Position numbers and translations under genes: made by a program. This document shows, in pieces, positions 1 through 64,000 of a DNA stretch of 64,000 nt (positions within the stretch are counted from its first letter, which is position 1; the number at the start of each line of letters is the position of its first letter). Under the pieces are notes generated by a model. That model searched no databases. It saw only the letters and a program-made list of their open reading frames with translations, and was not told the origin of the DNA. This DNA is from Oceanispirochaeta crateris (GTDB lineage Bacteria; Spirochaetota; Spirochaetia; DSM-2461), in the NCBI RefSeq assembly GCF_008329965.1, contig NZ_CP036150.1, positions 1,860,001 to 1,924,000 of the forward strand. The letters are read 5' to 3'.

Positions 1-514
1 ACCGGTTGTCTACAAGGGTGTGTTCCACAACCAGGTTCGGATCAAAACTGTGATTGACATAACGCAGCTCATTTCCCATTTTCAGAGCATTGACCTCGTA
101 AAGAACATCTTCATACCAGGCATCGGGGTAATCCCAGGTATAATCCGTATCATACCTCACCGGCTCCTCTATGCTCTCAGGATCGAGGATTAGATCCTCT
201 CCGGACTGAACAAGACCGGCATACTCAGATAGAAAATCTCCGGGTTTCATATCGACTGCGGCAAATAAGCCGTATCCAACATCCTCCGAAACCTTCTGTA
301 TTGAAACAGGAGCCATAAAAGCCTCCTCGATCTTACCATGATAATCTGCGTGAAGAGTCTCAAACTCCTCTTGATTATCCAGATAATAGGGCGACTCTTT
401 CTGGTCTCTTGAAAAAACAGGAACATCCTTGTAAACAGACCTTGAAATATAGTCTAATCCCTGGGATTCCATAAACCGGCGACGAGAATCGGGAGTTTCA
501 TATTTTTCCGACAT
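1..514 (-). CDS. SET-domain protein (putative protein lysine methyltransferase), 3' end cut by window
   Basis: The first 171 residues are inside the window; the stop codon lies beyond base 1. Residues about 78-100 read VGYGLFAA followed by a Gly-Asp turn and SEYAG, the opening strands of a SET domain. Residues about 148-160 contain NELRYVNHSFDPN, matching the SET RFxNHSCxPN motif that helps bind S-adenosylmethionine. SET enzymes transfer methyl groups from SAM to lysine side chains. The final catalytic Tyr segment would lie outside the window, so activity cannot be judged. ATG at 514 is chosen because an AGGAG sits 6 nt upstream. The preceding 77 residues match nothing I recognise. Bacterial SET proteins are patchily distributed and the substrate is unknown. 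The gene is divergent from the J-like gene. Confidence 0.8.
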   Translation of the reverse strand, partial: MSEKYETPDSRRRFMESQGLDYISRSVYKDVPVFSRDQKESPYYLDNQEEFETLHADYHGKIEEAFMAPVSIQKVSEDVGYGLFAAVDMKPGDFLSEYAGLVQSGEDLILDPESIEEPVRYDTDYTWDYPDAWYEDVLYEVNALKMGNELRYVNHSFDPNLVVEHTLVDNR

Positions 515-847
515 TCACAGCTCCTAAAAAAAGCATTGACCTTGGGGATCACCATCACGACAGGATTCATAGGATATGCCTTTTGAATAGCATCCCGTTG
601 GCAGATCCAACCGACAATACAGCCAATCACTGGATTGCGTAGTGTCCTGGGCCAATAAAGACCTGATGACAACATTATTAAAGTAACTAAATGCCAGACT
701 CAAAGCAACAGACAGCAGAAAAAACAGAACGTTGACAGGACGGGATAAGGATTTTTTAATTTATTTTGTCTTTCATATGAGAATTTAAGGACATATTATA
801 CAATTTTTTGGTATTTTAGTTTGAGCTTTTAGAACCTTTCTCATCAA
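515..847. other. Intergenic region between divergent genes
   Basis: This 333-bp stretch separates the SET-domain gene from the J-like gene. I see no convincing coding sequence. A reverse-strand open frame crossing it has no ribosome-binding site and overlaps the start of the SET gene. The right half is AT-rich and holds a good promoter at 732-760. Confidence 0.6.
732..760 (+). promoter_or_regulatory. Sigma70-type promoter for the J-like gene
   Basis: TTGACA at 732-737, a 17-nt spacer and TTTAAT at 755-760 (five of six matches to the -10 consensus). Transcription would begin near 767, leaving a leader of about 80-120 nt before the coding region. Confidence 0.6.
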
Positions 848-1660
848 TTGATTTATCCCTCTATATTCCCTATTCTGTTAATAGTTATGATGAGAACTGG
901 AAGACAACGCAGGCACAGGAAAAGACTAAAGCCGACTCTTTCCCTGGATCAGCTGCTGAGAAAACAGCCCAAGTCCCTACAAAAGAACCCTCTTTACTCC
1001 CTGATGGAAAATCATTTTAGACTCTCCCAACCATTGCAGAGCTTAAGGATAAACCGTCGTTGTTACCGCCTCATGGACAAAGCTGTTATTGATCCAGAAA
1101 ATCTGGTTCATTTCTATAGAACCTACGGATTACCTCAAGATCCATTCTTCCCTCTATTTTTCAACATTAAAAGGGATTATTTAAAAAAAAGAGAAGAAGC
1201 AGCACTAAGAAAAGAAGAGTATATTCTAAAGAAAATGCAGCAATTACCAATGGAAAAACGAAAGATCCTCCGCTTCTTGGCTGAATGGGAGGAAGAGGTG
1301 AACTCAAATAAAAACCGTCCTCTCTGGGAGCGGAATATCTACCCTAGAAGCAAGAAACGGGTCCATGAGCTCCTGCAATATCGAGAGTCTGAATGGATAG
1401 AGCTCTTTGACAACCATTTAGATTTAATGCTGCAACGGTATTCTGTCATTTCTGAATCCAGGTTGATGACAGTAAAGGCCTGTCTTACCCTGGACCTCCC
1501 TCCCAAAGTGAAACCCTTCAGGCTTCCTTTTCAAAAGGACATACAGAAGGCCTTCTTAAAACGATGTCCCATATGTCACCCTGATACGGGAGGTGATGGT
1601 AAACTGTTTACCCTCCTACAAGAAAGAAGAACACTACTGAGGGACAGAATCAGGGAATAA
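848..1660 (+). CDS. Protein with degenerate C-terminal J-like domain
   Basis: 270 residues from TTG at 848. In-frame ATGs at 887 and 890 are alternative starts; none has a clear ribosome-binding site. A short hydrophobic stretch (residues 3-15) precedes a very basic segment (RTGRQRRHRKR). The middle is rich in charged helices. Residues about 226-268 resemble the helix II-loop-helix III part of a DnaJ J-domain: FQKDIQKAFLKR, then HPDTGGD with the HPD tripeptide at 244-246, then FTLLQERRTLL. HPD is the signature that stimulates Hsp70 ATPase activity. It is unusual to find it at the C terminus, and the run just before it contains CPIC. A role as an Hsp70 co-chaperone is inferred from this motif only; the N-terminal 220 residues are unrecognised. 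Confidence 0.65.
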   Translation: MIYPSIFPILLIVMMRTGRQRRHRKRLKPTLSLDQLLRKQPKSLQKNPLYSLMENHFRLSQPLQSLRINRRCYRLMDKAVIDPENLVHFYRTYGLPQDPFFPLFFNIKRDYLKKREEAALRKEEYILKKMQQLPMEKRKILRFLAEWEEEVNSNKNRPLWERNIYPRSKKRVHELLQYRESEWIELFDNHLDLMLQRYSVISESRLMTVKACLTLDLPPKVKPFRLPFQKDIQKAFLKRCPICHPDTGGDGKLFTLLQERRTLLRDRIRE

Positions 1661-1689
1661 GAGCTCTCCCCCTTTTGAATACCGCCCTC

Positions 1690-4437
1690 TTATACTAGAC
1701 TGGCGATGACTTCTAAAAGAGTTTTTCTATCAAAGGGTTTTTGCATAAAGGCATCGATTCCCGGAGGGAGTTCATTCTGGTTTAGATTTTCATTAAATCC
1801 GGAAAATAGAATAATAGGCAAATCCGGCCTCAGTTCTTTCAGTTCCCGGGCCACTAAATCTCCTCTCTTTTCCGGCATAGTCATATCCAGGATTGCCAAG
1901 CCATAGGCCTCTGGATTCTCATGAAAATTCTTGACCCCTTCCAAGGCACTACTGAAACTATGAACCACAAAGCCTTCCTTCTCCAGATAGAGTGTAAGAA
2001 GGTCCAGAATCAATGACTCATCATCTATGGCGATAATGTGCAATTTTCCGGGTATTTTATAGATCTGTTTTTGTTCTTCCGAAGGGTCAATATTGTAATC
2101 AAGGATGGGCAGATACAAAATGATGGATGTTCCCTTACCGGGGAGACTCTCCACACTGATCTGTCCATTCCATTCGCTGATCAAACCATGAACAACGCTG
2201 AGGCCCATTCCGGTTCCTTCTCCAGATTTACGGGTGGTGTAGAAGGGATCAAAGATACGGCTCTTCACTTCCTCGGTCATTCCGACTCCCGTATCATGGA
2301 AACTAAGTTCCATCCAGCGTGTTCCATCACAGGAAGAGATTTTTCTAAGGATTTCCTCTTTTTCCAACTCTCTTAAACTCACGGTCAGACAGCCACCATC
2401 GGGCATAGCCAGCCTGGCATTGGTACAAATATTCATGATGACTCTATGGACCTGCCCTTCATCGGCCATGATATAGGAATGGTTGTCAATAATTTGTTTG
2501 ATCTTGATTGAGCTGGGAAAAGAAGGGGTGACCAGAGTAAAAACCTCCTTGACCATGCTGGAAATCTGAACAGGAATCATTTTAGTTTTTTTATTGCTGG
2601 AGAAATCTAAAATTTTTCCTATTAGAGCTTCACCACGATTTGAGGCCTTATGGATCGTTTCAAAAAGGGATGAGATCTCTTGATTTTCTGAGAATCGGGT
2701 CATGCCAATATCTGAATATCCTTTGATGACCGTGAGAACATTGTTAAAGTCATGGGCAATGCCCCCCGCCAGAATTCCCAGAGATTCCAATCGCTGTTTT
2801 CTAGACAGTTGTTCTTCCATCTCCTTGCGTTCGGAAATATCCCGAAAGTTCCCACGTAAACCAAGGTCTATCCCGTCTTTACTCCTGATATGCCAACAAT
2901 CATGTTGAAGCCAACGGAGGCTTCCGTCTTTGTGGAGGATGCGGATTTGAGTGTCAGATTCTTTATGATCTCCAATATTCTGATGGGAAAAATGTGAATC
3001 CCATAACTCCCGATCCTCAGGGTATATGATTTGTAACAGAAGTTCAGAGTTCTCCAGAAATTCAGAAGCCGCATATCCTGATATTCTCTCGCAGGAGGGT
3101 GAGACATAGATAAATTGTCCTTGATCATCCATCCAGAACTCCCAATTATAATTGTAATCGGCGATGGTGGAATATTTCTGCTGAATAGCAGACAAGGCAG
3201 AGTCAAATTCATCTCTGAAACTCAGATCTCGACTGATAGAGAGTAAAAATTGTCTGCCCCTGGATTCAAAAAGCTGGGATGAAGTTTCTACGGGAAAAGA
3301 GCCGCCTTCCTTGATTGGGAGAGTGGTTTCTGTAATATGAAATCCCTTCCTTCTTAATTCTTGAGTCATCTCCTCTCTCCAAGGAGTAGTTTCATTCTTC
3401 AAGAACTCATCGGCTTTCATCAGATACATCTCTTTTTGTGAATATCCAGTTTTTTCACAGAAGGACTCATTTACATCCAAAAACAGCCCATTTTCATCGT
3501 CTGTTAAACCGACCACAGAGATCAAGTCTTTGGCCCCATTGAAAAGGCGCTTATAATTTTCTTCACTGTCCTGAAGTCTGACACTGACCTGTGCCACCTT
3601 AAGCCTCAAAAGAAATACAAAAAGCATCACGAATATGAAGACCAGGACCGCCGCGGCAGTGAGATAGAAAATCCACTGTGGTATGACTTCCACTGTGTCT
3701 ACAAAACGTAGACTGTTCAACTCTCTGTTATATACGGAGTTTTCATCATTTCTCATTTCTACAAGAGCCGTGTCAATGATTTCCAACAGGAATTCCGGTC
3801 CCCCCTTACGCAAGGCGATATAGGATTTGCTGGGTGAAAAAAGGATATTTGAACTCTTGATTCTGCTCTCATACCAGGCAAGACTGTTGTAAGAGACGAG
3901 GCCGTCAACGTCTCCTCCCAGAAGCTTTTGGGTCATAATCTGGTTATCCGGGTAGTAAACCGGCACAAATGGAATATTAAAATCCTTCATCATTTGAATG
4001 AAATTCTTCCCATTCTGACCGCCCTCCATCAGGGCTATCCTTTTATCATGAAGGTCGAGAACACTCTCTATGGGACTATCGGGTGGAACAAAAAGCTGGC
4101 TCCAGCTTACAATAAATGGCTCTTTATTGAAGGTAAAGAGCTCTTTTCTTTCTTCTGTCATCAAAAATGCAGGTAGAATATCAATCTCACCGGAGAGGAC
4201 CTTCTCATAGGCATCTTGAAAGGTTAATCCTGTGACAAACTGGACCGTATACCCCTCTTCTTCCAGGATAGAACGGAGGACTTCGGGAAAAAGACCGGCC
4301 ACCTGCCCCTGATCATTAACATAACAGACCGGCTTCACACCATCAAAGACGGCAACCGTCACGATTTCTGCATAAAGTGTACAATTAACAACAATAAGAA
4401 GAGAAATCAGAAGAACTTTCCGCCATCTAAACCACAT
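1690..4437 (-). CDS. Hybrid sensor histidine kinase with periplasmic solute-binding sensor domain
   Basis: 915 residues. In order: signal peptide (1-23); a family 3 solute-binding-protein-like sensor (about 25-245) of the type that binds amino acids; one transmembrane helix (about 254-278); two PAS domains (about 293-405 and 420-540, the second followed by the PAC-like LGLRGNFRDISERKEMEEQ); HisKA with the phospho-accepting His562 in AHDFNN; HATPase (N-box MNICTNARLAM, G-boxes DTGVGM and GTGMGLS); and a C-terminal receiver with acidic IDDE, phospho-acceptor Asp851 and Lys900. All catalytic residues expected for autophosphorylation and internal phosphotransfer are present. No cognate output regulator is adjacent. 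The ligand is unknown; an amino acid or other small polar solute is likely from the family. Confidence 0.9.
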   Translation of the reverse strand: MWFRWRKVLLISLLIVVNCTLYAEIVTVAVFDGVKPVCYVNDQGQVAGLFPEVLRSILEEEGYTVQFVTGLTFQDAYEKVLSGEIDILPAFLMTEERKELFTFNKEPFIVSWSQLFVPPDSPIESVLDLHDKRIALMEGGQNGKNFIQMMKDFNIPFVPVYYPDNQIMTQKLLGGDVDGLVSYNSLAWYESRIKSSNILFSPSKSYIALRKGGPEFLLEIIDTALVEMRNDENSVYNRELNSLRFVDTVEVIPQWIFYLTAAAVLVFIFVMLFVFLLRLKVAQVSVRLQDSEENYKRLFNGAKDLISVVGLTDDENGLFLDVNESFCEKTGYSQKEMYLMKADEFLKNETTPWREEMTQELRRKGFHITETTLPIKEGGSFPVETSSQLFESRGRQFLLSISRDLSFRDEFDSALSAIQQKYSTIADYNYNWEFWMDDQGQFIYVSPSCERISGYAASEFLENSELLLQIIYPEDRELWDSHFSHQNIGDHKESDTQIRILHKDGSLRWLQHDCWHIRSKDGIDLGLRGNFRDISERKEMEEQLSRKQRLESLGILAGGIAHDFNNVLTVIKGYSDIGMTRFSENQEISSLFETIHKASNRGEALIGKILDFSSNKKTKMIPVQISSMVKEVFTLVTPSFPSSIKIKQIIDNHSYIMADEGQVHRVIMNICTNARLAMPDGGCLTVSLRELEKEEILRKISSCDGTRWMELSFHDTGVGMTEEVKSRIFDPFYTTRKSGEGTGMGLSVVHGLISEWNGQISVESLPGKGTSIILYLPILDYNIDPSEEQKQIYKIPGKLHIIAIDDESLILDLLTLYLEKEGFVVHSFSSALEGVKNFHENPEAYGLAILDMTMPEKRGDLVARELKELRPDLPIILFSGFNENLNQNELPPGIDAFMQKPFDRKTLLEVIASLV

Positions 4438-4556
4438 AAATTATCCTCATTCTGACTTTCGGAACCTATACTCATTTACTTTATTTGTAATAAAAGGATT
4501 ATAATATTAATCCTGCTAGGATTTGAACCTAACATATAAAGCCATAAGGAAACAGG

Positions 4557-6503
4557 ATGGGTGATACAGGAACACTTGAAGAACAACTACAGCGCTTTTT
4601 CGGATTCACAGCCTTTAGGGGAAAACAACGGAGGGTAATTGAATCTGCCTTGTCGGGCCATAGTACCCTGGCTGTCTTTCCTACAGGAAGCGGCAAGAGC
4701 CTCTGCTATCAGCTCCCGGCACTCTTGCAGGAAGGGCTCACACTGGTCATAAGCCCCCTTATAGCCCTGATGAAAGATCAGGTGGATTTTCTAGAAAAAC
4801 ACAACATACCAGCAGCCCGATACGATACATCTCTCACCAGAGAGGAGTGGGAAGAGGTCAATCAACAGATGAGATCCAATAAACTGAAGATTCTCTTTGT
4901 TTCTCCCGAACGCCTGGGAAATGAAAAGTTTATTGCCTTGATGACCCGGATCAAGATTCAAACCCTGGTGATTGATGAAATCCACTCCATTTCCGAATGG
5001 GGTCATAACTTCCGGCCGGATTATCTGAAGCTGGCCCGCTATTACAAGGAACTAAAGATTCCCAAGATGATTGGTTTAACCGCAACAGCCAATAAAAAGG
5101 TCATAAAAGATATTTGCCGGGTCTTCTCAATCGAAGAGGAACATTGCATTGTCAGCGGATTTCACCGCCCCAATCTGTATATCAGGATTCACCCTGTGTC
5201 AGAGACAAACCGGAATCAGAAGTTGCTAGAAACCCTTAAAATAAGAGAGTCCGGTCCAGCGATCGTCTATGTGAGCCAGCAAAAAACAAGCAATGAGGTT
5301 CAGAAATACCTGGAAGCCCATGGCATTTCCGCCAGGGCCTACCATGCAGGGATGGGAGCTGAGGCAAGAAAGGACGTCCAGAATTGGTTTATGCCCAGTG
5401 AGAAGGCAGTGATTGTAGCTACTATTGCCTTTGGTATGGGTATTGATAAGGCAAATGTCCGTCAGGTGATCCATTACAATCTACCCAAGAGCCTTGAAAA
5501 CTATATGCAGGAAATCGGTCGGGCCGGCAGAGACGGCCAAGCAGCAGACTGCACACTCCTGTATTGTCCATCAGACAGGATAGTCCTTGAAAATTACAGT
5601 TATGGAGACACACCCGCGAGGGAAAACATTCACAAATTACTGCAGATGCTTTCCCATCTTGATCATGAATTTTCAATTAGTCCCTATCACTGCTCCAGAG
5701 ACTTTGATATCAGAGATCTTGTTTGCCGGACTCTTTTCACCTATTTAGAATTGGACTCATTTATAGAGAGTACAGGTAGTTTTGCCAATGAATACAGCAT
5801 CCGGTTTATAAGACCCGAAAAAGAGAGAACTCTTCAAATTGGTCCCGAAAGAGCCGCTTTTCTGGAATCAGTCTTTTCCACAGGTAAAATGGGACGGCTT
5901 TTACTGAAACTAGATCTTCTCCAGGCCGCACAAACTACCGGAGAAGATCTTTCCAGAATACAGAGAGCCCTCATCTGGCTCGAAAATGAGGGCTGGATTG
6001 AGACGAAAGTTAAAAATATGCGTCACAGTTATAGAAAGATAAAAACTGACTGGAATGTGGATGAGATGACGGAAACACTTGTAAAGCGTTTTACCGAGAG
6101 AGAAGATACAGATATCCGGAGAATCGATCTCATCGAACAGCTCTGCTTATCACAACATTGCAGAACTGCAGTCCTGCTAAAATACTTTGGTGAAGAACTA
6201 AAAAATGACAGCTGCGGCCACTGCGATTTCTGCGATAACACGGCAGAAATGACGGTAGAAAATCAAGAGAATCCGGGACTCAGTCCCTCCCAAAAGACAG
6301 AACTGAAGTCTCTCCTGAAAACAATTGAAAATGAAAACCTCACCATATCCCAGACGACCCGGTTCCTTTGCGGACTCTCTACGCCGGGATTAAGCCGGAA
6401 AAAGATGACAAAAGCGAAAGGATTCGGAAACTTCCAAAACTCCCCTTACAAGGTTGTTCAATCAGAAGTAAATTCGATAAAACGCCAAAGTGAAACATCA
6501 TAA
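4557..6503 (+). CDS. recQ: ATP-dependent DNA helicase RecQ
   Basis: 648 residues. ATG at 4557 is preceded by TAAGGA 6 nt upstream. Walker A is TGSGKS (about 43-48). Motif II reads DEIH (about 140-143) rather than the usual DEAH, followed by the RecQ-typical SISEWGHNFRPDY aromatic loop. QEIGRAGRDG is motif VI. The C-terminal part carries a four-cysteine zinc site (CLSQHC, later CGHCDFC) and a winged-helix region. RecQ unwinds DNA 3' to 5' in recombination and repair. The last 46 bp overlap, tail to tail, the 3' end of the nuclease gene on the other strand, so the two messages are complementary at their ends. Confidence 0.95.
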   Translation: MGDTGTLEEQLQRFFGFTAFRGKQRRVIESALSGHSTLAVFPTGSGKSLCYQLPALLQEGLTLVISPLIALMKDQVDFLEKHNIPAARYDTSLTREEWEEVNQQMRSNKLKILFVSPERLGNEKFIALMTRIKIQTLVIDEIHSISEWGHNFRPDYLKLARYYKELKIPKMIGLTATANKKVIKDICRVFSIEEEHCIVSGFHRPNLYIRIHPVSETNRNQKLLETLKIRESGPAIVYVSQQKTSNEVQKYLEAHGISARAYHAGMGAEARKDVQNWFMPSEKAVIVATIAFGMGIDKANVRQVIHYNLPKSLENYMQEIGRAGRDGQAADCTLLYCPSDRIVLENYSYGDTPARENIHKLLQMLSHLDHEFSISPYHCSRDFDIRDLVCRTLFTYLELDSFIESTGSFANEYSIRFIRPEKERTLQIGPERAAFLESVFSTGKMGRLLLKLDLLQAAQTTGEDLSRIQRALIWLENEGWIETKVKNMRHSYRKIKTDWNVDEMTETLVKRFTEREDTDIRRIDLIEQLCLSQHCRTAVLLKYFGEELKNDSCGHCDFCDNTAEMTVENQENPGLSPSQKTELKSLLKTIENENLTISQTTRFLCGLSTPGLSRKKMTKAKGFGNFQNSPYKVVQSEVNSIKRQSETS

Positions 6504-7225
6504 TGGGATTCTATTGACTCTTCCAGATCGTCGGGTAAAAGAGGATAAAAGTTCAGTCCCGTCAGGCCTTCAACCTCATCAATGGACACAGCATAATCCT
6601 GAAGGCGTCCTTCCCCCTTTCGGTTGGGTAGCACAAAGCCTATCCCCTTATAGTCAGGTTCTTTGTAATCCAGAATTACTTTGAAATAATACTCTGGAAC
6701 TGCCACCTCATTCTTGCCGATAACAGGATAATTCTCTTTTGTGAGGATTGGCCCCGTGACGACGTAAATAGACTCGTTCTCAGAGGCCCAGGTTCGAACA
6801 CAGGACTCCAGAAAAGCCCAGATACCCCGGTTGAATCCCGGAACCTGTGGGCTCATATTGCTCATGAGAAATGACTCATCCATAGACTCTGAACTCATTT
6901 TCATATCAGCTGCCGGAGCCAGATGACCCCGGTCATACCCCGAATATTTATAATCTGAAAGAGCTACGGAGCCGCTAAGAATCTCTCGGTCTTCCCGGAA
7001 GCGGTTGGAACGTTTTGCAAGTCCCACCACTTCCTCCTGGGTCAATTCATAGGCCACCCAGTCCGGCTGTTCAAACTTTTCATTGTACTGCAGAGTATAA
7101 AAGGAGCGTTCATAAATGGAACTGTCTGCTGAAACCTGCGGGATCTCCAGCCCCTGAGGAAAAAGAGCACTCAAGGGACATAAAGATATGATAATTGACA
7201 GGATCAGGATTCTCTTTATTTTCAT
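6458..7225 (-). CDS. Secreted DNA/RNA non-specific endonuclease (NucA/EndA family)
   Basis: 255 residues from the ATG at 7225, chosen because an AGGA lies about 9-12 nt upstream and the sequence then begins directly with a signal peptide (MKIKRILILSIIISLCPLSA). An in-frame ATG at 7246 and a TTG at 7252 would only add residues before the signal peptide. The catalytic motif DRGHLAPAADM contains the general-base His, and the later NRGIWAFLE supplies the metal-binding Asn and Glu of this beta-beta-alpha-metal family. These enzymes cleave single- and double-stranded DNA and RNA. The protein would act outside the cytoplasm, perhaps for nucleotide scavenging. Its 3' end overlaps recQ by 46 bp. Confidence 0.9.
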   Translation of the reverse strand: MKIKRILILSIIISLCPLSALFPQGLEIPQVSADSSIYERSFYTLQYNEKFEQPDWVAYELTQEEVVGLAKRSNRFREDREILSGSVALSDYKYSGYDRGHLAPAADMKMSSESMDESFLMSNMSPQVPGFNRGIWAFLESCVRTWASENESIYVVTGPILTKENYPVIGKNEVAVPEYYFKVILDYKEPDYKGIGFVLPNRKGEGRLQDYAVSIDEVEGLTGLNFYPLLPDDLEESIESHYDVSLWRFIEFTSD

Positions 7226-7385
7226 TTCTCTTGATCCTACCTTCATCAACAAATAGAGTCAAACCGGCGAAATGAAAAGTTTTTTGATTCATCTTGAATC
7301 GAGGAAAAATTCAAACTACAGAATATAGACATATTTATATATTCGTTTTATATTTTCAAGCAACCCTTCATTAAGGAAGAAAACC

Positions 7386-7847
7386 GTGGATTACCCTGTT
7401 GCAGAAAGAGCTCTAATAAAATGGACTAAAGAACGCCTTAAGGTGATTGAAGTCTCAGAGAAGTTTTGTCATTACAGATTTGAAATGGACGGTTCCACCT
7501 GTAGCAATGGAGGAGTAGAGTTTAAGGCCTTCCTTCATGCCAACATAAGCCCTCCTCCTCAATCATTGATAGAGAAAGCCTGGATTGAAATACCCGAAGA
7601 GGAACAAGCCTCGGCCACTCATATGTGCTGCTGTTTCAAAAGCGGACCCAAAGAGAGGCAGACCTACTTTGAATCCTTAAAAAAGGACGCATCCTTTACC
7701 GGTGAGTCCCTTGAAAATGAGATTCTCAAAGAGCTTCCTCTAAACCATGCTGGTTGTCTTTGTTATCAGCCCATGATAAATCAGAAATGGAAAATGGCAT
7801 TATCGACGATCCATTACGCCCGATCAACCTCTCCATCGGGAATATAA
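7386..7847 (+). CDS. Small cysteine-rich protein of unknown function
   Basis: 153 residues from a GTG start with AAGGAAGA 5-12 nt upstream. I do not recognise the family. It has Cys residues in three clusters: FCHY and STCSNGG near residues 28-42, HMCCCF near residues 78-82, and AGCLCY near residues 123-127. No signal peptide or membrane segment is visible, so the cysteines probably face the cytoplasm and may bind a metal or cluster. It stands alone, convergent with the MscS-type gene. Confidence 0.6.
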   Translation: MDYPVAERALIKWTKERLKVIEVSEKFCHYRFEMDGSTCSNGGVEFKAFLHANISPPPQSLIEKAWIEIPEEEQASATHMCCCFKSGPKERQTYFESLKKDASFTGESLENEILKELPLNHAGCLCYQPMINQKWKMALSTIHYARSTSPSGI

Positions 7848-7868
7848 CTCTTCTTTTTAAGGGATCTT

Positions 7869-7889
7869 TATCCTGAAGAGAACAGGATA
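7869..7889. repeat. Inverted repeat between convergent genes, possible weak terminator
   Basis: TATCCTG and CAGGATA pair across a 7-nt loop, extendable by one A-T pair and one G-T wobble. It lies between the ends of the Cys-rich gene (7847) and the MscS-type gene (7906). No U-run follows on either strand, so termination here is uncertain. Confidence 0.35.
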
Positions 7890-7905
7890 AGAAGACCTCG
7901 TAAAA

Positions 7906-9552
7906 TCATCGAACCTCTTTGTTCTCCATTGAAAACCGGAGGCTTTGTCCATCAGGCTGTTCCAAAACAGTTGTAGTTGTGGGAAAGGCAAATTCAATAC
8001 CGGCTTCTGAAAACTCCTTCATGATTCTGAAGTTAACCCTTTCTGAAAACTCCATAAACTTCCAGTAGTCCGGCGGGAAGTACCAGAACAGCATCAAAAT
8101 ATTCAGAGAATCCGGATTGTACTCGTTAAAATAGACTCTCGGGGGATAGTCTTCATGCATTCCTTCATGGTTATCCAGAATATTCTTGATGATATCCAGA
8201 GCCTGCTCCATTTTTTCCAAGGTCGTTCCATAGGTGACAGTAATATTAGTGAGTCTCCGAATGTGAGGGCGTCTTCCGATATTTTCGATAGAGCTGGATG
8301 CCATCTGTTCATTGGGGATAATGACCTGGTGGCCCACAAGAGTTCTGATTCTGGTGCTTCTAAATCCTATGGCCTCGATGGTGCCATCATACTCATTGAC
8401 ATGAACTCTCTCTCCGATCTTGAACGGTTTATCCGTCATAATCATAATACTGCCGAAAAAATTCTTAAGTGTATCCTGAGCAGCCAAAGCAACAGCCAAA
8501 CCACCAATTCCAAGACCAGCCAGTAGGGCCGTCAGAGGTTTTCCTGTTATGATTTGTACGGCACTGAAAACACCTGCAAGGATGATGGAGATGCGGATAA
8601 TCATTCGGAGTAGTTCGACAAAAGTCTTATCAACATTGTTTGTGTCCTGGTCGGAATAGGAACTCAGGCGCATTCCCAAGATTTCTACAAACTGGAAAAT
8701 AAAAAGGATCACCGCAGCCAGGAAAAACAGGTTTATCATCTTATCTAAAACATTGGCATACCCGGGGATTTCGAGGACCATCTGCTTAAACCAGATAAGA
8801 ATACAGGCCAGAGTTATGAACTGAACGGGTTTGGACAAGGATCGAACAATAATAATGATCCGTTCGGTCTCCTCGGCTCCCTCTAAAACTGCCAAGGTCG
8901 TTTTAAAAATCTTCTGAACCACCATTAGAATGAGACAGGAGATAACAAGCCCATTGAGAAGTAGTCCAGTACGGACAATTTCGGAAGTCTCAAGTTCTAC
9001 AGGAAGTAAACCTAGAATATTCCACATGACAATTGAAAAAGACAGAAAGAACAGGGTGAACTTGAGGCCACGATTATGGGCTAACCCCGCCTTAAGGGTC
9101 TGTTCACCCTCTTCGGACTGATCCGGTATAAATGGATCAGAATCCTGGGATTTTTCAGTTTCAGATTGGGCTGCTTTTGAATTGAGGAATACCAGCCCCA
9201 GATTCAGAAGCATATAGACTGGAATGAAAATTCCCGATGTCAAAATAATGGAGGAAACTGCCCCGTAAACCAGACTCCAAGGAAATTGCGGTCCCGGGCT
9301 GTGCTTCACAATTCTGAGGAAGAGATAGAGGAGTTCAAAGCGGACAAAAACTCTGAAAATACAAAGAAGATGAAAATAGAAGAAGTGCAGAACTTTCTTT
9401 ACTTCCGGTTTTTGTGAACGGTTTTTCTTGATCAAAGAATGAAAGATCAATTCCTGAATCAGAAAAATCGTAAAGAACCCTCCGGCACCATAGACAAGAG
9501 AGCCTATGGACCAGTCCGAAAAAAGTCTTAAAAGCCTATCTAAGTTATACAT
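7906..9552 (-). CDS. Mechanosensitive ion channel, MscS family
   Basis: 548 residues with several N-terminal membrane helices, then the MscS core. The pore-lining helix reads GLGIGGLAVALAAQDTLKNFFGS, with the alternating Gly/Ala packing of MscS TM3, followed by the beta domain (FKIGERVHV, GTIEAIGFRSTRIRT, IIPNEQM) and the cytoplasmic alpha/beta vestibule. It is longer than E. coli MscS (286 residues) because of extra N-terminal membrane segments. It opens under membrane tension to release solutes during hypo-osmotic shock. It starts 33 bp after the stop of the hydrolase gene upstream, so the two are probably co-transcribed. Confidence 0.92.
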   Translation of the reverse strand: MYNLDRLLRLFSDWSIGSLVYGAGGFFTIFLIQELIFHSLIKKNRSQKPEVKKVLHFFYFHLLCIFRVFVRFELLYLFLRIVKHSPGPQFPWSLVYGAVSSIILTSGIFIPVYMLLNLGLVFLNSKAAQSETEKSQDSDPFIPDQSEEGEQTLKAGLAHNRGLKFTLFFLSFSIVMWNILGLLPVELETSEIVRTGLLLNGLVISCLILMVVQKIFKTTLAVLEGAEETERIIIIVRSLSKPVQFITLACILIWFKQMVLEIPGYANVLDKMINLFFLAAVILFIFQFVEILGMRLSSYSDQDTNNVDKTFVELLRMIIRISIILAGVFSAVQIITGKPLTALLAGLGIGGLAVALAAQDTLKNFFGSIMIMTDKPFKIGERVHVNEYDGTIEAIGFRSTRIRTLVGHQVIIPNEQMASSSIENIGRRPHIRRLTNITVTYGTTLEKMEQALDIIKNILDNHEGMHEDYPPRVYFNEYNPDSLNILMLFWYFPPDYWKFMEFSERVNFRIMKEFSEAGIEFAFPTTTTVLEQPDGQSLRFSMENKEVR

Positions 9553-9585
9553 ACTCCACCCTATTCGTGTCTGTGATCATAAACC

Positions 9586-10491
9586 TTATTTTTTCCATCT
9601 TAGAAAATCTGAAATGATTTGACTCATTTCAGGGCATCTCAAATATCCATAGGACTTATGATGATTCTCATTTCCATTGGATTCATAGTCATTGTGAATA
9701 AAAAAATCTTCAGGTTGAACACCCAGCCGATTTGGAAGAAAATCATTCTTCAGGTCTGCGTTAAAAGCCACAAGATCCTTAAAGTCGGCAAGATTTTTCC
9801 ATGCCCCCCTGATATTTTCGGGAGTTCTCAGTTCCTTTGAAGCATCCCCGGACGCTTTCAGATCCGCAACAAGATGATTCTTTACCACTGGGATTCCCAG
9901 GGGTGAGCCAATGGTAACAAAGGTATCTATTTCAACCTCAGGAACATACCGGGTAAGAACATCCCAGGCAATGATGGACCCCATGGAATGGGCTATGAGG
10001 AGGATCTTTTTTCTTTTGTGTTTGCGAAGAATGTCTGCCAGTTGCCGGCAGATCTCGTCCCGGATAGACAGAGAATCACCTGAAGGATCTCCATAATAGA
10101 CCGCGAGGTCTTTGACAAAATGACGAAGTACGAAATCTGTAAGACTGTTAAAATGAGAAAATCCATCTCCGTCATACAGAATTTTTTCCAATTGGTCATT
10201 GATATGCTTTCTGATCCTTTTCTTGATTTTGTTGTCTCTGTTTTTAAGGACCACATTGCTGCTTTTAATATAGGGTTCTTTGAGATAACTCGGATCATCC
10301 TTGTCTATGCATTGGGGATTGAAGGGTGTGCGATGTACGATTGAGGCCCAATAAACCATTTTAAACCGTAAAAATAAGAATTTCCCCTTATTGCTGAGCC
10401 CTTCCCGAATGGCAGCCTTCCACCAAACAGAGAGTTGTTTACGAGGCGGTTTATTACCCATTCCGTGAATGGCTATGATGATTTTGCTCAT
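9586..10491 (-). CDS. Alpha/beta-hydrolase-fold protein (lipase/esterase-like)
   Basis: 301 residues with no signal peptide. The N terminus IIIAIHGMGN gives the first strand and oxyanion HG pair. The nucleophile elbow AHSMGS places Ser169 after the strand KKILLI, and the following FVTIGSPLGIP is typical of lipase-like and PGAP1-like hydrolases. The final His could be among the C-terminal His residues around 266-278. Substrate unknown. Upstream of, and close to, the MscS-type gene. Confidence 0.75.
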   Translation of the reverse strand: MSKIIIAIHGMGNKPPRKQLSVWWKAAIREGLSNKGKFLFLRFKMVYWASIVHRTPFNPQCIDKDDPSYLKEPYIKSSNVVLKNRDNKIKKRIRKHINDQLEKILYDGDGFSHFNSLTDFVLRHFVKDLAVYYGDPSGDSLSIRDEICRQLADILRKHKRKKILLIAHSMGSIIAWDVLTRYVPEVEIDTFVTIGSPLGIPVVKNHLVADLKASGDASKELRTPENIRGAWKNLADFKDLVAFNADLKNDFLPNRLGVQPEDFFIHNDYESNGNENHHKSYGYLRCPEMSQIISDFLRWKK

Positions 10492-10679
10492 ACGATTTTA
10501 ACTATATCATAACTCATGTTTTTTTCAGTATATAAAAAGAAATACTCCACCAAGATCCAAAAATATTATAACCGGCTTTGCAAACTGCCGCCACAGGTAG
10601 GAAAAGGGCCCGGATGAAACTGTATGTCCTCTTCGTAAAGATACCTTATGGACAAAGTTGTGGTCAAATGGTCTATAAA

Positions 10680-10708
10680 AATAAGCAGCCTGAAGGAGGC
10701 TGCTTATT
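10680..10708 (-). terminator. Rho-independent terminator after gdhA
   Basis: A perfect 12-bp stem (10680-10691 with 10697-10708) and a 5-nt loop. On the minus strand the right arm runs into TTATTTTTATA. It lies 24 nt past the gdhA stop codon. Confidence 0.85.
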
Positions 10709-10731
10709 GTGATATTTGCCCATAACGGATC

Positions 10732-12084
10732 TTATACGTAACCCTGGGCTATCATAGAATTGGCGATTTTAATAAATCCACCGATATTGGCCCCCACAAC
10801 ATAGTTCACAAAACCGGTTTCGTCTTTTCCATACTTGACGCAGGTTTCATGAATATTCTTCATAATGACCTGAAGTTTCGCATCCACCTCTTCTCTGCTC
10901 CAGGTTAAGTGCAAAGCGTTTTGGGTCATTTCAAGCCCCGAGACAGCCACTCCTCCTGCATTAGCGGCTTTTCCCGGACCGTACAGAATTTTAGATTCCA
11001 GAAAAACTTCCACCGCTTCGGGAGTCGAGGGCATGTTGGCCCCTTCACTGATTACATAACAACCGTTCTTAACGAGGGTTCTTGCATCATCAACATCAAT
11101 CTCATTTTGTGTGGCACAAGGCAGGGCAATGTCACACTCAATACTCCAGGGACGTTGGCCTTCAAGGTAGCTTACCGAATACTTTTCTGCATATTCAGAG
11201 ATACGACCGCGACGAATGTTTTTCAATTCCATAACATACTGCAGCTTTTCTTCATCAATGCCATCAGGATCATATATGGTTCCATTTGAATCTGAAAGTG
11301 TGACAACTTTACCACCCATCTCTATGATTTTTTCAACAGAATACTGTGCCACATTTCCAGAACCTGAAATGGCGACAGTCTTCCCTTTAATACTGTCATT
11401 CCTTGTTTGCATCATTTCGTTTGCAAAATATACGGCACCATAACCAGTGGCTTCAGGCCTGATCAGGCTTCCGCCCCACTCCAGGCCTTTCCCTGTCAGG
11501 ATACCCGAGAACTCATTACGGATTCTCTTGTATTGTCCAAACATATATCCAATTTCGCGGCCACCCACACCAATATCTCCGGCAGGAACATCCGTGTTTG
11601 GTCCGATATGCCGTTGGAGTTCTGTCATAAAAGATTGACAAAAGCGCATAACCTCATTGTCCGATTTACCCTTAGGATCAAAATCTGATCCACCTTTCCC
11701 TCCCCCCATGGGCAGAGTTGTCAGGCTGTTTTTAAAAGACTGTTCAAAAGCAAGGAATTTTAGAATTCCAAGATTCACCGTGGGGTGAAATCGAAGTCCT
11801 CCCTTGTAAGGACCGATAGCACTGTTCATTTCAATCCTGTAGCCGCGATTGATTTGAATCTCACCTTTATCATCAATCCAGGAAACACGGAACATGATGA
11901 CCCGTTCCGGTTCTGTCATCCGTTCCAGCACCTTAGAAAATTTATATTCAGGATTTTCTTCTATAAAAGGCATCAACGATTCTACGACTTCTTTTACAGC
12001 CTGATGGAATTCAGTTTCACCCTGATTTCTGGCTATCACCTTTGCCATGAACTCATTTACTTTCACATCTAGAATATTTGTCAT
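10732..12084 (-). CDS. gdhA: Glutamate dehydrogenase (NADP-type, GdhA)
   Basis: 450 residues, the usual length of hexameric bacterial GdhA. ATG at 12084 follows GGGGAG. Substrate and catalytic motifs are clear: PMGGGKGGSDFDPKGKS (catalytic Lys) and PAGDIGVGGREIGYMFGQYKR. The dinucleotide fold follows with VAISGSGNVAQYS. The enzyme makes L-glutamate from 2-oxoglutarate and ammonium. It lies 130 bp after the NarL-type regulator gene on the same strand and ends at a strong terminator, so read-through from the signalling genes is possible but it probably has its own promoter. Confidence 0.96.
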   Translation of the reverse strand: MTNILDVKVNEFMAKVIARNQGETEFHQAVKEVVESLMPFIEENPEYKFSKVLERMTEPERVIMFRVSWIDDKGEIQINRGYRIEMNSAIGPYKGGLRFHPTVNLGILKFLAFEQSFKNSLTTLPMGGGKGGSDFDPKGKSDNEVMRFCQSFMTELQRHIGPNTDVPAGDIGVGGREIGYMFGQYKRIRNEFSGILTGKGLEWGGSLIRPEATGYGAVYFANEMMQTRNDSIKGKTVAISGSGNVAQYSVEKIIEMGGKVVTLSDSNGTIYDPDGIDEEKLQYVMELKNIRRGRISEYAEKYSVSYLEGQRPWSIECDIALPCATQNEIDVDDARTLVKNGCYVISEGANMPSTPEAVEVFLESKILYGPGKAANAGGVAVSGLEMTQNALHLTWSREEVDAKLQVIMKNIHETCVKYGKDETGFVNYVVGANIGGFIKIANSMIAQGYV

Positions 12085-12214
12085 TTTGACTCCCCGTACC
12101 CGTTTATTAAAATTTGTTTGATTTATTTATTAATAAAACATATCTCATTGAGCTGTACGGATTAGAGATAAAATTAAGTGAAACACTGAGAAAATTCAGT
12201 AATTCTCTTAGGAT

Positions 12215-12877
12215 TTATATTTTGATGATGTTATTGCGAATGCCGAATTTCACAAGATCTACGGCCGTTTTCAGATTCAATTTCTGCATGATATGATTTT
12301 TATGAGACTCAACAGTTCTAACACTGATATACAGTTTTTCAGAAATTTCATTATTGGTAAGGCTATCACCCCAGAGTTGAAGGATTTCCAGTTCTCTGGA
12401 ACTCAGACTGCTGACCCGGGAATTCTCAACAGAAACCTCCTCAGTTTGGAGATTGGAAATATATTTTTGCAACAACAGCTGGGTAATAGACTTGCTAAAA
12501 TAATCATGACCATTTCGCAGAGTATATACAGCCTCAATGAGGTCATTCTTTTCACAATCCTTGGATAGAAAACCCTTAGCGCCAGTTTTTATGGTTTTTA
12601 ATATTGTGCTCTCATTATCAGTTTCAGAAAGAATGAGAATCCGTATCCTTGGATAGAGTTTATTGAGTTTCTCAGAAAGCTTTAAGACAGGGATATTCAA
12701 CTCAGGCAAGTAGAGGATAAGAATGTTGATCTGCCTCAATCCAAAACAGTTCAATATATTGTCTAGAGAATTTTCCTTGAGGGAAATTTGAATATCCTCT
12801 ACATCCTCCATCAATTGACAGAGGCCCAGAAGGATTAATTTATGTTCACAAAATATCCCGACTTTGATTGTATCCAT
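12215..12877 (-). CDS. NarL/LuxR-type regulator with degenerate receiver domain
   Basis: 220 residues. The C terminus is a standard GerE/LuxR helix-turn-helix (LSSRELEILQLWGDSLTNN, then ISVRTVESHKNHIMQKLN). The N-terminal receiver lacks key residues. The acidic pocket normally read as DD is CE (FCEHKLI), and the phospho-acceptor Asp at the end of strand 3 is replaced by Tyr or Leu (ILILYLPEL). The Lys of strand 5 is kept (FLSKDC). It therefore probably does not use ordinary Asp phosphorylation. It begins 2 bp after the stop of the giant PEP-synthase-like gene, whose last codons contain its ribosome-binding site, so the pair is translationally coupled. Confidence 0.88.
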   Translation of the reverse strand: MDTIKVGIFCEHKLILLGLCQLMEDVEDIQISLKENSLDNILNCFGLRQINILILYLPELNIPVLKLSEKLNKLYPRIRILILSETDNESTILKTIKTGAKGFLSKDCEKNDLIEAVYTLRNGHDYFSKSITQLLLQKYISNLQTEEVSVENSRVSSLSSRELEILQLWGDSLTNNEISEKLYISVRTVESHKNHIMQKLNLKTAVDLVKFGIRNNIIKI

Positions 12878-12879
12878 GC

Positions 12880-15800
12880 CTACCCGTTTACCAGTACTAC
12901 CGATTCTTTTATTTTACCATCCATCAATATCCGAAGTGATTGCTCAAACCGGACATGTCTGAAGTACTGAGTTCTATGAATTTCTTCCTGCTTGTTTAAA
13001 GACTCCCAATTCACAAACTCAGAAACAGTTGTTTGATTCACCGAAAAATATCCAATATTCATAGAAGTAACATTATGAAAAAAATGGGAACCTAATGAAG
13101 AATCAAGTGGAAAATTCTCCAGACTGATTTCGACAATGATCTTAGCATTGGAAATTTGAGCCCAATTGACAGGAATACCCAAAAAAGGATCCCGGGTTCC
13201 CCATCTTCCGGGACCAATCAGGATATACTGTTTATTCTGTTCTACCATTACCCGGTTCAGATATTCAATCTCACCAGCCATTTCCAGTGTTTTCATATTG
13301 TTGAAGTGTTCATTGTCTATATAAATCACATCGTAAATATCCTGAATCTCTCCGTTTCCCAAACTGGTCTTTGTATACAAGAGGGTCTTTGACTTATCAA
13401 ACTGATCTATATCAAATTTTATACGGGCCTGACTGTCTACAATGGGTTTAGTCTGTAACAGGTAAAATGTGGGAAGCCCGTTATCAGCCTTGTGCAGATC
13501 AAGAGCATATTCAATTTCTATAGGAGCTCCCAATGCCTCTTTGATAATATTGAGGATGACCTCAATTGTTTTGGCCAGGGGAACATAGTCATACTTCAAA
13601 ATATTGGCGAAATTCAGGATTCTGGGTCCGCCGATAGAGAGCCCCGGAACAACTCGATCATTCTGCTGATCATAAACAGAAGCACAGTGCTTCAAAGTTC
13701 CATGCTTTTCGGCCTCACTGATATCCAGAAGCGCCAGTGATGCCAGCTCTCCCTCCCGAGCATAATCACGATTATTTTTCCGGCAATCCAGAGCATAAAA
13801 TTTGACCTGGGAACCGTGAATCAGGTCTTTTACGGAATACATATCAACATTGGGATAAACGGGTGAAAAACGGTAGGAGTTCATGCCATCCACAACATAC
13901 GAACCCAGCCCCAGTGCCGCCATGGCAAAACCCTCCTCCGGTTTCATATGGGCCACGGGATAATAGTTGTAAGAACAGGCAGTCCCGCTGATATGCGGAT
14001 AGTAATAATCGCCATGCTGCTGGCCCACAAGCTCCTGCAGAACAACCGCCATTTTTTCATCTTCCGCCTTATGGTGGGTGACCTTGAAATAAGACTTTGC
14101 TTCAGAAGAATAAACGGAGGCAAAAACAAGTTTGATGCCCTGCCTGAGGTTTTCCAGTGTCTGCTCCCTGTTTTCCTCACAATTGGGTATGATATAGGTA
14201 TGAAAGACCCCGGCAAAGGGCTGAGTGAAGGAGTCTTCCGACAGGCTGGATGACCTAATGGCGATCGGTTTCTGAACATGTTCCAGGAAGAAAACAAGCT
14301 TTTCTTCCAGCGACGGAGACAGTTGGCCCAATAAGAATCGCTCCTTGATAACATCAAAATGAACTCTGTCACCAATAATCAATTCATAGAGCTTATTATG
14401 ACGAATAAAGTGATCAAACTCATCTGTTCCGATGATGACAGTCTTAGGAGTTCTGATATTAATCAGTCCCGAGAGTGAAGCAAAATCGAAGTTATAAATC
14501 AGTGTGTTGATGAAAGCCAGCCCCCGCCCCTTGCCTCCGAGAGAACCATCGGCAAAGGTGATTATATTTTTTTCTTCAATATTCAAGGCCTCATCAAAAC
14601 GAAGGATTTTCCCTCTTTTCTTTGTTTCCCGATATTCTTTGATCATTTCAAGAATGGTGGATCTATGGGACAGGACATCTTCCATGCTCCCAATCCTGAG
14701 GGGATTGATGGCCTTGGCCAGCTGTATTTCCCCTCTGGCCATAAGCCAGATAGAATACTGATTTTCACAGGCATGAAGATAAAATGTCTCATCTGGAACA
14801 ACTGCCAGCTGTTCTTCAAACTCCTTGAGAGTTCTGGCTCTGCCAATCTGATTCCCGGCCTTGTCCCTGAAAATGAAATCTCCGAACCCGAGATAATCAT
14901 TCAGATACTTCGTTAGATCATTCAACAGGGATTCTGAGTTTTTGTTGATAAAATAGACCCCCAGATCATCCGCTTTTTGTATGTTTTTATTTTCCGAAGA
15001 TTGAAGGATAATGGGAACATTCAACATATGGGACTTTACATATTTTATAAATTTGAGACCTGCCGTTTTATCGAGGGTTCCCCCTTTTTCATACTCAATA
15101 TCAGAAATGACACACAGAAGATAATCTTTGTACTGATTGTATAGATGCATGGCATCTTCATAGTTTCTGGCCAGAAGGATTTTTGGCCTGGATCTCATCT
15201 TGCAAATCTTATCCAGCTCATTTTTTTCAACTTCGGGCAAAAGCTTCTGCACCTGTCCAAACACGATGGCATACAAAATCTGAAGGTATTTGGAGTAGTA
15301 CAAAGAAGAGTCTTCCACCAAAAGGATAACCCTAACCAGCCCGACCTTGGTATCATTGGCAACGTTAGCCTTATCTTCAATCGATTTCACGATGGCAAAG
15401 ATGATTTGTGAGTCTCCGTTCCAGAAAAATAGCTTGTCCAGAGTCTTGGAACTGTCCACCATTTCTTCAAAATATTTAATATTCCGTTTTTGATTGAGCA
15501 ACAGGTAAACAGGAAGAAAAGGAGCCTTTTCCTTGATTCGTTCACTCAAAGCAAGGGGAGCATCCCGGTCAATTCCGACCATAATCACCACGAGGTCAAA
15601 AGACTTCGTTTCCATCATTTCCAAGGCTTCTGAAGCAGTGGTCACTCCGGTTATCCTAGGCAAAGAAAACAGACTGTACTGGTAAATTTCACCCATGAAC
15701 CGTTCGAAAAATCCGTCTTCACTTTCAAGTATGAAGGCATCGTAGAGGGTGGCCACAAAAAGGATCTCTTTCACCTTGTACTTCATCATATCCAAATAGA

Positions 15801-17448
15801 TATATTTATCGAGAACCTGTTGATTGAAAAACAATTGCAGGGGCTGCTTATTGGTAACAAGAGACTTCTTGTACTCCTCCTGCTTTTCAATTTCGACCTT
15901 TTTATGAATATTTCTCCTGTAGATATCACGGCCCTTGCTGTTATTCAGATATCCAGTGACCAATTTCCCGATATTTGCCAGAAGTTCCCGTTCTTCCTTG
16001 AGAAACGGCCCCTCATAGGCCTTTGGGAATTCCTTTAAATAGACAACTTGAATATACCCTTTTTTATTGTCGATGGTGACGAAGTTTTCTTTCTGGCTCC
16101 ATGAAGTTTCTCGGAACCCAGCTGTCTTGTAATCCATGCCTTCATAATGAATATTGATTCTAGTCTGTCTTGGATATTGCCAGGAGCGGCAAAGATGATG
16201 GGCAATACTTTGTAGTGTTTCTTCTACAGGTCTAGATTCCGCTATCAGCTGGGATGTCTTGTTGATCCCCCGGAGCTCCTTTAGCCGTTCTTTGTTTTCA
16301 GACAACAATCTGTTGAAGATATCTGCCCCAGCAGAACCGGATATGAGATTGGAAAGGTTAATAAGTAAATCTCTCTCTTCCTTCAAGAAGGGTCCATCAT
16401 CCTCTTTGGGGCACTCTTTGAGAAGGAAAACTTCAATGAGACCTTTTTTGCCTCCCGGAGATTCAAAATCCTGACTTTGTTTCCATTCTGTTGCTTTAAA
16501 TCCGGGGCTAGTATACTCCTTGTTGTCAAACTTGATCCTGATCACCGTGTGTTCAGGATACTTCCACGACTCAGGAAGGATATTGCAAAGCTTCTGCAAA
16601 GAGTCTTCAAAGCTGGAACTCTCCTTTAAGACTTCCGAGGTTCTGTTTATACCCCTCAATTCCTTTAACCGTTCTGTATTTAAAACAAGGAGTTCCCGAA
16701 GAGATCGGTTGGAAGAAGTTCCGGAAATAATGGATCCCAAAATATTCAGGAGAGTCCTTTCTTCCTTTAAAAAAGGCCCTTCAAAGGCGGGAGGGAATTC
16801 TTTGAGATAAAAGATCTCTATCCTCCCCTCTTTGTGATCAGGAGTCTCAAATAATTGATTCATTCTCCAGGGGGTTTCTTTAAAGCCCCGGCTTTCGAAT
16901 ATCTGATCATTAAAAGAAATCCTCACAACTGTGTCTTCCGGATACTGCCAGGCTTCGGGAAGTAAGGAGCAGATCTCCTGCAGGGCCTCTTCCAGGGTGC
17001 TGTGTTTTTGCAGAATCAGGTTTGTCAAACTGATGCTCTTCAGTTCTTTGATGCGTTCATTGTTATCATGAAACAGACGTTTGAGCCTAAACTCAGAAAT
17101 ATATCCGGTTATGAGATGACCCAAGAGATGAATAAAATCATGAGAAAACAATGACTCATGAGGATCCGTATCATGAGAATAAAAAATATCTAGAAAGCCG
17201 TGGTTCTCATCCGGAAGCTTCAGAGGGAGTCTCTCAAACCAGGGAGTTTCTTTAAAACCAGGGCTAAGAGATTCAACCTCGTCTACCTTGACTCTCACAA
17301 AAACCCTTTGATTAGGATGTGCGGAAACAGAAATCAAAGCCACTATTTCGCCAAGGATAAGCTCACAGGGTTGATTCAGATCGATTGCACCGTAAAGACG
17401 GCGGATAAGATCCATTTGCAGAGTATGAACGGCTTCTATTGGAATCAT
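12880..17448 (-). CDS. Giant signalling protein: four GAF-like repeats, two receiver-like domains, PEP-synthase-type ATP-binding domain
   Basis: 1522 residues. Residues 1-515 hold four related repeats of about 125-140 residues; repeats 2-4 share GPFLKEER, a preceding LKEFP/LKECP and ERLKELRGIN, and the first is the most divergent. Residues about 559-695 look like a receiver without phospho-acceptor. Residues about 705-850 look like an intact receiver (LLVEDSS, VISDIEYEKGG, LQSSEN, FINKN). Residues about 960-1336 match the ATP-grasp domain of PEP synthase and pyruvate phosphate dikinase (GGKGRGLAFI, IRSSSLSEDS, closing LQTKPIV). The phosphohistidine swivelling domain and the C-terminal PEP/pyruvate barrel are absent; the last 185 residues contain IGPGRWGTRDP. 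It is thus unlikely to be a metabolic PEP synthase. A role as an ATP-using sensor is inferred from the domains and the coupled regulator. Confidence 0.85.
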   Translation of the reverse strand: MIPIEAVHTLQMDLIRRLYGAIDLNQPCELILGEIVALISVSAHPNQRVFVRVKVDEVESLSPGFKETPWFERLPLKLPDENHGFLDIFYSHDTDPHESLFSHDFIHLLGHLITGYISEFRLKRLFHDNNERIKELKSISLTNLILQKHSTLEEALQEICSLLPEAWQYPEDTVVRISFNDQIFESRGFKETPWRMNQLFETPDHKEGRIEIFYLKEFPPAFEGPFLKEERTLLNILGSIISGTSSNRSLRELLVLNTERLKELRGINRTSEVLKESSSFEDSLQKLCNILPESWKYPEHTVIRIKFDNKEYTSPGFKATEWKQSQDFESPGGKKGLIEVFLLKECPKEDDGPFLKEERDLLINLSNLISGSAGADIFNRLLSENKERLKELRGINKTSQLIAESRPVEETLQSIAHHLCRSWQYPRQTRINIHYEGMDYKTAGFRETSWSQKENFVTIDNKKGYIQVVYLKEFPKAYEGPFLKEERELLANIGKLVTGYLNNSKGRDIYRRNIHKKVEIEKQEEYKKSLVTNKQPLQLFFNQQVLDKYIYLDMMKYKVKEILFVATLYDAFILESEDGFFERFMGEIYQYSLFSLPRITGVTTASEALEMMETKSFDLVVIMVGIDRDAPLALSERIKEKAPFLPVYLLLNQKRNIKYFEEMVDSSKTLDKLFFWNGDSQIIFAIVKSIEDKANVANDTKVGLVRVILLVEDSSLYYSKYLQILYAIVFGQVQKLLPEVEKNELDKICKMRSRPKILLARNYEDAMHLYNQYKDYLLCVISDIEYEKGGTLDKTAGLKFIKYVKSHMLNVPIILQSSENKNIQKADDLGVYFINKNSESLLNDLTKYLNDYLGFGDFIFRDKAGNQIGRARTLKEFEEQLAVVPDETFYLHACENQYSIWLMARGEIQLAKAINPLRIGSMEDVLSHRSTILEMIKEYRETKKRGKILRFDEALNIEEKNIITFADGSLGGKGRGLAFINTLIYNFDFASLSGLINIRTPKTVIIGTDEFDHFIRHNKLYELIIGDRVHFDVIKERFLLGQLSPSLEEKLVFFLEHVQKPIAIRSSSLSEDSFTQPFAGVFHTYIIPNCEENREQTLENLRQGIKLVFASVYSSEAKSYFKVTHHKAEDEKMAVVLQELVGQQHGDYYYPHISGTACSYNYYPVAHMKPEEGFAMAALGLGSYVVDGMNSYRFSPVYPNVDMYSVKDLIHGSQVKFYALDCRKNNRDYAREGELASLALLDISEAEKHGTLKHCASVYDQQNDRVVPGLSIGGPRILNFANILKYDYVPLAKTIEVILNIIKEALGAPIEIEYALDLHKADNGLPTFYLLQTKPIVDSQARIKFDIDQFDKSKTLLYTKTSLGNGEIQDIYDVIYIDNEHFNNMKTLEMAGEIEYLNRVMVEQNKQYILIGPGRWGTRDPFLGIPVNWAQISNAKIIVEISLENFPLDSSLGSHFFHNVTSMNIGYFSVNQTTVSEFVNWESLNKQEEIHRTQYFRHVRFEQSLRILMDGKIKESVVLVNG

Positions 17449-17561
17449 AATGGTACTCCCGGGATAATCAGGCCTGTGGATAAGGGTAAGACTCCATTAT
17501 GACCATGCCTAGCTTTTCAAGTCAATCATGAATTTTTTGAAGCAGCAGATACAATTATTAG

Positions 17562-17570
17562 CCCCCCCCC
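17562..17570. repeat. Homopolymeric C tract in divergent intergenic region
   Basis: Nine consecutive cytosines between the start of the giant signalling gene (17448) and the diaminopropionate ammonia-lyase gene (17671). It is the longest C run I noticed in the window. Its length could vary by slippage and change promoter spacing, but no promoter elements around it are clear. Confidence 0.7.
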
Positions 17571-17670
17571 GAAAGAACAGGCCAGATTATTTTCTATTTC
17601 AGAGACAATCATTGAAATACCGCTACAACAGGAGTATCATGATTCATGACTAACAACGTTGGGAGAGTTT

Positions 17671-18921
17671 ATGAAAAACAATAAGGCAGATATGCGGTGG
17701 ATTCTAAACGGGAAAAAAGATCTTACTTCGGTCATTAAGCAATTTCCCCTTGAAGTCGTACACGAAGTACGGAATTTCCATTCTCAGATTCCTGGATATA
17801 AAATATCGCCCCTTAAAAACCTGAACAACCTGGCACGCATGTTCGGTGTCCGCGGCATCTGGATCAAAGATGAAGCAGAACGACTTGAGTTGAATTCTTT
17901 CAAGGTTCTGGGCGGATCCTTTGCACTCTATAAATTCATACAAAAAAAACTGGGTCTTGAAGGACAGCCTCTCACATACGATTACCTGATATCCAAAGAA
18001 GTCAGAGAGAAATTGGGAGAAATCACTTTTGCCTCGGCAACCGACGGAAATCATGGACGTGGCATTGCCTGGGCGGCGGGAAAGTTGGGCCATAAATGTG
18101 TAATTTACGTACACTCCGAGACCTCTGCACCTAGAATACAAGCCATCCGTGATTATGGAGCCACAGTAAAAATTATAGAGGGAAATTATGATAATGCCGT
18201 AAGGCAGATTGTGGTAGACTCGGCCAAAAATGGCTGGAATGTGATATCCGACACATCCTGGGACGGATATGAAACTGTCCCCACTTGGATCATGCAGGGT
18301 TATACCACCATGTTTCTTGAAGCCCAGGAACAATTCAGCGGTCAGGGAATCATTAAACCCAGTCATATTTTCGTTCAGGCCGGAGTGGGTGCCCTGGCGG
18401 CCTCCGTTATAGGTTTCTACCACAGCCTCTTTGGTGAAAAGGCTCCGATTTGTGTCGTAGTTGAACCTGAAAATGCGGACTGCCTCTATGCCTCGATGAA
18501 GCAGAATGACGGGAAACCCCATAGCATCACGGGGTCATTGGATACAATCATGGCCGGACTGGCCTGCGGAGAGCCAAGTCCCCTGGCCTGGAATATCCTG
18601 AAAGAAAAAACAGATGCCTTCATATCCTGCCCAGACTACATTGCGGCCAAGGGGATGAGAATATATGCAACACCTCTAAAGGGTGATCCATTTATTGTAT
18701 CGGGTGAATCCGGTGCGGTAACCCTGGGAGCTCTCATCGGTATTCTGACCGAAGAAGGCTTGAAGGATCTCAAGGAGTCATTAAAACTGGACAGCCAGTC
18801 ACAAATTCTCCTCATTAATACCGAAGGTAATACAGACCCTGATCATTTCAGACAGATCATCTGGGAAGGAGCCAATCCCGTCCCAAAAGAGTTCTGGACT
18901 AAAAAGAACGGAAAGGCCTGA
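17671..18921 (+). CDS. dpaL: Diaminopropionate ammonia-lyase
   Basis: 416 residues from ATG at 17671, preceded by GGGAGAG; an in-frame TTG at 17659 is less likely. It is a fold type II PLP enzyme. The PLP-binding Lys78 lies in NSFKVLGGSFA, the phosphate-contacting region includes ATDGNHGRG, and the Gly-rich loop is QAGVGALAASV. These motifs and the overall length match YgeX/DpaL, which converts 2,3-diaminopropionate to pyruvate and two ammonia. The product feeds carbon and nitrogen metabolism, and gdhA lies nearby. It is divergent from the signalling gene. Confidence 0.9.
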   Translation: MKNNKADMRWILNGKKDLTSVIKQFPLEVVHEVRNFHSQIPGYKISPLKNLNNLARMFGVRGIWIKDEAERLELNSFKVLGGSFALYKFIQKKLGLEGQPLTYDYLISKEVREKLGEITFASATDGNHGRGIAWAAGKLGHKCVIYVHSETSAPRIQAIRDYGATVKIIEGNYDNAVRQIVVDSAKNGWNVISDTSWDGYETVPTWIMQGYTTMFLEAQEQFSGQGIIKPSHIFVQAGVGALAASVIGFYHSLFGEKAPICVVVEPENADCLYASMKQNDGKPHSITGSLDTIMAGLACGEPSPLAWNILKEKTDAFISCPDYIAAKGMRIYATPLKGDPFIVSGESGAVTLGALIGILTEEGLKDLKESLKLDSQSQILLINTEGNTDPDHFRQIIWEGANPVPKEFWTKKNGKA

Positions 18922-18991
18922 CTTTTCTTTTATAAATATTTATTCCGTATTAAGCTGGATTAGACCATGAAATGAAACGGAAAACAATAAC

Positions 18992-19027
18992 AGGAATGAG
19001 CAGTTAAATCCTTAGCTGCTCATTCCT
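18992..19027. terminator. Hairpin between convergent genes, likely bidirectional terminator
   Basis: A 12-bp perfect stem (18992-19003 with 19016-19027), extendable by four pairs including one G-T wobble to leave a 4-nt loop. It lies between the end of the ammonia-lyase gene and the end of the DUF2007-like gene. A T-rich run follows on the minus strand only. Confidence 0.6.
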
Positions 19028-19088
19028 GATGTCCTAAAGAAATCAAAGTTTTTCGCTTATACACAAGGACCAATACGTAATAACTCAA

Positions 19089-19571
19089 CTAAACCAAAAG
19101 CTCTGGGATATACTTGATATCAGAGCCTGACTCATCATCTTTTCCGGGAGGATTCTGATGGAGGTTTTCTTCCTCGTCTAAACGCTGATCCTTATATAGA
19201 TTATGAATATAATTCTGAACAATAGTCTTAGCCTGACCGCTGCTGTCTTCAAAGACAGAGATAACCGCAGTTGAAAAAATTGACTCCCGAGAACAACCCA
19301 AAAGATCACCAAAATGATTTGATTTGACATAACTGTCAATATTTTCCGAAGCGAGAATGGAGCGGAGAATCATCTCATCGGAAGGATTAAAAACCTTTAC
19401 CAGATCTATGACGGTTCTCCCTTCAACATGTTTTAAAAAGGTCTCATTCAAATCGGCAAGGTTGGTCTCCTCATCTTTCCCTTCTTCATGCACTTTCGTA
19501 CTCCGCTTCATCAAAAAAAGCAGGATACCAAGGATCAATAGACCCAGGATGATCATATATAGATAGTTCAT
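19089..19571 (-). CDS. Membrane-anchored DUF2007-like protein
   Basis: 160 residues. One N-terminal transmembrane helix (about 4-21) is followed by a charged linker. Residues about 57-120 contain LVKVFNPSDEMILRSIL, a Gly/Ile-Asp turn, then a strand and VFEDSSGQAKTIVQNYI. This resembles DUF2007, a small ferredoxin-like domain often called a putative signal-transducing protein. The C-terminal tail is acidic and probably disordered. Function unknown. Confidence 0.7.
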   Translation of the reverse strand: MNYLYMIILGLLILGILLFLMKRSTKVHEEGKDEETNLADLNETFLKHVEGRTVIDLVKVFNPSDEMILRSILASENIDSYVKSNHFGDLLGCSRESIFSTAVISVFEDSSGQAKTIVQNYIHNLYKDQRLDEEENLHQNPPGKDDESGSDIKYIPELLV

Positions 19572-19796
19572 TTGTACTCCCTAAAATTTAAGTATAATAG
19601 ATTTTTTACAGAAACAAAAATAGAGCCAGATACAAGAACTTCTCCAGGAGATCCAGCGGAACCCCAGTCCAATCGTCTTTTAGTCGGAGACTCATTCGAA
19701 TCTGTTCTATGAGGCATAGGTTTTATCAAAACTCAACCCTATAATTGCAAATGACACTTCATTAACTACAAGAATATGAGTATCATATAAGATACT

Positions 19797-21395
19797 ATGA
19801 AATTAAAAAATGTTTATAAATCTTCCGAATATGAGATCCAACTGAAGGCTCCAATTTTACAAATTGTATTGTATGTCCTCATCTCCGCGGCATCTTTAAC
19901 CGTGGTGAGTTCTTTTCTAAATGGTCTTTATATTGGTTCTGCCCTCCTGGGTGTTCTGGATGGATTTCTACTATACAGTCTGTTTATGAACAGGCGTGGC
20001 CAATATAAAAGAGCCGCCATCAGTGCAATCTATTCACTGACAGTCATTATCATAGCAGCCCGCTTTGCCAATGGGTATGATGGAGAGCACAGCATAGCCA
20101 ATGCCGCTCTCACGGGCTCCATTATAATCCTTCTGGCAACAATATTTTCTCCTCAGAAGATTCATCTCTATATTATAACAGGCATAGCGTCTCTCTACTT
20201 TGTTGTTTTCATTGCCTGGGTCTATATAGGGAAAATGTTTTCAGAATTCTCTGCAGGATTTTTTCAGCAATTGACCTCTTCAGTGGCTATCTTTCCGGTA
20301 ATTGCCGTTCTGGCAGTACTTCTTAGAAAGATTATGGACAAGGTCCTCAATGAAGCCCTGCTTCGAATAGATGAAAGTGACCGGGTAGCCAATAAAATGA
20401 CAGACCTAGCTGGTGAAGCCTCAGAAAAGCTGCATCTGGCTCAGAGTATGGATGATCAGGCAAAGGAAACCGTATCAGTGGTTAAGGAAATTGAAACCTA
20501 TGCTGAGGATGTAACTCATCAGATGCAAAACCTGACATCCCGCTATGAATCGTCTACTTCATCTTTAAAAACTATTGCAAAGAATATGCAGTCCCTTGAT
20601 AGAATTGCCCTGGATCAGTCTGATAAGATTTCTGAGACAGGGGCCGCTCTGGAAGAAATGGTCGCATCCATCAAGAGTGTGCTAAATGTCATACAGGTAA
20701 AATCTGCCTCGGTTCAGCAGCTTAGAGATTCTGCTGAGCAGGGTGTTTTGGTCATTAACAGCACAGCGAACTCTTTTAATCAGGTACGCGGTCATATCGA
20801 TAATGTGAGGGAAATGGTATCCATTATCGCAGGTATATCAAGACAGACAAATCTACTTTCCATGAATGCAGCCATTGAAGCCGCTCACGCTGGTGATGCT
20901 GGTAAAGGTTTTGCAGTGGTAGCAGATGAAGTCAGAAAATTGGCTGAATCAAGCTCTCTTAACTCAAAAAAAGTCAATGAGACATTGAATCAGCTTATTG
21001 CATCCATTGAAGACACAGGAACAAATGTAGTCAACAGTGGTGAAACATTTTCATCAATTGGTTCTGAAATAGAACAAGTGAGTCTCGCCATTGATGAAAT
21101 CAGGGAAAGTATCATCGAATTATCCTCCGGAAGCGATGAGATACTGTCTACCACGTCTGTATTGAATGAGCTCACCACAGAGGTCATTGACGCAGTCAAG
21201 GTTGTAAAAGAAAACGAAAGCAATACCTCAGTTGATGTTGCCAGCCTTGGAGAGTTTATGAATTCCCTGGCAGCAAGCATGTCCAAAATAAGCAAAGGAA
21301 GTTCTGTGATTCATAAGACCTCACTGGGATTAAGTGAAAAATGTAATATTATCAACGATTATGTGCAGGATTTCAGTGGCAAACTAGAAATATAG
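19797..21395 (+). CDS. Methyl-accepting chemotaxis protein with polytopic N-terminal sensor
   Basis: 532 residues. The first about 185 form an estimated six membrane helices with short loops and no large periplasmic domain. No clear HAMP is seen. The C-terminal signalling hairpin is unmistakable: IAGISRQTNLLSMNAAIEAA, then GKGFAVVADEVRKLAESS, the region that contacts CheA and CheW. A membrane-embedded sensor suggests detection of membrane or energy state rather than a soluble ligand; this is inference. No other chemotaxis genes are adjacent. Confidence 0.93.
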   Translation: MKLKNVYKSSEYEIQLKAPILQIVLYVLISAASLTVVSSFLNGLYIGSALLGVLDGFLLYSLFMNRRGQYKRAAISAIYSLTVIIIAARFANGYDGEHSIANAALTGSIIILLATIFSPQKIHLYIITGIASLYFVVFIAWVYIGKMFSEFSAGFFQQLTSSVAIFPVIAVLAVLLRKIMDKVLNEALLRIDESDRVANKMTDLAGEASEKLHLAQSMDDQAKETVSVVKEIETYAEDVTHQMQNLTSRYESSTSSLKTIAKNMQSLDRIALDQSDKISETGAALEEMVASIKSVLNVIQVKSASVQQLRDSAEQGVLVINSTANSFNQVRGHIDNVREMVSIIAGISRQTNLLSMNAAIEAAHAGDAGKGFAVVADEVRKLAESSSLNSKKVNETLNQLIASIEDTGTNVVNSGETFSSIGSEIEQVSLAIDEIRESIIELSSGSDEILSTTSVLNELTTEVIDAVKVVKENESNTSVDVASLGEFMNSLAASMSKISKGSSVIHKTSLGLSEKCNIINDYVQDFSGKLEI

Positions 21396-22094
21396 AAAAC
21401 TCCCTGTATTATCTAATACAGAAGATATTTAATGAATGAGCCAGAGATCAGGAGAGATCCCTTATGGTCAGACAATCATTCGAGAGGATGATTCTGTTTA
21501 CAAAGAACCATGAGCTGAGGGCTCAGACAAGGTCCAGATGATGCATTCACTGCTTAGATTCCAGTACAGGTTGTCCTGGTTCTATTCTTTAATCAGAATC
21601 TGAATATTTTATTTTTAAAGCCAGCTTTTTGTATATTTGCATTGGTTCAGAGACCAGTGTAAAAAAGTGCCTCGGGGTCTGCCAGAGAATTGGGCTGCTA
21701 GCCTCTCGGACTATTGTGATCCTCCAACGTTAATACCCTGCTAAAAATGAATACTAAATACATGTTTGCTCATAAAAATGACAGTTACTACAGAATCAAA
21801 CTACGATTATTTGTGAATTCCAGACTTGTTATTACTCTTATTATGCATTATTAAAGTCCCTATTCTACTATTGAAAGCTAAAAGACCTATCCTCTAAAGA
21901 CTGAAGATCTATATAAACTGTCTAAAGCTGAGACGGAGTATCAGTTTGAAATAACCTTTGATAGCATCTTTCAAATATCACAAATAAAAGAACCTTATCT
22001 AATGATATGTGTTATACACCAAAAATATTAAATTTCCCTAGTCACAAGTATTAACATAAAAAATGTCATAACATTTACATCTACCATAAATACA

Positions 22095-22120
22095 AATAGT
22101 TGAATAGAATTTCAACTATT
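22095..22120. repeat. 10-bp perfect inverted repeat upstream of the operators
   Basis: AATAGTTGAA and TTCAACTATT separated by six bases. It is about 50 bp upstream of operator 1. It could be a regulator site or a weak hairpin; the stem is AT-rich and a short T-run follows. Confidence 0.5.
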
Positions 22121-22166
22121 TTCATATTGAGAAGGAATATATTTTATTTGGAAAAAACTACAACAA

Positions 22167-22180
22167 TGTAAACGCTTACT
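22167..22180. promoter_or_regulatory. Operator 1 for LacI-family repressor
   Basis: TGTAAACGCTTACT, a quasi-palindrome with a central CG typical of LacI/GalR-family sites. Thirteen of fourteen bases equal operator 2, whose centre lies exactly 106 bp downstream. Confidence 0.75.
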
Positions 22181-22239
22181 TAAATAGATAACAATTTGCT
22201 AGAAAAGTAGCAAATTATTACACCTAAAAGAATTTATCC

Positions 22240-22269
22240 TTGACTATACAACCGATACAGGCCTACACT
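22240..22269 (+). promoter_or_regulatory. Promoter of the glycoside cluster
   Basis: TTGACT at 22240-22245, an 18-nt spacer and TACACT at 22264-22269. The predicted start falls at about 22275-22277, inside operator 2, so a bound repressor would block polymerase. Confidence 0.6.
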
Positions 22270-22271
22270 CA

Positions 22272-22285
22272 TGTAAACGCTTACA
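22272..22285. promoter_or_regulatory. Operator 2 overlapping the transcription start
   Basis: TGTAAACGCTTACA, flanked by A and T that extend the symmetry. It overlaps the predicted +1 and ends 8 nt before the ribosome-binding site of the first gene. The LacI-family gene at the end of the cluster is the likely binder. Confidence 0.8.
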
Positions 22286-22302
22286 TTAATTTTGGAGGAT
22301 TT

Positions 22303-23292
22303 ATGATTTCAGGAAAAATACGTTGGGGCATCCTTGGTACAGGGTACATTGCTGAAAAGTTTGCCGAAGCACTCTCATTTATACCGGATGCAGAATTAGT
22401 TGCCGTTGGTTCTAGAAGTAAAAACACAGCAGAAAAATTTGCTTCGAAATATAAAATCCCGAATCCTCATGGCAGTTACAAAGGGTTAATCGAAGATCCT
22501 GAAGTTGATGTTGTCTATGTCGGAACATTGAATAATGTCCATAAAGACAATTGTATTATGGCTATTAATGCTGGCAAGCCGATTCTTTGTGAAAAACCAT
22601 TCATGGTTAATTCTAAAGACGCAATAGAAGTAATTACCTTAGCTCGTGAAAAAAAGGTGTTCCTAATGGAAGCCCTATGGACCCGTTTCATTCCTGCTTT
22701 TACAGAAGCTCGCAAAATGTGGGAATCTGGTGTCATTGGAGATGTCAGGATGGTATCTTCAGATTTTGGATTTTTGTGTGAACGGTCAACAACAAATCCT
22801 TTGTTTGTTTCTGAGTTAGCTGGTGGAGCCTTCATGGATGTTGGTCCCTACTCTGTCTCCATGGCTCATATACTCTTTGGTGAGCCGGATGAAATTACAG
22901 CCCTTGCTGATATGGGTCCAACAGGTGTTGATGAACAAATTGGAATGCTTTTCAAATATAAGGGAGGAGAAATAGTACTGGGATATTCCAGTTTCAATGT
23001 AGAATCTCCTAAGGAAGCAACAATTTCCGGAACAAAGGGTTATATCCGCATACATGAACCCTTCTTCTGTCCCACCGGATTTACATTGCACTTGAATGGT
23101 CAAAAGCCGCAAGTATTCGAAAGTCCCCTAGAAGGAAATGGCTGGAATTATGAAGCAGTTGAAGTGATGGAATGCCTTCGTGCCGGTAAACTGGAATGTG
23201 ACTTGGTTCCCCATGAAGAAACCCTGGCACTAGGAAGAACTATGGATCGTTTTCGGGCTCATATAGGTCTGAAATATAAGGGAATTGAGTAA
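22303..23292 (+). CDS. Gfo/Idh/MocA-family oxidoreductase
   Basis: 330 residues from ATG at 22303 with GGAGG 4 nt upstream; an upstream TTG at 22240 belongs to the promoter. The N-terminal Rossmann fold has GILGTGYIAEKFA, and CEKPF is the conserved Glu-Lys-Pro motif of the family. The C-terminal domain (GGAFMDVGPYSVS) resembles dihydrodiol dehydrogenase-type members. These enzymes use NAD(P) to oxidise or reduce sugar hydroxyls. It is the first gene of the cluster; a second member of the family follows at 29363, which suggests paired oxidation and reduction of a sugar. Confidence 0.92.
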   Translation: MISGKIRWGILGTGYIAEKFAEALSFIPDAELVAVGSRSKNTAEKFASKYKIPNPHGSYKGLIEDPEVDVVYVGTLNNVHKDNCIMAINAGKPILCEKPFMVNSKDAIEVITLAREKKVFLMEALWTRFIPAFTEARKMWESGVIGDVRMVSSDFGFLCERSTTNPLFVSELAGGAFMDVGPYSVSMAHILFGEPDEITALADMGPTGVDEQIGMLFKYKGGEIVLGYSSFNVESPKEATISGTKGYIRIHEPFFCPTGFTLHLNGQKPQVFESPLEGNGWNYEAVEVMECLRAGKLECDLVPHEETLALGRTMDRFRAHIGLKYKGIE

Positions 23293-23351
23293 AGATTTAT
23301 CTTAAGATTAAGTCTCTATTTTAATGGTATAGGAAAATTAAGGAGTAGTAT

Positions 23352-24740
23352 ATGAAGAAGAAATTATTCTGGTTGTCCGTCCTGATAACGAGCCTCTTTC
23401 TAGTTGTATCCTGTGGAAAAGAGAAAAAAGAAGCTAATCAGGTTTCAAGTGTTAAGGAGAAGACAAAAGTCGTTATTTTTGTTGGTTTTGGTACAGGCAC
23501 AAATCCTGATCAAATAGCGAAACAGGAGGCTGTACAGGAAGCCTATAATTCAACTCATGACAATATTGAAATTGAATTTCTAATCGTTCCTCATGATGAA
23601 GCGAACGACAGGTATCTGGCCATGCTCTCAGGAGGAAATGCTCCACAACTTGTTGGCCCCAACGGTATTGCCGGTTTAGCTCAGCAACATGGTAGCTGGA
23701 GCGATATCTCTCAGTTCATAGAAGATGACAACTTCGATATGAGTGATTTTTATCCTGAATCGATAAATCTTTTTTCTGATTCCGATAAATTGCTGGGATT
23801 ACCCATTGGTGTCTTTCCTTCCATGATTTTCTATAATAAAGATATTTTTGATTCAGCAGGTATTGATTATCCAACCCATGATTATAGTGATAGATCATGG
23901 AATTATGAAAAACTCAGAGAAATTGCTATTGAATTAACAATGGATAAGAATGGAAATAATCCAACCTCTCCCCAATTTGATCAAAAGAATATGCAACACT
24001 GGGGTTATGATGATTCCTGGATTGCAGCACGGGGTTATCTTGCAAAATGGGGTGCTGAATTTGTAGGAAGACCGACAACTCCGGACTATAAAACAGCAAC
24101 AACAAATAATGAAGAATGGGTTTACGGCCTGCAATGGCTCAGCGATGGAATATGGAAAGACAGATTTATTCCTGATGCTGCAGGACAATCTACCTACTAT
24201 GGTGCTGGTGCAGATCCATTTGGGGGAGGCATGGTTGCTATGTTTGAAAGCCATACCTGGTTCTTTGCTGAAGGATTAGGAAGCCTTTCTTTTGAACACG
24301 ATATTGCTCCCATACCCTTTAATCAGAAGGGAGAGCGGATAGCTAGAATCCATGCTAATATTTTTGCCATTCCTGAAGCAGCCAAAAACAAAAAAGAAGC
24401 ATGGGAAGTTATGAAATGGCTGACAGCTCCTGAACAAGCTGTCGAGATGGCTCTGATTTATGGTTGTATTCCAGCCAGAGTCTCCTTGTCAGATGACTTC
24501 CAGACAGTTCTGGAAAAAGAATATCCAGGTTTGGATTATTCGGTTATGTATGAAGGGATTCAGTATTTAGATGATCCACACCATGAATCATGGGTTCCTG
24601 AGTGGTCCCGTGTTGAAGAAATAATGGGAAATAGCGCTTCTCTGGTCTATTCAGGAGAAGAAAAGGATGCCCGAATCATTTTAGATACAGCGAATAAAGA
24701 AATTCAGGATCTACTGGATAACTATTGGGAATCACATTAA
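23352..24740 (+). CDS. Sugar ABC transporter substrate-binding lipoprotein
   Basis: 462 residues. The lipobox LFLVVSC puts the lipidated Cys at residue 21. The body is a family 1 extracellular solute-binding protein of the CUT1 type, with mature-protein features such as MLSGGNAPQLVGPNG and a C-terminal MKWLTAPEQAVEMA segment. Many Trp and Tyr residues would line a sugar pocket. It sits in the membrane of this double-membraned cell and hands substrate to the two permeases that follow. The ligand is probably a beta-linked amino-sugar or glucoside, judged from the GH2 enzyme. Confidence 0.93.
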   Translation: MKKKLFWLSVLITSLFLVVSCGKEKKEANQVSSVKEKTKVVIFVGFGTGTNPDQIAKQEAVQEAYNSTHDNIEIEFLIVPHDEANDRYLAMLSGGNAPQLVGPNGIAGLAQQHGSWSDISQFIEDDNFDMSDFYPESINLFSDSDKLLGLPIGVFPSMIFYNKDIFDSAGIDYPTHDYSDRSWNYEKLREIAIELTMDKNGNNPTSPQFDQKNMQHWGYDDSWIAARGYLAKWGAEFVGRPTTPDYKTATTNNEEWVYGLQWLSDGIWKDRFIPDAAGQSTYYGAGADPFGGGMVAMFESHTWFFAEGLGSLSFEHDIAPIPFNQKGERIARIHANIFAIPEAAKNKKEAWEVMKWLTAPEQAVEMALIYGCIPARVSLSDDFQTVLEKEYPGLDYSVMYEGIQYLDDPHHESWVPEWSRVEEIMGNSASLVYSGEEKDARIILDTANKEIQDLLDNYWESH

Positions 24741-24752
24741 TAGTTAAATAGC

Positions 24753-24790
24753 AATTGAGGCAGAGACAGATGTGTTTCTGCCTCTCAATT
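24753..24790 (+). promoter_or_regulatory. Strong intercistronic hairpin between binding-protein and permease genes
   Basis: Left arm 24757-24768 and right arm 24773-24784 pair over 12 positions (one G-U) around a 4-nt loop. A second register adds AATTGAG with CTCAATT (24753-24759, 24784-24790). No U-run follows. Such hairpins after binding-protein genes, as after malE, protect the upstream message and lower expression of the permeases. Confidence 0.7.
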
Positions 24791-24819
24791 CAACTTTGTT
24801 GAGGAATATTTCAGATCAA

Positions 24820-25785
24820 ATGGAAGTATTTAAATTGAAAAAATTATCTAGAAATCGACAAGAAGAGATTGAGGCTTATCTCTATACTATTCCTTGGATT
24901 ATCGGTTTTATTGCTTTCATAATAGGGCCTATGATTTTATCTCTATATTATTCATTTACGGAATTTAATATAGTAAATCCTCCTGTCTGGGTAGGTTTGA
25001 AGAACTATGCAAACCTATTCAAAAACCCGATGTTTCATCAATCTCTTAAAGTCACCTTTTACTATGCCGGCCTGGCACTTCCTTTAACCCTGATTATTGG
25101 ATTTTCTCTCGCAGTATTGTTAAACCAGGACATTATGGGTCAGAAAATATGGCGGACTATATATTTTTTCCCGTCTGTTATTGCAGGAGTGGCTGTTGCT
25201 TTAGTTTGGCTTCGATTATTTGACCCGAACATTGGTCTCATTAATAAAATATTAGGCTTTTTCGGGATTAACGGACCTAAATGGCTTCTCGACCCCGATT
25301 GGGCCATTCCTTCTTTTGTAATGATGAGTCTCTGGGGTGTCGGTCGCAGTATGATCATATATCTTGCTTCACTACAAAGTATACCAACATCTTTGTATGA
25401 AGCCGCTGAAATTGATGGAGCCAATGTTATTCAGCGTTTTTTTAATATCACAATCCCTATGATGACTCCTGTTATTTTTTATAATCTGATTTTAGGTCTC
25501 ATAAGCACATTTCAGCTTTTTACTGAAGTATATGTGGTTACAGGAACAGGTGGAATCAACAAAGCGGGCAGTCTGGGTGGTCCGGCGAGATCCACGATGG
25601 TTTACAACCTTTATCTTTATCTTACAGCTTTCCGCTATTTTGATATGGGGACAGCCTCTGCTATGGCTTGGCTTCTCTTTATTTTTATTCTAGTAATCAC
25701 AGTCATTTTATTCAAAACATCAAAATACTGGGTTTTTTATCAGGGTCAGCTGGGAAATCAGGAGAATAAGAAAAATGGAAAATAA
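24820..25785 (+). CDS. Sugar ABC transporter permease, MalF type
   Basis: 321 residues from ATG at 24820, preceded by GAGGA 14 nt away. An earlier in-frame GTG at 24772 lies inside the intercistronic hairpin and is less likely. It has six membrane helices. The EAA loop SIPTSLYEAAEIDGANVIQRFFNITIP, which contacts the ATPase subunit, lies at about residues 200-225. No ATP-binding subunit is encoded in the cluster, so a shared MsiK/UgpC-type ATPase elsewhere in the genome is expected. It overlaps the next permease gene by 11 bp. Confidence 0.93.
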   Translation: MEVFKLKKLSRNRQEEIEAYLYTIPWIIGFIAFIIGPMILSLYYSFTEFNIVNPPVWVGLKNYANLFKNPMFHQSLKVTFYYAGLALPLTLIIGFSLAVLLNQDIMGQKIWRTIYFFPSVIAGVAVALVWLRLFDPNIGLINKILGFFGINGPKWLLDPDWAIPSFVMMSLWGVGRSMIIYLASLQSIPTSLYEAAEIDGANVIQRFFNITIPMMTPVIFYNLILGLISTFQLFTEVYVVTGTGGINKAGSLGGPARSTMVYNLYLYLTAFRYFDMGTASAMAWLLFIFILVITVILFKTSKYWVFYQGQLGNQENKKNGK

Positions 25786-26803
25786 AAGAAAATCTGGAAA
25801 CTTGTTCACAAAGACCCTGGCAATCCTTCTTCTTGCAGCTGGATCATCGGCAATTATTATTCCATTTATCTATATGGTAGGAACATCTCTAAAAAGTGTG
25901 GATCAAATTCGCCGAGATCCCATTGGTCTAATTCCTATGTCTGTTACCAAAGTGGACATTGACGGTAAGGAGAAACCCTTATACAAGGTAAGTATTGACG
26001 GTAAAATTGTAGAATGGGCCTTGATAAAGAAACAACCAGATCAGATGGGCCTTTTTGCTGCTCCCGGAGATGAAGACGATATCAGATTACTCCCTCTTAA
26101 TAATGACAACATAGTGGAATATTTGGATGTTCATTGGGAAAATTATCCTCTTGCTTTGACCACTGTTCCTTTCTTTAAATACCTAGCTAATACTTTACTC
26201 GTAACGTTCATTGGGATGGCGGGGATGCTTTTTTCCTGTTCACTGGTAGCTTATGGTCTTTCCCGTTTTAAAGCGAGGGGACTTAACATACTGTTCCTGG
26301 TACTACTATCCACCATTATGCTTCCGCGACAAGTCACGCTGATACCTCTTTATGTATTTTTTCAACGTATCGGTTGGGTTGATACATTACTGCCCCTTAT
26401 TGTACCTCAATTTTTTGCCAATGCTTATAATGTTTTTCTCCTGCGACAGTTCTTTATGACCATTCCTCTTGCTATGGATGATGCTGGAAAGATTGATGGT
26501 GCAAATTCACTACAACGACTTTGGTATATTATCCTTCCCCAGTCACGTCATGCTTTAGTAGCAGTCTCAATATTTCATTTCCTTTATGCCTGGAATGATT
26601 TCTATGAACCTCTGATATTCCTTCATACAAGAACAAAATGGACAATGGCTGTTGGTCTTCAGACCTTCAATGCAATGTACAGTGTCAATACACACCTCAT
26701 TATGGCAGCTTCACTTATGATGGTACTACCGACACTGATCTTGTTCTTTCTGAGCCAAAAAGTATTTACCCAGGGGATTGTTATGAGTGGGGTAAAGGAA
26801 TGA
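25775..26803 (+). CDS. Sugar ABC transporter permease, MalG type, with periplasmic insert
   Basis: 342 residues. TM1 is at about 12-35. It is followed by a roughly 85-residue extracytoplasmic segment (about 40-125) before TM2, longer than the usual 30-40 residues, with beta-strand-like repeats (KVDIDGKEKPLY, KVSIDGKIVEW). The EAA loop is present (AMDDAGKIDGANSLQRLWYIILP). The stop overlaps the next start as ATGA, indicating translational coupling with the glycosidase. Confidence 0.92.
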   Translation: MENKRKSGNLFTKTLAILLLAAGSSAIIIPFIYMVGTSLKSVDQIRRDPIGLIPMSVTKVDIDGKEKPLYKVSIDGKIVEWALIKKQPDQMGLFAAPGDEDDIRLLPLNNDNIVEYLDVHWENYPLALTTVPFFKYLANTLLVTFIGMAGMLFSCSLVAYGLSRFKARGLNILFLVLLSTIMLPRQVTLIPLYVFFQRIGWVDTLLPLIVPQFFANAYNVFLLRQFFMTIPLAMDDAGKIDGANSLQRLWYIILPQSRHALVAVSIFHFLYAWNDFYEPLIFLHTRTKWTMAVGLQTFNAMYSVNTHLIMAASLMMVLPTLILFFLSQKVFTQGIVMSGVKE

Positions 26804-29376
26804 TCACAAAAAAAATAAAAGAATGGAAAATACATCCTTCGATATCTGTGAAGGAGAAAGGTCAAAAACTGAGTTCTGAATATACCGATAAGAGCCAATG
26901 GATAGATGTTTCTGTTCCTTCAACAGTCCTTGGAGCACTTGTAAAATCCGGTCTTTATAAAGACATATACAAAGATAAGAATCTTCTTGATATCGACACA
27001 AACCAGTTTAAGACCTCATGGTTGTATTTCAGTGAATTTGACTTAAAGCCATTAGAACTTGATTACACAGCAATATTATCTTTTAAAGGAATCAATTATA
27101 GAGCCAACATTTGGTTAAATGGGACATTAATTGCTGATAAATCTCAAATCTTCGGAACCTATAGGCATTGGAACTTTCAAATTGAAGAATATCTTAAAGA
27201 AAAAAATAACAAACTAGCTGTTGAAATTTTCCCACCTGAGAAAGGAGATTTTTCAATTGGATTTGTAGATTGGAATCCGGGACCTCCTGACAAGAATATG
27301 GGCCTCTTCCGAGATGTGTCCCTTGAGTTTAATAAAGGTATTTCAATCTCTTCACCCTGTGTTACAAGCCATCTCAATACCCCTGATTATAGCCAGGCTG
27401 AATTAACTGTTGCAGCCATACTTCAAAATCATTCTTCTGAATCAATTATGGGTCTCTTGAAGGCATCTATCGGCTCCATTTCTTTATCCAAACAAATGAA
27501 CCTCGATCCTCATCAGAGCATAGATGTAGACTTTACTTCTGATGACTACAAAGATTTGATTATAGAAAATCCTAAACTTTGGCAGCCCAACAATGTTGGT
27601 GATCCGCATCTCTACAGATTAGAATTAGAATTTTATATAAATGATGCTCTGTCTGATAGTACAGTTACAAACTTTGGTATCCGTTCCGTATCCGATTATC
27701 TCACTGATGAAGGTCACCGGGGCTATATTATCAATGGCAAAAAGCTTCTAATAAAGGGAGCCGGCTGGACTGATGATCTCCTTCTTGAGGATACTTATGA
27801 TTCAATAGAAACCCAGGTAAGATATGCCAGGGATATGAATTTGAACTGTATTCGCCTGGAAGGTTTTTGGGGGAAGGATCAGACAATTTACGACCTCTGT
27901 GATCAATATGGAATGCTGGTTATGGTTGGTTGGAGTTGTCATTGGGAGCATGAATGTCACATGGGTGTGCCTGTTGACCCCCTCTATGGTGCCGTATCAA
28001 CTCCCGAAGCAATAGAACTTATTGCTGAATCCTGGAAAGATCAGCTCCTCTCTATAAGGCATCATCCTTCTATATTCGTCTGGACAGTTGCAAGTGATAT
28101 GGTCCCACACCCGGACCTGGAACGGCGGTATATTGAGATATTCAAGAAATGGGATTCTTCCCGTCCTTATCTAAACTCAACCGGAGGGGTGGGAAGTGAA
28201 CAATCAATAATCACAAACGCCGTAATTGAGAGTACTATCAGTGGTTCTTCCGGAGTAAAGATGCTTGGCCCCTATGATCACACCCCACCCGTTTATTGGT
28301 ATACCAATACAAATCTGGGAGGAGCCTATGGTTTTAACACTGAAACTTGTCCCGGTGCAAATGTTCCTCCTTTGGATAGTTTGAAAAAGATGTTCTCATC
28401 AGAACTGTTATGGCCTATTAATGATACATGGAATTTTCATTGCGGTCTCTATGAGTTTGCTAGTATCAGTCGCTTTAAAGAAGCCTTAGATGAACGATAT
28501 GGGGTTTCAAATACAATTAAAGAGTTTGCGATGAAATCGCAAGTCATGAATTATGAATTGATGAGACCGATGTTCGAAGCTTTTCAAAATAATAAGGGTA
28601 AATCGACAGGTATTATACAATGGATGCTTAATTCTGCATTCCCAAGCCTTTATTGGCAACTCTTTGATTCATATCTGATGCCGAATGGTGCTTATTATGG
28701 AGTGAAGAAAGCATGTGAGCCTCTACATCTTCTTTACAATTATGGAAGCAATCAAGTTATTCTAATCAATGATTTTGATAAGAGACAGCAAGTTGACATT
28801 CAAATCAGAATCTTTGATATCAATTCGAAGGAGATTTTCTATCAAAAAACACAATCTATATCAGAACCTGATTCTTCATTTCCAGTGTTAGAAATACCAG
28901 GAAATCTGCCGCTGAGCTCTGTTTATTTTCTTGATTTACGCCTCTTAGACAAAAATGAAGAAATCAGTTCTAACTTCTATTGGTTGTCTCAACAGAAAGA
29001 TGTATTGGATTATGAAGCAGTAGTAGGTGATTTTGGTTTTTACACACCAAGTAAAGAGCACGCGGACTACACTGAGTTAATGTCACTGCCATTTCCTCAA
29101 ATTGATTCAACTCTAACAATAAACGACCTTGAAGATGAACAAATTTACCAGATTACTTTAAAAAACACGAGTAACAAAATAGCCTTCTTTCTTGTTTTGG
29201 ACTTGATAAACACGGAAGTGGATAATCCTATTTTACCTGTTTTCTGGAGTGAGAATTACTTCAGTTTACTTCCCCATGAGATAAAATCAGTATCAGCGAG
29301 GGTAAAGAGAAGAGATGTCCCTAGCAAATCTACAGAACTGAGAATAAAAGGATGGAATAAAGATGAAAAAAATTAG
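26800..29376 (+). CDS. GH2 glycoside hydrolase, exo-beta-D-glucosaminidase-like
   Basis: 858 residues from ATG at 26800 (ATGA overlap; AAAGGA just upstream). The sequence IGFVDWNPGPPDKNMGLFRDV marks the sugar-binding and jelly-roll part of the exo-glucosaminidase branch of GH2. The usual acid/base Asn-Glu is replaced by Ser-Asp (ASD, Asp433), as in that branch, and the nucleophile is Glu515 in NTETCPG. There is no signal peptide, so the enzyme acts in the cytoplasm on an imported disaccharide or short oligosaccharide. The substrate may be a chitosan fragment or another beta-glycoside. It overlaps the next gene by 14 bp. Confidence 0.88.
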   Translation: MITKKIKEWKIHPSISVKEKGQKLSSEYTDKSQWIDVSVPSTVLGALVKSGLYKDIYKDKNLLDIDTNQFKTSWLYFSEFDLKPLELDYTAILSFKGINYRANIWLNGTLIADKSQIFGTYRHWNFQIEEYLKEKNNKLAVEIFPPEKGDFSIGFVDWNPGPPDKNMGLFRDVSLEFNKGISISSPCVTSHLNTPDYSQAELTVAAILQNHSSESIMGLLKASIGSISLSKQMNLDPHQSIDVDFTSDDYKDLIIENPKLWQPNNVGDPHLYRLELEFYINDALSDSTVTNFGIRSVSDYLTDEGHRGYIINGKKLLIKGAGWTDDLLLEDTYDSIETQVRYARDMNLNCIRLEGFWGKDQTIYDLCDQYGMLVMVGWSCHWEHECHMGVPVDPLYGAVSTPEAIELIAESWKDQLLSIRHHPSIFVWTVASDMVPHPDLERRYIEIFKKWDSSRPYLNSTGGVGSEQSIITNAVIESTISGSSGVKMLGPYDHTPPVYWYTNTNLGGAYGFNTETCPGANVPPLDSLKKMFSSELLWPINDTWNFHCGLYEFASISRFKEALDERYGVSNTIKEFAMKSQVMNYELMRPMFEAFQNNKGKSTGIIQWMLNSAFPSLYWQLFDSYLMPNGAYYGVKKACEPLHLLYNYGSNQVILINDFDKRQQVDIQIRIFDINSKEIFYQKTQSISEPDSSFPVLEIPGNLPLSSVYFLDLRLLDKNEEISSNFYWLSQQKDVLDYEAVVGDFGFYTPSKEHADYTELMSLPFPQIDSTLTINDLEDEQIYQITLKNTSNKIAFFLVLDLINTEVDNPILPVFWSENYFSLLPHEIKSVSARVKRRDVPSKSTELRIKGWNKDEKN

Positions 29377-30364
29377 AATTGCCATGATTGGAGCAGGTTT
29401 TATAGCAGATTATCATATGAGAGCTCTTTCCAGTTTGAAAAATGTAGAAGTAACGACTATCTGTGCACATTCCTTATCATCCGCACAGTTATTTGCAGAT
29501 AAATATAATATTAAGAATACATCAGATGATGCTTTAACCCTATCATCGAGTCCGGATCTTGATGGTGTTATACTAGCTATTCCCAATCGACTTCATGCCG
29601 AGTATGCAATCGAATTTCTCAAAAGAGGTAAAGATGTCTTTATCGAAAAACCACTAGCAATGGATTTTAAAGAAGGCGAGCTTATCCGCAAGGCATCTGA
29701 AAAATCTGGAAGTATTATAATGACTGGTCATATGTGGCGTTTTGATGATGATGTAAACTATATGAGGCAATTGATAAAAGATGGTACTTTCGGTGACATC
29801 ATAAAGACAAAAGGATACGGCATTCATGAAGACTGGGGACCAGAGGGATGGTTTGTAAAAAAAGGACTTTCCGGTGGAGGTGCTCTTATAGATATGGGTG
29901 TTCATGCCATTGATACAGTTCGCTTTCTTTTAGGAGATCCTGAACCAATTTCTGTCTATGCCCGATTGGGAACATTTTTCGGCAATTATGATGTAGACGA
30001 TTCAGGTATCATTATTATAAATTGGAGTAATGGTACTTCTTCCATTATTGAATCTGGCTGGTGGCAACCACATTCAGATGGACCAGAGGCTGCCACACGT
30101 TTATTTGGTGTCAAAGGCTATGCCAGTATATTTCCAACTTGTTATAAGCTTAAATCAGATAGATTTAAGGAAACCGTTCCGGATCTTCCTGCTCGTGAGG
30201 ATCATTGTGCACAAAGAATATATGATAGTGAGATGACCCATTTTATAAATTGCATTCGGGATCGTTCAACACCCCGGTCCGGAATAGAAGAAGGTCAGGT
30301 CGTCATGAGAATCACTGATGCGGCCTATAGGTCTTCAGAGACTAATTGTGTGATTACCATGTAA
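29363..30364 (+). CDS. Gfo/Idh/MocA-family oxidoreductase (second copy)
   Basis: 333 residues; its start is within the GH2 gene. The Rossmann motif is IGAGFIADYHM, the family motif is IEKPLAMDF, and GGALIDMGVHAIDTVRFLLGDP completes the signature. It is clearly divergent from the first cluster oxidoreductase and so not a recent duplicate. It probably oxidises or reduces the monosaccharide released by the GH2 enzyme, or its 3-keto form. Substrate not determinable from sequence. Confidence 0.92.
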   Translation: MKKIRIAMIGAGFIADYHMRALSSLKNVEVTTICAHSLSSAQLFADKYNIKNTSDDALTLSSSPDLDGVILAIPNRLHAEYAIEFLKRGKDVFIEKPLAMDFKEGELIRKASEKSGSIIMTGHMWRFDDDVNYMRQLIKDGTFGDIIKTKGYGIHEDWGPEGWFVKKGLSGGGALIDMGVHAIDTVRFLLGDPEPISVYARLGTFFGNYDVDDSGIIIINWSNGTSSIIESGWWQPHSDGPEAATRLFGVKGYASIFPTCYKLKSDRFKETVPDLPAREDHCAQRIYDSEMTHFINCIRDRSTPRSGIEEGQVVMRITDAAYRSSETNCVITM

Positions 30365-30403
30365 ATCTTCGTTGAAGATAAAACTGTATTAGGAAGGAAT
30401 CTT

Positions 30404-31423
30404 TTGAAGAAAAAAGTAGGGATTGTGGATGTAGCCGCCAAAGCAGGACTATCCTGCGCTACTGTAAGCAGATATATCAATAAAACAGCATTTGTATCGG
30501 ATAAAAATTCGAAGCTCATTCAAGATGCAATTGATTCTCTTGAATATATACCTAATACTGCGGCACGTATACTCGCAAACAAAAGAATGATGACACTGGG
30601 ACTTGCCTGTTCCGCCTTATCAGATCCCTATTTTTCTTCGTTAATACGAGGAATAGAGAAAAGATCTCGACAGCTAGGTTACGCCTTACTGATTCATTCC
30701 ATTGAGGAAGTTGAGGAAGTTGAGGAAGTTAAAAAGAAACCTAACTTTGTTTTTGGAGAACACAATACTGATGGTGTTATTGTGTTTGCGGATTCACTCA
30801 ATGATGAGGATCTTAAAAGATTAACTGATTCCAATTTTCCAGTTGTACTGATATTTCGTTCATCACCCCCATTCATGGATATTCCTTTTATAAATATAGA
30901 AAATAAGGAAGGTGCTTATAGACTGGTTTCTCACTTAATCAAAGCACACCAATATAAAAGGATTGTTTTTCAAAGAGGGCCTGCAACACATGAAAATGGG
31001 CAATGGCGTGAAGCTGGGTATCGAAAAGCACTTAGAGAGAATGGAATCTATTTTGATCCTGAATTGATTGAATATGGTGGATTCAACCATGAAATGGCAA
31101 GAAAATCGATTTTTAGACTACTAGAAAAAAAAGTTCAGTTTGATGCCGTATTTTCTGGAGATGACGATGCCGCGTCTGGATCAATCTCAGCCCTACTTGA
31201 ATCTGGATATAAAGTTCCAGAAGATATAGCTGTTGTAGGTTTTGATGATCAGATAATTGCATCCTATGTTTATCCTTCTCTTACGACCGTAGGCTCTCAT
31301 ATAGAAGAAGTCTGCTTTAAAGCTGTTGATAAATTAGTGGATATTATTAATGGAAAACCTGTAGAAATAGAGACCTTCGTTCCAACCGAACTGATTATTC
31401 GCAATTCATGTGGGTGCGAATAG
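30404..31423 (+). CDS. LacI-family transcriptional repressor of the glycoside cluster
   Basis: 339 residues from a TTG start with AGGAAGGAA upstream. The helix-turn-helix is VDVAAKAGLSCATVSRYINK. The hinge helix is NTAARILANKR, followed by a periplasmic-binding-protein-like effector domain (VVGFDDQIIASYVYPSLTTV). It is last in the operon, so it would be co-expressed with its targets unless it has its own promoter. I see no copy of the operator before it. Three in-frame 9-bp repeats (30704-30730) encode Glu-Glu-Val units in the effector domain. A 6-bp hairpin lies just after the preceding stop codon. Confidence 0.93.
   Translation: MKKKVGIVDVAAKAGLSCATVSRYINKTAFVSDKNSKLIQDAIDSLEYIPNTAARILANKRMMTLGLACSALSDPYFSSLIRGIEKRSRQLGYALLIHSIEEVEEVEEVKKKPNFVFGEHNTDGVIVFADSLNDEDLKRLTDSNFPVVLIFRSSPPFMDIPFINIENKEGAYRLVSHLIKAHQYKRIVFQRGPATHENGQWREAGYRKALRENGIYFDPELIEYGGFNHEMARKSIFRLLEKKVQFDAVFSGDDDAASGSISALLESGYKVPEDIAVVGFDDQIIASYVYPSLTTVGSHIEEVCFKAVDKLVDIINGKPVEIETFVPTELIIRNSCGCE
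30704..30730 (+). repeat. Three tandem GAGGAAGTT repeats inside the LacI gene
   Basis: Three identical 9-bp units in frame, encoding (Glu-Glu-Val)x3. Copy number changes would keep the frame and alter a surface segment of the effector domain. Confidence 0.85.
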
Positions 31424-31640
31424 ATTTAATATAAGACATAAAATTCATTTGAACTCTAATATTCTTTTATTCTTCTGAGCTCATCTACCAAAACAGGTCC
31501 GTAGACCAAAGTTTTTCCAGATGAGCCTAAATTATTATAAAAATCTAATTATATAATTTGAGCTGACTTTCAAAAAAATGCACACAGTTCTGATGATAGC
31601 AGAGATGGCCGAAGTTTGTATTATATATTTTAATACCTAC

Positions 31641-32636
31641 TTATTTTTTAGGAAGAATCATGATCTTCATCGCCGGTTCACTATGAGTCTCCAGAATTTT
31701 CAACCCTCTTTCAAAATCTTCCAATGAAAGGCGATGAGAAATTAATTCCTTCACTCTGATTCTCCCACTTTGAAGAAGACTCAGAGCCTGCCATGAATTT
31801 CTACAGGATGTATAGGTCGAAAATATTGAAATTTCTTTGGCAAACATTTCAAAAGGAGAAATAGAAACCTTCGCATCCACATGGGGAACTGCAAACCAGA
31901 GAATCCGTCCGGCAGGACGTACATAGTTGAGAGTCGCTTCCATAAGAGATGTCACTCCTGTAGCATCGCATACGATATGATAAGACTCTTTTTCAAGAGA
32001 GCTCAAATCCTGACTCACATAAGAGGCTCCCATCTCTTTAGCTATTTTCAGCCGCTCCTCATCCCGATCAACAATATGAATACTGGAACATCCTTTGACT
32101 AGGAAACTTTGTAGGAGTAATAAGCCAATGGGACCGGCGCCTATGAGTAAAACCGTATCAGCAAGATGAGGATTGACCTGTTCAACTCCATGAAGGACAC
32201 AGGACAGAGGTTCCATAAAAGCAGCTTCTTCAAAGCTCAGATCAACAATAGGAAAAACAGCTTGTTCTGGAGCACAGACAAACTGAGCCATACCACCAGG
32301 AAGAGTGACTCCAATAGCTTCAATATTTTCACAAAAGTGCTGACGGTTATTCAAACAGTTATAACAGACTCCACAGGAAATATTGGGCTCAAGAGCAACC
32401 CTGTCACCAACTTTGATAGTACGGATTTTTTTTCCAGCTTTACGTACAATACCTGATAATTCATGACCGGGAACAATGGGATATGTCCCCTTGTAATCGC
32501 CCTTGAAAATATGTAGATCCGTTCCACATATACCGCTGGCAAAGACCTCAATTAAAAGTTCATTTTCTTTTGGTACAGGGATCTCAGTCTCTATAATTTT
32601 AAGCGAATCCTTCTTTTCAATTTGTGCAGCCTTCAT
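31641..32636 (-). CDS. Zinc-dependent medium-chain alcohol/polyol dehydrogenase
   Basis: 331 residues. Catalytic zinc ligands lie in CGTDLHI and GHE (VPGHELSG). The structural zinc site has four Cys in CGVCYNCLNNRQHFC. The NAD fold has LIGAGPIGLLLLQ. It is most like sorbitol, galactitol or threonine dehydrogenases that oxidise polyols to keto sugars. It stands on the opposite strand next to the glycoside cluster and may serve the same pathway. Confidence 0.9.
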   Translation of the reverse strand: MKAAQIEKKDSLKIIETEIPVPKENELLIEVFASGICGTDLHIFKGDYKGTYPIVPGHELSGIVRKAGKKIRTIKVGDRVALEPNISCGVCYNCLNNRQHFCENIEAIGVTLPGGMAQFVCAPEQAVFPIVDLSFEEAAFMEPLSCVLHGVEQVNPHLADTVLLIGAGPIGLLLLQSFLVKGCSSIHIVDRDEERLKIAKEMGASYVSQDLSSLEKESYHIVCDATGVTSLMEATLNYVRPAGRILWFAVPHVDAKVSISPFEMFAKEISIFSTYTSCRNSWQALSLLQSGRIRVKELISHRLSLEDFERGLKILETHSEPAMKIMILPKK

Positions 32637-32907
32637 AATCTCATGTTCCCTCTCTTTTTATATAAATCACCCTTTCATGAATCTACTAATGGACCCATTC
32701 AATACATTTGAGTTAATTATACCTATTTAATCGATTACGTAAACCATTAACTGATCAAATACGGTGATATCTCTTTCATCGATTTTTCATAAAGCAGAGG
32801 GAAAGAGTTGCCAGGTGAAGCATAGATAAAGATAATGAAAATCTACACCGGATTTTCTATATTCAAATTCAGCATTATCTTGTCCGGCAGTATAAAGAGG
32901 TAAAAAC

Positions 32908-33570
32908 ATGACAGATAAAAAAATTGTATTCTTTACCGGTGCCGGAATATCTGCGGAAAGCAATATCCCGACCTTTAGAGATTACATGGGAAAGGCCCAT
33001 GAAGAGAATTTTGAAAAACTCCTATCATTATCCTATTTTGTCAAACATCCTGAGAAAACCTGGGAATGGTTGGATGGTTTTATCCAATTGATCAATGAAT
33101 CAGAGCCCAATGAAGCCCATAAACTGATTGCATCACTGAGAGCCTCTGTTATTACTCAAAATATTGACAACTTTCATACCCTGGCCGGCAGTGAGGATGT
33201 TGTAGAACTACATGGTTCTATTGGAACCTGTATCTGTATGAAATGTCATAAAAGACAAGGTCTCATATCGAAATGCTCCTGTGGGTCCTGGACAAAACCG
33301 GATTTTACATTCTATGAAGAGAACCTTAATGAAGAAGCAATTTACAAAGCTGAAGAACTGGCAAAAGAAGCTGATATCTTTGTGATCGTCGGCACTTCGG
33401 GGATTGTATACCCTGCGGCCAATATCCCGACCATTGCAAAGCATGCGGGAGCAAGGGTATATGAAATCAATCCCGGTATAAATGCCTTTCCTCCTACAAT
33501 AGTAGACAGGTATATCAAAAAGGGAGCTAGCGAAGGAATAAAACTACTAATAGATTTGATAAAGGAATAA
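32908..33570 (+). CDS. Sir2-family NAD-dependent protein deacylase
   Basis: 220 residues, on the short side for the family. NAD motifs: GAGISAESNIPTFR (11-24), TQNID (83-87), catalytic His102 in LHGS, and VGTSGIVYPAA (about 161-171). The zinc site is Cys110-x2-Cys113 and Cys123-x-Cys125. The usual FGExLP is altered (FYEENL), and the Tyr-xx-Arg pair of desuccinylases is absent, so acyl specificity is open. Removes acyl groups from lysines using NAD. Single gene, divergent from the Zn dehydrogenase. Confidence 0.92.
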   Translation: MTDKKIVFFTGAGISAESNIPTFRDYMGKAHEENFEKLLSLSYFVKHPEKTWEWLDGFIQLINESEPNEAHKLIASLRASVITQNIDNFHTLAGSEDVVELHGSIGTCICMKCHKRQGLISKCSCGSWTKPDFTFYEENLNEEAIYKAEELAKEADIFVIVGTSGIVYPAANIPTIAKHAGARVYEINPGINAFPPTIVDRYIKKGASEGIKLLIDLIKE

Positions 33571-33689
33571 ATGGTCTGATCAGAACCATAACACATCATC
33601 CTCTGCGAGTCTGCTGCATCATCAAATGAATTTTAAAGCACCCTGTTTTTAAAGAATATCCGCTTCATTTTTCAATACAATTATAAATA

Positions 33690-33719
33690 AAAACAGGACA
33701 GTAAAAACTGTCCTGTTTT
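33690..33719. terminator. Strong bidirectional terminator between sirtuin and tRNA genes
   Basis: A perfect 13-bp stem (33690-33702 with 33707-33719) around AAAA. On the minus strand it is followed by a U-rich run (TTTTTATTTATAA), so it mainly ends the tRNA transcript. It can also act on the sirtuin message. Confidence 0.88.
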
Positions 33720-33725
33720 GCTATA

Positions 33726-33798
33726 TAGTGGCGAAGGGACTTGAACCCCTGACAGATCGGATATGAGCCGATTACTCTACCAACTGAGTTACGCCACC
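33726..33798 (-). tRNA. tRNA with anticodon CAU (elongator Met likely)
   Basis: 73 nt fold as a complete cloverleaf: acceptor GGTGGCG with CGCCACT (G1-U72 wobble), D stem ACTC/GAGT, anticodon stem ATCGG/CCGAT around CTCATAT, and T stem AGGGG/CCCTT with TTCAAGT. A73 is the discriminator. CCA is not encoded. The initiator GGG/CCC anticodon stem is absent. A tRNA-Ile2 identity (lysidine at C34) cannot be excluded. Confidence 0.95.
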
Positions 33799-33873
33799 GT
33801 AATGCCTGCGTAATATACCCTATTCCTGGAAAATTTGTCAACATTAAGTGAAACTTTTTTTTCATCAATTTAT

Positions 33874-36846
33874 TCAGATAAGGTTCAACTCCTGAGCCTT
33901 GAGAACAATTTCATTATTCCAGTAGTTTTTCCTAAAAAAGTTATGCTTCATCTGCTGACTGTCAAAGCGCCCGGCCCTAGTCTGTAAGAGCTTGAAAGCA
34001 TGACTGACCAAAGATTGATGAGTCTCACTCACAACTATTCCCGTCTGTTCGATGATCTCTGCGGCATAGAGAAAGAAATAATACCCAAAAGGCTGCTGGT
34101 TATACGCCCGGTCCATACGGCACAAAGGAGCCAGTCCCTCCCAGGCTTTTTCGGGCTCTCCATTAAGACCGATAAGGAGATAATAGAAACCTCTAGCCTG
34201 ATCTAAAAGAACATCCTCATAAAAATCTTTATCGGAAAGACGGCCTTCTATCACACGGTATCCGTCAAGCCAGCTATCCATCTCATGAATGTACAGGGGA
34301 TTCTGATCGTACTCTCTAAAAGCCTCTTCCAAATAGCTAATCCCGATCTTCTTATCACCCGACATGTAGGCGGCTTCGGCTCTAAAATAGGCCGTCTCTA
34401 GGTTAGAACTCTGTCTGGACAGGAGTTCATCGGCAATTTTCTCGTTATGTCCAAAACACAGAGACCTGGCCATCCAGGAAGTAATAACATGGGACTCTTT
34501 TGTTAAGAAGTAGCGTTTGGACAAACGTCGCCCCAGTTTGAGAGTTTTAAAAGCTTCGGAATACCGTCCCAACTCAAAGAGAATTCTTCCCTTGAGAAAA
34601 AGCTGAAAGATCTGGGTCTCACGGTTCCTTTCTTTCTGTGCCAGGGGAATATGCCTTTCAAGAGAGCGCAGTGCCAGTGAAAGGTTACCATAGAGGTAAG
34701 AGGACAGGACCATTAACTTACCGCTGATAAGAGCAGCTTCTTTATCTCTCAGCTGTTCACTGATCCGCAGAGCTATTTCAAAATAGTCTAAGGATGCTGA
34801 AAGCTTTCTCTGGCTTAGCATTGTAAGCGCCAGGGCAGTATTGGCTCTGATTTCACCGTAGTGGTCGCTATTTTTCTGAAAAGCAAAGAGGCTGGCCTTC
34901 ACCGTTGTCTGAGCCAGCTCAGAATCTCCGTTTAAGGCGTGATAATGAGCCTGCTGGAGGAGAAATTCCTCACTGCAGGCCCCCTGAGCTTCCATCAGAG
35001 AAAGGTATCCTGCATCCAGTTTCACAGATATTTCTTCCTTGGAATTCCGCAAAAGAGCACTTCTGAGCCTGCCGGCATATTGAATATTATGCAGCCCTTC
35101 CTGCTGACTAAAAGTCAGTGTACGATTTTCAAATAGGGGAGAATTCAATAAATCTTCTGCCAGATCGTTCTCTCTGATCTTTAACAGGTGATGAATAATA
35201 CGATTTAAAATATCCAGACCAAAATCAATGCTTCCTTTCTGGTTCAGATAGTAAAATAGCCCGCTTAATGAACCAATCTTTCCATCTTCCATTTCACGGC
35301 TGAGAAAGCGGATAAAGTCCTCAGTTAATTCTTCACCGTCAAAACCGGGAGTTTCTTCAAGAACGGCCAGCTCTAAAGGACGGCACCACAGCCCGCCGGT
35401 TGTACCAAGAAAACGGAGATATCCTAAATTTTCAAATCTCTTGAGCCTTTCTTCTATCTCTGGCAGAGAGATTCCCCTGGAATGGAAGAACTCAATGACC
35501 TGAGATCTTGTGAGGCAGTAACGCCCTGGGAAACAAAGAGATAGGATCTCTATGGAACATTTATCCCTACCAAAGAGATAGGCTCCGGGGGAGGAAAGAT
35601 CTGTCCTGGTATGCTGTATTGCCTCCAGACGATTTTGAAGAAAATAAAAGAGACTCATGAGCCGACGGCCTTCGGCTTTATAAGCTTTGATTAATTCATC
35701 CGGACTGAGCTTCAATTCCGGAAAAACATCTGCGGCCTTCAGTCTGACATCCTCATCGGCCATGGGAGGAATACTTCTCTTACGGAAGTTATCATCCAAG
35801 CCCTCAGGAAGAGGCCCGTCAGAGTCTCCGGTGAGAAGAAGAAATTTCTGCCGCGGAAAGGACTCTTTGAGAAGAGCTACAAAATGGCTGATCAGGATTT
35901 TTGAATTTTCTGAAAAAAGACCGGGATTCCTGATGATCAAAACAGGAGGAGTTGGATATGTATCTAATTTTTTAAGACAGCCACGCCAGTAGAGGACAAC
36001 AGCCTTTAAAAAATCAATTTCTATTTGATCATAATAATGAAGATACCAATCACCACGGCTTATGTTCTCAAGAAATATTTTGTCTTCCTTCCAGACAAGC
36101 TTATCATCGCCACTCAGATACTGCTCAACATGAGGCAGAAAATCCTTATTGATAAAATGGCAGAGAGGATACCAGGGGTCCCAGAAATCTTCAGCCGGTT
36201 CAATAAGAAGAAAATTTTCAATTAAATGATGACTGTCATCCAGGATTGTACGTAAAATGTTCAGCGTCTCTTCCTGACTGTTTGAGGTCATGACCATCCC
36301 TGGAGATTCATCCTGGCGGTACAACCACTGATTAATATCATTTTGAAGGGATGGAATCAGGTCTTCCCTCTTTATGAAACGCCGGTACCGTTCTTCAATA
36401 GAGAGCAATTTATCAACTTTGATCTGTACAGGAAAAAGCTGCGAATACTCCTCCCTCTTGGCCGGCTCAAGGTAATCGGAGAACTTATCCCTCACAGAAT
36501 CTTCCATCCAGATGCAGTTCTCTTCGGAGGTTGTCAAAGAAAGATTGTGAAAATGCTGCACAAGGTCATCTTGCTCATGACCGGAAGAGATAATAATAGA
36601 AAATCCGCACAGATATTGTCTGTACTCATCCAGCAGAGATTTGAGTGATTCAGCACATTCCATCACATAGATGGCCGTCTCCCTGTATAAGGCCGCAAAT
36701 TGAAAGATGTCTCCTTCATCGACCAAACGGGACCCTCCGCAGCTATGAATCAATTCGGCAGCTCTTTTTTCGAGCTCCTCCAGGGGAGTGGGATAGAGTT
36801 GAATCAGCTGTTTTTTATTTTCCAGTTTAAAAAAGATGTAAAACAT
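33874..36846 (-). CDS. Large TPR protein with STAND-like core lacking a P-loop
   Basis: 990 residues; ATG preceded by AGGA. The first about 110 residues have strands and helices faintly like a cyclase-homology domain (SCGGSRLVDEGD, FQFAALYRETA). A region starting KREDLIPSLQNDINQW resembles the module before a STAND NTPase, but where a GxxGxGKT loop is expected it reads VMTSNSQEE. Long helical segments then pass through a winged-helix-like part (about 480-540) into degenerate tetratricopeptide repeats to the C terminus. It is most likely a scaffold or signalling protein without ATPase activity. It is divergent from the HATPase gene and shares its symmetric promoter. Confidence 0.7.
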   Translation of the reverse strand: MFYIFFKLENKKQLIQLYPTPLEELEKRAAELIHSCGGSRLVDEGDIFQFAALYRETAIYVMECAESLKSLLDEYRQYLCGFSIIISSGHEQDDLVQHFHNLSLTTSEENCIWMEDSVRDKFSDYLEPAKREEYSQLFPVQIKVDKLLSIEERYRRFIKREDLIPSLQNDINQWLYRQDESPGMVMTSNSQEETLNILRTILDDSHHLIENFLLIEPAEDFWDPWYPLCHFINKDFLPHVEQYLSGDDKLVWKEDKIFLENISRGDWYLHYYDQIEIDFLKAVVLYWRGCLKKLDTYPTPPVLIIRNPGLFSENSKILISHFVALLKESFPRQKFLLLTGDSDGPLPEGLDDNFRKRSIPPMADEDVRLKAADVFPELKLSPDELIKAYKAEGRRLMSLFYFLQNRLEAIQHTRTDLSSPGAYLFGRDKCSIEILSLCFPGRYCLTRSQVIEFFHSRGISLPEIEERLKRFENLGYLRFLGTTGGLWCRPLELAVLEETPGFDGEELTEDFIRFLSREMEDGKIGSLSGLFYYLNQKGSIDFGLDILNRIIHHLLKIRENDLAEDLLNSPLFENRTLTFSQQEGLHNIQYAGRLRSALLRNSKEEISVKLDAGYLSLMEAQGACSEEFLLQQAHYHALNGDSELAQTTVKASLFAFQKNSDHYGEIRANTALALTMLSQRKLSASLDYFEIALRISEQLRDKEAALISGKLMVLSSYLYGNLSLALRSLERHIPLAQKERNRETQIFQLFLKGRILFELGRYSEAFKTLKLGRRLSKRYFLTKESHVITSWMARSLCFGHNEKIADELLSRQSSNLETAYFRAEAAYMSGDKKIGISYLEEAFREYDQNPLYIHEMDSWLDGYRVIEGRLSDKDFYEDVLLDQARGFYYLLIGLNGEPEKAWEGLAPLCRMDRAYNQQPFGYYFFLYAAEIIEQTGIVVSETHQSLVSHAFKLLQTRAGRFDSQQMKHNFFRKNYWNNEIVLKAQELNLI

Positions 36847-36872
36847 TATTTCCTGTCAGTGCAACGATATTA

Positions 36873-36890
36873 GTTTATTATATAATAAAC
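36873..36890. promoter_or_regulatory. 18-bp perfect palindrome with back-to-back -10 elements
   Basis: GTTTATTATATAATAAAC is its own reverse complement. TATAAT occurs on the + strand at 36881-36886 and on the - strand at 36882-36877. The + strand start would fall on or beside the ATG at 36892, giving a leaderless message. The - strand start would give a leader of about 24 nt with AGGA. Confidence 0.65.
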
Positions 36891-36891
36891 C

Positions 36892-37428
36892 ATGGGATAT
36901 ATAAAACATAATGGAAAAAAATATAAATCTATAAGGCTCCGGATTTCCCGTTTCACCGACTTCTCACAGATCCTTGAAGAGTTTCACCATATTGTTATAA
37001 ACGGCGTAAATGATAAAAAACTGGAGAATATCCGTTATGCCTTACTGGAGATTATAAACAATTCAGTGAGAGCCCATAAAGAAAAAAACGAGAATAAAGA
37101 GATAATCCTGAAGATGATGTTAGAAGAAGAAGAGCTCATAATAAAGATTTCTGACCATGGTGGAGGCTTTGATAAAAAGATGCTGCCCTATGATCTGGAT
37201 CAAAACATTAAAGATATTGATATCAATAACCAGGATTTTTTAAAATATCGTGAACGATATGGATTCAACAGGTTCGGCATGGGTTTATTTATGACCAAAA
37301 AGACATTTGATGCCTTTATTCTAAAGTTTATTGAATCAGATGGTTCTCTGAATGATGAATTCAAAGAAGGCAGGACCATAGGAACCTGCATTGAACTCAG
37401 GAGCAATATAAAAAATGAAAACGAATAG
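36892..37428 (+). CDS. RsbW-like HATPase domain protein (anti-sigma kinase type)
   Basis: 178 residues, essentially one GHKL ATPase domain: N-box EIINNSVRAH, G1 DHGGGFD, and G2 RFGMGLFM. No histidine phospho-acceptor domain is present, so it belongs with serine kinases and anti-sigma factors of partner-switching systems. No ribosome-binding site can precede the ATG at 36892 because the promoter palindrome ends 1 nt before it. It overlaps the PilZ gene by 14 bp. Confidence 0.85.
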   Translation: MGYIKHNGKKYKSIRLRISRFTDFSQILEEFHHIVINGVNDKKLENIRYALLEIINNSVRAHKEKNENKEIILKMMLEEEELIIKISDHGGGFDKKMLPYDLDQNIKDIDINNQDFLKYRERYGFNRFGMGLFMTKKTFDAFILKFIESDGSLNDEFKEGRTIGTCIELRSNIKNENE

Positions 37429-37747
37429 AAAGACACAGAGAAGCCAGAGCTATGCGAAGGTTCTACTAGATAACAGCCTTCCCGCCTATATCCGGGACAT
37501 CAGTGTCGATGGATTCAGAGTCTATTCACCAGTACCTCTTCCCTATCAGGAAGGGAACAGTGTCAGTTGTCGCATTTTCCCTACGAATGACAGTGGTGAT
37601 TCTTTCAAAATCAAGGGCCTCATCCGTTGGAACAAACAGGACGTGGAAGGTGAAGATTTAATGGGCATCCTCATCAGCTCTTTTGAATCCACCGAGGGTA
37701 AAATTCTCTATAAATCCTTAAATCAACGTTTTTTTAAGGCTCCCTGA
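37415..37747 (+). CDS. PilZ-domain protein (cyclic di-GMP receptor)
   Basis: 110 residues, a single PilZ domain. RKTQR near the N terminus fits RxxxR, and DISVDGFRV fits DxSxxG, the two segments that bind cyclic di-GMP. Its start lies within the HATPase gene, which links the two proteins. A role in joining cyclic di-GMP to the partner-switching group is inferred. Confidence 0.85.
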   Translation: MKTNRKTQRSQSYAKVLLDNSLPAYIRDISVDGFRVYSPVPLPYQEGNSVSCRIFPTNDSGDSFKIKGLIRWNKQDVEGEDLMGILISSFESTEGKILYKSLNQRFFKAP

Positions 37748-37781
37748 ATCGCCACTTCAGAGCATAGAAGATTTTCTTTAC

Positions 37782-37811
37782 TTGACGTATATTCCTCCTT
37801 CCCCGTAAAAT
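37782..37811 (+). promoter_or_regulatory. Sigma70-type promoter for the STAS gene
   Basis: TTGACG at 37782-37787, an 18-nt spacer and TAAAAT at 37806-37811. The leader is about 80 nt and ends in AAGGAGAG before the TTG start. Confidence 0.65.
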
Positions 37812-37898
37812 AGCAATGCACACCGGAGGGAACTCTGTAAATTGTTGTGATTTTAGAGGTTTAAGCCCCCAAAGGCAGCCCCCTTAAGGAGAGACTGA

Positions 37899-38243
37899 TT
37901 GGAACTGAAAGTCAGAAAAAGCGGAAGTGTTTATATCATAGATATTGAAGGCGAAATGGACCTATACAATGCCTTCAAACTGAAAGAACTTGTGGGTAAG
38001 ATGCTTGAAAAAAGAATTACCCTCTTCGTTCTGAACATGGAGAAAGTGGAATATATTGATTCCAGCGGCATAGGCGCCTTGATCTATGTCAGCTCTGCTC
38101 TCAAGAAAAGGAGTGCCCGTTTAATCATCACAAATGTACACGGTTCTGTTAAAAAAGTAATAGAATTGACAAAGCTAACTGGTTACTTTCCCATGCGGGA
38201 TACCTTGAAAGAGGGGATTCTTGAACTTCAGAGGGGTCAATAA
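37899..38243 (+). CDS. STAS-domain anti-sigma factor antagonist
   Basis: 114 residues from TTG at 37899, supported by AAGGAGAG about 6 nt upstream. It has the SpoIIAA/RsbV fold with VEYIDSSGIGALIY; the first Ser of DSSG is the phosphorylation site. Unphosphorylated antagonist binds the partner anti-sigma kinase and frees a sigma factor or other target. The kinase partner is probably the next gene, 2 bp downstream. Confidence 0.93.
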   Translation: MELKVRKSGSVYIIDIEGEMDLYNAFKLKELVGKMLEKRITLFVLNMEKVEYIDSSGIGALIYVSSALKKRSARLIITNVHGSVKKVIELTKLTGYFPMRDTLKEGILELQRGQ

Positions 38244-38245
38244 AT

Positions 38246-38788
38246 ATGGAAATGAAAAAAATAGAAATCAATGACAATCATCCTCTGATGGAAAAGGAAA
38301 ACCTATTTTACAAGGAATTTCCAAGCGATTTCAGGCAGATTAGATATTTCACACTGCTTATAGTGCAAAAGGCACCTCCCGAGATAAGAGAAATAAACCT
38401 GCTGGAACAACAAATTTCCGAATTGATCAAGAACGCTGTCAAACATGGAAACCATAGCGATCCGGAAAAACTCGTAAAGGTTTGGTATACCTTCTCTGAG
38501 GATTATGCACGCATCATCATTGAAGATGAGGGTGATGGATTCAAGGCCATTCAGGAATGGAATGAATTTAATGCGAAACGGAATGACTGTCTCGTCAACG
38601 AAGATTATGAAACTCTCTCTGAATTTGTCTCATACAGAACAGAAAAGAGTGATGATAATGATGGCGGAAATGCCATGTTTGCAGCTCTGGAATATTGGGA
38701 TAACGGTGTTGTTTTCACGGAGAAAGCAAATTGTGTTGCCGTTGGAAAGTCCTTCCATCGAAAGAAGACAGGAATTCAGATGGATTAA
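38246..38788 (+). CDS. Anti-sigma regulatory factor, HATPase (serine kinase type)
   Basis: 180 residues. The N-box is ELIKNAVKHGNH and G1 is EDEGDGF, as in RsbW/SpoIIAB-like kinases. The later Gly-rich lid (NDGGNAMFAALEYWD) is divergent. It begins 2 bp after the STAS gene, making a classic antagonist-kinase pair. No sigma factor or PP2C phosphatase lies beside it, so the output and reset partner are elsewhere. Its 3' end overlaps the lipoprotein gene by 4 bp. Confidence 0.88.
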   Translation: MEMKKIEINDNHPLMEKENLFYKEFPSDFRQIRYFTLLIVQKAPPEIREINLLEQQISELIKNAVKHGNHSDPEKLVKVWYTFSEDYARIIIEDEGDGFKAIQEWNEFNAKRNDCLVNEDYETLSEFVSYRTEKSDDNDGGNAMFAALEYWDNGVVFTEKANCVAVGKSFHRKKTGIQMD

Positions 38789-39456
38789 TAGACTGTCCCG
38801 ATCTGAACTTCGTCCCCTTCTAGCGGGACGGGTTCGCCGGGCCAGTTCTTAAAAGGAATTTCCCAGTCCTGAAGACTCCACAAACCATTTTCCTTTTTCA
38901 AATACATAACCCCCTCCAGGTAAGTTACACCAAAAAACAAAGCCACCCTCACCTGGGACTGGTCTCCATAGACTCTAAAGGTCCCCATGTAGAAATCTGT
39001 AATTTCAAGACCGACATCCTGATATAGAGCCAGTTCTTCAAGAAAGAGAGGATGAGCCTCTAGGGATAACAACTCCCTTGGGACTCTACCCATTTTAAAA
39101 TTATTCAGAAAATCCCTAACAATATAATCGGTTTCCCTCTCAGCCAAATCTGTCGAAAGAGGGTCAGTCTGGCGTCCAATGAGCAGACTATCTGGCAGGA
39201 TATATCCTCTAGATTTTACTCTTTGAAGATGTACTGGACCCGTAAATTCCTCATTGAGCTGTTCTGCGTCCTGACTCTCAGATTCTCCATCTTCTAATTC
39301 GTCCTGATCTGTCCGTTTCATTGTTAAACCAGTACCAGTTGAATCATCGAGAGAGAGGTCTTGGTTCATCAGGTCCTGATCTTTAAGTATGTTCTCTTTT
39401 TTGGGAGTACAGGAGAAAATAAGGAGGAGGACAAGCCAAAGGGAAAAGATTCTCAT
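38785..39456 (-). CDS. Lipoprotein of unknown function
   Basis: 224 residues from ATG at 39456, which begins directly with a lipoprotein signal (MRIFSLWLVLLLIFSC). The ribosome-binding site is weak. After the lipid Cys comes an acidic, low-complexity linker of about 70 residues, then a compact domain (about 85-220) with an NTF2-like pattern of strands ending in LYLK/WSLQDWEIPF. No known family is recognised. Possibly secreted to the outer membrane. Confidence 0.7.
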   Translation of the reverse strand: MRIFSLWLVLLLIFSCTPKKENILKDQDLMNQDLSLDDSTGTGLTMKRTDQDELEDGESESQDAEQLNEEFTGPVHLQRVKSRGYILPDSLLIGRQTDPLSTDLAERETDYIVRDFLNNFKMGRVPRELLSLEAHPLFLEELALYQDVGLEITDFYMGTFRVYGDQSQVRVALFFGVTYLEGVMYLKKENGLWSLQDWEIPFKNWPGEPVPLEGDEVQIGTVY

Positions 39457-39518
39457 ACACACCGTTTTAACAGAAATCCCCCCTGCCGTCAAAGACCTTT
39501 TTGTGTATACTCAGCAGT

Positions 39519-40790
39519 ATGAGAGCAGAAATCATCCGTCATTTGAGCGAAGACTACACAGTTCCGGTGAGAGACCCTCTGTGGAAACATATTTATTTAT
39601 CACCGGGACTCCTAAAAATCATGCATCATCCTGAATTTCAAAAGCTGGGCCGGATTAGGCAGCTGGGACCGGCATCTCTTGTATACCCTGGCGCCAGTCA
39701 TACGAGACTCTCTCACTCTCTGGGTGTATTCTACCTGGCCAGACGCATTTTAAAGACGATTCTCTTTTCTGAGACATGCCCTGGTCACCTGACGCTGAGA
39801 GGAGTCAAATCCTTCCTTTGTGCCGCTTTTCTCCATGATATAGGTCATTTTCCCCACGCTCATTCCTTTATGGAGCTCCCGTTGATGGATCATGAAATTC
39901 TCTCGGCAGAAATTATCAGGAATTCAGGGATTGCTGACATCATCAAAAATGAAATTGGAGGAGACCCCGGTTTGACAGCCGCTATCATCGATAGCTCCCA
40001 GCCGGATAAGGGAAACAGAGAACTCACCTTTTTCAGGAATATCCTCAGCGGGGTTCTCGATCCGGATAAACTGGACTATCTGAATCGCGATGCCTACTTC
40101 TGCGGAGTCCCCTACGGAATGCAGGATATCGACTTTGCCATATCCCAGATACGTCCCACTCAAACAGGCATAGCCCTGACACTCAAAGGAGTCTCGGCCG
40201 TGGAAAATATCCTTTTTTCCAAATACCTGATGTATAAGACTGTGTACTGGCACAGCGATGTGAGGATCTCTACGGCTCTGGTGAAAAAAGCCGTTTACCT
40301 GGGCCTCTCTGGCCATCACATCAAAGCAGAAGAGCTCTATACCATGGATGATCATGAGTTTTTCACAAAAATGACGGCCCTGCCTGAAGAATTGGCTTCC
40401 CTCGTCAGAGAGTCGGAAACCCCCAGCAACTACACCACCATCTCACAGACTCCCTTTGATGAATCCAATGGTCTCCACCGGGATCTCATGGACCTTGAGT
40501 TTAGAAATGATCATGAAAACAGACTGGCAAAACTCATCGAGAGCCAGTATCCCGGAACTCTCCCCCAAAATCATTTGGTGATAGACATCCCATCCCGGAT
40601 CTCCTTTGAGGTGAACCTCCCCATCCTGGACAAGGGTGGAAAAAAGCCCTATATAGGGTCTCCGACGGTGTTCAGCAAACCTGTTGTACAGGGATTTACA
40701 GAAACATTGCGTCATATAAAAGTGATTGTTCCGGAACAAACGGCCTTAAAAGTTCCTCACCTTGAAATAGATCCTTTCTCCATACCCTGA
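39519..40790 (+). CDS. HD-domain phosphohydrolase (SAMHD1/dGTPase-like)
   Basis: 423 residues from ATG at 39519. The start region matches the family: RIRQLGPASLVYPGASHTRLSHSLGV, with His61 and His66, and the metal pair His106-Asp107 in FLHDIGHFPHAHS. Members hydrolyse dNTPs to nucleosides and triphosphate, or related phosphoesters. The second half (about 190-420) includes the SAMHD1-type YLMYKTVYWH helix. Its head lies close to the divergent lipoprotein gene. Confidence 0.92.
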   Translation: MRAEIIRHLSEDYTVPVRDPLWKHIYLSPGLLKIMHHPEFQKLGRIRQLGPASLVYPGASHTRLSHSLGVFYLARRILKTILFSETCPGHLTLRGVKSFLCAAFLHDIGHFPHAHSFMELPLMDHEILSAEIIRNSGIADIIKNEIGGDPGLTAAIIDSSQPDKGNRELTFFRNILSGVLDPDKLDYLNRDAYFCGVPYGMQDIDFAISQIRPTQTGIALTLKGVSAVENILFSKYLMYKTVYWHSDVRISTALVKKAVYLGLSGHHIKAEELYTMDDHEFFTKMTALPEELASLVRESETPSNYTTISQTPFDESNGLHRDLMDLEFRNDHENRLAKLIESQYPGTLPQNHLVIDIPSRISFEVNLPILDKGGKKPYIGSPTVFSKPVVQGFTETLRHIKVIVPEQTALKVPHLEIDPFSIP

Positions 40791-40820
40791 CGACTGCCAT
40801 GCGATTTATTTCGGAAAATC

Positions 40821-41936
40821 TTATTTGAAAAGGTCGTCAAAGTTGTCTACCTTGAGAGCCAGAGTCCTCCCCTGCTGATGGTCACTGTTCCGCGCCTTCA
40901 GGGGGAGATACTCTTCATTATACTGCTGGGCAAGGCGATACACTCCGTCGCTTTCATATTCGGGTGGAATCAAAACTTCAAGATTATAGGAATTGTCCGA
41001 CATCCCCCGGAGCATGATGTTCACAGGATCTGTGACTGTCAGGGCAAAATGAGGGCTGTAGGTCACCATAAGAATAATCAGGACGAGAAGAATGGAAACA
41101 AAGATAAGAAGGTTATCTCCGGCTCCTCCCGCATGGAGAGGTTTTAAATTATAGAAGAGTTCAATATCACCAGATTGGACATAACCATAATCGGATGGAC
41201 CAAACCATTTTTTATATTGATCATTATTATACCGTGTGTAGAGAGTCCCCTCTTTTGATCTGAGCATGAGCACTGTCTCATACTCTTCAAATTCCAAAAT
41301 TGCCCGAAAATCACCAGCCGAGGCCAAACTGTCTGCCCTTTGAGCCATGAGTCTGTGTTTCTCGACAAAATCCTCTTCAACACCCTTCACAGGAATGAGA
41401 GTCAGAGCAAAGGAAACAACGATCATGGACAAAACAAAACCGGAGACAACCGTAGTAATGATCCTGGTAACATGCCTCTGAGCCATGGGTGAATCTACAA
41501 ATTTGATCTTCTTAAAGACCTTGAGGAGCCTCAGAAGTCTTAAGATTCTGGCAATTCTGACAGTTTTTACAACCTTCAAAATATTCAACATGCCTACGGC
41601 ACTAGCAAAAGCCGCACCCTGCATTAAGGCAATGACAGCCGGACCGGAACTGAGGATCAGAAGAGGCAGTGAGGCAACGAGGTCTATCCATCCCCGTTCT
41701 CTGACCAAATAATGCATGGCCCTGCCTTTCTTGAGAGAATTAAAATAGCGCACAATAAATTCCACAGAGAAAAAGAGGTCAAAGGCAAACCCTGTATAGA
41801 TCAGCGTCCGGCGGATATCCCAGGACCATCCCATAAGGACGGCAAGATCTTCTGCAAAGGTTTGGATAAGAACGAGAAAAATCACGAAGAGAATGAAATT
41901 TTCTATAGAATTCTTGAGCTTCATAAGGGTCACCAT
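40821..41936 (-). CDS. Voltage-sensor protein fused to an extracytoplasmic and HAMP-like segment
   Basis: 371 residues. Four membrane helices form an S1-S4 voltage-sensor module. S4 (about 119-146) has a basic residue at every third position (K121, K124, R127, R130, R133, R136, K139, K142). A fifth helix (157-182) leads to about 90 extracytoplasmic residues and a sixth helix (273-293). No pore helix or selectivity filter is seen. The C-terminal about 50 residues (TDPVNIMLRGM, IPPEYESDGVYRLAQQYN) look like a HAMP domain. It is probably not a channel, but a sensor that could respond to membrane potential. It overlaps the upstream gene's stop codon. Confidence 0.8.
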   Translation of the reverse strand: MVTLMKLKNSIENFILFVIFLVLIQTFAEDLAVLMGWSWDIRRTLIYTGFAFDLFFSVEFIVRYFNSLKKGRAMHYLVRERGWIDLVASLPLLILSSGPAVIALMQGAAFASAVGMLNILKVVKTVRIARILRLLRLLKVFKKIKFVDSPMAQRHVTRIITTVVSGFVLSMIVVSFALTLIPVKGVEEDFVEKHRLMAQRADSLASAGDFRAILEFEEYETVLMLRSKEGTLYTRYNNDQYKKWFGPSDYGYVQSGDIELFYNLKPLHAGGAGDNLLIFVSILLVLIILMVTYSPHFALTVTDPVNIMLRGMSDNSYNLEVLIPPEYESDGVYRLAQQYNEEYLPLKARNSDHQQGRTLALKVDNFDDLFK

Positions 41937-42850
41937 CCGTTTTCTGCGGATATGTTATAAAACTCTGTGAGCATATCAAAATCATATCCATAATATTTGT
42001 AATTGCGCCTGGCCACATTGAACCAGCTCTGATCTGAAGCGGCAGCTCCTCTGTCAATGGTCATTCCCTCTTTCATCTGGGAACAGCGAGAAGAAAAAAT
42101 GGATGAAATCCTGGCTGTCGTCTCCAGCTTTGGATTATCCTGAAACGGAAGCTGGCCATTGATTCCTCCCCGAATGATAGGTTCAGGCAGACCGGGGATC
42201 TGTTTACCTAAGCGTTTTGTGATTTTTTCTGCATAAGCGGGTGAGAGATTCTGATTCCCTCTTTGTTTTGAGACCCCTTCAGGAGTGTACAGAATAGCCA
42301 GAGAGTTGATGAACATGGTTGTTTTCATCAGATGATAGATCTCCTCCAATGGCATGCGCAGCCTCTGAACCTTGGTGATTTCAAAGTGGATGTATTTTTG
42401 TCTTTCATATCCAAGCATTACATAACGTTTCAAGATTCCCGAACGCAATGCTGTTAGGGTGCCGGCCAGGCTCTGCCTTCCCGCGGGAACGGTCAGTAAT
42501 TTTCTAAGAGCTTCATAAAGCTGCTTTTTTACATCCTTTGTTAAGGGGGGATATTTCATAAAATTAACATAGGCATAATTAGTCCGATCGAAGATTTCTG
42601 ACTCTAACTGCGGTAGAATCTCCCTGTTTGTGATATCATAAAGTGTATCGGTCATAATTTGATAAATATCCGTCCAGGACCAACCGTTAAAGTAAGCAGG
42701 AGAAGATAGTGTGGGTTTCAGTTTGTCTTCATTGATAATGAAGAATTGCAGTAGTTGATCCTCTCTCTGGAGAGCAGAAAATCCATTTAGACTGGGATTC
42801 TGCATGAGTCTATTAAGGAACTGCTGAGCTTTCGCTTTGTCGTTTTCCAT
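41930..42850 (-). CDS. Conserved-type protein of unknown function
   Basis: 306 residues from ATG at 42850; an upstream extension to 42943 would overlap the divergent large gene and is less likely. The sequence is soluble, mainly helical and rich in charged residues, with no signal peptide, membrane segment or familiar motif. Conserved-looking features include NGWSWTDIYQIM near the N-terminal third and FDMLTEFYNIS near the end. Its stop overlaps the start of the voltage-sensor gene, so the two are translationally coupled and may act together. Confidence 0.65.
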   Translation of the reverse strand: MENDKAKAQQFLNRLMQNPSLNGFSALQREDQLLQFFIINEDKLKPTLSSPAYFNGWSWTDIYQIMTDTLYDITNREILPQLESEIFDRTNYAYVNFMKYPPLTKDVKKQLYEALRKLLTVPAGRQSLAGTLTALRSGILKRYVMLGYERQKYIHFEITKVQRLRMPLEEIYHLMKTTMFINSLAILYTPEGVSKQRGNQNLSPAYAEKITKRLGKQIPGLPEPIIRGGINGQLPFQDNPKLETTARISSIFSSRCSQMKEGMTIDRGAAASDQSWFNVARRNYKYYGYDFDMLTEFYNISAENGW

Positions 42851-42943
42851 GTTTTGCCAGCCAAATTTTTGGTTTTGCTTAATAATCGGTAAGATGAGGC
42901 TTATTCTTGAAAACCCTCTTTGTATGTTAATCATAGTACACAA

Positions 42944-45900
42944 ATGAAACAGAAAACATTTCTTTTTATTATAACAGCTTATTTCTTCCTCCTCGTCTTC
43001 TCCCCTCTACTGATTGGAGCCCAGGAAACAGAGGATATTACCAAAGAAGAAAATGAGACTTATCCCCTGGATTCGGAAGAGGGAGAAGAGGCACCGGAAC
43101 ATATATTTGATTTGGATTTAGGCGGTGTAAATACAGATATTTTCTGGGAAGGGTTCTGGCGTTACAGCCTGAGCTACGGAACAGGGTATGAAATAGACAG
43201 TGGTGAATTTATTTTTCCACAAGCCTATCCCGGCCTCCAGCAGGGACTTGAGTTCTCCCAGGAACCAGATTTTTTCCTCTCCGTCTTATTGATGAATCAC
43301 TACTTTCTAGAAACCTCATTTACTCAGGGTTATGATAAAAACACCTATGCCATGGGCTATGTGGGAGATGAGTCAACCTCACTCAAGGAAGTCAGAATAG
43401 GAAATGCAGGGATCGGAATCGGTGAATACGAAGGCATAGATGTTTCCAGTCCAAAATACAATACTCCCGGAATCATGGCCTCCTTTGAGACCACCAGGTC
43501 ACGCCATGAGATCATGGTACGCTATGACCCGACAGAAATGGAAACCAAGGAGTTTCTGGGAGAGTATGAGATTGATGGAGAGACATTGGAACTCTCCTCT
43601 TTCCAGGATGGCCAGAATTTCATCCTGCCCAATACAAATATTTCCAATCTAACGGTATATCAACAAAGCAGTACTGGTGAATACACAGGATCAGACGGCC
43701 GGCGCTACACCAGCCGCGACATTGCCTACACAGCCGACCTGACCGAGGGATTTGTAAACCTACAGGAAGCCTCTTCCGGGCGTGTTCTTGTCTATTATAC
43801 CCAGGGAGGGAGTCCTGTAGGATCCTCCGGAATATCGAAAGACTTTATCATGGCTCCAGACGCCAGAGGCAGGCCCGACCCCACAGAAGACTTACTGCCC
43901 TTTGGCTGGGATGAGGAGAATCCCTATGACCTGGATGGGCGAGACTTCAGGGATAGCTCATTGGTGACAATTGACGGACATGATGCCCTGATGGTTCATA
44001 ATCCAGGGGAGTTCAGCAACTTCCAAATGTATAATCGCTACCTCTTTTATACCAACCTTCCCTCCGAATCCTGGAGGACCATCGTATCCCTTGTCGATTC
44101 CGACGGCCTTTCAGAAGATGACCTCCCCTATGTCTACCTCAGAGAAACAGATGATCTGGACAGGCGGATTCTCCGGGTGGTATTGGAGAACACTGAAAAC
44201 AGGAGTCCCGACAACAGAGTGCCTTTTGCTCCGGGGAACCCCGAGGTTTACGGCCCGGGACGGGTCAGCGACGGCGATGAAATCTCCAGGGAACTGCTCA
44301 TTGCGGTGAAAAAAGACAGCAGCAACTACTATTTGGGAACCAACCTGATTGAGGGCTCTGTCAAGGTCTATGTGAACGGCATAGAAGACAAGACTGCCGA
44401 AGTGAATTATGAGACGGGTGAAGTTTTTTTCGCACGATATATTTTTCCGGAAGATAGTATTGAGATTGACTACAGAACCGAATCGGTCGGCCTGACTGGA
44501 GGCGATCTCTTCCTGGCTCAGGGGAACAGACTTTTCCTGAATGATAACATGACAGTGGAACTGGCAGAGTCTCTCCGCTGGACTCTGCCCGAAGATCAGG
44601 TGACCGACGAAGCCGGTGAGAGTCCGGGTCTGATAGAACTGGCAGGAACCTGGTTCTACGACACGGAGAACCTGGATATGATGGTCAATACCAGCCTGAA
44701 TATTTCCACATCCGACACGGCGGGAAACCTCAGGCTTTTGGGTATGGATGAGAGTGGGTTTTCATTCTCCCTCACCGCTGATCAGCTGGTTCCTTCCGAG
44801 TTGTCCCTAACACCAAGTCTGACAGATACCCCTGATTCTCAAGATAGAAAGGCCCTGATTTACAAAGACTTCACCTCTTCAAATAACACCGGACAAACCT
44901 ACCTCAATGACTACTCCTGGGCTGGAGTCTCCATAGACACAAGTGAAGAGGGGCCATCCATAGCCGCATCATCATCGGATGATCCTTTTTCATCCAGGGT
45001 CATGGTCATGTCCTATGATCTGGGTAAAGAAGAGTGGTCCGCCGGAGATTTTCTGCCGGTGGACTCGGATATGATTGATCTATCAAGCTATTCAGAGCTT
45101 AGCTTTTACCTCTATAGGCAGAATTTGGGCGAGGATAACCTGAAACTCAAAGTCAGAATAGGTGAAAATGGCGAGTATGACGATCTGGATGAAGACGGAA
45201 GTACTGATTCCGGAGACTCTCAATATGTGATTGAGAGGGACCTGACAGACCAGATACCCGCCGATGCCCAAACCTGGGAGCAGGTGAGCATCCTTCTCAC
45301 CGAAGAAGAACAGAAAAAACTATCCAGGGTGCGGTCTTTCCGCTTTATTTTGGAATCAACAGACTCAGGAAGGTCTGAAGGAGAACTCCTTGTGGGAGGC
45401 TTCAGAGGAGAAGGCTCTCCCCTGCAAATGTCAGTGATCGATGCAACAGACACCCAGAGAGATGCAGAAGATCTGGATGTCCGGGAGCGAAGCGACACAG
45501 TTCTATCCCAGAAATTTCCGGAAGTTCTCTCCATATTTCACCCCGATGATGAAGATCAGAAGGTCCTTGAACTCTCTTGGGGAGCCGAGAGCACCGGCGG
45601 TGAAGCTCTTGATTCTGAAGATACCATCAGCGGGACGGCCTGGTTCAACGCTGTTCCTGTGACCGACTATGGAAGTTTCAGCCTCTATGTCAAAAATGAC
45701 AGCACCCAGGGAGCCGGAAGCTTCTCTGTGACAGACAGCAGCGGAAAAGGTGTCATAGTGGAATATGAACCCGGATCGACTCAGTGGGAAAAGCTGACTG
45801 TGGACTTACAGAACGGAAGTGCCGGATTCTCCGGAGCCAGCCGTGTCACGGCCTTAACCATGGATAAGGATGCACGAGACTTCTCACGGTTCAATATGAC

Positions 45901-47641
45901 CCGCAGCGGAGTTCCTTCCGCTTCCATGGAGATAGATGAAGTCCATTTTTCCGATCCCACCTTTTCTACGGGTACATCCATCGAAACACAAGTGGAATAC
46001 AGTAAACCCGGCGTGATTTATACCTCTGCAGGAGGCTTCCCTCTTATGGCAGACTTCGATGTCATGAGCCGGTTCAACTATACCAACAATACGTCAGATT
46101 CCTATTTTAATACAGATGAGAATCGTCTTGAGAGTCAGCTATCCAGTGGAATAGATCTTTTAAATATCCGTCTTCAAGGTGATGTCGAAATGGTATGGAC
46201 TGAAGATGAAACCCTCTATTCGGGAGGTCATCTTGTGAGGATTCCCTCCCAGTCCCGCTTTGGCTGGGTTTCGGACAGCTACTCCCGCACTTTTTATCCG
46301 GGTGATGACACAATGGCCCGGTCCAATGTGATCCATTTAAGCCCCCTGCCCTCTCTCACCCTGGAAGCCGAAGGATCCAGCACCGCCTCAGAGGATGAGA
46401 TCATACAGGGATGGGGAGGGTTGCTAGACATCAGTCCCAAATCCAAGAGCAGCATGGATTTCAGTTTTGATCTGTATCAGACATCAGATTGGGTTTCCGA
46501 TTCCACAGACTACTTCACTGAGTGGTCCCGTGATTTTCAATACCTAAAACCTCTTAAGGAGGATATTAGCAGCAGAGAAGGCCTGAGTGCCCTCAATGTC
46601 CAGCGTCAATCCCAAGCTCTAGGCTTCAGCTGGGAAACAAGGTTGGAATATGATGCCCTCCAACAGGTGGAATGGCAGCAGGAAAACCGCTGGTATTCCG
46701 ACCTATCTTTTCCAATGGAAATTTCATCATCAACGCGCCCGTGGACAATCACTCCGGGTTACCGGCGTGAACTTGTGCAGAAAGTCTACCCGGAGCAGAA
46801 CAACAGCTTTGGAGATGACTTGGACACCCTGTTCTCAGTGACGGCAAGTCAGTTTCCTTTGGTAAACTTCATTCCATTTTATGAAATTTTCGGACATGAC
46901 AATATGGGAGACTTTGAACGAACTCTGACAATGACAGATGATTCGGAATACACACCTGAGGCCTATATTGGATTTACACGTTTTTCAGGATCTCACTACA
47001 GTGATCTTTTTATCCCGTCAAGCATGGATTTTGCAGTTCAGAGAGAGTACTACAAGAAGGATGATACCCTATATCTGGAGAATAACTGGTCTGTTCAAGT
47101 CCTCCAGACGGCATTGAATCTCTTTGGTGAATGGGGACGTTATCCCCATTTTGACTTCTATGCTACGGACGAGATCTCCAGTTCACTCCAACTCGTTATG
47201 GGTGGGCGTGATCTATGGACACCAGAGCCTGAAGAGATTATCTATCAGAATTATCTGACCCTTAAGGGTGAATCCGATTGGGAAATTGTCCTGGATAACA
47301 GGTACACCCAAAAATGGCTGAGCGAATATATACAGGACGACTTCCAGCTCATCTTCAGGTGGTTTGAGCAAGAACAGCCCTATTTCAATTTCCCCTTCAT
47401 GGATTACCTTGTGATGAAGCCTTCACGGATGCAGCATGAAGAGAAACTGATCTTCACGGGATACTTTGACCAGGACGACAGTACAGAGACCAGCTTCGAC
47501 ACGACCCTCAGACATGAATCCAAACTGGTCATTACTGGTCTGGGGTCAATCACAGGCTGGATGGCTCTGGGCCTGGGAGGACAAGAAGAAGTCTTCCGCA
47601 ACGGCTTTGAGTTGGGGCTGGAGCTGGAAATGAGTTTCTGA
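42944..47641 (+). CDS. Very large outer-membrane beta-barrel candidate, SprA-like
   Basis: 1565 residues from ATG at 42944; a TTG at 42920 precedes it. A signal peptide (about 1-26) ends near GAQ. The body is rich in beta strands with alternating polar residues. The C terminus ends ELGLELEMSF, with the terminal Phe typical of proteins inserted by the BAM complex. Residues about 155-195 (LKEVRIGNAGIGIGEY) and about 465-520 (IEGSVKVYVNGIE followed by VNYETGEVFF and IEIDYRTES) resemble repeats in the SprA/Sov translocon of Bacteroidota. This similarity is tentative. It is followed by mutL 13 bp downstream. Confidence 0.65.
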   Translation: MKQKTFLFIITAYFFLLVFSPLLIGAQETEDITKEENETYPLDSEEGEEAPEHIFDLDLGGVNTDIFWEGFWRYSLSYGTGYEIDSGEFIFPQAYPGLQQGLEFSQEPDFFLSVLLMNHYFLETSFTQGYDKNTYAMGYVGDESTSLKEVRIGNAGIGIGEYEGIDVSSPKYNTPGIMASFETTRSRHEIMVRYDPTEMETKEFLGEYEIDGETLELSSFQDGQNFILPNTNISNLTVYQQSSTGEYTGSDGRRYTSRDIAYTADLTEGFVNLQEASSGRVLVYYTQGGSPVGSSGISKDFIMAPDARGRPDPTEDLLPFGWDEENPYDLDGRDFRDSSLVTIDGHDALMVHNPGEFSNFQMYNRYLFYTNLPSESWRTIVSLVDSDGLSEDDLPYVYLRETDDLDRRILRVVLENTENRSPDNRVPFAPGNPEVYGPGRVSDGDEISRELLIAVKKDSSNYYLGTNLIEGSVKVYVNGIEDKTAEVNYETGEVFFARYIFPEDSIEIDYRTESVGLTGGDLFLAQGNRLFLNDNMTVELAESLRWTLPEDQVTDEAGESPGLIELAGTWFYDTENLDMMVNTSLNISTSDTAGNLRLLGMDESGFSFSLTADQLVPSELSLTPSLTDTPDSQDRKALIYKDFTSSNNTGQTYLNDYSWAGVSIDTSEEGPSIAASSSDDPFSSRVMVMSYDLGKEEWSAGDFLPVDSDMIDLSSYSELSFYLYRQNLGEDNLKLKVRIGENGEYDDLDEDGSTDSGDSQYVIERDLTDQIPADAQTWEQVSILLTEEEQKKLSRVRSFRFILESTDSGRSEGELLVGGFRGEGSPLQMSVIDATDTQRDAEDLDVRERSDTVLSQKFPEVLSIFHPDDEDQKVLELSWGAESTGGEALDSEDTISGTAWFNAVPVTDYGSFSLYVKNDSTQGAGSFSVTDSSGKGVIVEYEPGSTQWEKLTVDLQNGSAGFSGASRVTALTMDKDARDFSRFNMTRSGVPSASMEIDEVHFSDPTFSTGTSIETQVEYSKPGVIYTSAGGFPLMADFDVMSRFNYTNNTSDSYFNTDENRLESQLSSGIDLLNIRLQGDVEMVWTEDETLYSGGHLVRIPSQSRFGWVSDSYSRTFYPGDDTMARSNVIHLSPLPSLTLEAEGSSTASEDEIIQGWGGLLDISPKSKSSMDFSFDLYQTSDWVSDSTDYFTEWSRDFQYLKPLKEDISSREGLSALNVQRQSQALGFSWETRLEYDALQQVEWQQENRWYSDLSFPMEISSSTRPWTITPGYRRELVQKVYPEQNNSFGDDLDTLFSVTASQFPLVNFIPFYEIFGHDNMGDFERTLTMTDDSEYTPEAYIGFTRFSGSHYSDLFIPSSMDFAVQREYYKKDDTLYLENNWSVQVLQTALNLFGEWGRYPHFDFYATDEISSSLQLVMGGRDLWTPEPEEIIYQNYLTLKGESDWEIVLDNRYTQKWLSEYIQDDFQLIFRWFEQEQPYFNFPFMDYLVMKPSRMQHEEKLIFTGYFDQDDSTETSFDTTLRHESKLVITGLGSITGWMALGLGGQEEVFRNGFELGLELEMSF

Positions 47642-47654
47642 TATCTTATAACTC

Positions 47655-49451
47655 ATGAATTCACAGGTCAAAGTTTTAAAAGAGTCAGTTGCTCGTAAAA
47701 TTGCCGCAGGAGAAGTCATTGATCGTCCAAACTCCATTGTTCGGGAATTGATGGACAACGCCATTGATGCCGGTTCAAGCAGAATTGAATTGAGTCTGGA
47801 AGGAGGCGGCATTGACCGTATCCGACTGGTAGACAATGGTTTGGGCATGAGCAGGGAAGATCTGAAGCTCTGCTGTCTGCCCCATGCCACCAGCAAAATC
47901 ATGACAGAAGATGATCTTATGACCATCCGCAGCTTGGGATTCAGAGGGGAAGCCCTCTCCAGCATTGCCGCCAGCAGCCGCCTTGAAATCACGACATCCA
48001 GGGATGCCGAAAGCTGGAGACTCAGTATTCTGGATGGAAAAATAACAGAACCCATGCCCTGGAGAGGAGACAAAGGAACCATAGTAGATGCTCAGGATCT
48101 ATTCTATTCCATACCAGCCAGGAGAAAATTTCTTAAAAACCCCGGTTCAGAGGGGACTCTCTGCCGAAAGACTTTTTTAGAGAAGTCTCTTCCCTTTCCG
48201 GACATCCATTTTCAATTGACAATGAATCAGAAAATCAGAACAGTTCTCCCTCCCTCCAGTCTAAGAGACAGAGTGAGCAGCGCCTTTGGTGATGCCTGCC
48301 CGGCGGGTATGATGGATGAACGAAGCACTGAAATGGAAGGAGCCAAGATCAGAATCATAGCCGGTCGCCCCGAATGGAACCGCTCTGACCGCCGGTATAT
48401 GCAGGTCTATGCCAACAATAGGAGGATTGATGAATACGCCTTCATCCAGGCTATGCAATATGGCTATGATGAACTTCTCCCCGGTGGAGTCTTCCCCGTC
48501 TGTTTTGCCTTTCTGGATGTTGATCCGGCACTTGTCGATTTCAATATCCATCCTGCAAAAAGAGAAGCCCGTTTCCGAAATCAGGGGGCACTCCATCATG
48601 AACTTGTCAATCTTATCAAGGATTTTTTAAGAGAATTCCGGCCCGTTTTTCAGGGTTCGACCCTTCCCGAAGCGTCTCAGCAGGAATTGGCTGGGCATCC
48701 TCAACCCAACAACAGTGTAGCCAAAGCCAAGACAGAGTGGCCTACTTCCCATCAATCCTATCCTGCAACACCCGAGGCACAGACCCGACGTTTCACCGAA
48801 CTTGTGAGAGAGACAGCACCTCTTCGCAGTCATCTCCATCCCAAAGAGACAGATCATAAACCAACATATCAGGACTCCCCTCTAACAGCCTCAGAGCCTA
48901 TAGGAGAAGGAGAGATTCGTTATATGGGGCAAATTATGGGGGTCTTCTTATTAGCGGAACTGGGTGATTCACTATTTATAGTGGATCAGCATGCGGCTCA
49001 TGAAAAAATGCTTTTTGAAAAGTATAAAACAGAGCTTCCCCCCCGACAGGATCTTCTCATTCCCTTTGAATTCGAGGCCTCCCAGGAAGAAATACGCTTC
49101 ATGGAAGCTCATAGAGGGCTCTTTGAAAGTCTGGGGATATCCTTTGGTCCAGGACAGGCAGGAATGTGGGAAATCACATCCCTACCCCGTGCTGCATTGA
49201 ATATGGAACAGGCGATTGCCGATTTCCTGAAATGCCGCAAGGGCAGCCCTGCGGAACTCCAAAAAGAGCTTTACGCCACCATGAGTTGCCGAAACGCCAT
49301 CAAGGAAGGCGATCCCATAGACCCAGGCGCGGCGGAAACACTCCTCCGTAATGCCTTAACATTGGAAAACCCCCGTTGTCCCCATGGCCGCTTGCTCTGG
49401 TTCAGGCTGTCCAGGGATGAACTTTATGGTCTGGTTGGACGCCTAGTATAA
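47655..49451 (+). CDS. mutL: DNA mismatch repair protein MutL
   Basis: 598 residues. The N-terminal GHKL ATPase is complete: IAAGEVIDRP, ELMDNAIDAG, VDNGLGM and SLGFRGEALSS. The linker (about 335-410) is polar and variable. The C-terminal domain carries the endonuclease signature VDQHAAHEKMLFE, a later SCRNAIKEGDPI and CPHGRLL, as in MutL proteins that nick DNA themselves. This fits the lack of MutH in spirochaetes. It starts 13 bp after the outer-membrane gene. Confidence 0.97.
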   Translation: MNSQVKVLKESVARKIAAGEVIDRPNSIVRELMDNAIDAGSSRIELSLEGGGIDRIRLVDNGLGMSREDLKLCCLPHATSKIMTEDDLMTIRSLGFRGEALSSIAASSRLEITTSRDAESWRLSILDGKITEPMPWRGDKGTIVDAQDLFYSIPARRKFLKNPGSEGTLCRKTFLEKSLPFPDIHFQLTMNQKIRTVLPPSSLRDRVSSAFGDACPAGMMDERSTEMEGAKIRIIAGRPEWNRSDRRYMQVYANNRRIDEYAFIQAMQYGYDELLPGGVFPVCFAFLDVDPALVDFNIHPAKREARFRNQGALHHELVNLIKDFLREFRPVFQGSTLPEASQQELAGHPQPNNSVAKAKTEWPTSHQSYPATPEAQTRRFTELVRETAPLRSHLHPKETDHKPTYQDSPLTASEPIGEGEIRYMGQIMGVFLLAELGDSLFIVDQHAAHEKMLFEKYKTELPPRQDLLIPFEFEASQEEIRFMEAHRGLFESLGISFGPGQAGMWEITSLPRAALNMEQAIADFLKCRKGSPAELQKELYATMSCRNAIKEGDPIDPGAAETLLRNALTLENPRCPHGRLLWFRLSRDELYGLVGRLV

Positions 49452-49457
49452 AGGAAA

Positions 49458-51545
49458 TCATCGGATCATCTGTTCCAGCTCATCCTTGGCTTCATAGCTG
49501 GGATTCTTCTTCAGCAATTCATTTACAGTAGCTGTGGCATCCTCTTTCCGTCCCAGTGAAAACTGTACGTGAGCCAATTTATCCCAGGCATCCCAATTGA
49601 CAGGATTGAGCTTGATCACCTGCTTCAAGGCACTCTCAGCCTTCTCATTCTGAAGGTCATTCAGATATGCCTTTGCCAGGTTAAACTGTATTTCTTCATC
49701 CTGGGGGGCCAGTTTGAGCCCCTTCTGATAGCTGTTCACGGCCTGAACATAGTCTTCCATATGTAAAAAGACATTTCCCAGATTATTATATACCACAGAA
49801 GAACCTGGATCGAGACGCTCCGCTTCTTTGAGGTAAGTCAGGGCCATTGTATAATCTTTCTGACTGTCATAGATCACCCCGAGATTGATCCTGGGTTTGA
49901 CATAGGAGGGATCTGCCGCAATGGCTTGTTTGTAAGACAGAATAGCCTGATCAGTCAGCTCTAGAGCCTCGGAGATTTCACCCATTGTATAGATATAACG
50001 ACTATTGGAGGGGTCAATTCTAATTGCCTGGGCTGCCGAGTTCAAGGCCGAAGAAGGATCACCCTTGGCCTGATAGATCAGAGCGATGTTCTGATAGATA
50101 TCACCATCAGTAGGATTCAGCTTCGCGGCCTTTTCATAGGCAGCAATGGCAGCATCGTATTCAGAATTGATGTAATAGGCGGCACCGAGGCTCCTTAGAT
50201 ACTTGCCTTCCTCCGGTTTAAGGTCTGAAGCCTTTTTAAAGTAACTGATACCACCGGTGACGATCCCCTGGGAGAGAGAAAGTTTTCCGGCTTCCCAGTA
50301 GGAAGCAGCATGATCGGGCCTGAACTTTATGCTGAGTTTCATTGTTGCCAGGGCGTCCGCATCCCTTCCGAGCTTGAGGTAGGTGAGTCCCATGGCAAAA
50401 TAATTCCCCACAACAGAGGGGTCAATGGCTTCACTCTTCTTGAAGGATACCAGGGCTTCCGAATACTGCTTAGCTCTGTATTGGAGTTTACCCATTTCAT
50501 AATATAAATTGGCATCCCGGCTGTTCAGCCCTGTGGCTTTCTTGTAATAATCAATTCCTTCTGCCAGCTCTCCGTCTTTTGCGGCAATATCACCCAGGGT
50601 CACAAGATTTTCCCAGTTGGAAGGGTCCAGCTGTATTGATTTTTTCAGATTGTCCCGGGCCTCACTTCGGACAGCCGATGAATCAGGGTTCCCCTTGTAT
50701 TGGGCTTGTCCCAACAGGGTATACCCCCGCGCATCCTGACTCTCTAGAGAGATGATTTCCTTTCCTTTGCCTTCGGCCTCGGACCAGGAACCACGTCTTA
50801 AGGCCGAACTGCCCTCTTCATAAAGGGTGCTAATTTTCTTTTCTTTGGCTTCCCTAGCCTGTTTTTCGGCCTCGGATTCAGCATCCTTACGTGCCTGTTC
50901 CGCCTCACGTTTCAAAGTGGAAGCTCTTGCAGATGTAGGATCCAGTAGCAGAGCCTGCCGTGCCAGATCTATAGCCCTATCATATTCTTTATCTTCGAGG
51001 GCTGATTCACCCTGTTGAACCAGGGATTCTACTTTTCTTTGTAGTTCCTGCTCTTTTCTCTGCTCTTCTTCCCTGCGGGCTTCCTCCTGCTCTCTTTGAA
51101 GCCGCAGCTCCTGTTCCCGGGCCAGGATTTCGGCAGTTCGATCTGAACCACCCTCCTGATTCTGGAGTGAATTTCCCAGATCATCCAGACTATCACGGAG
51201 TTTACGGTTCTGTTCTTCCAGCTGCTGAAGATCGGCCTGCTTCTTCTGCTCATCGTAATCTTTTTTTGCCTGGATAATTTTATCCCTAAGTGCCCGGGCT
51301 TCCTCATCGGAGGCATCTTCGATGAGCAATCCATCCAGAAGATCAAGGGCCCTCTGAAACTCCCTCTGATCCAGATAATCCTGAGCCAAAATCATAATAT
51401 TGCTTCGCTTTGATGAACCTTCTGCCACCGGATGTGTCTGAGACCCTCCGGGACTTTTGAGGATAAACCAGGTGAGTAATCCCATGAGTATGAGTAGAAG
51501 GATTGCCCCGCCTATGATGAAAGCTCTGCGTCTATTATCAAACAT
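49458..51545 (-). CDS. Membrane-anchored TPR protein
   Basis: 695 residues. A single membrane helix (about 10-28) is followed by a long Glu/Gln/Arg-rich coiled coil (about 105-240) and many tetratricopeptide repeats to the C terminus, some near consensus (NPTDGDIYQNIALIYQAKGD). Most of the protein would be on the far side of the membrane. TPR arrays bind protein partners. It follows another TPR gene by 18 bp and forms a pair with it. Confidence 0.85.
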   Translation of the reverse strand: MFDNRRRAFIIGGAILLLILMGLLTWFILKSPGGSQTHPVAEGSSKRSNIMILAQDYLDQREFQRALDLLDGLLIEDASDEEARALRDKIIQAKKDYDEQKKQADLQQLEEQNRKLRDSLDDLGNSLQNQEGGSDRTAEILAREQELRLQREQEEARREEEQRKEQELQRKVESLVQQGESALEDKEYDRAIDLARQALLLDPTSARASTLKREAEQARKDAESEAEKQAREAKEKKISTLYEEGSSALRRGSWSEAEGKGKEIISLESQDARGYTLLGQAQYKGNPDSSAVRSEARDNLKKSIQLDPSNWENLVTLGDIAAKDGELAEGIDYYKKATGLNSRDANLYYEMGKLQYRAKQYSEALVSFKKSEAIDPSVVGNYFAMGLTYLKLGRDADALATMKLSIKFRPDHAASYWEAGKLSLSQGIVTGGISYFKKASDLKPEEGKYLRSLGAAYYINSEYDAAIAAYEKAAKLNPTDGDIYQNIALIYQAKGDPSSALNSAAQAIRIDPSNSRYIYTMGEISEALELTDQAILSYKQAIAADPSYVKPRINLGVIYDSQKDYTMALTYLKEAERLDPGSSVVYNNLGNVFLHMEDYVQAVNSYQKGLKLAPQDEEIQFNLAKAYLNDLQNEKAESALKQVIKLNPVNWDAWDKLAHVQFSLGRKEDATATVNELLKKNPSYEAKDELEQMIR

Positions 51546-51563
51546 TATATCTCCTTGTGGTCA

Positions 51564-52364
51564 TCAGTCGTCCAGACCTGATTCTTCAAATTCTTCTTTT
51601 AACTGTTCACTTTCAGCCGTGATGCTCCGGGTTTCTTTCCCGGAATTACTCAGGCTATTGAGGATATCCTCCAGAAGGGCCTTCTGTTTAGCCTCTTCTT
51701 CCAGCCGTTTCTGCTCTGCGAGCAGTTTCTGTCTGGCTTCTTCTTCCAGCCTCTGTTTTTCTTCCAGTTCCTTCTGTTCTGCCAGCTCCCGTTCCTGCTG
51801 AATCCGCTGTTCCTCTGCCAGTTTCCGAGCTTCTCGCTCATCCAGGGTTTTTCTGAGTAAAGAGATCATTTTTTCTATGTTCTCCCTCTGATTTGTTTCA
51901 GGATCTTCCATAAGATAGTCCAGATACAAATCTATGGCAGCATCATAGGATGCGGTGGCAACAGACAGATTGGCTAGATTCAAAAGAGACGCTGTCCGTT
52001 GTTCTCCAGGAGACTGGAGAAGCATCTCATAAAGAGAAGACGCCTGATCATAACGTTTTCCATTAAAATACAGATTGGCCAGATTGAATGTCAGATTTTC
52101 ATACTGAGATCCTCTGATATCACGTCCCCTGGAGTAGTAACTCTCCGCACGGGAAAGATCGCCTTTATTCTGATAAAGGATACCCAGATAGAGGCAGGCG
52201 CTGTCATTAACAGGATCATTCTGGAGGGCTTTCTCAAGATTCAGGACAGCCTGATCTGTGCGCCCCTCCCTGAAATCATTCAGACCTGTTTCATAAAAAT
52301 CAGCACCCTGAAGGAACGTACTGAGCAAAAGAAAAACAATTGTAAGAAATCCCTTGTTTACCAT
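51564..52364 (-). CDS. Periplasmic TPR protein with coiled-coil tail
   Basis: 266 residues from ATG at 52364, chosen because AGGGAGG is about 10-16 nt upstream and a signal peptide (MVNKGFLTIVFLLLSTFLQGA) follows at once. About four TPR units (residues 25-140) precede a helix rich in Glu, Lys and Gln (about 170-240), likely a coiled coil. Probably secreted across the inner membrane and co-expressed with the downstream TPR protein. Confidence 0.82.
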   Translation of the reverse strand: MVNKGFLTIVFLLLSTFLQGADFYETGLNDFREGRTDQAVLNLEKALQNDPVNDSACLYLGILYQNKGDLSRAESYYSRGRDIRGSQYENLTFNLANLYFNGKRYDQASSLYEMLLQSPGEQRTASLLNLANLSVATASYDAAIDLYLDYLMEDPETNQRENIEKMISLLRKTLDEREARKLAEEQRIQQERELAEQKELEEKQRLEEEARQKLLAEQKRLEEEAKQKALLEDILNSLSNSGKETRSITAESEQLKEEFEESGLDD

Positions 52365-52513
52365 ACAGCCCGGGCCTCCCTTTGGTTTGACAGATTCATT
52401 GAAACTGTTTAGATTATTAACATACAGAAAAAAACCTTCCTTATCCATAGTGAAGTACTAGATCTATCGATGAGTTCTACTAACAGAGGGCTTGATTTTT
52501 TTTCGGGGAGTAC

Positions 52514-53890
52514 ATGAATATTATCATCATCCTTATAATAATTTTCGGCACTGCGCTGGCCGTTTTTACCTTTTTTATCATCAAATCTGTAATGGCTCCA
52601 AAAAAAGTGGCGTCCCTGGCTGATCTTGTTAAACAAAATAAAAATGCTCAGGCCATACGTATCGCCAAACACATACTCATCAAGGAGCCAAGGAACAGTG
52701 AGGCGCACTACCTCCTGGCCAAGGCTCTTGAACAGGATGGGAAAGCCGAGCTGGCTCTGATGGAACTGAAGACAGTCAGCAATCTCAACGATTTTAAGGG
52801 ATACTGCAAAGAAAATGAATTTCGCCCAAGAATAGCGGCTCTCTATGACCAGTTTAACTTTCCAGAGGAAGCTCTTAAGGAGTACCTTCTGTTGATCAAA
52901 ATGGAGCCCTATAACCCCGATTATTACTTCCGGGCTGGTGCTCTTTTCGAAAAACGGAAAAAAAATCCCCAGGCTGCCCAGTATTATAAAAAGGCAATTG
53001 ACATGGACCCCCGCAATTCAGAGGCTCATTTCAGCCTGGGAATTCTGCTCTATAAGGGAAAGAGGTACAACGATGCCAAGATTATATTGACCAAGGCACT
53101 GAAACTGAAACCAGACAACTACAAGGCTCATTTTTTCCTGGGCCGTATGCATAAAGAAGCTCAAAACTATACGAGTGCAATCCAGTCTTTTGAACAGGCC
53201 CAAAAAGATAGCGAATTCAAGATAAAAGCACTCATAGAGAGAGGAATCTGCTTCATAGCCATCAAGAATTTTGACAAGGGAGCCACCGAATTGGAACGGG
53301 CAGTAAAACTGTCTCAGGATAAACCCGATGATTCAACCCTCTTTGCCCGCTACTATTTGGCCATGTGTCATGAAAAACGCCGGGATATTGAAAAAGCCAT
53401 TGAACAGTGGGAGGCAATTTACAGCAAGAAGCAATCCTTCAAGGATGTAGCCGAGAAATTGAGCCAATTCCAGGAACTCAGGGAAAATGACAGGATGAAG
53501 GATTATCTAACCTCATCCAACCAGGAGTTTCTAAATCTGTGTTCCAAATTGATGGAAGTCATGAAGTTCAGCATTTCTGATCAGAATCTTACATCCCTCG
53601 GCTGCCAGATCATAGCCACCGAAAAATCGATAGGACAGTGGCGGAATACAAAAAAAATGCCGCACCTCATCCATTTTTACAGAATTACTGATAATATAGA
53701 TCAACCTCAGGTTCGGGAATTCCATGAGGATTTGCAGAAACTGAAGGCATCGCGAGGTATTATGATCACAAGCTCCCAATTTACAAGAGCTGCCAAAGAT
53801 TTTACCGAGTCCAGGCCAATTGAACTTATCGATAAGGGAAAATTGCAGGATCTTCTTGAAAAAGCCGATAAAGTCATACTGCGGAAATGA
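52514..53890 (+). CDS. Membrane-anchored TPR protein with degenerate Mrr-type nuclease domain
   Basis: 458 residues. One N-terminal membrane helix (about 2-22) is followed by about seven TPR units (35-300), including NSEAHFSLGILLYKGKRYNDA. Residues about 345-458 resemble the Mrr catalytic domain. KASRGIMITSSQFTRAAKDF and IELIDKGKLQDLLEKA match its last strands and helices. The Gln-x-Lys catalytic strand instead reads HLIHFYR, and the Asp is not evident, so nuclease activity is unlikely. The stop overlaps the next start (ATGA). Confidence 0.8.
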   Translation: MNIIIILIIIFGTALAVFTFFIIKSVMAPKKVASLADLVKQNKNAQAIRIAKHILIKEPRNSEAHYLLAKALEQDGKAELALMELKTVSNLNDFKGYCKENEFRPRIAALYDQFNFPEEALKEYLLLIKMEPYNPDYYFRAGALFEKRKKNPQAAQYYKKAIDMDPRNSEAHFSLGILLYKGKRYNDAKIILTKALKLKPDNYKAHFFLGRMHKEAQNYTSAIQSFEQAQKDSEFKIKALIERGICFIAIKNFDKGATELERAVKLSQDKPDDSTLFARYYLAMCHEKRRDIEKAIEQWEAIYSKKQSFKDVAEKLSQFQELRENDRMKDYLTSSNQEFLNLCSKLMEVMKFSISDQNLTSLGCQIIATEKSIGQWRNTKKMPHLIHFYRITDNIDQPQVREFHEDLQKLKASRGIMITSSQFTRAAKDFTESRPIELIDKGKLQDLLEKADKVILRK

Positions 53891-54585
53891 AAATACTCAT
53901 TGTTGCCGACCATAAAGACCCTCTTGTATATTCACCAAACATTAAAAAGCGATTCGGAGAGGTCGAAATTGTCCTGGGAGCGGGTGACTTACCTCTGGAA
54001 TACTACGGATTCATTGTCAGCAGCCTGAATAGACCTCTGTTTTTTGTCTTTGGGAACCATAACCTCAAGCGGTATAATACATTTAAGAAAGGGGAAAAAT
54101 CATCACCCTTCAACAGTGAAGGGCCCGACCCTTCTGCCGTTAAAAATATCTACAATGACAGCTTCGGAGCTACCTACATAGGGGATAGAGTCTTGCGTCT
54201 CAAATCCAAAAACCTTCTCATTGCCGGACTGGGAGGCAGTCTCCGTTACAACAAGGGAGTCAATCAGTACAGTGAGTTTCAAATGCGGATCAAAATGCTG
54301 AAAATGGCCCCCCGGTTGATCTGGAACAAATGGCGTCATGGGAGGTATCTGGATATTCTGCTCACCCATGCCTCTCCCCGGGGAATCCATGACAAGGAAG
54401 ACCCCTGTCACCTAGGATTCAAGAGTTTTCTCTGGTTTATGGACAAATACAAACCCCGTTATCTCCTCCACGGCCATATTCACCTTTACTCTCTCAACGA
54501 CAAACGGGTCACCCTTTATAATGAAACAACTGTCATCAATACATATGACCATTACCTACTGGATTATGAGGAAAATGATGGATAA
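53887..54585 (+). CDS. Metallophosphoesterase
   Basis: 232 residues. Metal-binding motifs are spread as in calcineurin-like enzymes: Asp8 and His9 region (VADHKDP), GAGD, GNHN (about 56-59), LLTHASPRG and HGHIHLYS near the C terminus. The first DxH is modified to ADHKD. It is soluble and overlaps both neighbours, so it is part of a three-gene unit with the TPR-Mrr and ParB-like proteins. Substrate unknown. Confidence 0.9.
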   Translation: MKILIVADHKDPLVYSPNIKKRFGEVEIVLGAGDLPLEYYGFIVSSLNRPLFFVFGNHNLKRYNTFKKGEKSSPFNSEGPDPSAVKNIYNDSFGATYIGDRVLRLKSKNLLIAGLGGSLRYNKGVNQYSEFQMRIKMLKMAPRLIWNKWRHGRYLDILLTHASPRGIHDKEDPCHLGFKSFLWFMDKYKPRYLLHGHIHLYSLNDKRVTLYNETTVINTYDHYLLDYEENDG

Positions 54586-55492
54586 AAACTTAATGAATTC
54601 CCAGGCTTCATCTGATTTTAACAGAGCTAAAAGCAGAGCTCTGTTCAATACAATCATGAACATCCTCAAGCCTGAGAGAAGACAGCTGTTGTCATTCTAT
54701 GATGTAAAATCCCTGATTAAGACAAGCTCTGAAAGCTATAGAGGAATGCAGGCTGTTAATATTGACCAGATTGCGGGTAGCGAAGGACGTTACAGTGATT
54801 TCAACAAGGCCTTTTTCCCCAAAAAGGAACATCTGAGAAAACGTTGGGAAAGCATAGATAAAGCCTATATGGGAGATGTAAACCTCCCGCCTATCATGCT
54901 GTATAAAATTGGAGATCTTTACTTTGTCCGAGATGGCAATCACAGGGTCTCCGTGGCTAAGGCACAGGGTGTATATTCTATTGATGCCGAAGTAACAGAG
55001 CTTTCCACTGAGATGGAACTCACTTCAAAGATGGATATGATGGATCTGAAAAGGACTGTCATAGAGTATGAACGGAATCTCATTCTGAAGCAAACTGATC
55101 TGGATGGGATCATTGAAGAGGGGGAGATCTTTTTCACGGCTCCCGGTCGATACGAGGAGATGTTACAGCATATCCTGGGACACAAGTACTTTATAAATAT
55201 GAATCAGGAAGAGGAGATACTCCTACCCGTAGCGGCACGATCCTGGTATGAAAACCTCTATACTCCCATAGTGAAGGTGATCCGAGACTCCAATTTGCTC
55301 TCCCGATTCCCCGGACGAACCGAAGCGGACCTTTATATCTGGATCGTAAAACAGTGGCATTATATGAAAGAAAAATACGGTCCCGAATACCCCCTGGAGG
55401 CGGCGGCGGCCAAATATACCCAGGAATTCGGCTATAGTTTTTTTAAAAACCCACTAAAATGGCTGCAGCAGAAGTTTAATCCTGTGGAGTAG
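54578..55492 (+). CDS. ParB/sulfiredoxin-like domain protein
   Basis: 304 residues from the second of two adjacent ATGs (54578), 5 nt after GAGGA; it overlaps the metallophosphoesterase gene by 8 bp. The central motif VRDGNHRVSVAKAQG (about 112-126) matches the phosphate-binding loop of ParB-N and sulfiredoxin-like domains. No helix-turn-helix typical of ParB is visible. The rest is helical and rich in aromatic residues. It may bind or use a nucleotide; no target is clear. Confidence 0.75.
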   Translation: MDKNLMNSQASSDFNRAKSRALFNTIMNILKPERRQLLSFYDVKSLIKTSSESYRGMQAVNIDQIAGSEGRYSDFNKAFFPKKEHLRKRWESIDKAYMGDVNLPPIMLYKIGDLYFVRDGNHRVSVAKAQGVYSIDAEVTELSTEMELTSKMDMMDLKRTVIEYERNLILKQTDLDGIIEEGEIFFTAPGRYEEMLQHILGHKYFINMNQEEEILLPVAARSWYENLYTPIVKVIRDSNLLSRFPGRTEADLYIWIVKQWHYMKEKYGPEYPLEAAAAKYTQEFGYSFFKNPLKWLQQKFNPVE

Positions 55493-55497
55493 AAGAC

Positions 55498-56187
55498 TCA
55501 AAAAGGGGCTTGTCCCGCTATCGTTGGTACTTTGAGCAGATATGGCCCTGATTTTAGACCGAATCCACCCTCCTCATCCTGAAAATACAACATAAACCAG
55601 TTAACAATCTGCAGCTCTTCCTGTTCCAGCAGTTGATCCAGGGAATACAAACCTGCAGAGACATACTTTTCGCTTACAAAATCACCCTTTTCATTATAGA
55701 ACCAAAGGGCGAGTGGATCATGACCTGCTGAATCCAGTCTTATGAAATCACCCTGCAGCTGGGCCCGTGGAAATTCATGAATGCCCGAGGGTTTGTTCGA
55801 CACATCCAGCCTAAAAAGAGACTCTTCCCTTTGACCGCTGCGGTCGACAATCAGAAGCCGGTACTCCCCTCCAGGCAGATCACTGCCCCGGGTCATTCCA
55901 TTAGCACCAATCCAGTTTTCTCCATCTCGTGAAGAACTAACCCAGCTCTCTGGATTCAACTTCCAGAACCACCCCTGGTCATCCTTGAGAATCAACATTT
56001 CATCAAGATCCTCCAGCCCATCCTCATCAGAGAGCTGGGCAAAGAAGTTGAGTTCTGTATAGATTCCCCCCCGTTCCTGGTCATAGGTATGAACCACCAT
56101 CCAATCCTTGTTGAGAATCTCAGGTGGACTTCCTGAACAGGAAAGGATCAGAAGCATAAAAGCTGCCGGAAAAAGAAAGGGTTTCAA
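55498..56187 (-). CDS. Lipoprotein of unknown function
   Basis: 229 residues. The lipobox LLILSC puts the lipid Cys at about residue 17. The rest is beta-rich with repeated Trp (WSSRDGENWIG-like patterns), suggesting an immunoglobulin-like or sandwich fold. Its start overlaps the stop of the SelB-like gene by 4 bp, so the two are coupled. No family is recognised. Confidence 0.75.
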   Translation of the reverse strand: MKPFLFPAAFMLLILSCSGSPPEILNKDWMVVHTYDQERGGIYTELNFFAQLSDEDGLEDLDEMLILKDDQGWFWKLNPESWVSSSRDGENWIGANGMTRGSDLPGGEYRLLIVDRSGQREESLFRLDVSNKPSGIHEFPRAQLQGDFIRLDSAGHDPLALWFYNEKGDFVSEKYVSAGLYSLDQLLEQEELQIVNWFMLYFQDEEGGFGLKSGPYLLKVPTIAGQAPF

Positions 56188-57515
56188 GGTTCTGAAGGCT
56201 CCCTCTCGGGTTCAGCAACATAGCGTTGATGATCTTCATTGCAGATGACTTTGCCCTCTTTTTCCAGGGCATCCAGAAACAGTAGGAGTCGACTCCGGCT
56301 TAAATCTGTGAGTCCCTTCAAATTGGAGAGTTCAAAGACGGCTCCCCGCGGAAGTTTGGCCAGCAAAGAGTCGGCTTGTTTTCTAAAGGCTTGTTCTTCA
56401 ACCACAAAGGTATCAAAGACGCGGATTAGCCCCCTTTTCTCCATGGCTTCCAGCCGGCTGCCCATCTTGAAGGTCTCCTTCAGAGGAAGACCCTCGCTAC
56501 CAGCCTCTTCAAGGCTGTCCAGCCACATACGGCTCATGGGAGACAAAAAGGCCCTATGGTCATCACAATGATTGAAGAGGTATCCCTTTTTTCTGATAAT
56601 TTTACCTTCACTTATGAGGAGGTCACAGACCTCGCGGCAGAGTCTGGCAGGCAGATTCAAGAGACCGGGCAGGTCCTCTTCACAGAGGCCTTCCTCTGCC
56701 CTGCAGCGTTTATCCACAGTCGCCACCGCCTTGTCATAGACCCTTGACATCAAAACCCATCCAGCCAGTTTGACAGACCCATCAAACTCTTTATCGAGCA
56801 AATGGGGTGGCAAGGCTACAGCACCACGAACTCGAAGATTCATGGAAATAACAGCCTCTTCACCGGGGAAGTTACTGATTTTGCTGATTCTGGCTTTCAT
56901 TTTTTTCAACTCATCCATAGTCCATGGTTCGCTCATCAACAGGAGGCACTCTCCAGTCTTTCCATTCCCTTCCAATGTATAAATCTGCCCTGGAATTTGC
57001 AAGAATGGAACTCGGGAACTCAAAATGACGGCCTTGTCCCCTTCCCGACAGTTCACCGAATCGGGACTGATGAGGTTTGCTGTGTCCCTCAACTTGAGGC
57101 TCATTGAATCGACAGAGGAGATCTTTTTTTTCCAGAGGACAAGAGCTTTTCGACCCTCTGTAGCCCCCGTTTCTTCAGGGATAAGCACGTTTCCTCTGTT
57201 CAATTTGGCTCTGGACAGGCCCTTTAATTCCAAAATGACTTCATCTGAACCGGGCAGAGGTAGAAGCTGTTTTATTCGCAAAGACAGTCTGCCTGGGAAA
57301 AGGAGAAATCGGCCCGATTCGGGTGGTTGACCATGAACGGATGCCTTCAAGGAGACCCCTTTTCCTTCCGATTCAGGAATAGTAAGGACTGTATAATGAC
57401 TAATGTGTGACAATGACTGTCTCCAGAATGATTTTTTTATTTTTTTTTGCCGGAAACAAGACAGAGAGTGGACAGGTCGGGCTATAATTAAGTCCTTGGA
57501 AATTTGATCCGGCAA
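56184..57515 (-). CDS. SelB-like protein lacking the GTPase domain
   Basis: 443 residues. The first about 60 residues contain no GxxxxGKT, DxxG or NKxD. Residues about 50-130 resemble EF-Tu domain 2 as found in SelB (GVSLKASVHGQ, LKGLSRAKLNRGNVLIPEE), followed by a domain 3-like barrel and three or four winged helices. The last of these (LKGLTDLSRSRLLLFLDALE) matches the SelB mRNA-binding end. A full SelB is about 600-650 residues with an N-terminal GTPase. The upstream 60 bp contains no coding extension, and a divergent gene starts there. It cannot serve as an ordinary selenocysteine elongation factor alone. Confidence 0.72.
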   Translation of the reverse strand: MPDQISKDLIIARPVHSLSCFRQKKIKKSFWRQSLSHISHYTVLTIPESEGKGVSLKASVHGQPPESGRFLLFPGRLSLRIKQLLPLPGSDEVILELKGLSRAKLNRGNVLIPEETGATEGRKALVLWKKKISSVDSMSLKLRDTANLISPDSVNCREGDKAVILSSRVPFLQIPGQIYTLEGNGKTGECLLLMSEPWTMDELKKMKARISKISNFPGEEAVISMNLRVRGAVALPPHLLDKEFDGSVKLAGWVLMSRVYDKAVATVDKRCRAEEGLCEEDLPGLLNLPARLCREVCDLLISEGKIIRKKGYLFNHCDDHRAFLSPMSRMWLDSLEEAGSEGLPLKETFKMGSRLEAMEKRGLIRVFDTFVVEEQAFRKQADSLLAKLPRGAVFELSNLKGLTDLSRSRLLLFLDALEKEGKVICNEDHQRYVAEPEREPSEP

Positions 57516-57575
57516 AACTAATTATACCATAATCTGTCGGTATACGTGAATACGTCCATGACATCAGAAGGAATT

Positions 57576-59456
57576 ATGAATCTCCAGGAAAAAGCAGAGA
57601 CCCTGAACATAAGCACCCACACACTGAGGAACTGGAACAAACGCAGGGAATCTGCCGAAAAAGCCTCCACAACTCTTGTGAGCCGGGCCAACAAGCTCAA
57701 TTCATCCCGCCATATCCTGCCGGTGGAACTGCTTCAATTTAAGGAAAACAAAGAGTCCCTCCAGAACATCCTCGATGTGCTCCTCCTTCAGCCTCTGAAT
57801 CTGGAAGGAAAAATTCTTCTCTTCTCCCTGCATTTTCTTGTATTAAAAGGTCTCCTCCAGCTCAGGTCTAACTCCACGACTCAGTGGAACCTGCTTGGCC
57901 TAATCAGGGAGTCTTCCTGTGCTCCTGTGATGCAAAGAGAACTCAAGATGCGCCTGAGCCGCCTTCCCCAAGACGAAAAGCACCGGTCTTTAAACATGCC
58001 TCGTGATTTTTTCTCTTACCAAAATCAGAACCTTCAACGTGAAACCGACCTGCCCGGTCTTATATACCAGACCCTCAGGAATGAGGGTACCAAGTCCAGA
58101 AAGGGAGCCTGGTTTACCCCTGCAAGCATTATTGATTCAATGATAGCTCCCTATGTGAAGCAGACAAATGGTCTCTATGATCCTTGTTGCGGTTCCGGAC
58201 TATTTCTTTGCCGTTTTGCCGAAAAGAAAGGGAATCCAGATTGCGTCAGAGGCATGGACAGTGATCCAACATCCGTATTCCTGAGCAGGATCAATTTGTT
58301 TTCAAGGTTTCCCCAATGGGAAAACTTTAATAATATCAGAGAAGGAAACAGCCTTAAAGTTTCCACCTGGCAGCTAAACAGCGACGACCTAGTTGCCACG
58401 AATCCTCCCTGGGGCGCCCATCTCAGTGCAGAAGAAAAAAAAGAGATGCTCCAAACCTACCCTGAAATCAGCTCTTCAGAATCAGCCTCTTTATTTTTGC
58501 TACGCAGCACCCATGAAATGCATCCCGGTGGAGTTGCTACCTTTCTGCTTCCTGAATCACTATTTTATGTTAAGACCCACAAAGACATCAGAACCTGGAT
58601 ACTTCATAAGGCTCCTCCCCTGAAAATCATGGCAAGGGGGGCACTCTTCAAGGGGGTTCTCACAGCCGTGGTCTCCTGTGATTTCCGAAAAGAGGGAAAG
58701 CAGAGAAAGGCAACAGTCTTCACAACCCGTAAAGAGAAAATAAAGGGCTCTGAAACACTGTATAAGAAAGAAACTCAGCCTTTGAACCGTTTTGTACAGA
58801 ATCCGGATAAGATCATCAATTTCCACTGCTCCCTGGAAGCCCAGGAGCTCATCAAAAAAATACGGAATTCAGAGGTGAAACAGCTCCCGAAGGGCTGTCT
58901 GTGGTTATTGGGGGTTGTTACTGGAGACAACAAGCGTTTCATCTGTGAATCCCGAGAAGAAGGAACCCGCCCTCTACTCACCGGAAAAGACCTCTATCCC
59001 TTCGGACACCATCCTGTTTGCCACTACCTTAAGATCGATGACGGTCCGCTGCAGCAAAACCGCCCACTTGAAGAGTACGCACGCCCTAAACTTGCCTATC
59101 GTTTTATAGGTTATAAACCCGTCTTTTCAATAGACAGGAAGGGATTTATCACATTGAACTCGGCCAATGGATTCGTGCCTCCCCGAGTAGAGGATTTGGA
59201 AGAGTTTGCCTTCTGGTATAACTCCTCTCTCTTTCGCTTTCTGTGGTTCAATCAATACCGCTCGGTCAAGATGCTCCGCCGACATCTGGAAGAACTTCCA
59301 CTCCCCCTTTGGGACAAACATGAATTGAAAGAGGTTTCGAACCTTGCCAAAAGAGCAGAAAAACGGCAGGATGTTCAATCTCTTATGGATGAAATGATTT
59401 TCAGACATTTTAAACTGACAAAAGAGGAAATAAGCATTGTCTTCAACCAAAGCTGA
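57576..59456 (+). CDS. Solitary N6-adenine DNA methyltransferase with HTH and specificity domain
   Basis: 626 residues from ATG at 57576 with AGAAGGA upstream; earlier in-frame codons at 57546 and 57558 are less likely. The first 25 residues look like a MerR-type helix-turn-helix (ETLNISTHTLRNWNKRRE). SAM motif I is DPCCGSGLF (Asp202) and the catalytic motif is NPPW (276-279). The last about 180 residues resemble TaqI-type target recognition (FIGYKPVFSIDRKGF, QYRSVKMLRRHLEELPLP). It methylates the N6 of adenine in a specific site. No restriction enzyme is beside it. It overlaps pth by 20 bp. Confidence 0.88.
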   Translation: MNLQEKAETLNISTHTLRNWNKRRESAEKASTTLVSRANKLNSSRHILPVELLQFKENKESLQNILDVLLLQPLNLEGKILLFSLHFLVLKGLLQLRSNSTTQWNLLGLIRESSCAPVMQRELKMRLSRLPQDEKHRSLNMPRDFFSYQNQNLQRETDLPGLIYQTLRNEGTKSRKGAWFTPASIIDSMIAPYVKQTNGLYDPCCGSGLFLCRFAEKKGNPDCVRGMDSDPTSVFLSRINLFSRFPQWENFNNIREGNSLKVSTWQLNSDDLVATNPPWGAHLSAEEKKEMLQTYPEISSSESASLFLLRSTHEMHPGGVATFLLPESLFYVKTHKDIRTWILHKAPPLKIMARGALFKGVLTAVVSCDFRKEGKQRKATVFTTRKEKIKGSETLYKKETQPLNRFVQNPDKIINFHCSLEAQELIKKIRNSEVKQLPKGCLWLLGVVTGDNKRFICESREEGTRPLLTGKDLYPFGHHPVCHYLKIDDGPLQQNRPLEEYARPKLAYRFIGYKPVFSIDRKGFITLNSANGFVPPRVEDLEEFAFWYNSSLFRFLWFNQYRSVKMLRRHLEELPLPLWDKHELKEVSNLAKRAEKRQDVQSLMDEMIFRHFKLTKEEISIVFNQS

Positions 59457-60033
59457 CATAAAACTCCTTGTATTTACGGGAAACCCTGGGTTGCAGTATA
59501 AAGAAACAAGACACAATGCCGCTTGGCTGTGCCTTGAATCCTTTGACAAAAAGTACTCCCCCGGATGGACTGAGAAATTTATCAGCCGTATGGTGGACAT
59601 CCGCATAGAGGGGAAACAGATTCGACTTCAGCAACCCCTGTGTTTCATGAATAAGACAGGAGAATCTGTACGGAAAGCCATGGATTTCTTCCATCTGGCT
59701 CCAGAGGAAATCCTTGTCATACATGATGAACTAGAACTGCCTTTCGGAACCATCCAGTTGAGATTCGGAGGAGGATTGGGAGGGCATAACGGATTGAGGT
59801 CTCTTAAACAGCATTTGGGAACAGAGGAGTTCTACAGACTGCGTTTTGGGATTTCCAGACCATCAAGGGGAGATGTTGCCTCCTGGGTGCTCTCCCGATT
59901 TTCTGCAGAAGAGATGCCTCTGATGGAAATTTTATCAGATAGGTGCCTCAGAGTTCTTGAAGAATTCATCAAGGGAAACCAAAATAAACTAATAGGCAAA
60001 AAAATGAATATCCAGGAAGGACTTTTCCTATGA
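59437..60033 (+). CDS. pth: Peptidyl-tRNA hydrolase
   Basis: 198 residues from TTG at 59437 with GAGGAA about 8 nt upstream. The signature TGNPGLQYKETRHN contains the catalytic His26. IHDELELPFG and GGGLGGHNGLRSL, then FYRLRFGISRP, complete the active site and tRNA-binding groove. The enzyme frees tRNA from prematurely released peptidyl-tRNA and is usually essential. The usual GLGNPG is VFTGNPG here. It overlaps the methyltransferase gene before it and mtnN after it by 4 bp. Confidence 0.95.
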   Translation: MSSTKADIKLLVFTGNPGLQYKETRHNAAWLCLESFDKKYSPGWTEKFISRMVDIRIEGKQIRLQQPLCFMNKTGESVRKAMDFFHLAPEEILVIHDELELPFGTIQLRFGGGLGGHNGLRSLKQHLGTEEFYRLRFGISRPSRGDVASWVLSRFSAEEMPLMEILSDRCLRVLEEFIKGNQNKLIGKKMNIQEGLFL

Positions 60034-60740
60034 ACAAAATAAAGATCGGAATTATTGCTGCTATGGAAGAAGAGGCGGCGGGGCTCATCCAAAAAATGAC
60101 CAAACGAACCGAAGAAAAAATAGGAGCCTTTACCTATCATGCAGGATTGATTGAAGGACAGTCGGTCTGTCTGCTCCAGTGTGGTATCGGCAAGGTGAAT
60201 GCTGCTGTAGGAACCGCTGTCATGATCAACAAATGGTCCCCTTCATATATCCTCAACACAGGATCTGCCGGAGGATTTCACTCAAACCTGACCATTGGAG
60301 ACATCGTCCTCTCAGATGAGGTAGTCCATCATGATGTGGATGTCAGCGTCTTTGGTTATGAGTCGGGTCAGGTCCCGGGTATGCCGGTGACCTACAAGGG
60401 AGACCGAAAACTCCTCAGTTGTGCTTTAAACCAGAAATCCGAGGACCCTACAGTTCACTTGATCAGCGGCGTGATCGCCTCGGGGGACTCATTCATTTCA
60501 AAAGAGGATCAGATATCCAGAATACAGACGGTTTTTCCACAGGTCGCAGCCTGTGAAATGGAAGCCGCGGCTGTGGCCCAGACATGCCATCTCTTCGGAA
60601 CAGCTTTTCTCATCATCAGATCGATCTCCGATGTAGTCGGAGATACAGACAATCATATCTCCTTTGATGAATTTCTGCCCATTGCGGCGCGCAATTCCAT
60701 TGATATTGTGCTGAAAATCATCAAGACTCTGAGTCAGTAA
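60030..60740 (+). CDS. mtnN: 5'-Methylthioadenosine/S-adenosylhomocysteine nucleosidase
   Basis: 236 residues. IGIIAAMEEE holds the catalytic Glu13. ACEMEAAAVAQ carries the ribose-binding Glu, and RSISDVVGD has the catalytic Asp. It cleaves SAH to adenine and S-ribosylhomocysteine, and MTA to methylthioribose. The next gene, luxS, uses the former product. Overlaps pth by 4 bp. Confidence 0.97.
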   Translation: MNKIKIGIIAAMEEEAAGLIQKMTKRTEEKIGAFTYHAGLIEGQSVCLLQCGIGKVNAAVGTAVMINKWSPSYILNTGSAGGFHSNLTIGDIVLSDEVVHHDVDVSVFGYESGQVPGMPVTYKGDRKLLSCALNQKSEDPTVHLISGVIASGDSFISKEDQISRIQTVFPQVAACEMEAAAVAQTCHLFGTAFLIIRSISDVVGDTDNHISFDEFLPIAARNSIDIVLKIIKTLSQ

Positions 60741-60769
60741 TTCTTAAAAATATCACAAGGGAAGGTCCT

Positions 60770-61246
60770 ATGGAAAAAATACCAAGTTTTAATATCGATC
60801 ACAATAAGCTCCTCAGGGGAATTTATGTCTCCAGGAAAGACCAAGTAGGCGGTGATACAGTCACAACCTTCGATATCAGAATAAAAGAACCCAACAGAGA
60901 GCCTGTGATGGACAACGCAGCTCTCCATACTCTGGAACATCTGGGAGCCACTTACCTCAGAAATGATCTTCAGTGGAAAGACAAAATCATCTATTTTGGC
61001 CCAATGGGCTGCCGGACGGGATGTTACCTCCTCCTCAAGGGAGACCTGGAATCCAGCGAGATCGTGGAACTTATGAAAAATATGTTCCGCTTTATTGTCG
61101 ATTACAAGGGTGAAATACCAGGAGCAGCGGCCAAGGATTGCGGAAACTATCTGGATCAAAATCTGGATATGGCAGCATGGGAATCTCGAAAGTTTCTCTC
61201 AGAAGTCTTGGATGTTATTCAAGACAGTAATCTGATTTATCCATAA
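60770..61246 (+). CDS. luxS: S-ribosylhomocysteine lyase LuxS
   Basis: 158 residues. Metal ligands are His53 and His57 in HTLEH and Cys124 in AKDCGNY. The catalytic Cys81 is in MGCRTGC, and Glu56 is the general base. It converts S-ribosylhomocysteine to homocysteine and the AI-2 precursor DPD. Together with mtnN it recycles SAH made by methyltransferases. AI-2 may simply be a by-product. Confidence 0.98.
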   Translation: MEKIPSFNIDHNKLLRGIYVSRKDQVGGDTVTTFDIRIKEPNREPVMDNAALHTLEHLGATYLRNDLQWKDKIIYFGPMGCRTGCYLLLKGDLESSEIVELMKNMFRFIVDYKGEIPGAAAKDCGNYLDQNLDMAAWESRKFLSEVLDVIQDSNLIYP

Positions 61247-61273
61247 CCCAAAGAAAAACAGGAGCTAATAAAC

Positions 61274-61984
61274 ATGGCTGGAGCCTTGATATTTAACGAC
61301 TACAATGATTTCTGCCGGCAGGCAGCCAAGCATATACTAACAATCTTAAACTTATCCCTCGTTCATGGAAAACGCTGTTCCATGGTCCTTTCTGGAGGAA
61401 GTACACCCGAAGGAATTTACAAATACTTAGCAGAGAATTCCGATGGATTTGATTGGAAGCATGTCGATTTTTTCATCGGAGACGAACGCTGCGTACCCGA
61501 TGATCATATTGATAGCAATTATCGAATGATCAAAAAGAGTTTTCTCGATAAAATTGAGCACAAGCCCAGTCAGGTTTTTACGATTAATCAGAATTTGACT
61601 CCCCAGGAAGGTGCCCGGGACTACCATTTGAGAATCAGGGAATACCTTGAAAATAACAGTGTCTTTGATATTGTACTCCTGGGAATGGGACCCGATGGAC
61701 ACACAGCCTCCCTGTTTCCCGGATACCCCGAACAGAACGAGCTCACCAGATTGGCCGTAGCCACAGATATTGAGGCTCCCTTGGCCCCTTATCACCGCAG
61801 AATAACAATGACTCTCCCTGCCCTGAACAGAAGTAATCATACGGTTCTGCTCCTGCGGGGAGGAAATGAAAAAGTCGAGATAATGAACAGGGTTCTCCAT
61901 CCCCAAATCGGAAAACACCCGGATTATCCTGTGAGCCGGATTCAGCCAGAAAGAGGCAGAACCTACTGGTATTTCTCACAATGA
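61274..61984 (+). CDS. pgl: 6-Phosphogluconolactonase
   Basis: 236 residues; ATG preceded by AGGAGC. It has the DevB/SOL motifs LSGGSTPEGIY, FFIGDERCVP and LLGMGPDGHTASLFPG. It hydrolyses 6-phosphogluconolactone in the oxidative pentose phosphate pathway. It follows luxS by 27 bp and overlaps the CDF gene by 4 bp. Confidence 0.96.
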   Translation: MAGALIFNDYNDFCRQAAKHILTILNLSLVHGKRCSMVLSGGSTPEGIYKYLAENSDGFDWKHVDFFIGDERCVPDDHIDSNYRMIKKSFLDKIEHKPSQVFTINQNLTPQEGARDYHLRIREYLENNSVFDIVLLGMGPDGHTASLFPGYPEQNELTRLAVATDIEAPLAPYHRRITMTLPALNRSNHTVLLLRGGNEKVEIMNRVLHPQIGKHPDYPVSRIQPERGRTYWYFSQ

Positions 61985-62904
61985 AACAGGATGCCAGAAT
62001 TCAGATTATCCGCAGGACCTCCTGGATTGGTATCATAGGCAATGGATTTCTGGCACTGCTTAAGATTATCCTCGGTTTATTCTCCGGTTCCATCGCCGTA
62101 GTTGCAGACGGAATTGATTCATCCGCGGATATTGTGACCTCTTTGATTACACTGTTCACAGCCAATATCATCAATGAACCTCCCGACAAGGAGCATCCCT
62201 GGGGACATGCCAGAGCCGAAACAATTGCAACGAAGGCACTTTCCTTTTTCATATTCTTTGCTGGAGCCCAGCTGTTTATTTCAACTATCCAGAATCTGCT
62301 GACAAATGAGCTTAGACAGCTTCCAGGAAAATGGGCTCTTGTGGCAGCAGGCATATCCATTATAGGGAAAATCCTTCTGGCTCTGAACAAATACAATGCA
62401 GGAAAAATTACAAAAAGCTCTATGCTCATTGCGGATGCAAAGAATATGCAGAATGATATCATTCTTTCCCTGACAGTTCTCATAGGCCTGGGGTGTACCT
62501 ATTATTTTAACCTGCCCCTCATAGACATGCTCACAGGGCTCTTCATCAGCCTCTGGATCATGAAAACAGCCTATTCCCTTTTTATGGAAACCAGCATTGA
62601 GCTCATGGATAGTGTCTCGGATGACACTCTATACTCTACGGTATTCAAGGCTGCAACAGAAACACCGGGAGTTATAAATCCTCATAGAGCCAGAATCCGA
62701 AAGCTCAATAATCTTTATGACATAGACTTGGATATTGAAGTTTGCGGTACCATATCTGTCAGAGAAGCACACGGGATTGCCGTCAAGGTAGAAGAAAATA
62801 TAAAAAAGGCCCTCCCTGAGATTTTTGACATCATGGTTCATGTAGAACCAGAGGGTAACATTGAGTCCGGCGAACAATTTGGCCTGACCCCCGAGGATTT
62901 CTAG
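61981..62904 (+). CDS. Cation diffusion facilitator transporter
   Basis: 307 residues with about six membrane helices. The metal site is ADGIDSSADIV in TM2 (Asp pair) and HPWGHARAE follows. A C-terminal ferredoxin-like cytoplasmic domain runs to GNIESG. Family members export zinc, iron or manganese in exchange for protons; the metal here is not clear. Overlaps pgl by 4 bp. Confidence 0.95.
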   Translation: MKQDARIQIIRRTSWIGIIGNGFLALLKIILGLFSGSIAVVADGIDSSADIVTSLITLFTANIINEPPDKEHPWGHARAETIATKALSFFIFFAGAQLFISTIQNLLTNELRQLPGKWALVAAGISIIGKILLALNKYNAGKITKSSMLIADAKNMQNDIILSLTVLIGLGCTYYFNLPLIDMLTGLFISLWIMKTAYSLFMETSIELMDSVSDDTLYSTVFKAATETPGVINPHRARIRKLNNLYDIDLDIEVCGTISVREAHGIAVKVEENIKKALPEIFDIMVHVEPEGNIESGEQFGLTPEDF

Positions 62905-62908
62905 TCCA

Positions 62909-63682
62909 TTGATCCTTCACAAAAAAGCAGGATTTACCCTGCATACCTGGCAGACCCTGGATCATTTGGGTGTGCAAGCCGGAACTGTGTCCGGTATGAA
63001 TACGGCTCTCCATGCCCCGGAAGGCGTGAATCGAAAGAAAATTCTCAAAAACAGAGCCCTCCTGGCAGAAGAACTCGGCAGAACTGCTGATCAATGGATT
63101 TATGCCGATCAGGTTCACGGGAACAGATCTTTTGTAGCAGGACCCGATCACAGGGGCCTCGGAGCTCTGGACAGAACCACGGCGATTCCCGCTACAGATG
63201 CCATCATACTCGGGCATCCGGGGCTTCAGGCCATGATCTTTACGGCGGACTGCCTACCGCTGATTCTCTTTGATACAGAAAAAAAATATGCGGCTCTGAT
63301 ACACGCCGGCTGGAGAGGGATTGCAGGAGGAATAGTCCCTCAGGTACTGGAACGGATGTGCAGTGAACTGTACAGTCATGTTGAGAATATACGAGCAGTA
63401 GCAGGACCTGCCATTGACAGCTGCTGCTATCAAATCGACAGCCCCGTCTATGATGCTCTGACAGGGTCTTATCCGGAAACTCTCAATGCTTTTAAAAAAG
63501 ACGGCAAAAATCACTGGCGGCTGAGCCTTGAAAAAGCCGTATTTCATCAATTGATAGCAAAGGGGATAAAAGAAACACAAATGGAGGGCAGCAATCTTTG
63601 CAGCTGTTGCCAGACTGATCTGTATTCCTGGCGCCGAGAGGGGGCCGGATGCGGCCGGATGGCAAGCTATATCTGCACATAA
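62909..63682 (+). CDS. pgeF: PgeF/YfiH-type laccase-domain protein
   Basis: 257 residues from TTG at 62909. Zinc ligands are recognisable in VHGNRS, FTADCLPL and IHAGWRG. Members have purine nucleoside phosphorylase/deaminase activity, and in some bacteria they correct misincorporated amino acids in peptidoglycan precursors. GEDA-like Pro/Gly loops are typical. The last Cys residues (NLCSCC) are also family-like. It is the last gene of the operon. Confidence 0.93.
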   Translation: MILHKKAGFTLHTWQTLDHLGVQAGTVSGMNTALHAPEGVNRKKILKNRALLAEELGRTADQWIYADQVHGNRSFVAGPDHRGLGALDRTTAIPATDAIILGHPGLQAMIFTADCLPLILFDTEKKYAALIHAGWRGIAGGIVPQVLERMCSELYSHVENIRAVAGPAIDSCCYQIDSPVYDALTGSYPETLNAFKKDGKNHWRLSLEKAVFHQLIAKGIKETQMEGSNLCSCCQTDLYSWRREGAGCGRMASYICT

Positions 63683-63710
63683 AAAAAGGACTGCCGGGCA
63701 GTCCTTTTTT
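63682..63710. terminator. Strong bidirectional terminator at operon end
   Basis: A-tract, GGACTGC, loop CGG, GCAGTCC and a T6 run. The arms are followed by U-runs on both strands. It lies between pgeF and the convergent partial gene. Confidence 0.93.
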
Positions 63711-63728
63711 ATGTTCGAAAGAAACCGT

Positions 63729-64000
63729 TTATTTTTTTCCAAACAGTCTGGAAAGAAGTCCTTTCTTTTGAACTGGAGCCTTTTCTTTCACCTGATTTAC
63801 AGGGCGGGCACTCTTTGGGTTCTGAGATGTTTTAGAGGAACTGTTCTTATTCGTTGCCCCTTTGTTTGCATGGCTATTATTGACTGGTCCCTTATTTCCG
63901 GAACGCTGAGCAACCGGGCGGCCGGATCTCTTCCTGTTGCCGCCGTTTCCGGACTTTGATCCGCCTTTGAAAGATTTGATAGTCCCTTTATCTGCCTGAA
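63729..64000 (-). CDS. C-terminal tail of a basic, low-complexity protein (partial)
   Basis: The window shows the last 90 codons, ending with TAA at 63729-63731; the start is beyond 64000. The tail is rich in Gly, Asn, Ser, Lys and Arg (SKSGNGGNRKRSGRP, GNKGPVNNSHANKG) and finishes LLSRLFGKK. Such tails occur in DEAD-box RNA helicases and other RNA-binding proteins. The main domain is not in view, so this is only a suggestion. Confidence 0.6.
   Translation of the reverse strand, partial: QADKGTIKSFKGGSKSGNGGNRKRSGRPVAQRSGNKGPVNNSHANKGATNKNSSSKTSQNPKSARPVNQVKEKAPVQKKGLLSRLFGKK

Follow-up and report, generated by a model that had tools for sequence, protein, structure and literature searches.

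The window analysed here, a 64,000-nucleotide stretch of Oceanispirochaeta crateris DNA, contains three genes on the minus strand in the order kinase, luxR and gdhA (Table 1). The first encodes a receiver/ATP-grasp protein, referred to below as the kinase, and luxR begins only two bases after its end; a 130-bp spacer lies between luxR and gdhA. A first-pass annotation of this DNA had reported a 1522-residue protein followed at this distance by a LuxR-type gene, and the open reading frames bear this out. It had overlooked gdhA as the gene that comes next.

Table 1. Features of the kinase–luxR–gdhA locus, in window positions.
Feature	Position	Strand	Basis
Receiver/ATP-grasp protein (kinase), 1522 aa	12880..17448	-	ORF, Pfam, orthologues in relatives
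N-terminal repeat 1, shortened, GAF-like	17074..17421	-	Alignment
N-terminal repeat 2, GAF-like	16669..17052	-	Alignment
N-terminal repeat 3, GAF-like	16288..16674	-	Alignment
N-terminal repeat 4, GAF-like	15913..16299	-	Alignment
Receiver 1, degenerate, residues ~560-665	15454..15771	-	Pfam Response_reg 599-662; Foldseek, PleD-like tandem receivers
Receiver 2, intact (E712-D713/D783/S817/K836), residues ~703-855	14884..15342	-	Alignment
Codon of predicted phospho-acceptor Asp783	15100..15102	-	Alignment of relatives
DUF5752-like linker domain, residues 871-963	14560..14838	-	Weak Pfam match
PPDK_N ATP-grasp domain, residues 969-1342	13423..14544	-	Pfam, Foldseek, alignments
Uncatalogued C-terminal domain, residues 1337-1522, GPGRWG and GSHFFHN motifs	12883..13440	-	Profiles, model, alignment
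Codon of invariant His1455	13084..13086	-	Present in 160/160 relatives reaching His1455
LuxR/NarL-type pseudo-response-regulator, 220 aa, acceptor Asp replaced by Tyr	12215..12877	-	Pfam, alignment
gdhA, NADP-type (small) glutamate dehydrogenase	10732..12084	-	NCBIfam PRK09414, 772 bits (cut-off 536); Pfam

The N-terminus of the kinase aligns as four mutually related repeats of ~125 aa, the first of them shortened. Pfam makes no GAF call on these repeats, and GAF-like is used as a description only. Receiver 1 gives a sub-threshold Pfam match and does not keep the receiver residues. In receiver 2, Asp783 (D243 in core numbering, to which 540 is added for the full protein) is kept in 157 of the 158 aligned relatives with a letter at that column. 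The DUF5752-like stretch matches at E 0.07 here and at E 1e-4 in relatives. The PPDK_N match that follows is strong (E 5.7e-37) and the ATP-grasp site is intact, consisting of K973, R1065, E1311, E1313 and Q1332. Conservation of this site among relatives is complete for the residues counted, with K433 and R525 in 164/164, E773 in 162/162 and Q792 in 161/161 (core numbering). The core was modelled with a pLDDT of 82.6, and Foldseek places its receivers nearest the tandem receivers of PleD and its ATP-grasp domain nearest rifampin phosphotransferase (5hv6, target TM 0.62) and PPDK. The NCBIfam model for full-length rifampin phosphotransferase, whose cut-off is 999 bits, scores only 17, and the Pfam search found neither PF00391 nor the PEP/pyruvate TIM barrel. 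Alignment, Pfam and the ATP-site residues thus uphold the architecture first proposed: four repeats, two receivers of which one is degenerate and one intact, and an ATP-binding domain of the PEP-synthase type. Four loci (L027-L030) form a second branch of ~870 aa, in which an N-terminus that looks KaiC/RecA-like, with no Pfam match, replaces the receivers; the ATP-grasp and C-terminal domains are kept, and glutamate dehydrogenase (GDH) is near in three of the four.

The last ~185 residues were modelled with a pLDDT of 88.3 and a pTM of 0.87. No credible Pfam family was found at the C-terminus in any of 74 relatives, profile search returned no PDB relative for the domain, and comparison of the model with the PDB by Foldseek gave no match at E <= 0.001 (best E 0.015, TM 0.28). 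These residues thus form an uncatalogued, new protein domain with a confidently predicted fold. Its 44 matches in the 198 genomes sampled from the phylum are all fused to ATP-grasp, none standing alone. Arg875, Glu900, Ser911, His915 and Tyr927 (core numbering) are invariant wherever relatives reach them (R875 in 161/161; E900, S911 and H915 in 160/160), even in the ~870-aa branch, whose N-terminus is unrelated to receivers. An invariant G(S/T)HFF at a predicted helix start and a C-terminal 'VxxDGKxG' tail had suggested a hidden phosphohistidine domain, whose presence would have told against the first-pass reading. We looked for one in the last 185 residues and rejected it, as hhalign gave a probability of 0.6%, Foldseek showed no such fold and Pfam nothing credible. 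The annotated absence of both this domain and the PEP barrel therefore stands. A functional analogue of the phosphohistidine domain around His1455, within the invariant (S/T)-H-F-F motif, is possible. We infer that the C-terminal domain may supply half of an active site, with His1455 as the candidate phosphoryl carrier or catalytic base.

To place the kinase in context, we considered its neighbours. The core is widespread, with at least 584 confirmed candidates across named genomes. The matches listed include Bacteroidota, Spirochaetota, Acidobacteriota, Gemmatimonadota, Cloacimonadota, Krumholzibacteriia, Aminicenantes, Riflebacteria, Myxococcales, a Desulfobacteraceae bacterium and a Hodarchaeote. 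Of the 26 core loci that relatives in the class provide, 23 have GDH within the 1.5-kb flank; two of the other three end at contig ends (L005 and L016) and one, L019, is a true exception. Linkage statistics are affected by fragmented assemblies and by the similarity-based selection of the named set, and a sample of 198 genomes drawn evenly from the phylum is the least biased. There, 32 of 44 kinase copies have GDH at a distance of ~3.5 kb or less by estimated gene spans, the branch with the different N-terminus included, and for the remaining 12 no GDH lies on their contig. Two kinase-bearing genomes in this sample show no GDH, one of them only 77% complete. GDH leads the recurrent neighbours by a wide margin (53 of 110 loci), followed by LuxR (19) and the oxidoreductase subunits Kor (14). 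Neither GDH nor KOR lies within 2 kb of 78 of 164 kinase copies, many for want of flank. For GDH to lie next to a kinase by chance, our rough estimate is < 1% per gene. The linkage extends to Bacteroidota, Acidobacteriota (Geothrix), Gemmatimonadota, Cloacimonadota and a Hodarchaeote. GDH and kinase occur in all four relative orientations (tandem upstream, tandem downstream, divergent and convergent), which argues for repeated selection for proximity and not for one frozen operon. The kinase represents an ATP-grasp family not described before that is very likely tied functionally to GDH, and it is probably a regulator of ammonia assimilation.

The divergent neighbour of the kinase, at 17659-18921 (+), encodes an ammonia-releasing diaminopropionate ammonia-lyase (PRK08206, 536.6 bits, cut-off 276), and a gene resembling it occupies the same place in L002. 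Nitrogen metabolism is therefore represented on both sides of the kinase gene. Farther along the window, a 1573-aa open reading frame with no Pfam or NCBIfam match (42920-47641, +) lies directly upstream of a mutL-like gene. The gene for a TPR protein with an Mrr-type endonuclease domain (52514-53890, +) is followed, 3.6 kb on, by that for an N6 DNA methylase whose specificity domain is TaqI-like (57546-59456, +), and these two genes are possibly a restriction/defence island.

The LuxR protein has a GerE DNA-binding domain (Pfam E 1.2e-17) and a receiver match. Its receiver pocket is C-E, as annotated, and the acceptor column, read earlier as Tyr or Leu, holds Tyr. Alignment of 20 orthologues, all adjoining or near an ATP-grasp gene, shows Tyr, Asn, His, Ser, Val or Ile in place of the acceptor Asp in 19. 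The one that keeps Asp, L043, adjoins an ATP-grasp gene too, so the proposed counter-case of Asp-keeping regulators apart from that gene did not appear. From its residues, normal phosphorylation of the regulator is impossible, and the earlier exclusion of an ordinary phosphorelay to LuxR stands with it. The view of luxR as the defining partner of the kinase is not supported by the comparison. The gene is present only in some spirochaete and Bacteroidales loci and missing from most orthologous loci, whereas GDH is kept across phyla. This bears on a possibility in which the kinase acts mainly on or through the adjacent pseudo-regulator, as a transcription switch independent of phosphorelay. The two-base spacing and the loss of the acceptor Asp would fit such a switch, as would the position of luxR, directly upstream of gdh and co-directional in all 12 loci where both are present. 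We consider it very unlikely, since GDH remains in the many loci that lack luxR and the ATP and C-terminal sites are just as invariant there. Given its constant position relative to gdh and an orientation to the kinase that can vary (L041), we take luxR to be a lineage-specific addition, with gdh a likelier target than the kinase. Promoter and terminator scans gave results at chance level.

Some loci carry two kinases. Four Bacteroidales loci (L047, L048, L060, L068) have the order GDH-kinase-kinase-GDH, and three others (L040, L052, L056) have KorA-KorB-kinase-kinase-GDH. KorAB accompanies a kinase in the absence of GDH in L063, L070, L073, L074, L075 and L077. KorA scores above the NCBIfam cut-off for the alpha subunit of 2-oxoacid:acceptor oxidoreductase, and the Kor substrate is probably 2-oxoglutarate. 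In the even phylum sample, three spirochaete genomes have two GDHs of different type, each beside its own kinase. The second copies of the tandem pairs cluster in the tree, along with the single Bacteroidaceae copies. One kinase per enzyme suggests direct action on the enzyme. We lean slightly towards a family that serves GDH and, in some Bacteroidales, 2-oxoacid:ferredoxin oxidoreductase through direct post-translational control. NuoE/NuoF/GltD-like redox genes also recur near the ATP-grasp gene in some Bacteroidales (L050, L051, L059, L061, L104). A small Hpt-like protein is encoded 1-5 kb from it in four Bacteroidota loci (L074, L076, L078, L081; Pfam Hpt E 1e-4, just below the cut-off), a possible phospho-donor to the intact receiver.

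The same loci could be read as a pathway cluster, with the kinase a metabolic enzyme that acts on a metabolite of this node (2-oxoglutarate, glutamate or ammonia) and binds it through the C-terminal domain. PEP synthase and PPDK act on a 2-oxoacid, GDH and KOR both handle 2-oxoacids, and the invariant residue set of the C-terminal domain looks active-site-like. However, the receivers and the other variable N-termini point to regulation, the PEP/pyruvate barrel is absent, and a shared metabolite would not lead one to expect a separate copy for each enzyme; we regard this reading as unlikely. Less likely still is a chaperone-like factor that assembles or activates GDH and KOR with the help of ATP and leaves no lasting covalent mark. 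GDH of many bacteria folds unaided, and a receiver favours switching over assembly. One protein per enzyme would nevertheless suit such a factor, and comparison of linked with unlinked GDHs revealed no residue marking the linked ones as a modification target, that is, no specific acceptor residue. The title of Baggio and Morrison 1996, as it stands in the reference list of PMC4539542, would suit it too.

That title concerns a trans-acting gene affecting Bacteroides GdhA. A single strong kinase match is the rule in our Bacteroidaceae sample (about 52 of 61 genomes). Among 29 new loci from this family, gdh is <= 1.5 kb from the kinase in 12, two of which (L209 and L212) have it on both sides, and for many Bacteroidaceae copies GDH is not nearby. 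As far as a title can tell, the trans-acting gene may be a member of the kinase family, which makes the family a testable candidate and gives a lead, not an identification.

Direct control of the enzyme by the kinase, our preferred reading, could work as follows. A signal would arrive at the intact receiver through Asp783 and, in the O. crateris lineage, also at the N-terminal repeats. This input would gate the ATP-grasp/C-terminal domain pair, which would use ATP to switch the neighbouring enzyme post-translationally, by modification or in some other way, perhaps with the invariant His1455 as phospho-carrier. The pseudo-receiver gene between kinase and gdhA would most likely add phosphorylation-independent transcriptional control of gdhA. 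Modification of a protein or a metabolite by the ATP-grasp domain, as first guessed, is plausible. In its most specific form, the proposal is that a receiver-gated ATP-grasp and a His-bearing domain phosphorylate or covalently modify GDH and KOR in many phyla and at least one Hodarchaeote, and that this explains the trans-acting control of GdhA in Bacteroides. We put this form forward tentatively, as somewhat doubtful. GDH is the junction of carbon and nitrogen metabolism. In the literature we found no paper joining the kinase protein to GDH, and no post-translational GDH regulator described for most phyla that have the core. Should the proposal hold, enzyme regulation would become a further, new role for the dikinase ATP-grasp fold, and bacteria of gut, soil and sediment alike would be shown to share a new protein domain.

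Several known systems are close to this locus. Rifampin phosphotransferase (Rph) and PEP synthase have the ATP-grasp domain and ATP-site residues in common with the kinase, and 5hv6 is its best PDB sequence relative (3e-9). The kinase, however, has no detectable swivelling phosphohistidine domain and no rifampin- or PEP-binding domain, and carries the new C-terminal domain instead. PleD likewise pairs a degenerate receiver with an intact one in tandem, but its output is GGDEF rather than ATP-grasp. AceK, the isocitrate dehydrogenase kinase/phosphatase, and the PPDK regulatory protein are regulators dedicated to an enzyme of central metabolism. They offer a possible working analogy for the proposed function of the kinase, with a different domain make-up. 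GarA and PknG of Mycobacterium control GDH post-translationally, at the 2-oxoglutarate node; these are an FHA protein and a Ser/Thr kinase, without ATP-grasp. Finally, atypical LuxR-type response regulators that lack the acceptor Asp combine a pseudo-receiver with a GerE domain. The regulator described here has the same composition, and its gene is situated between an ATP-grasp gene and gdhA.
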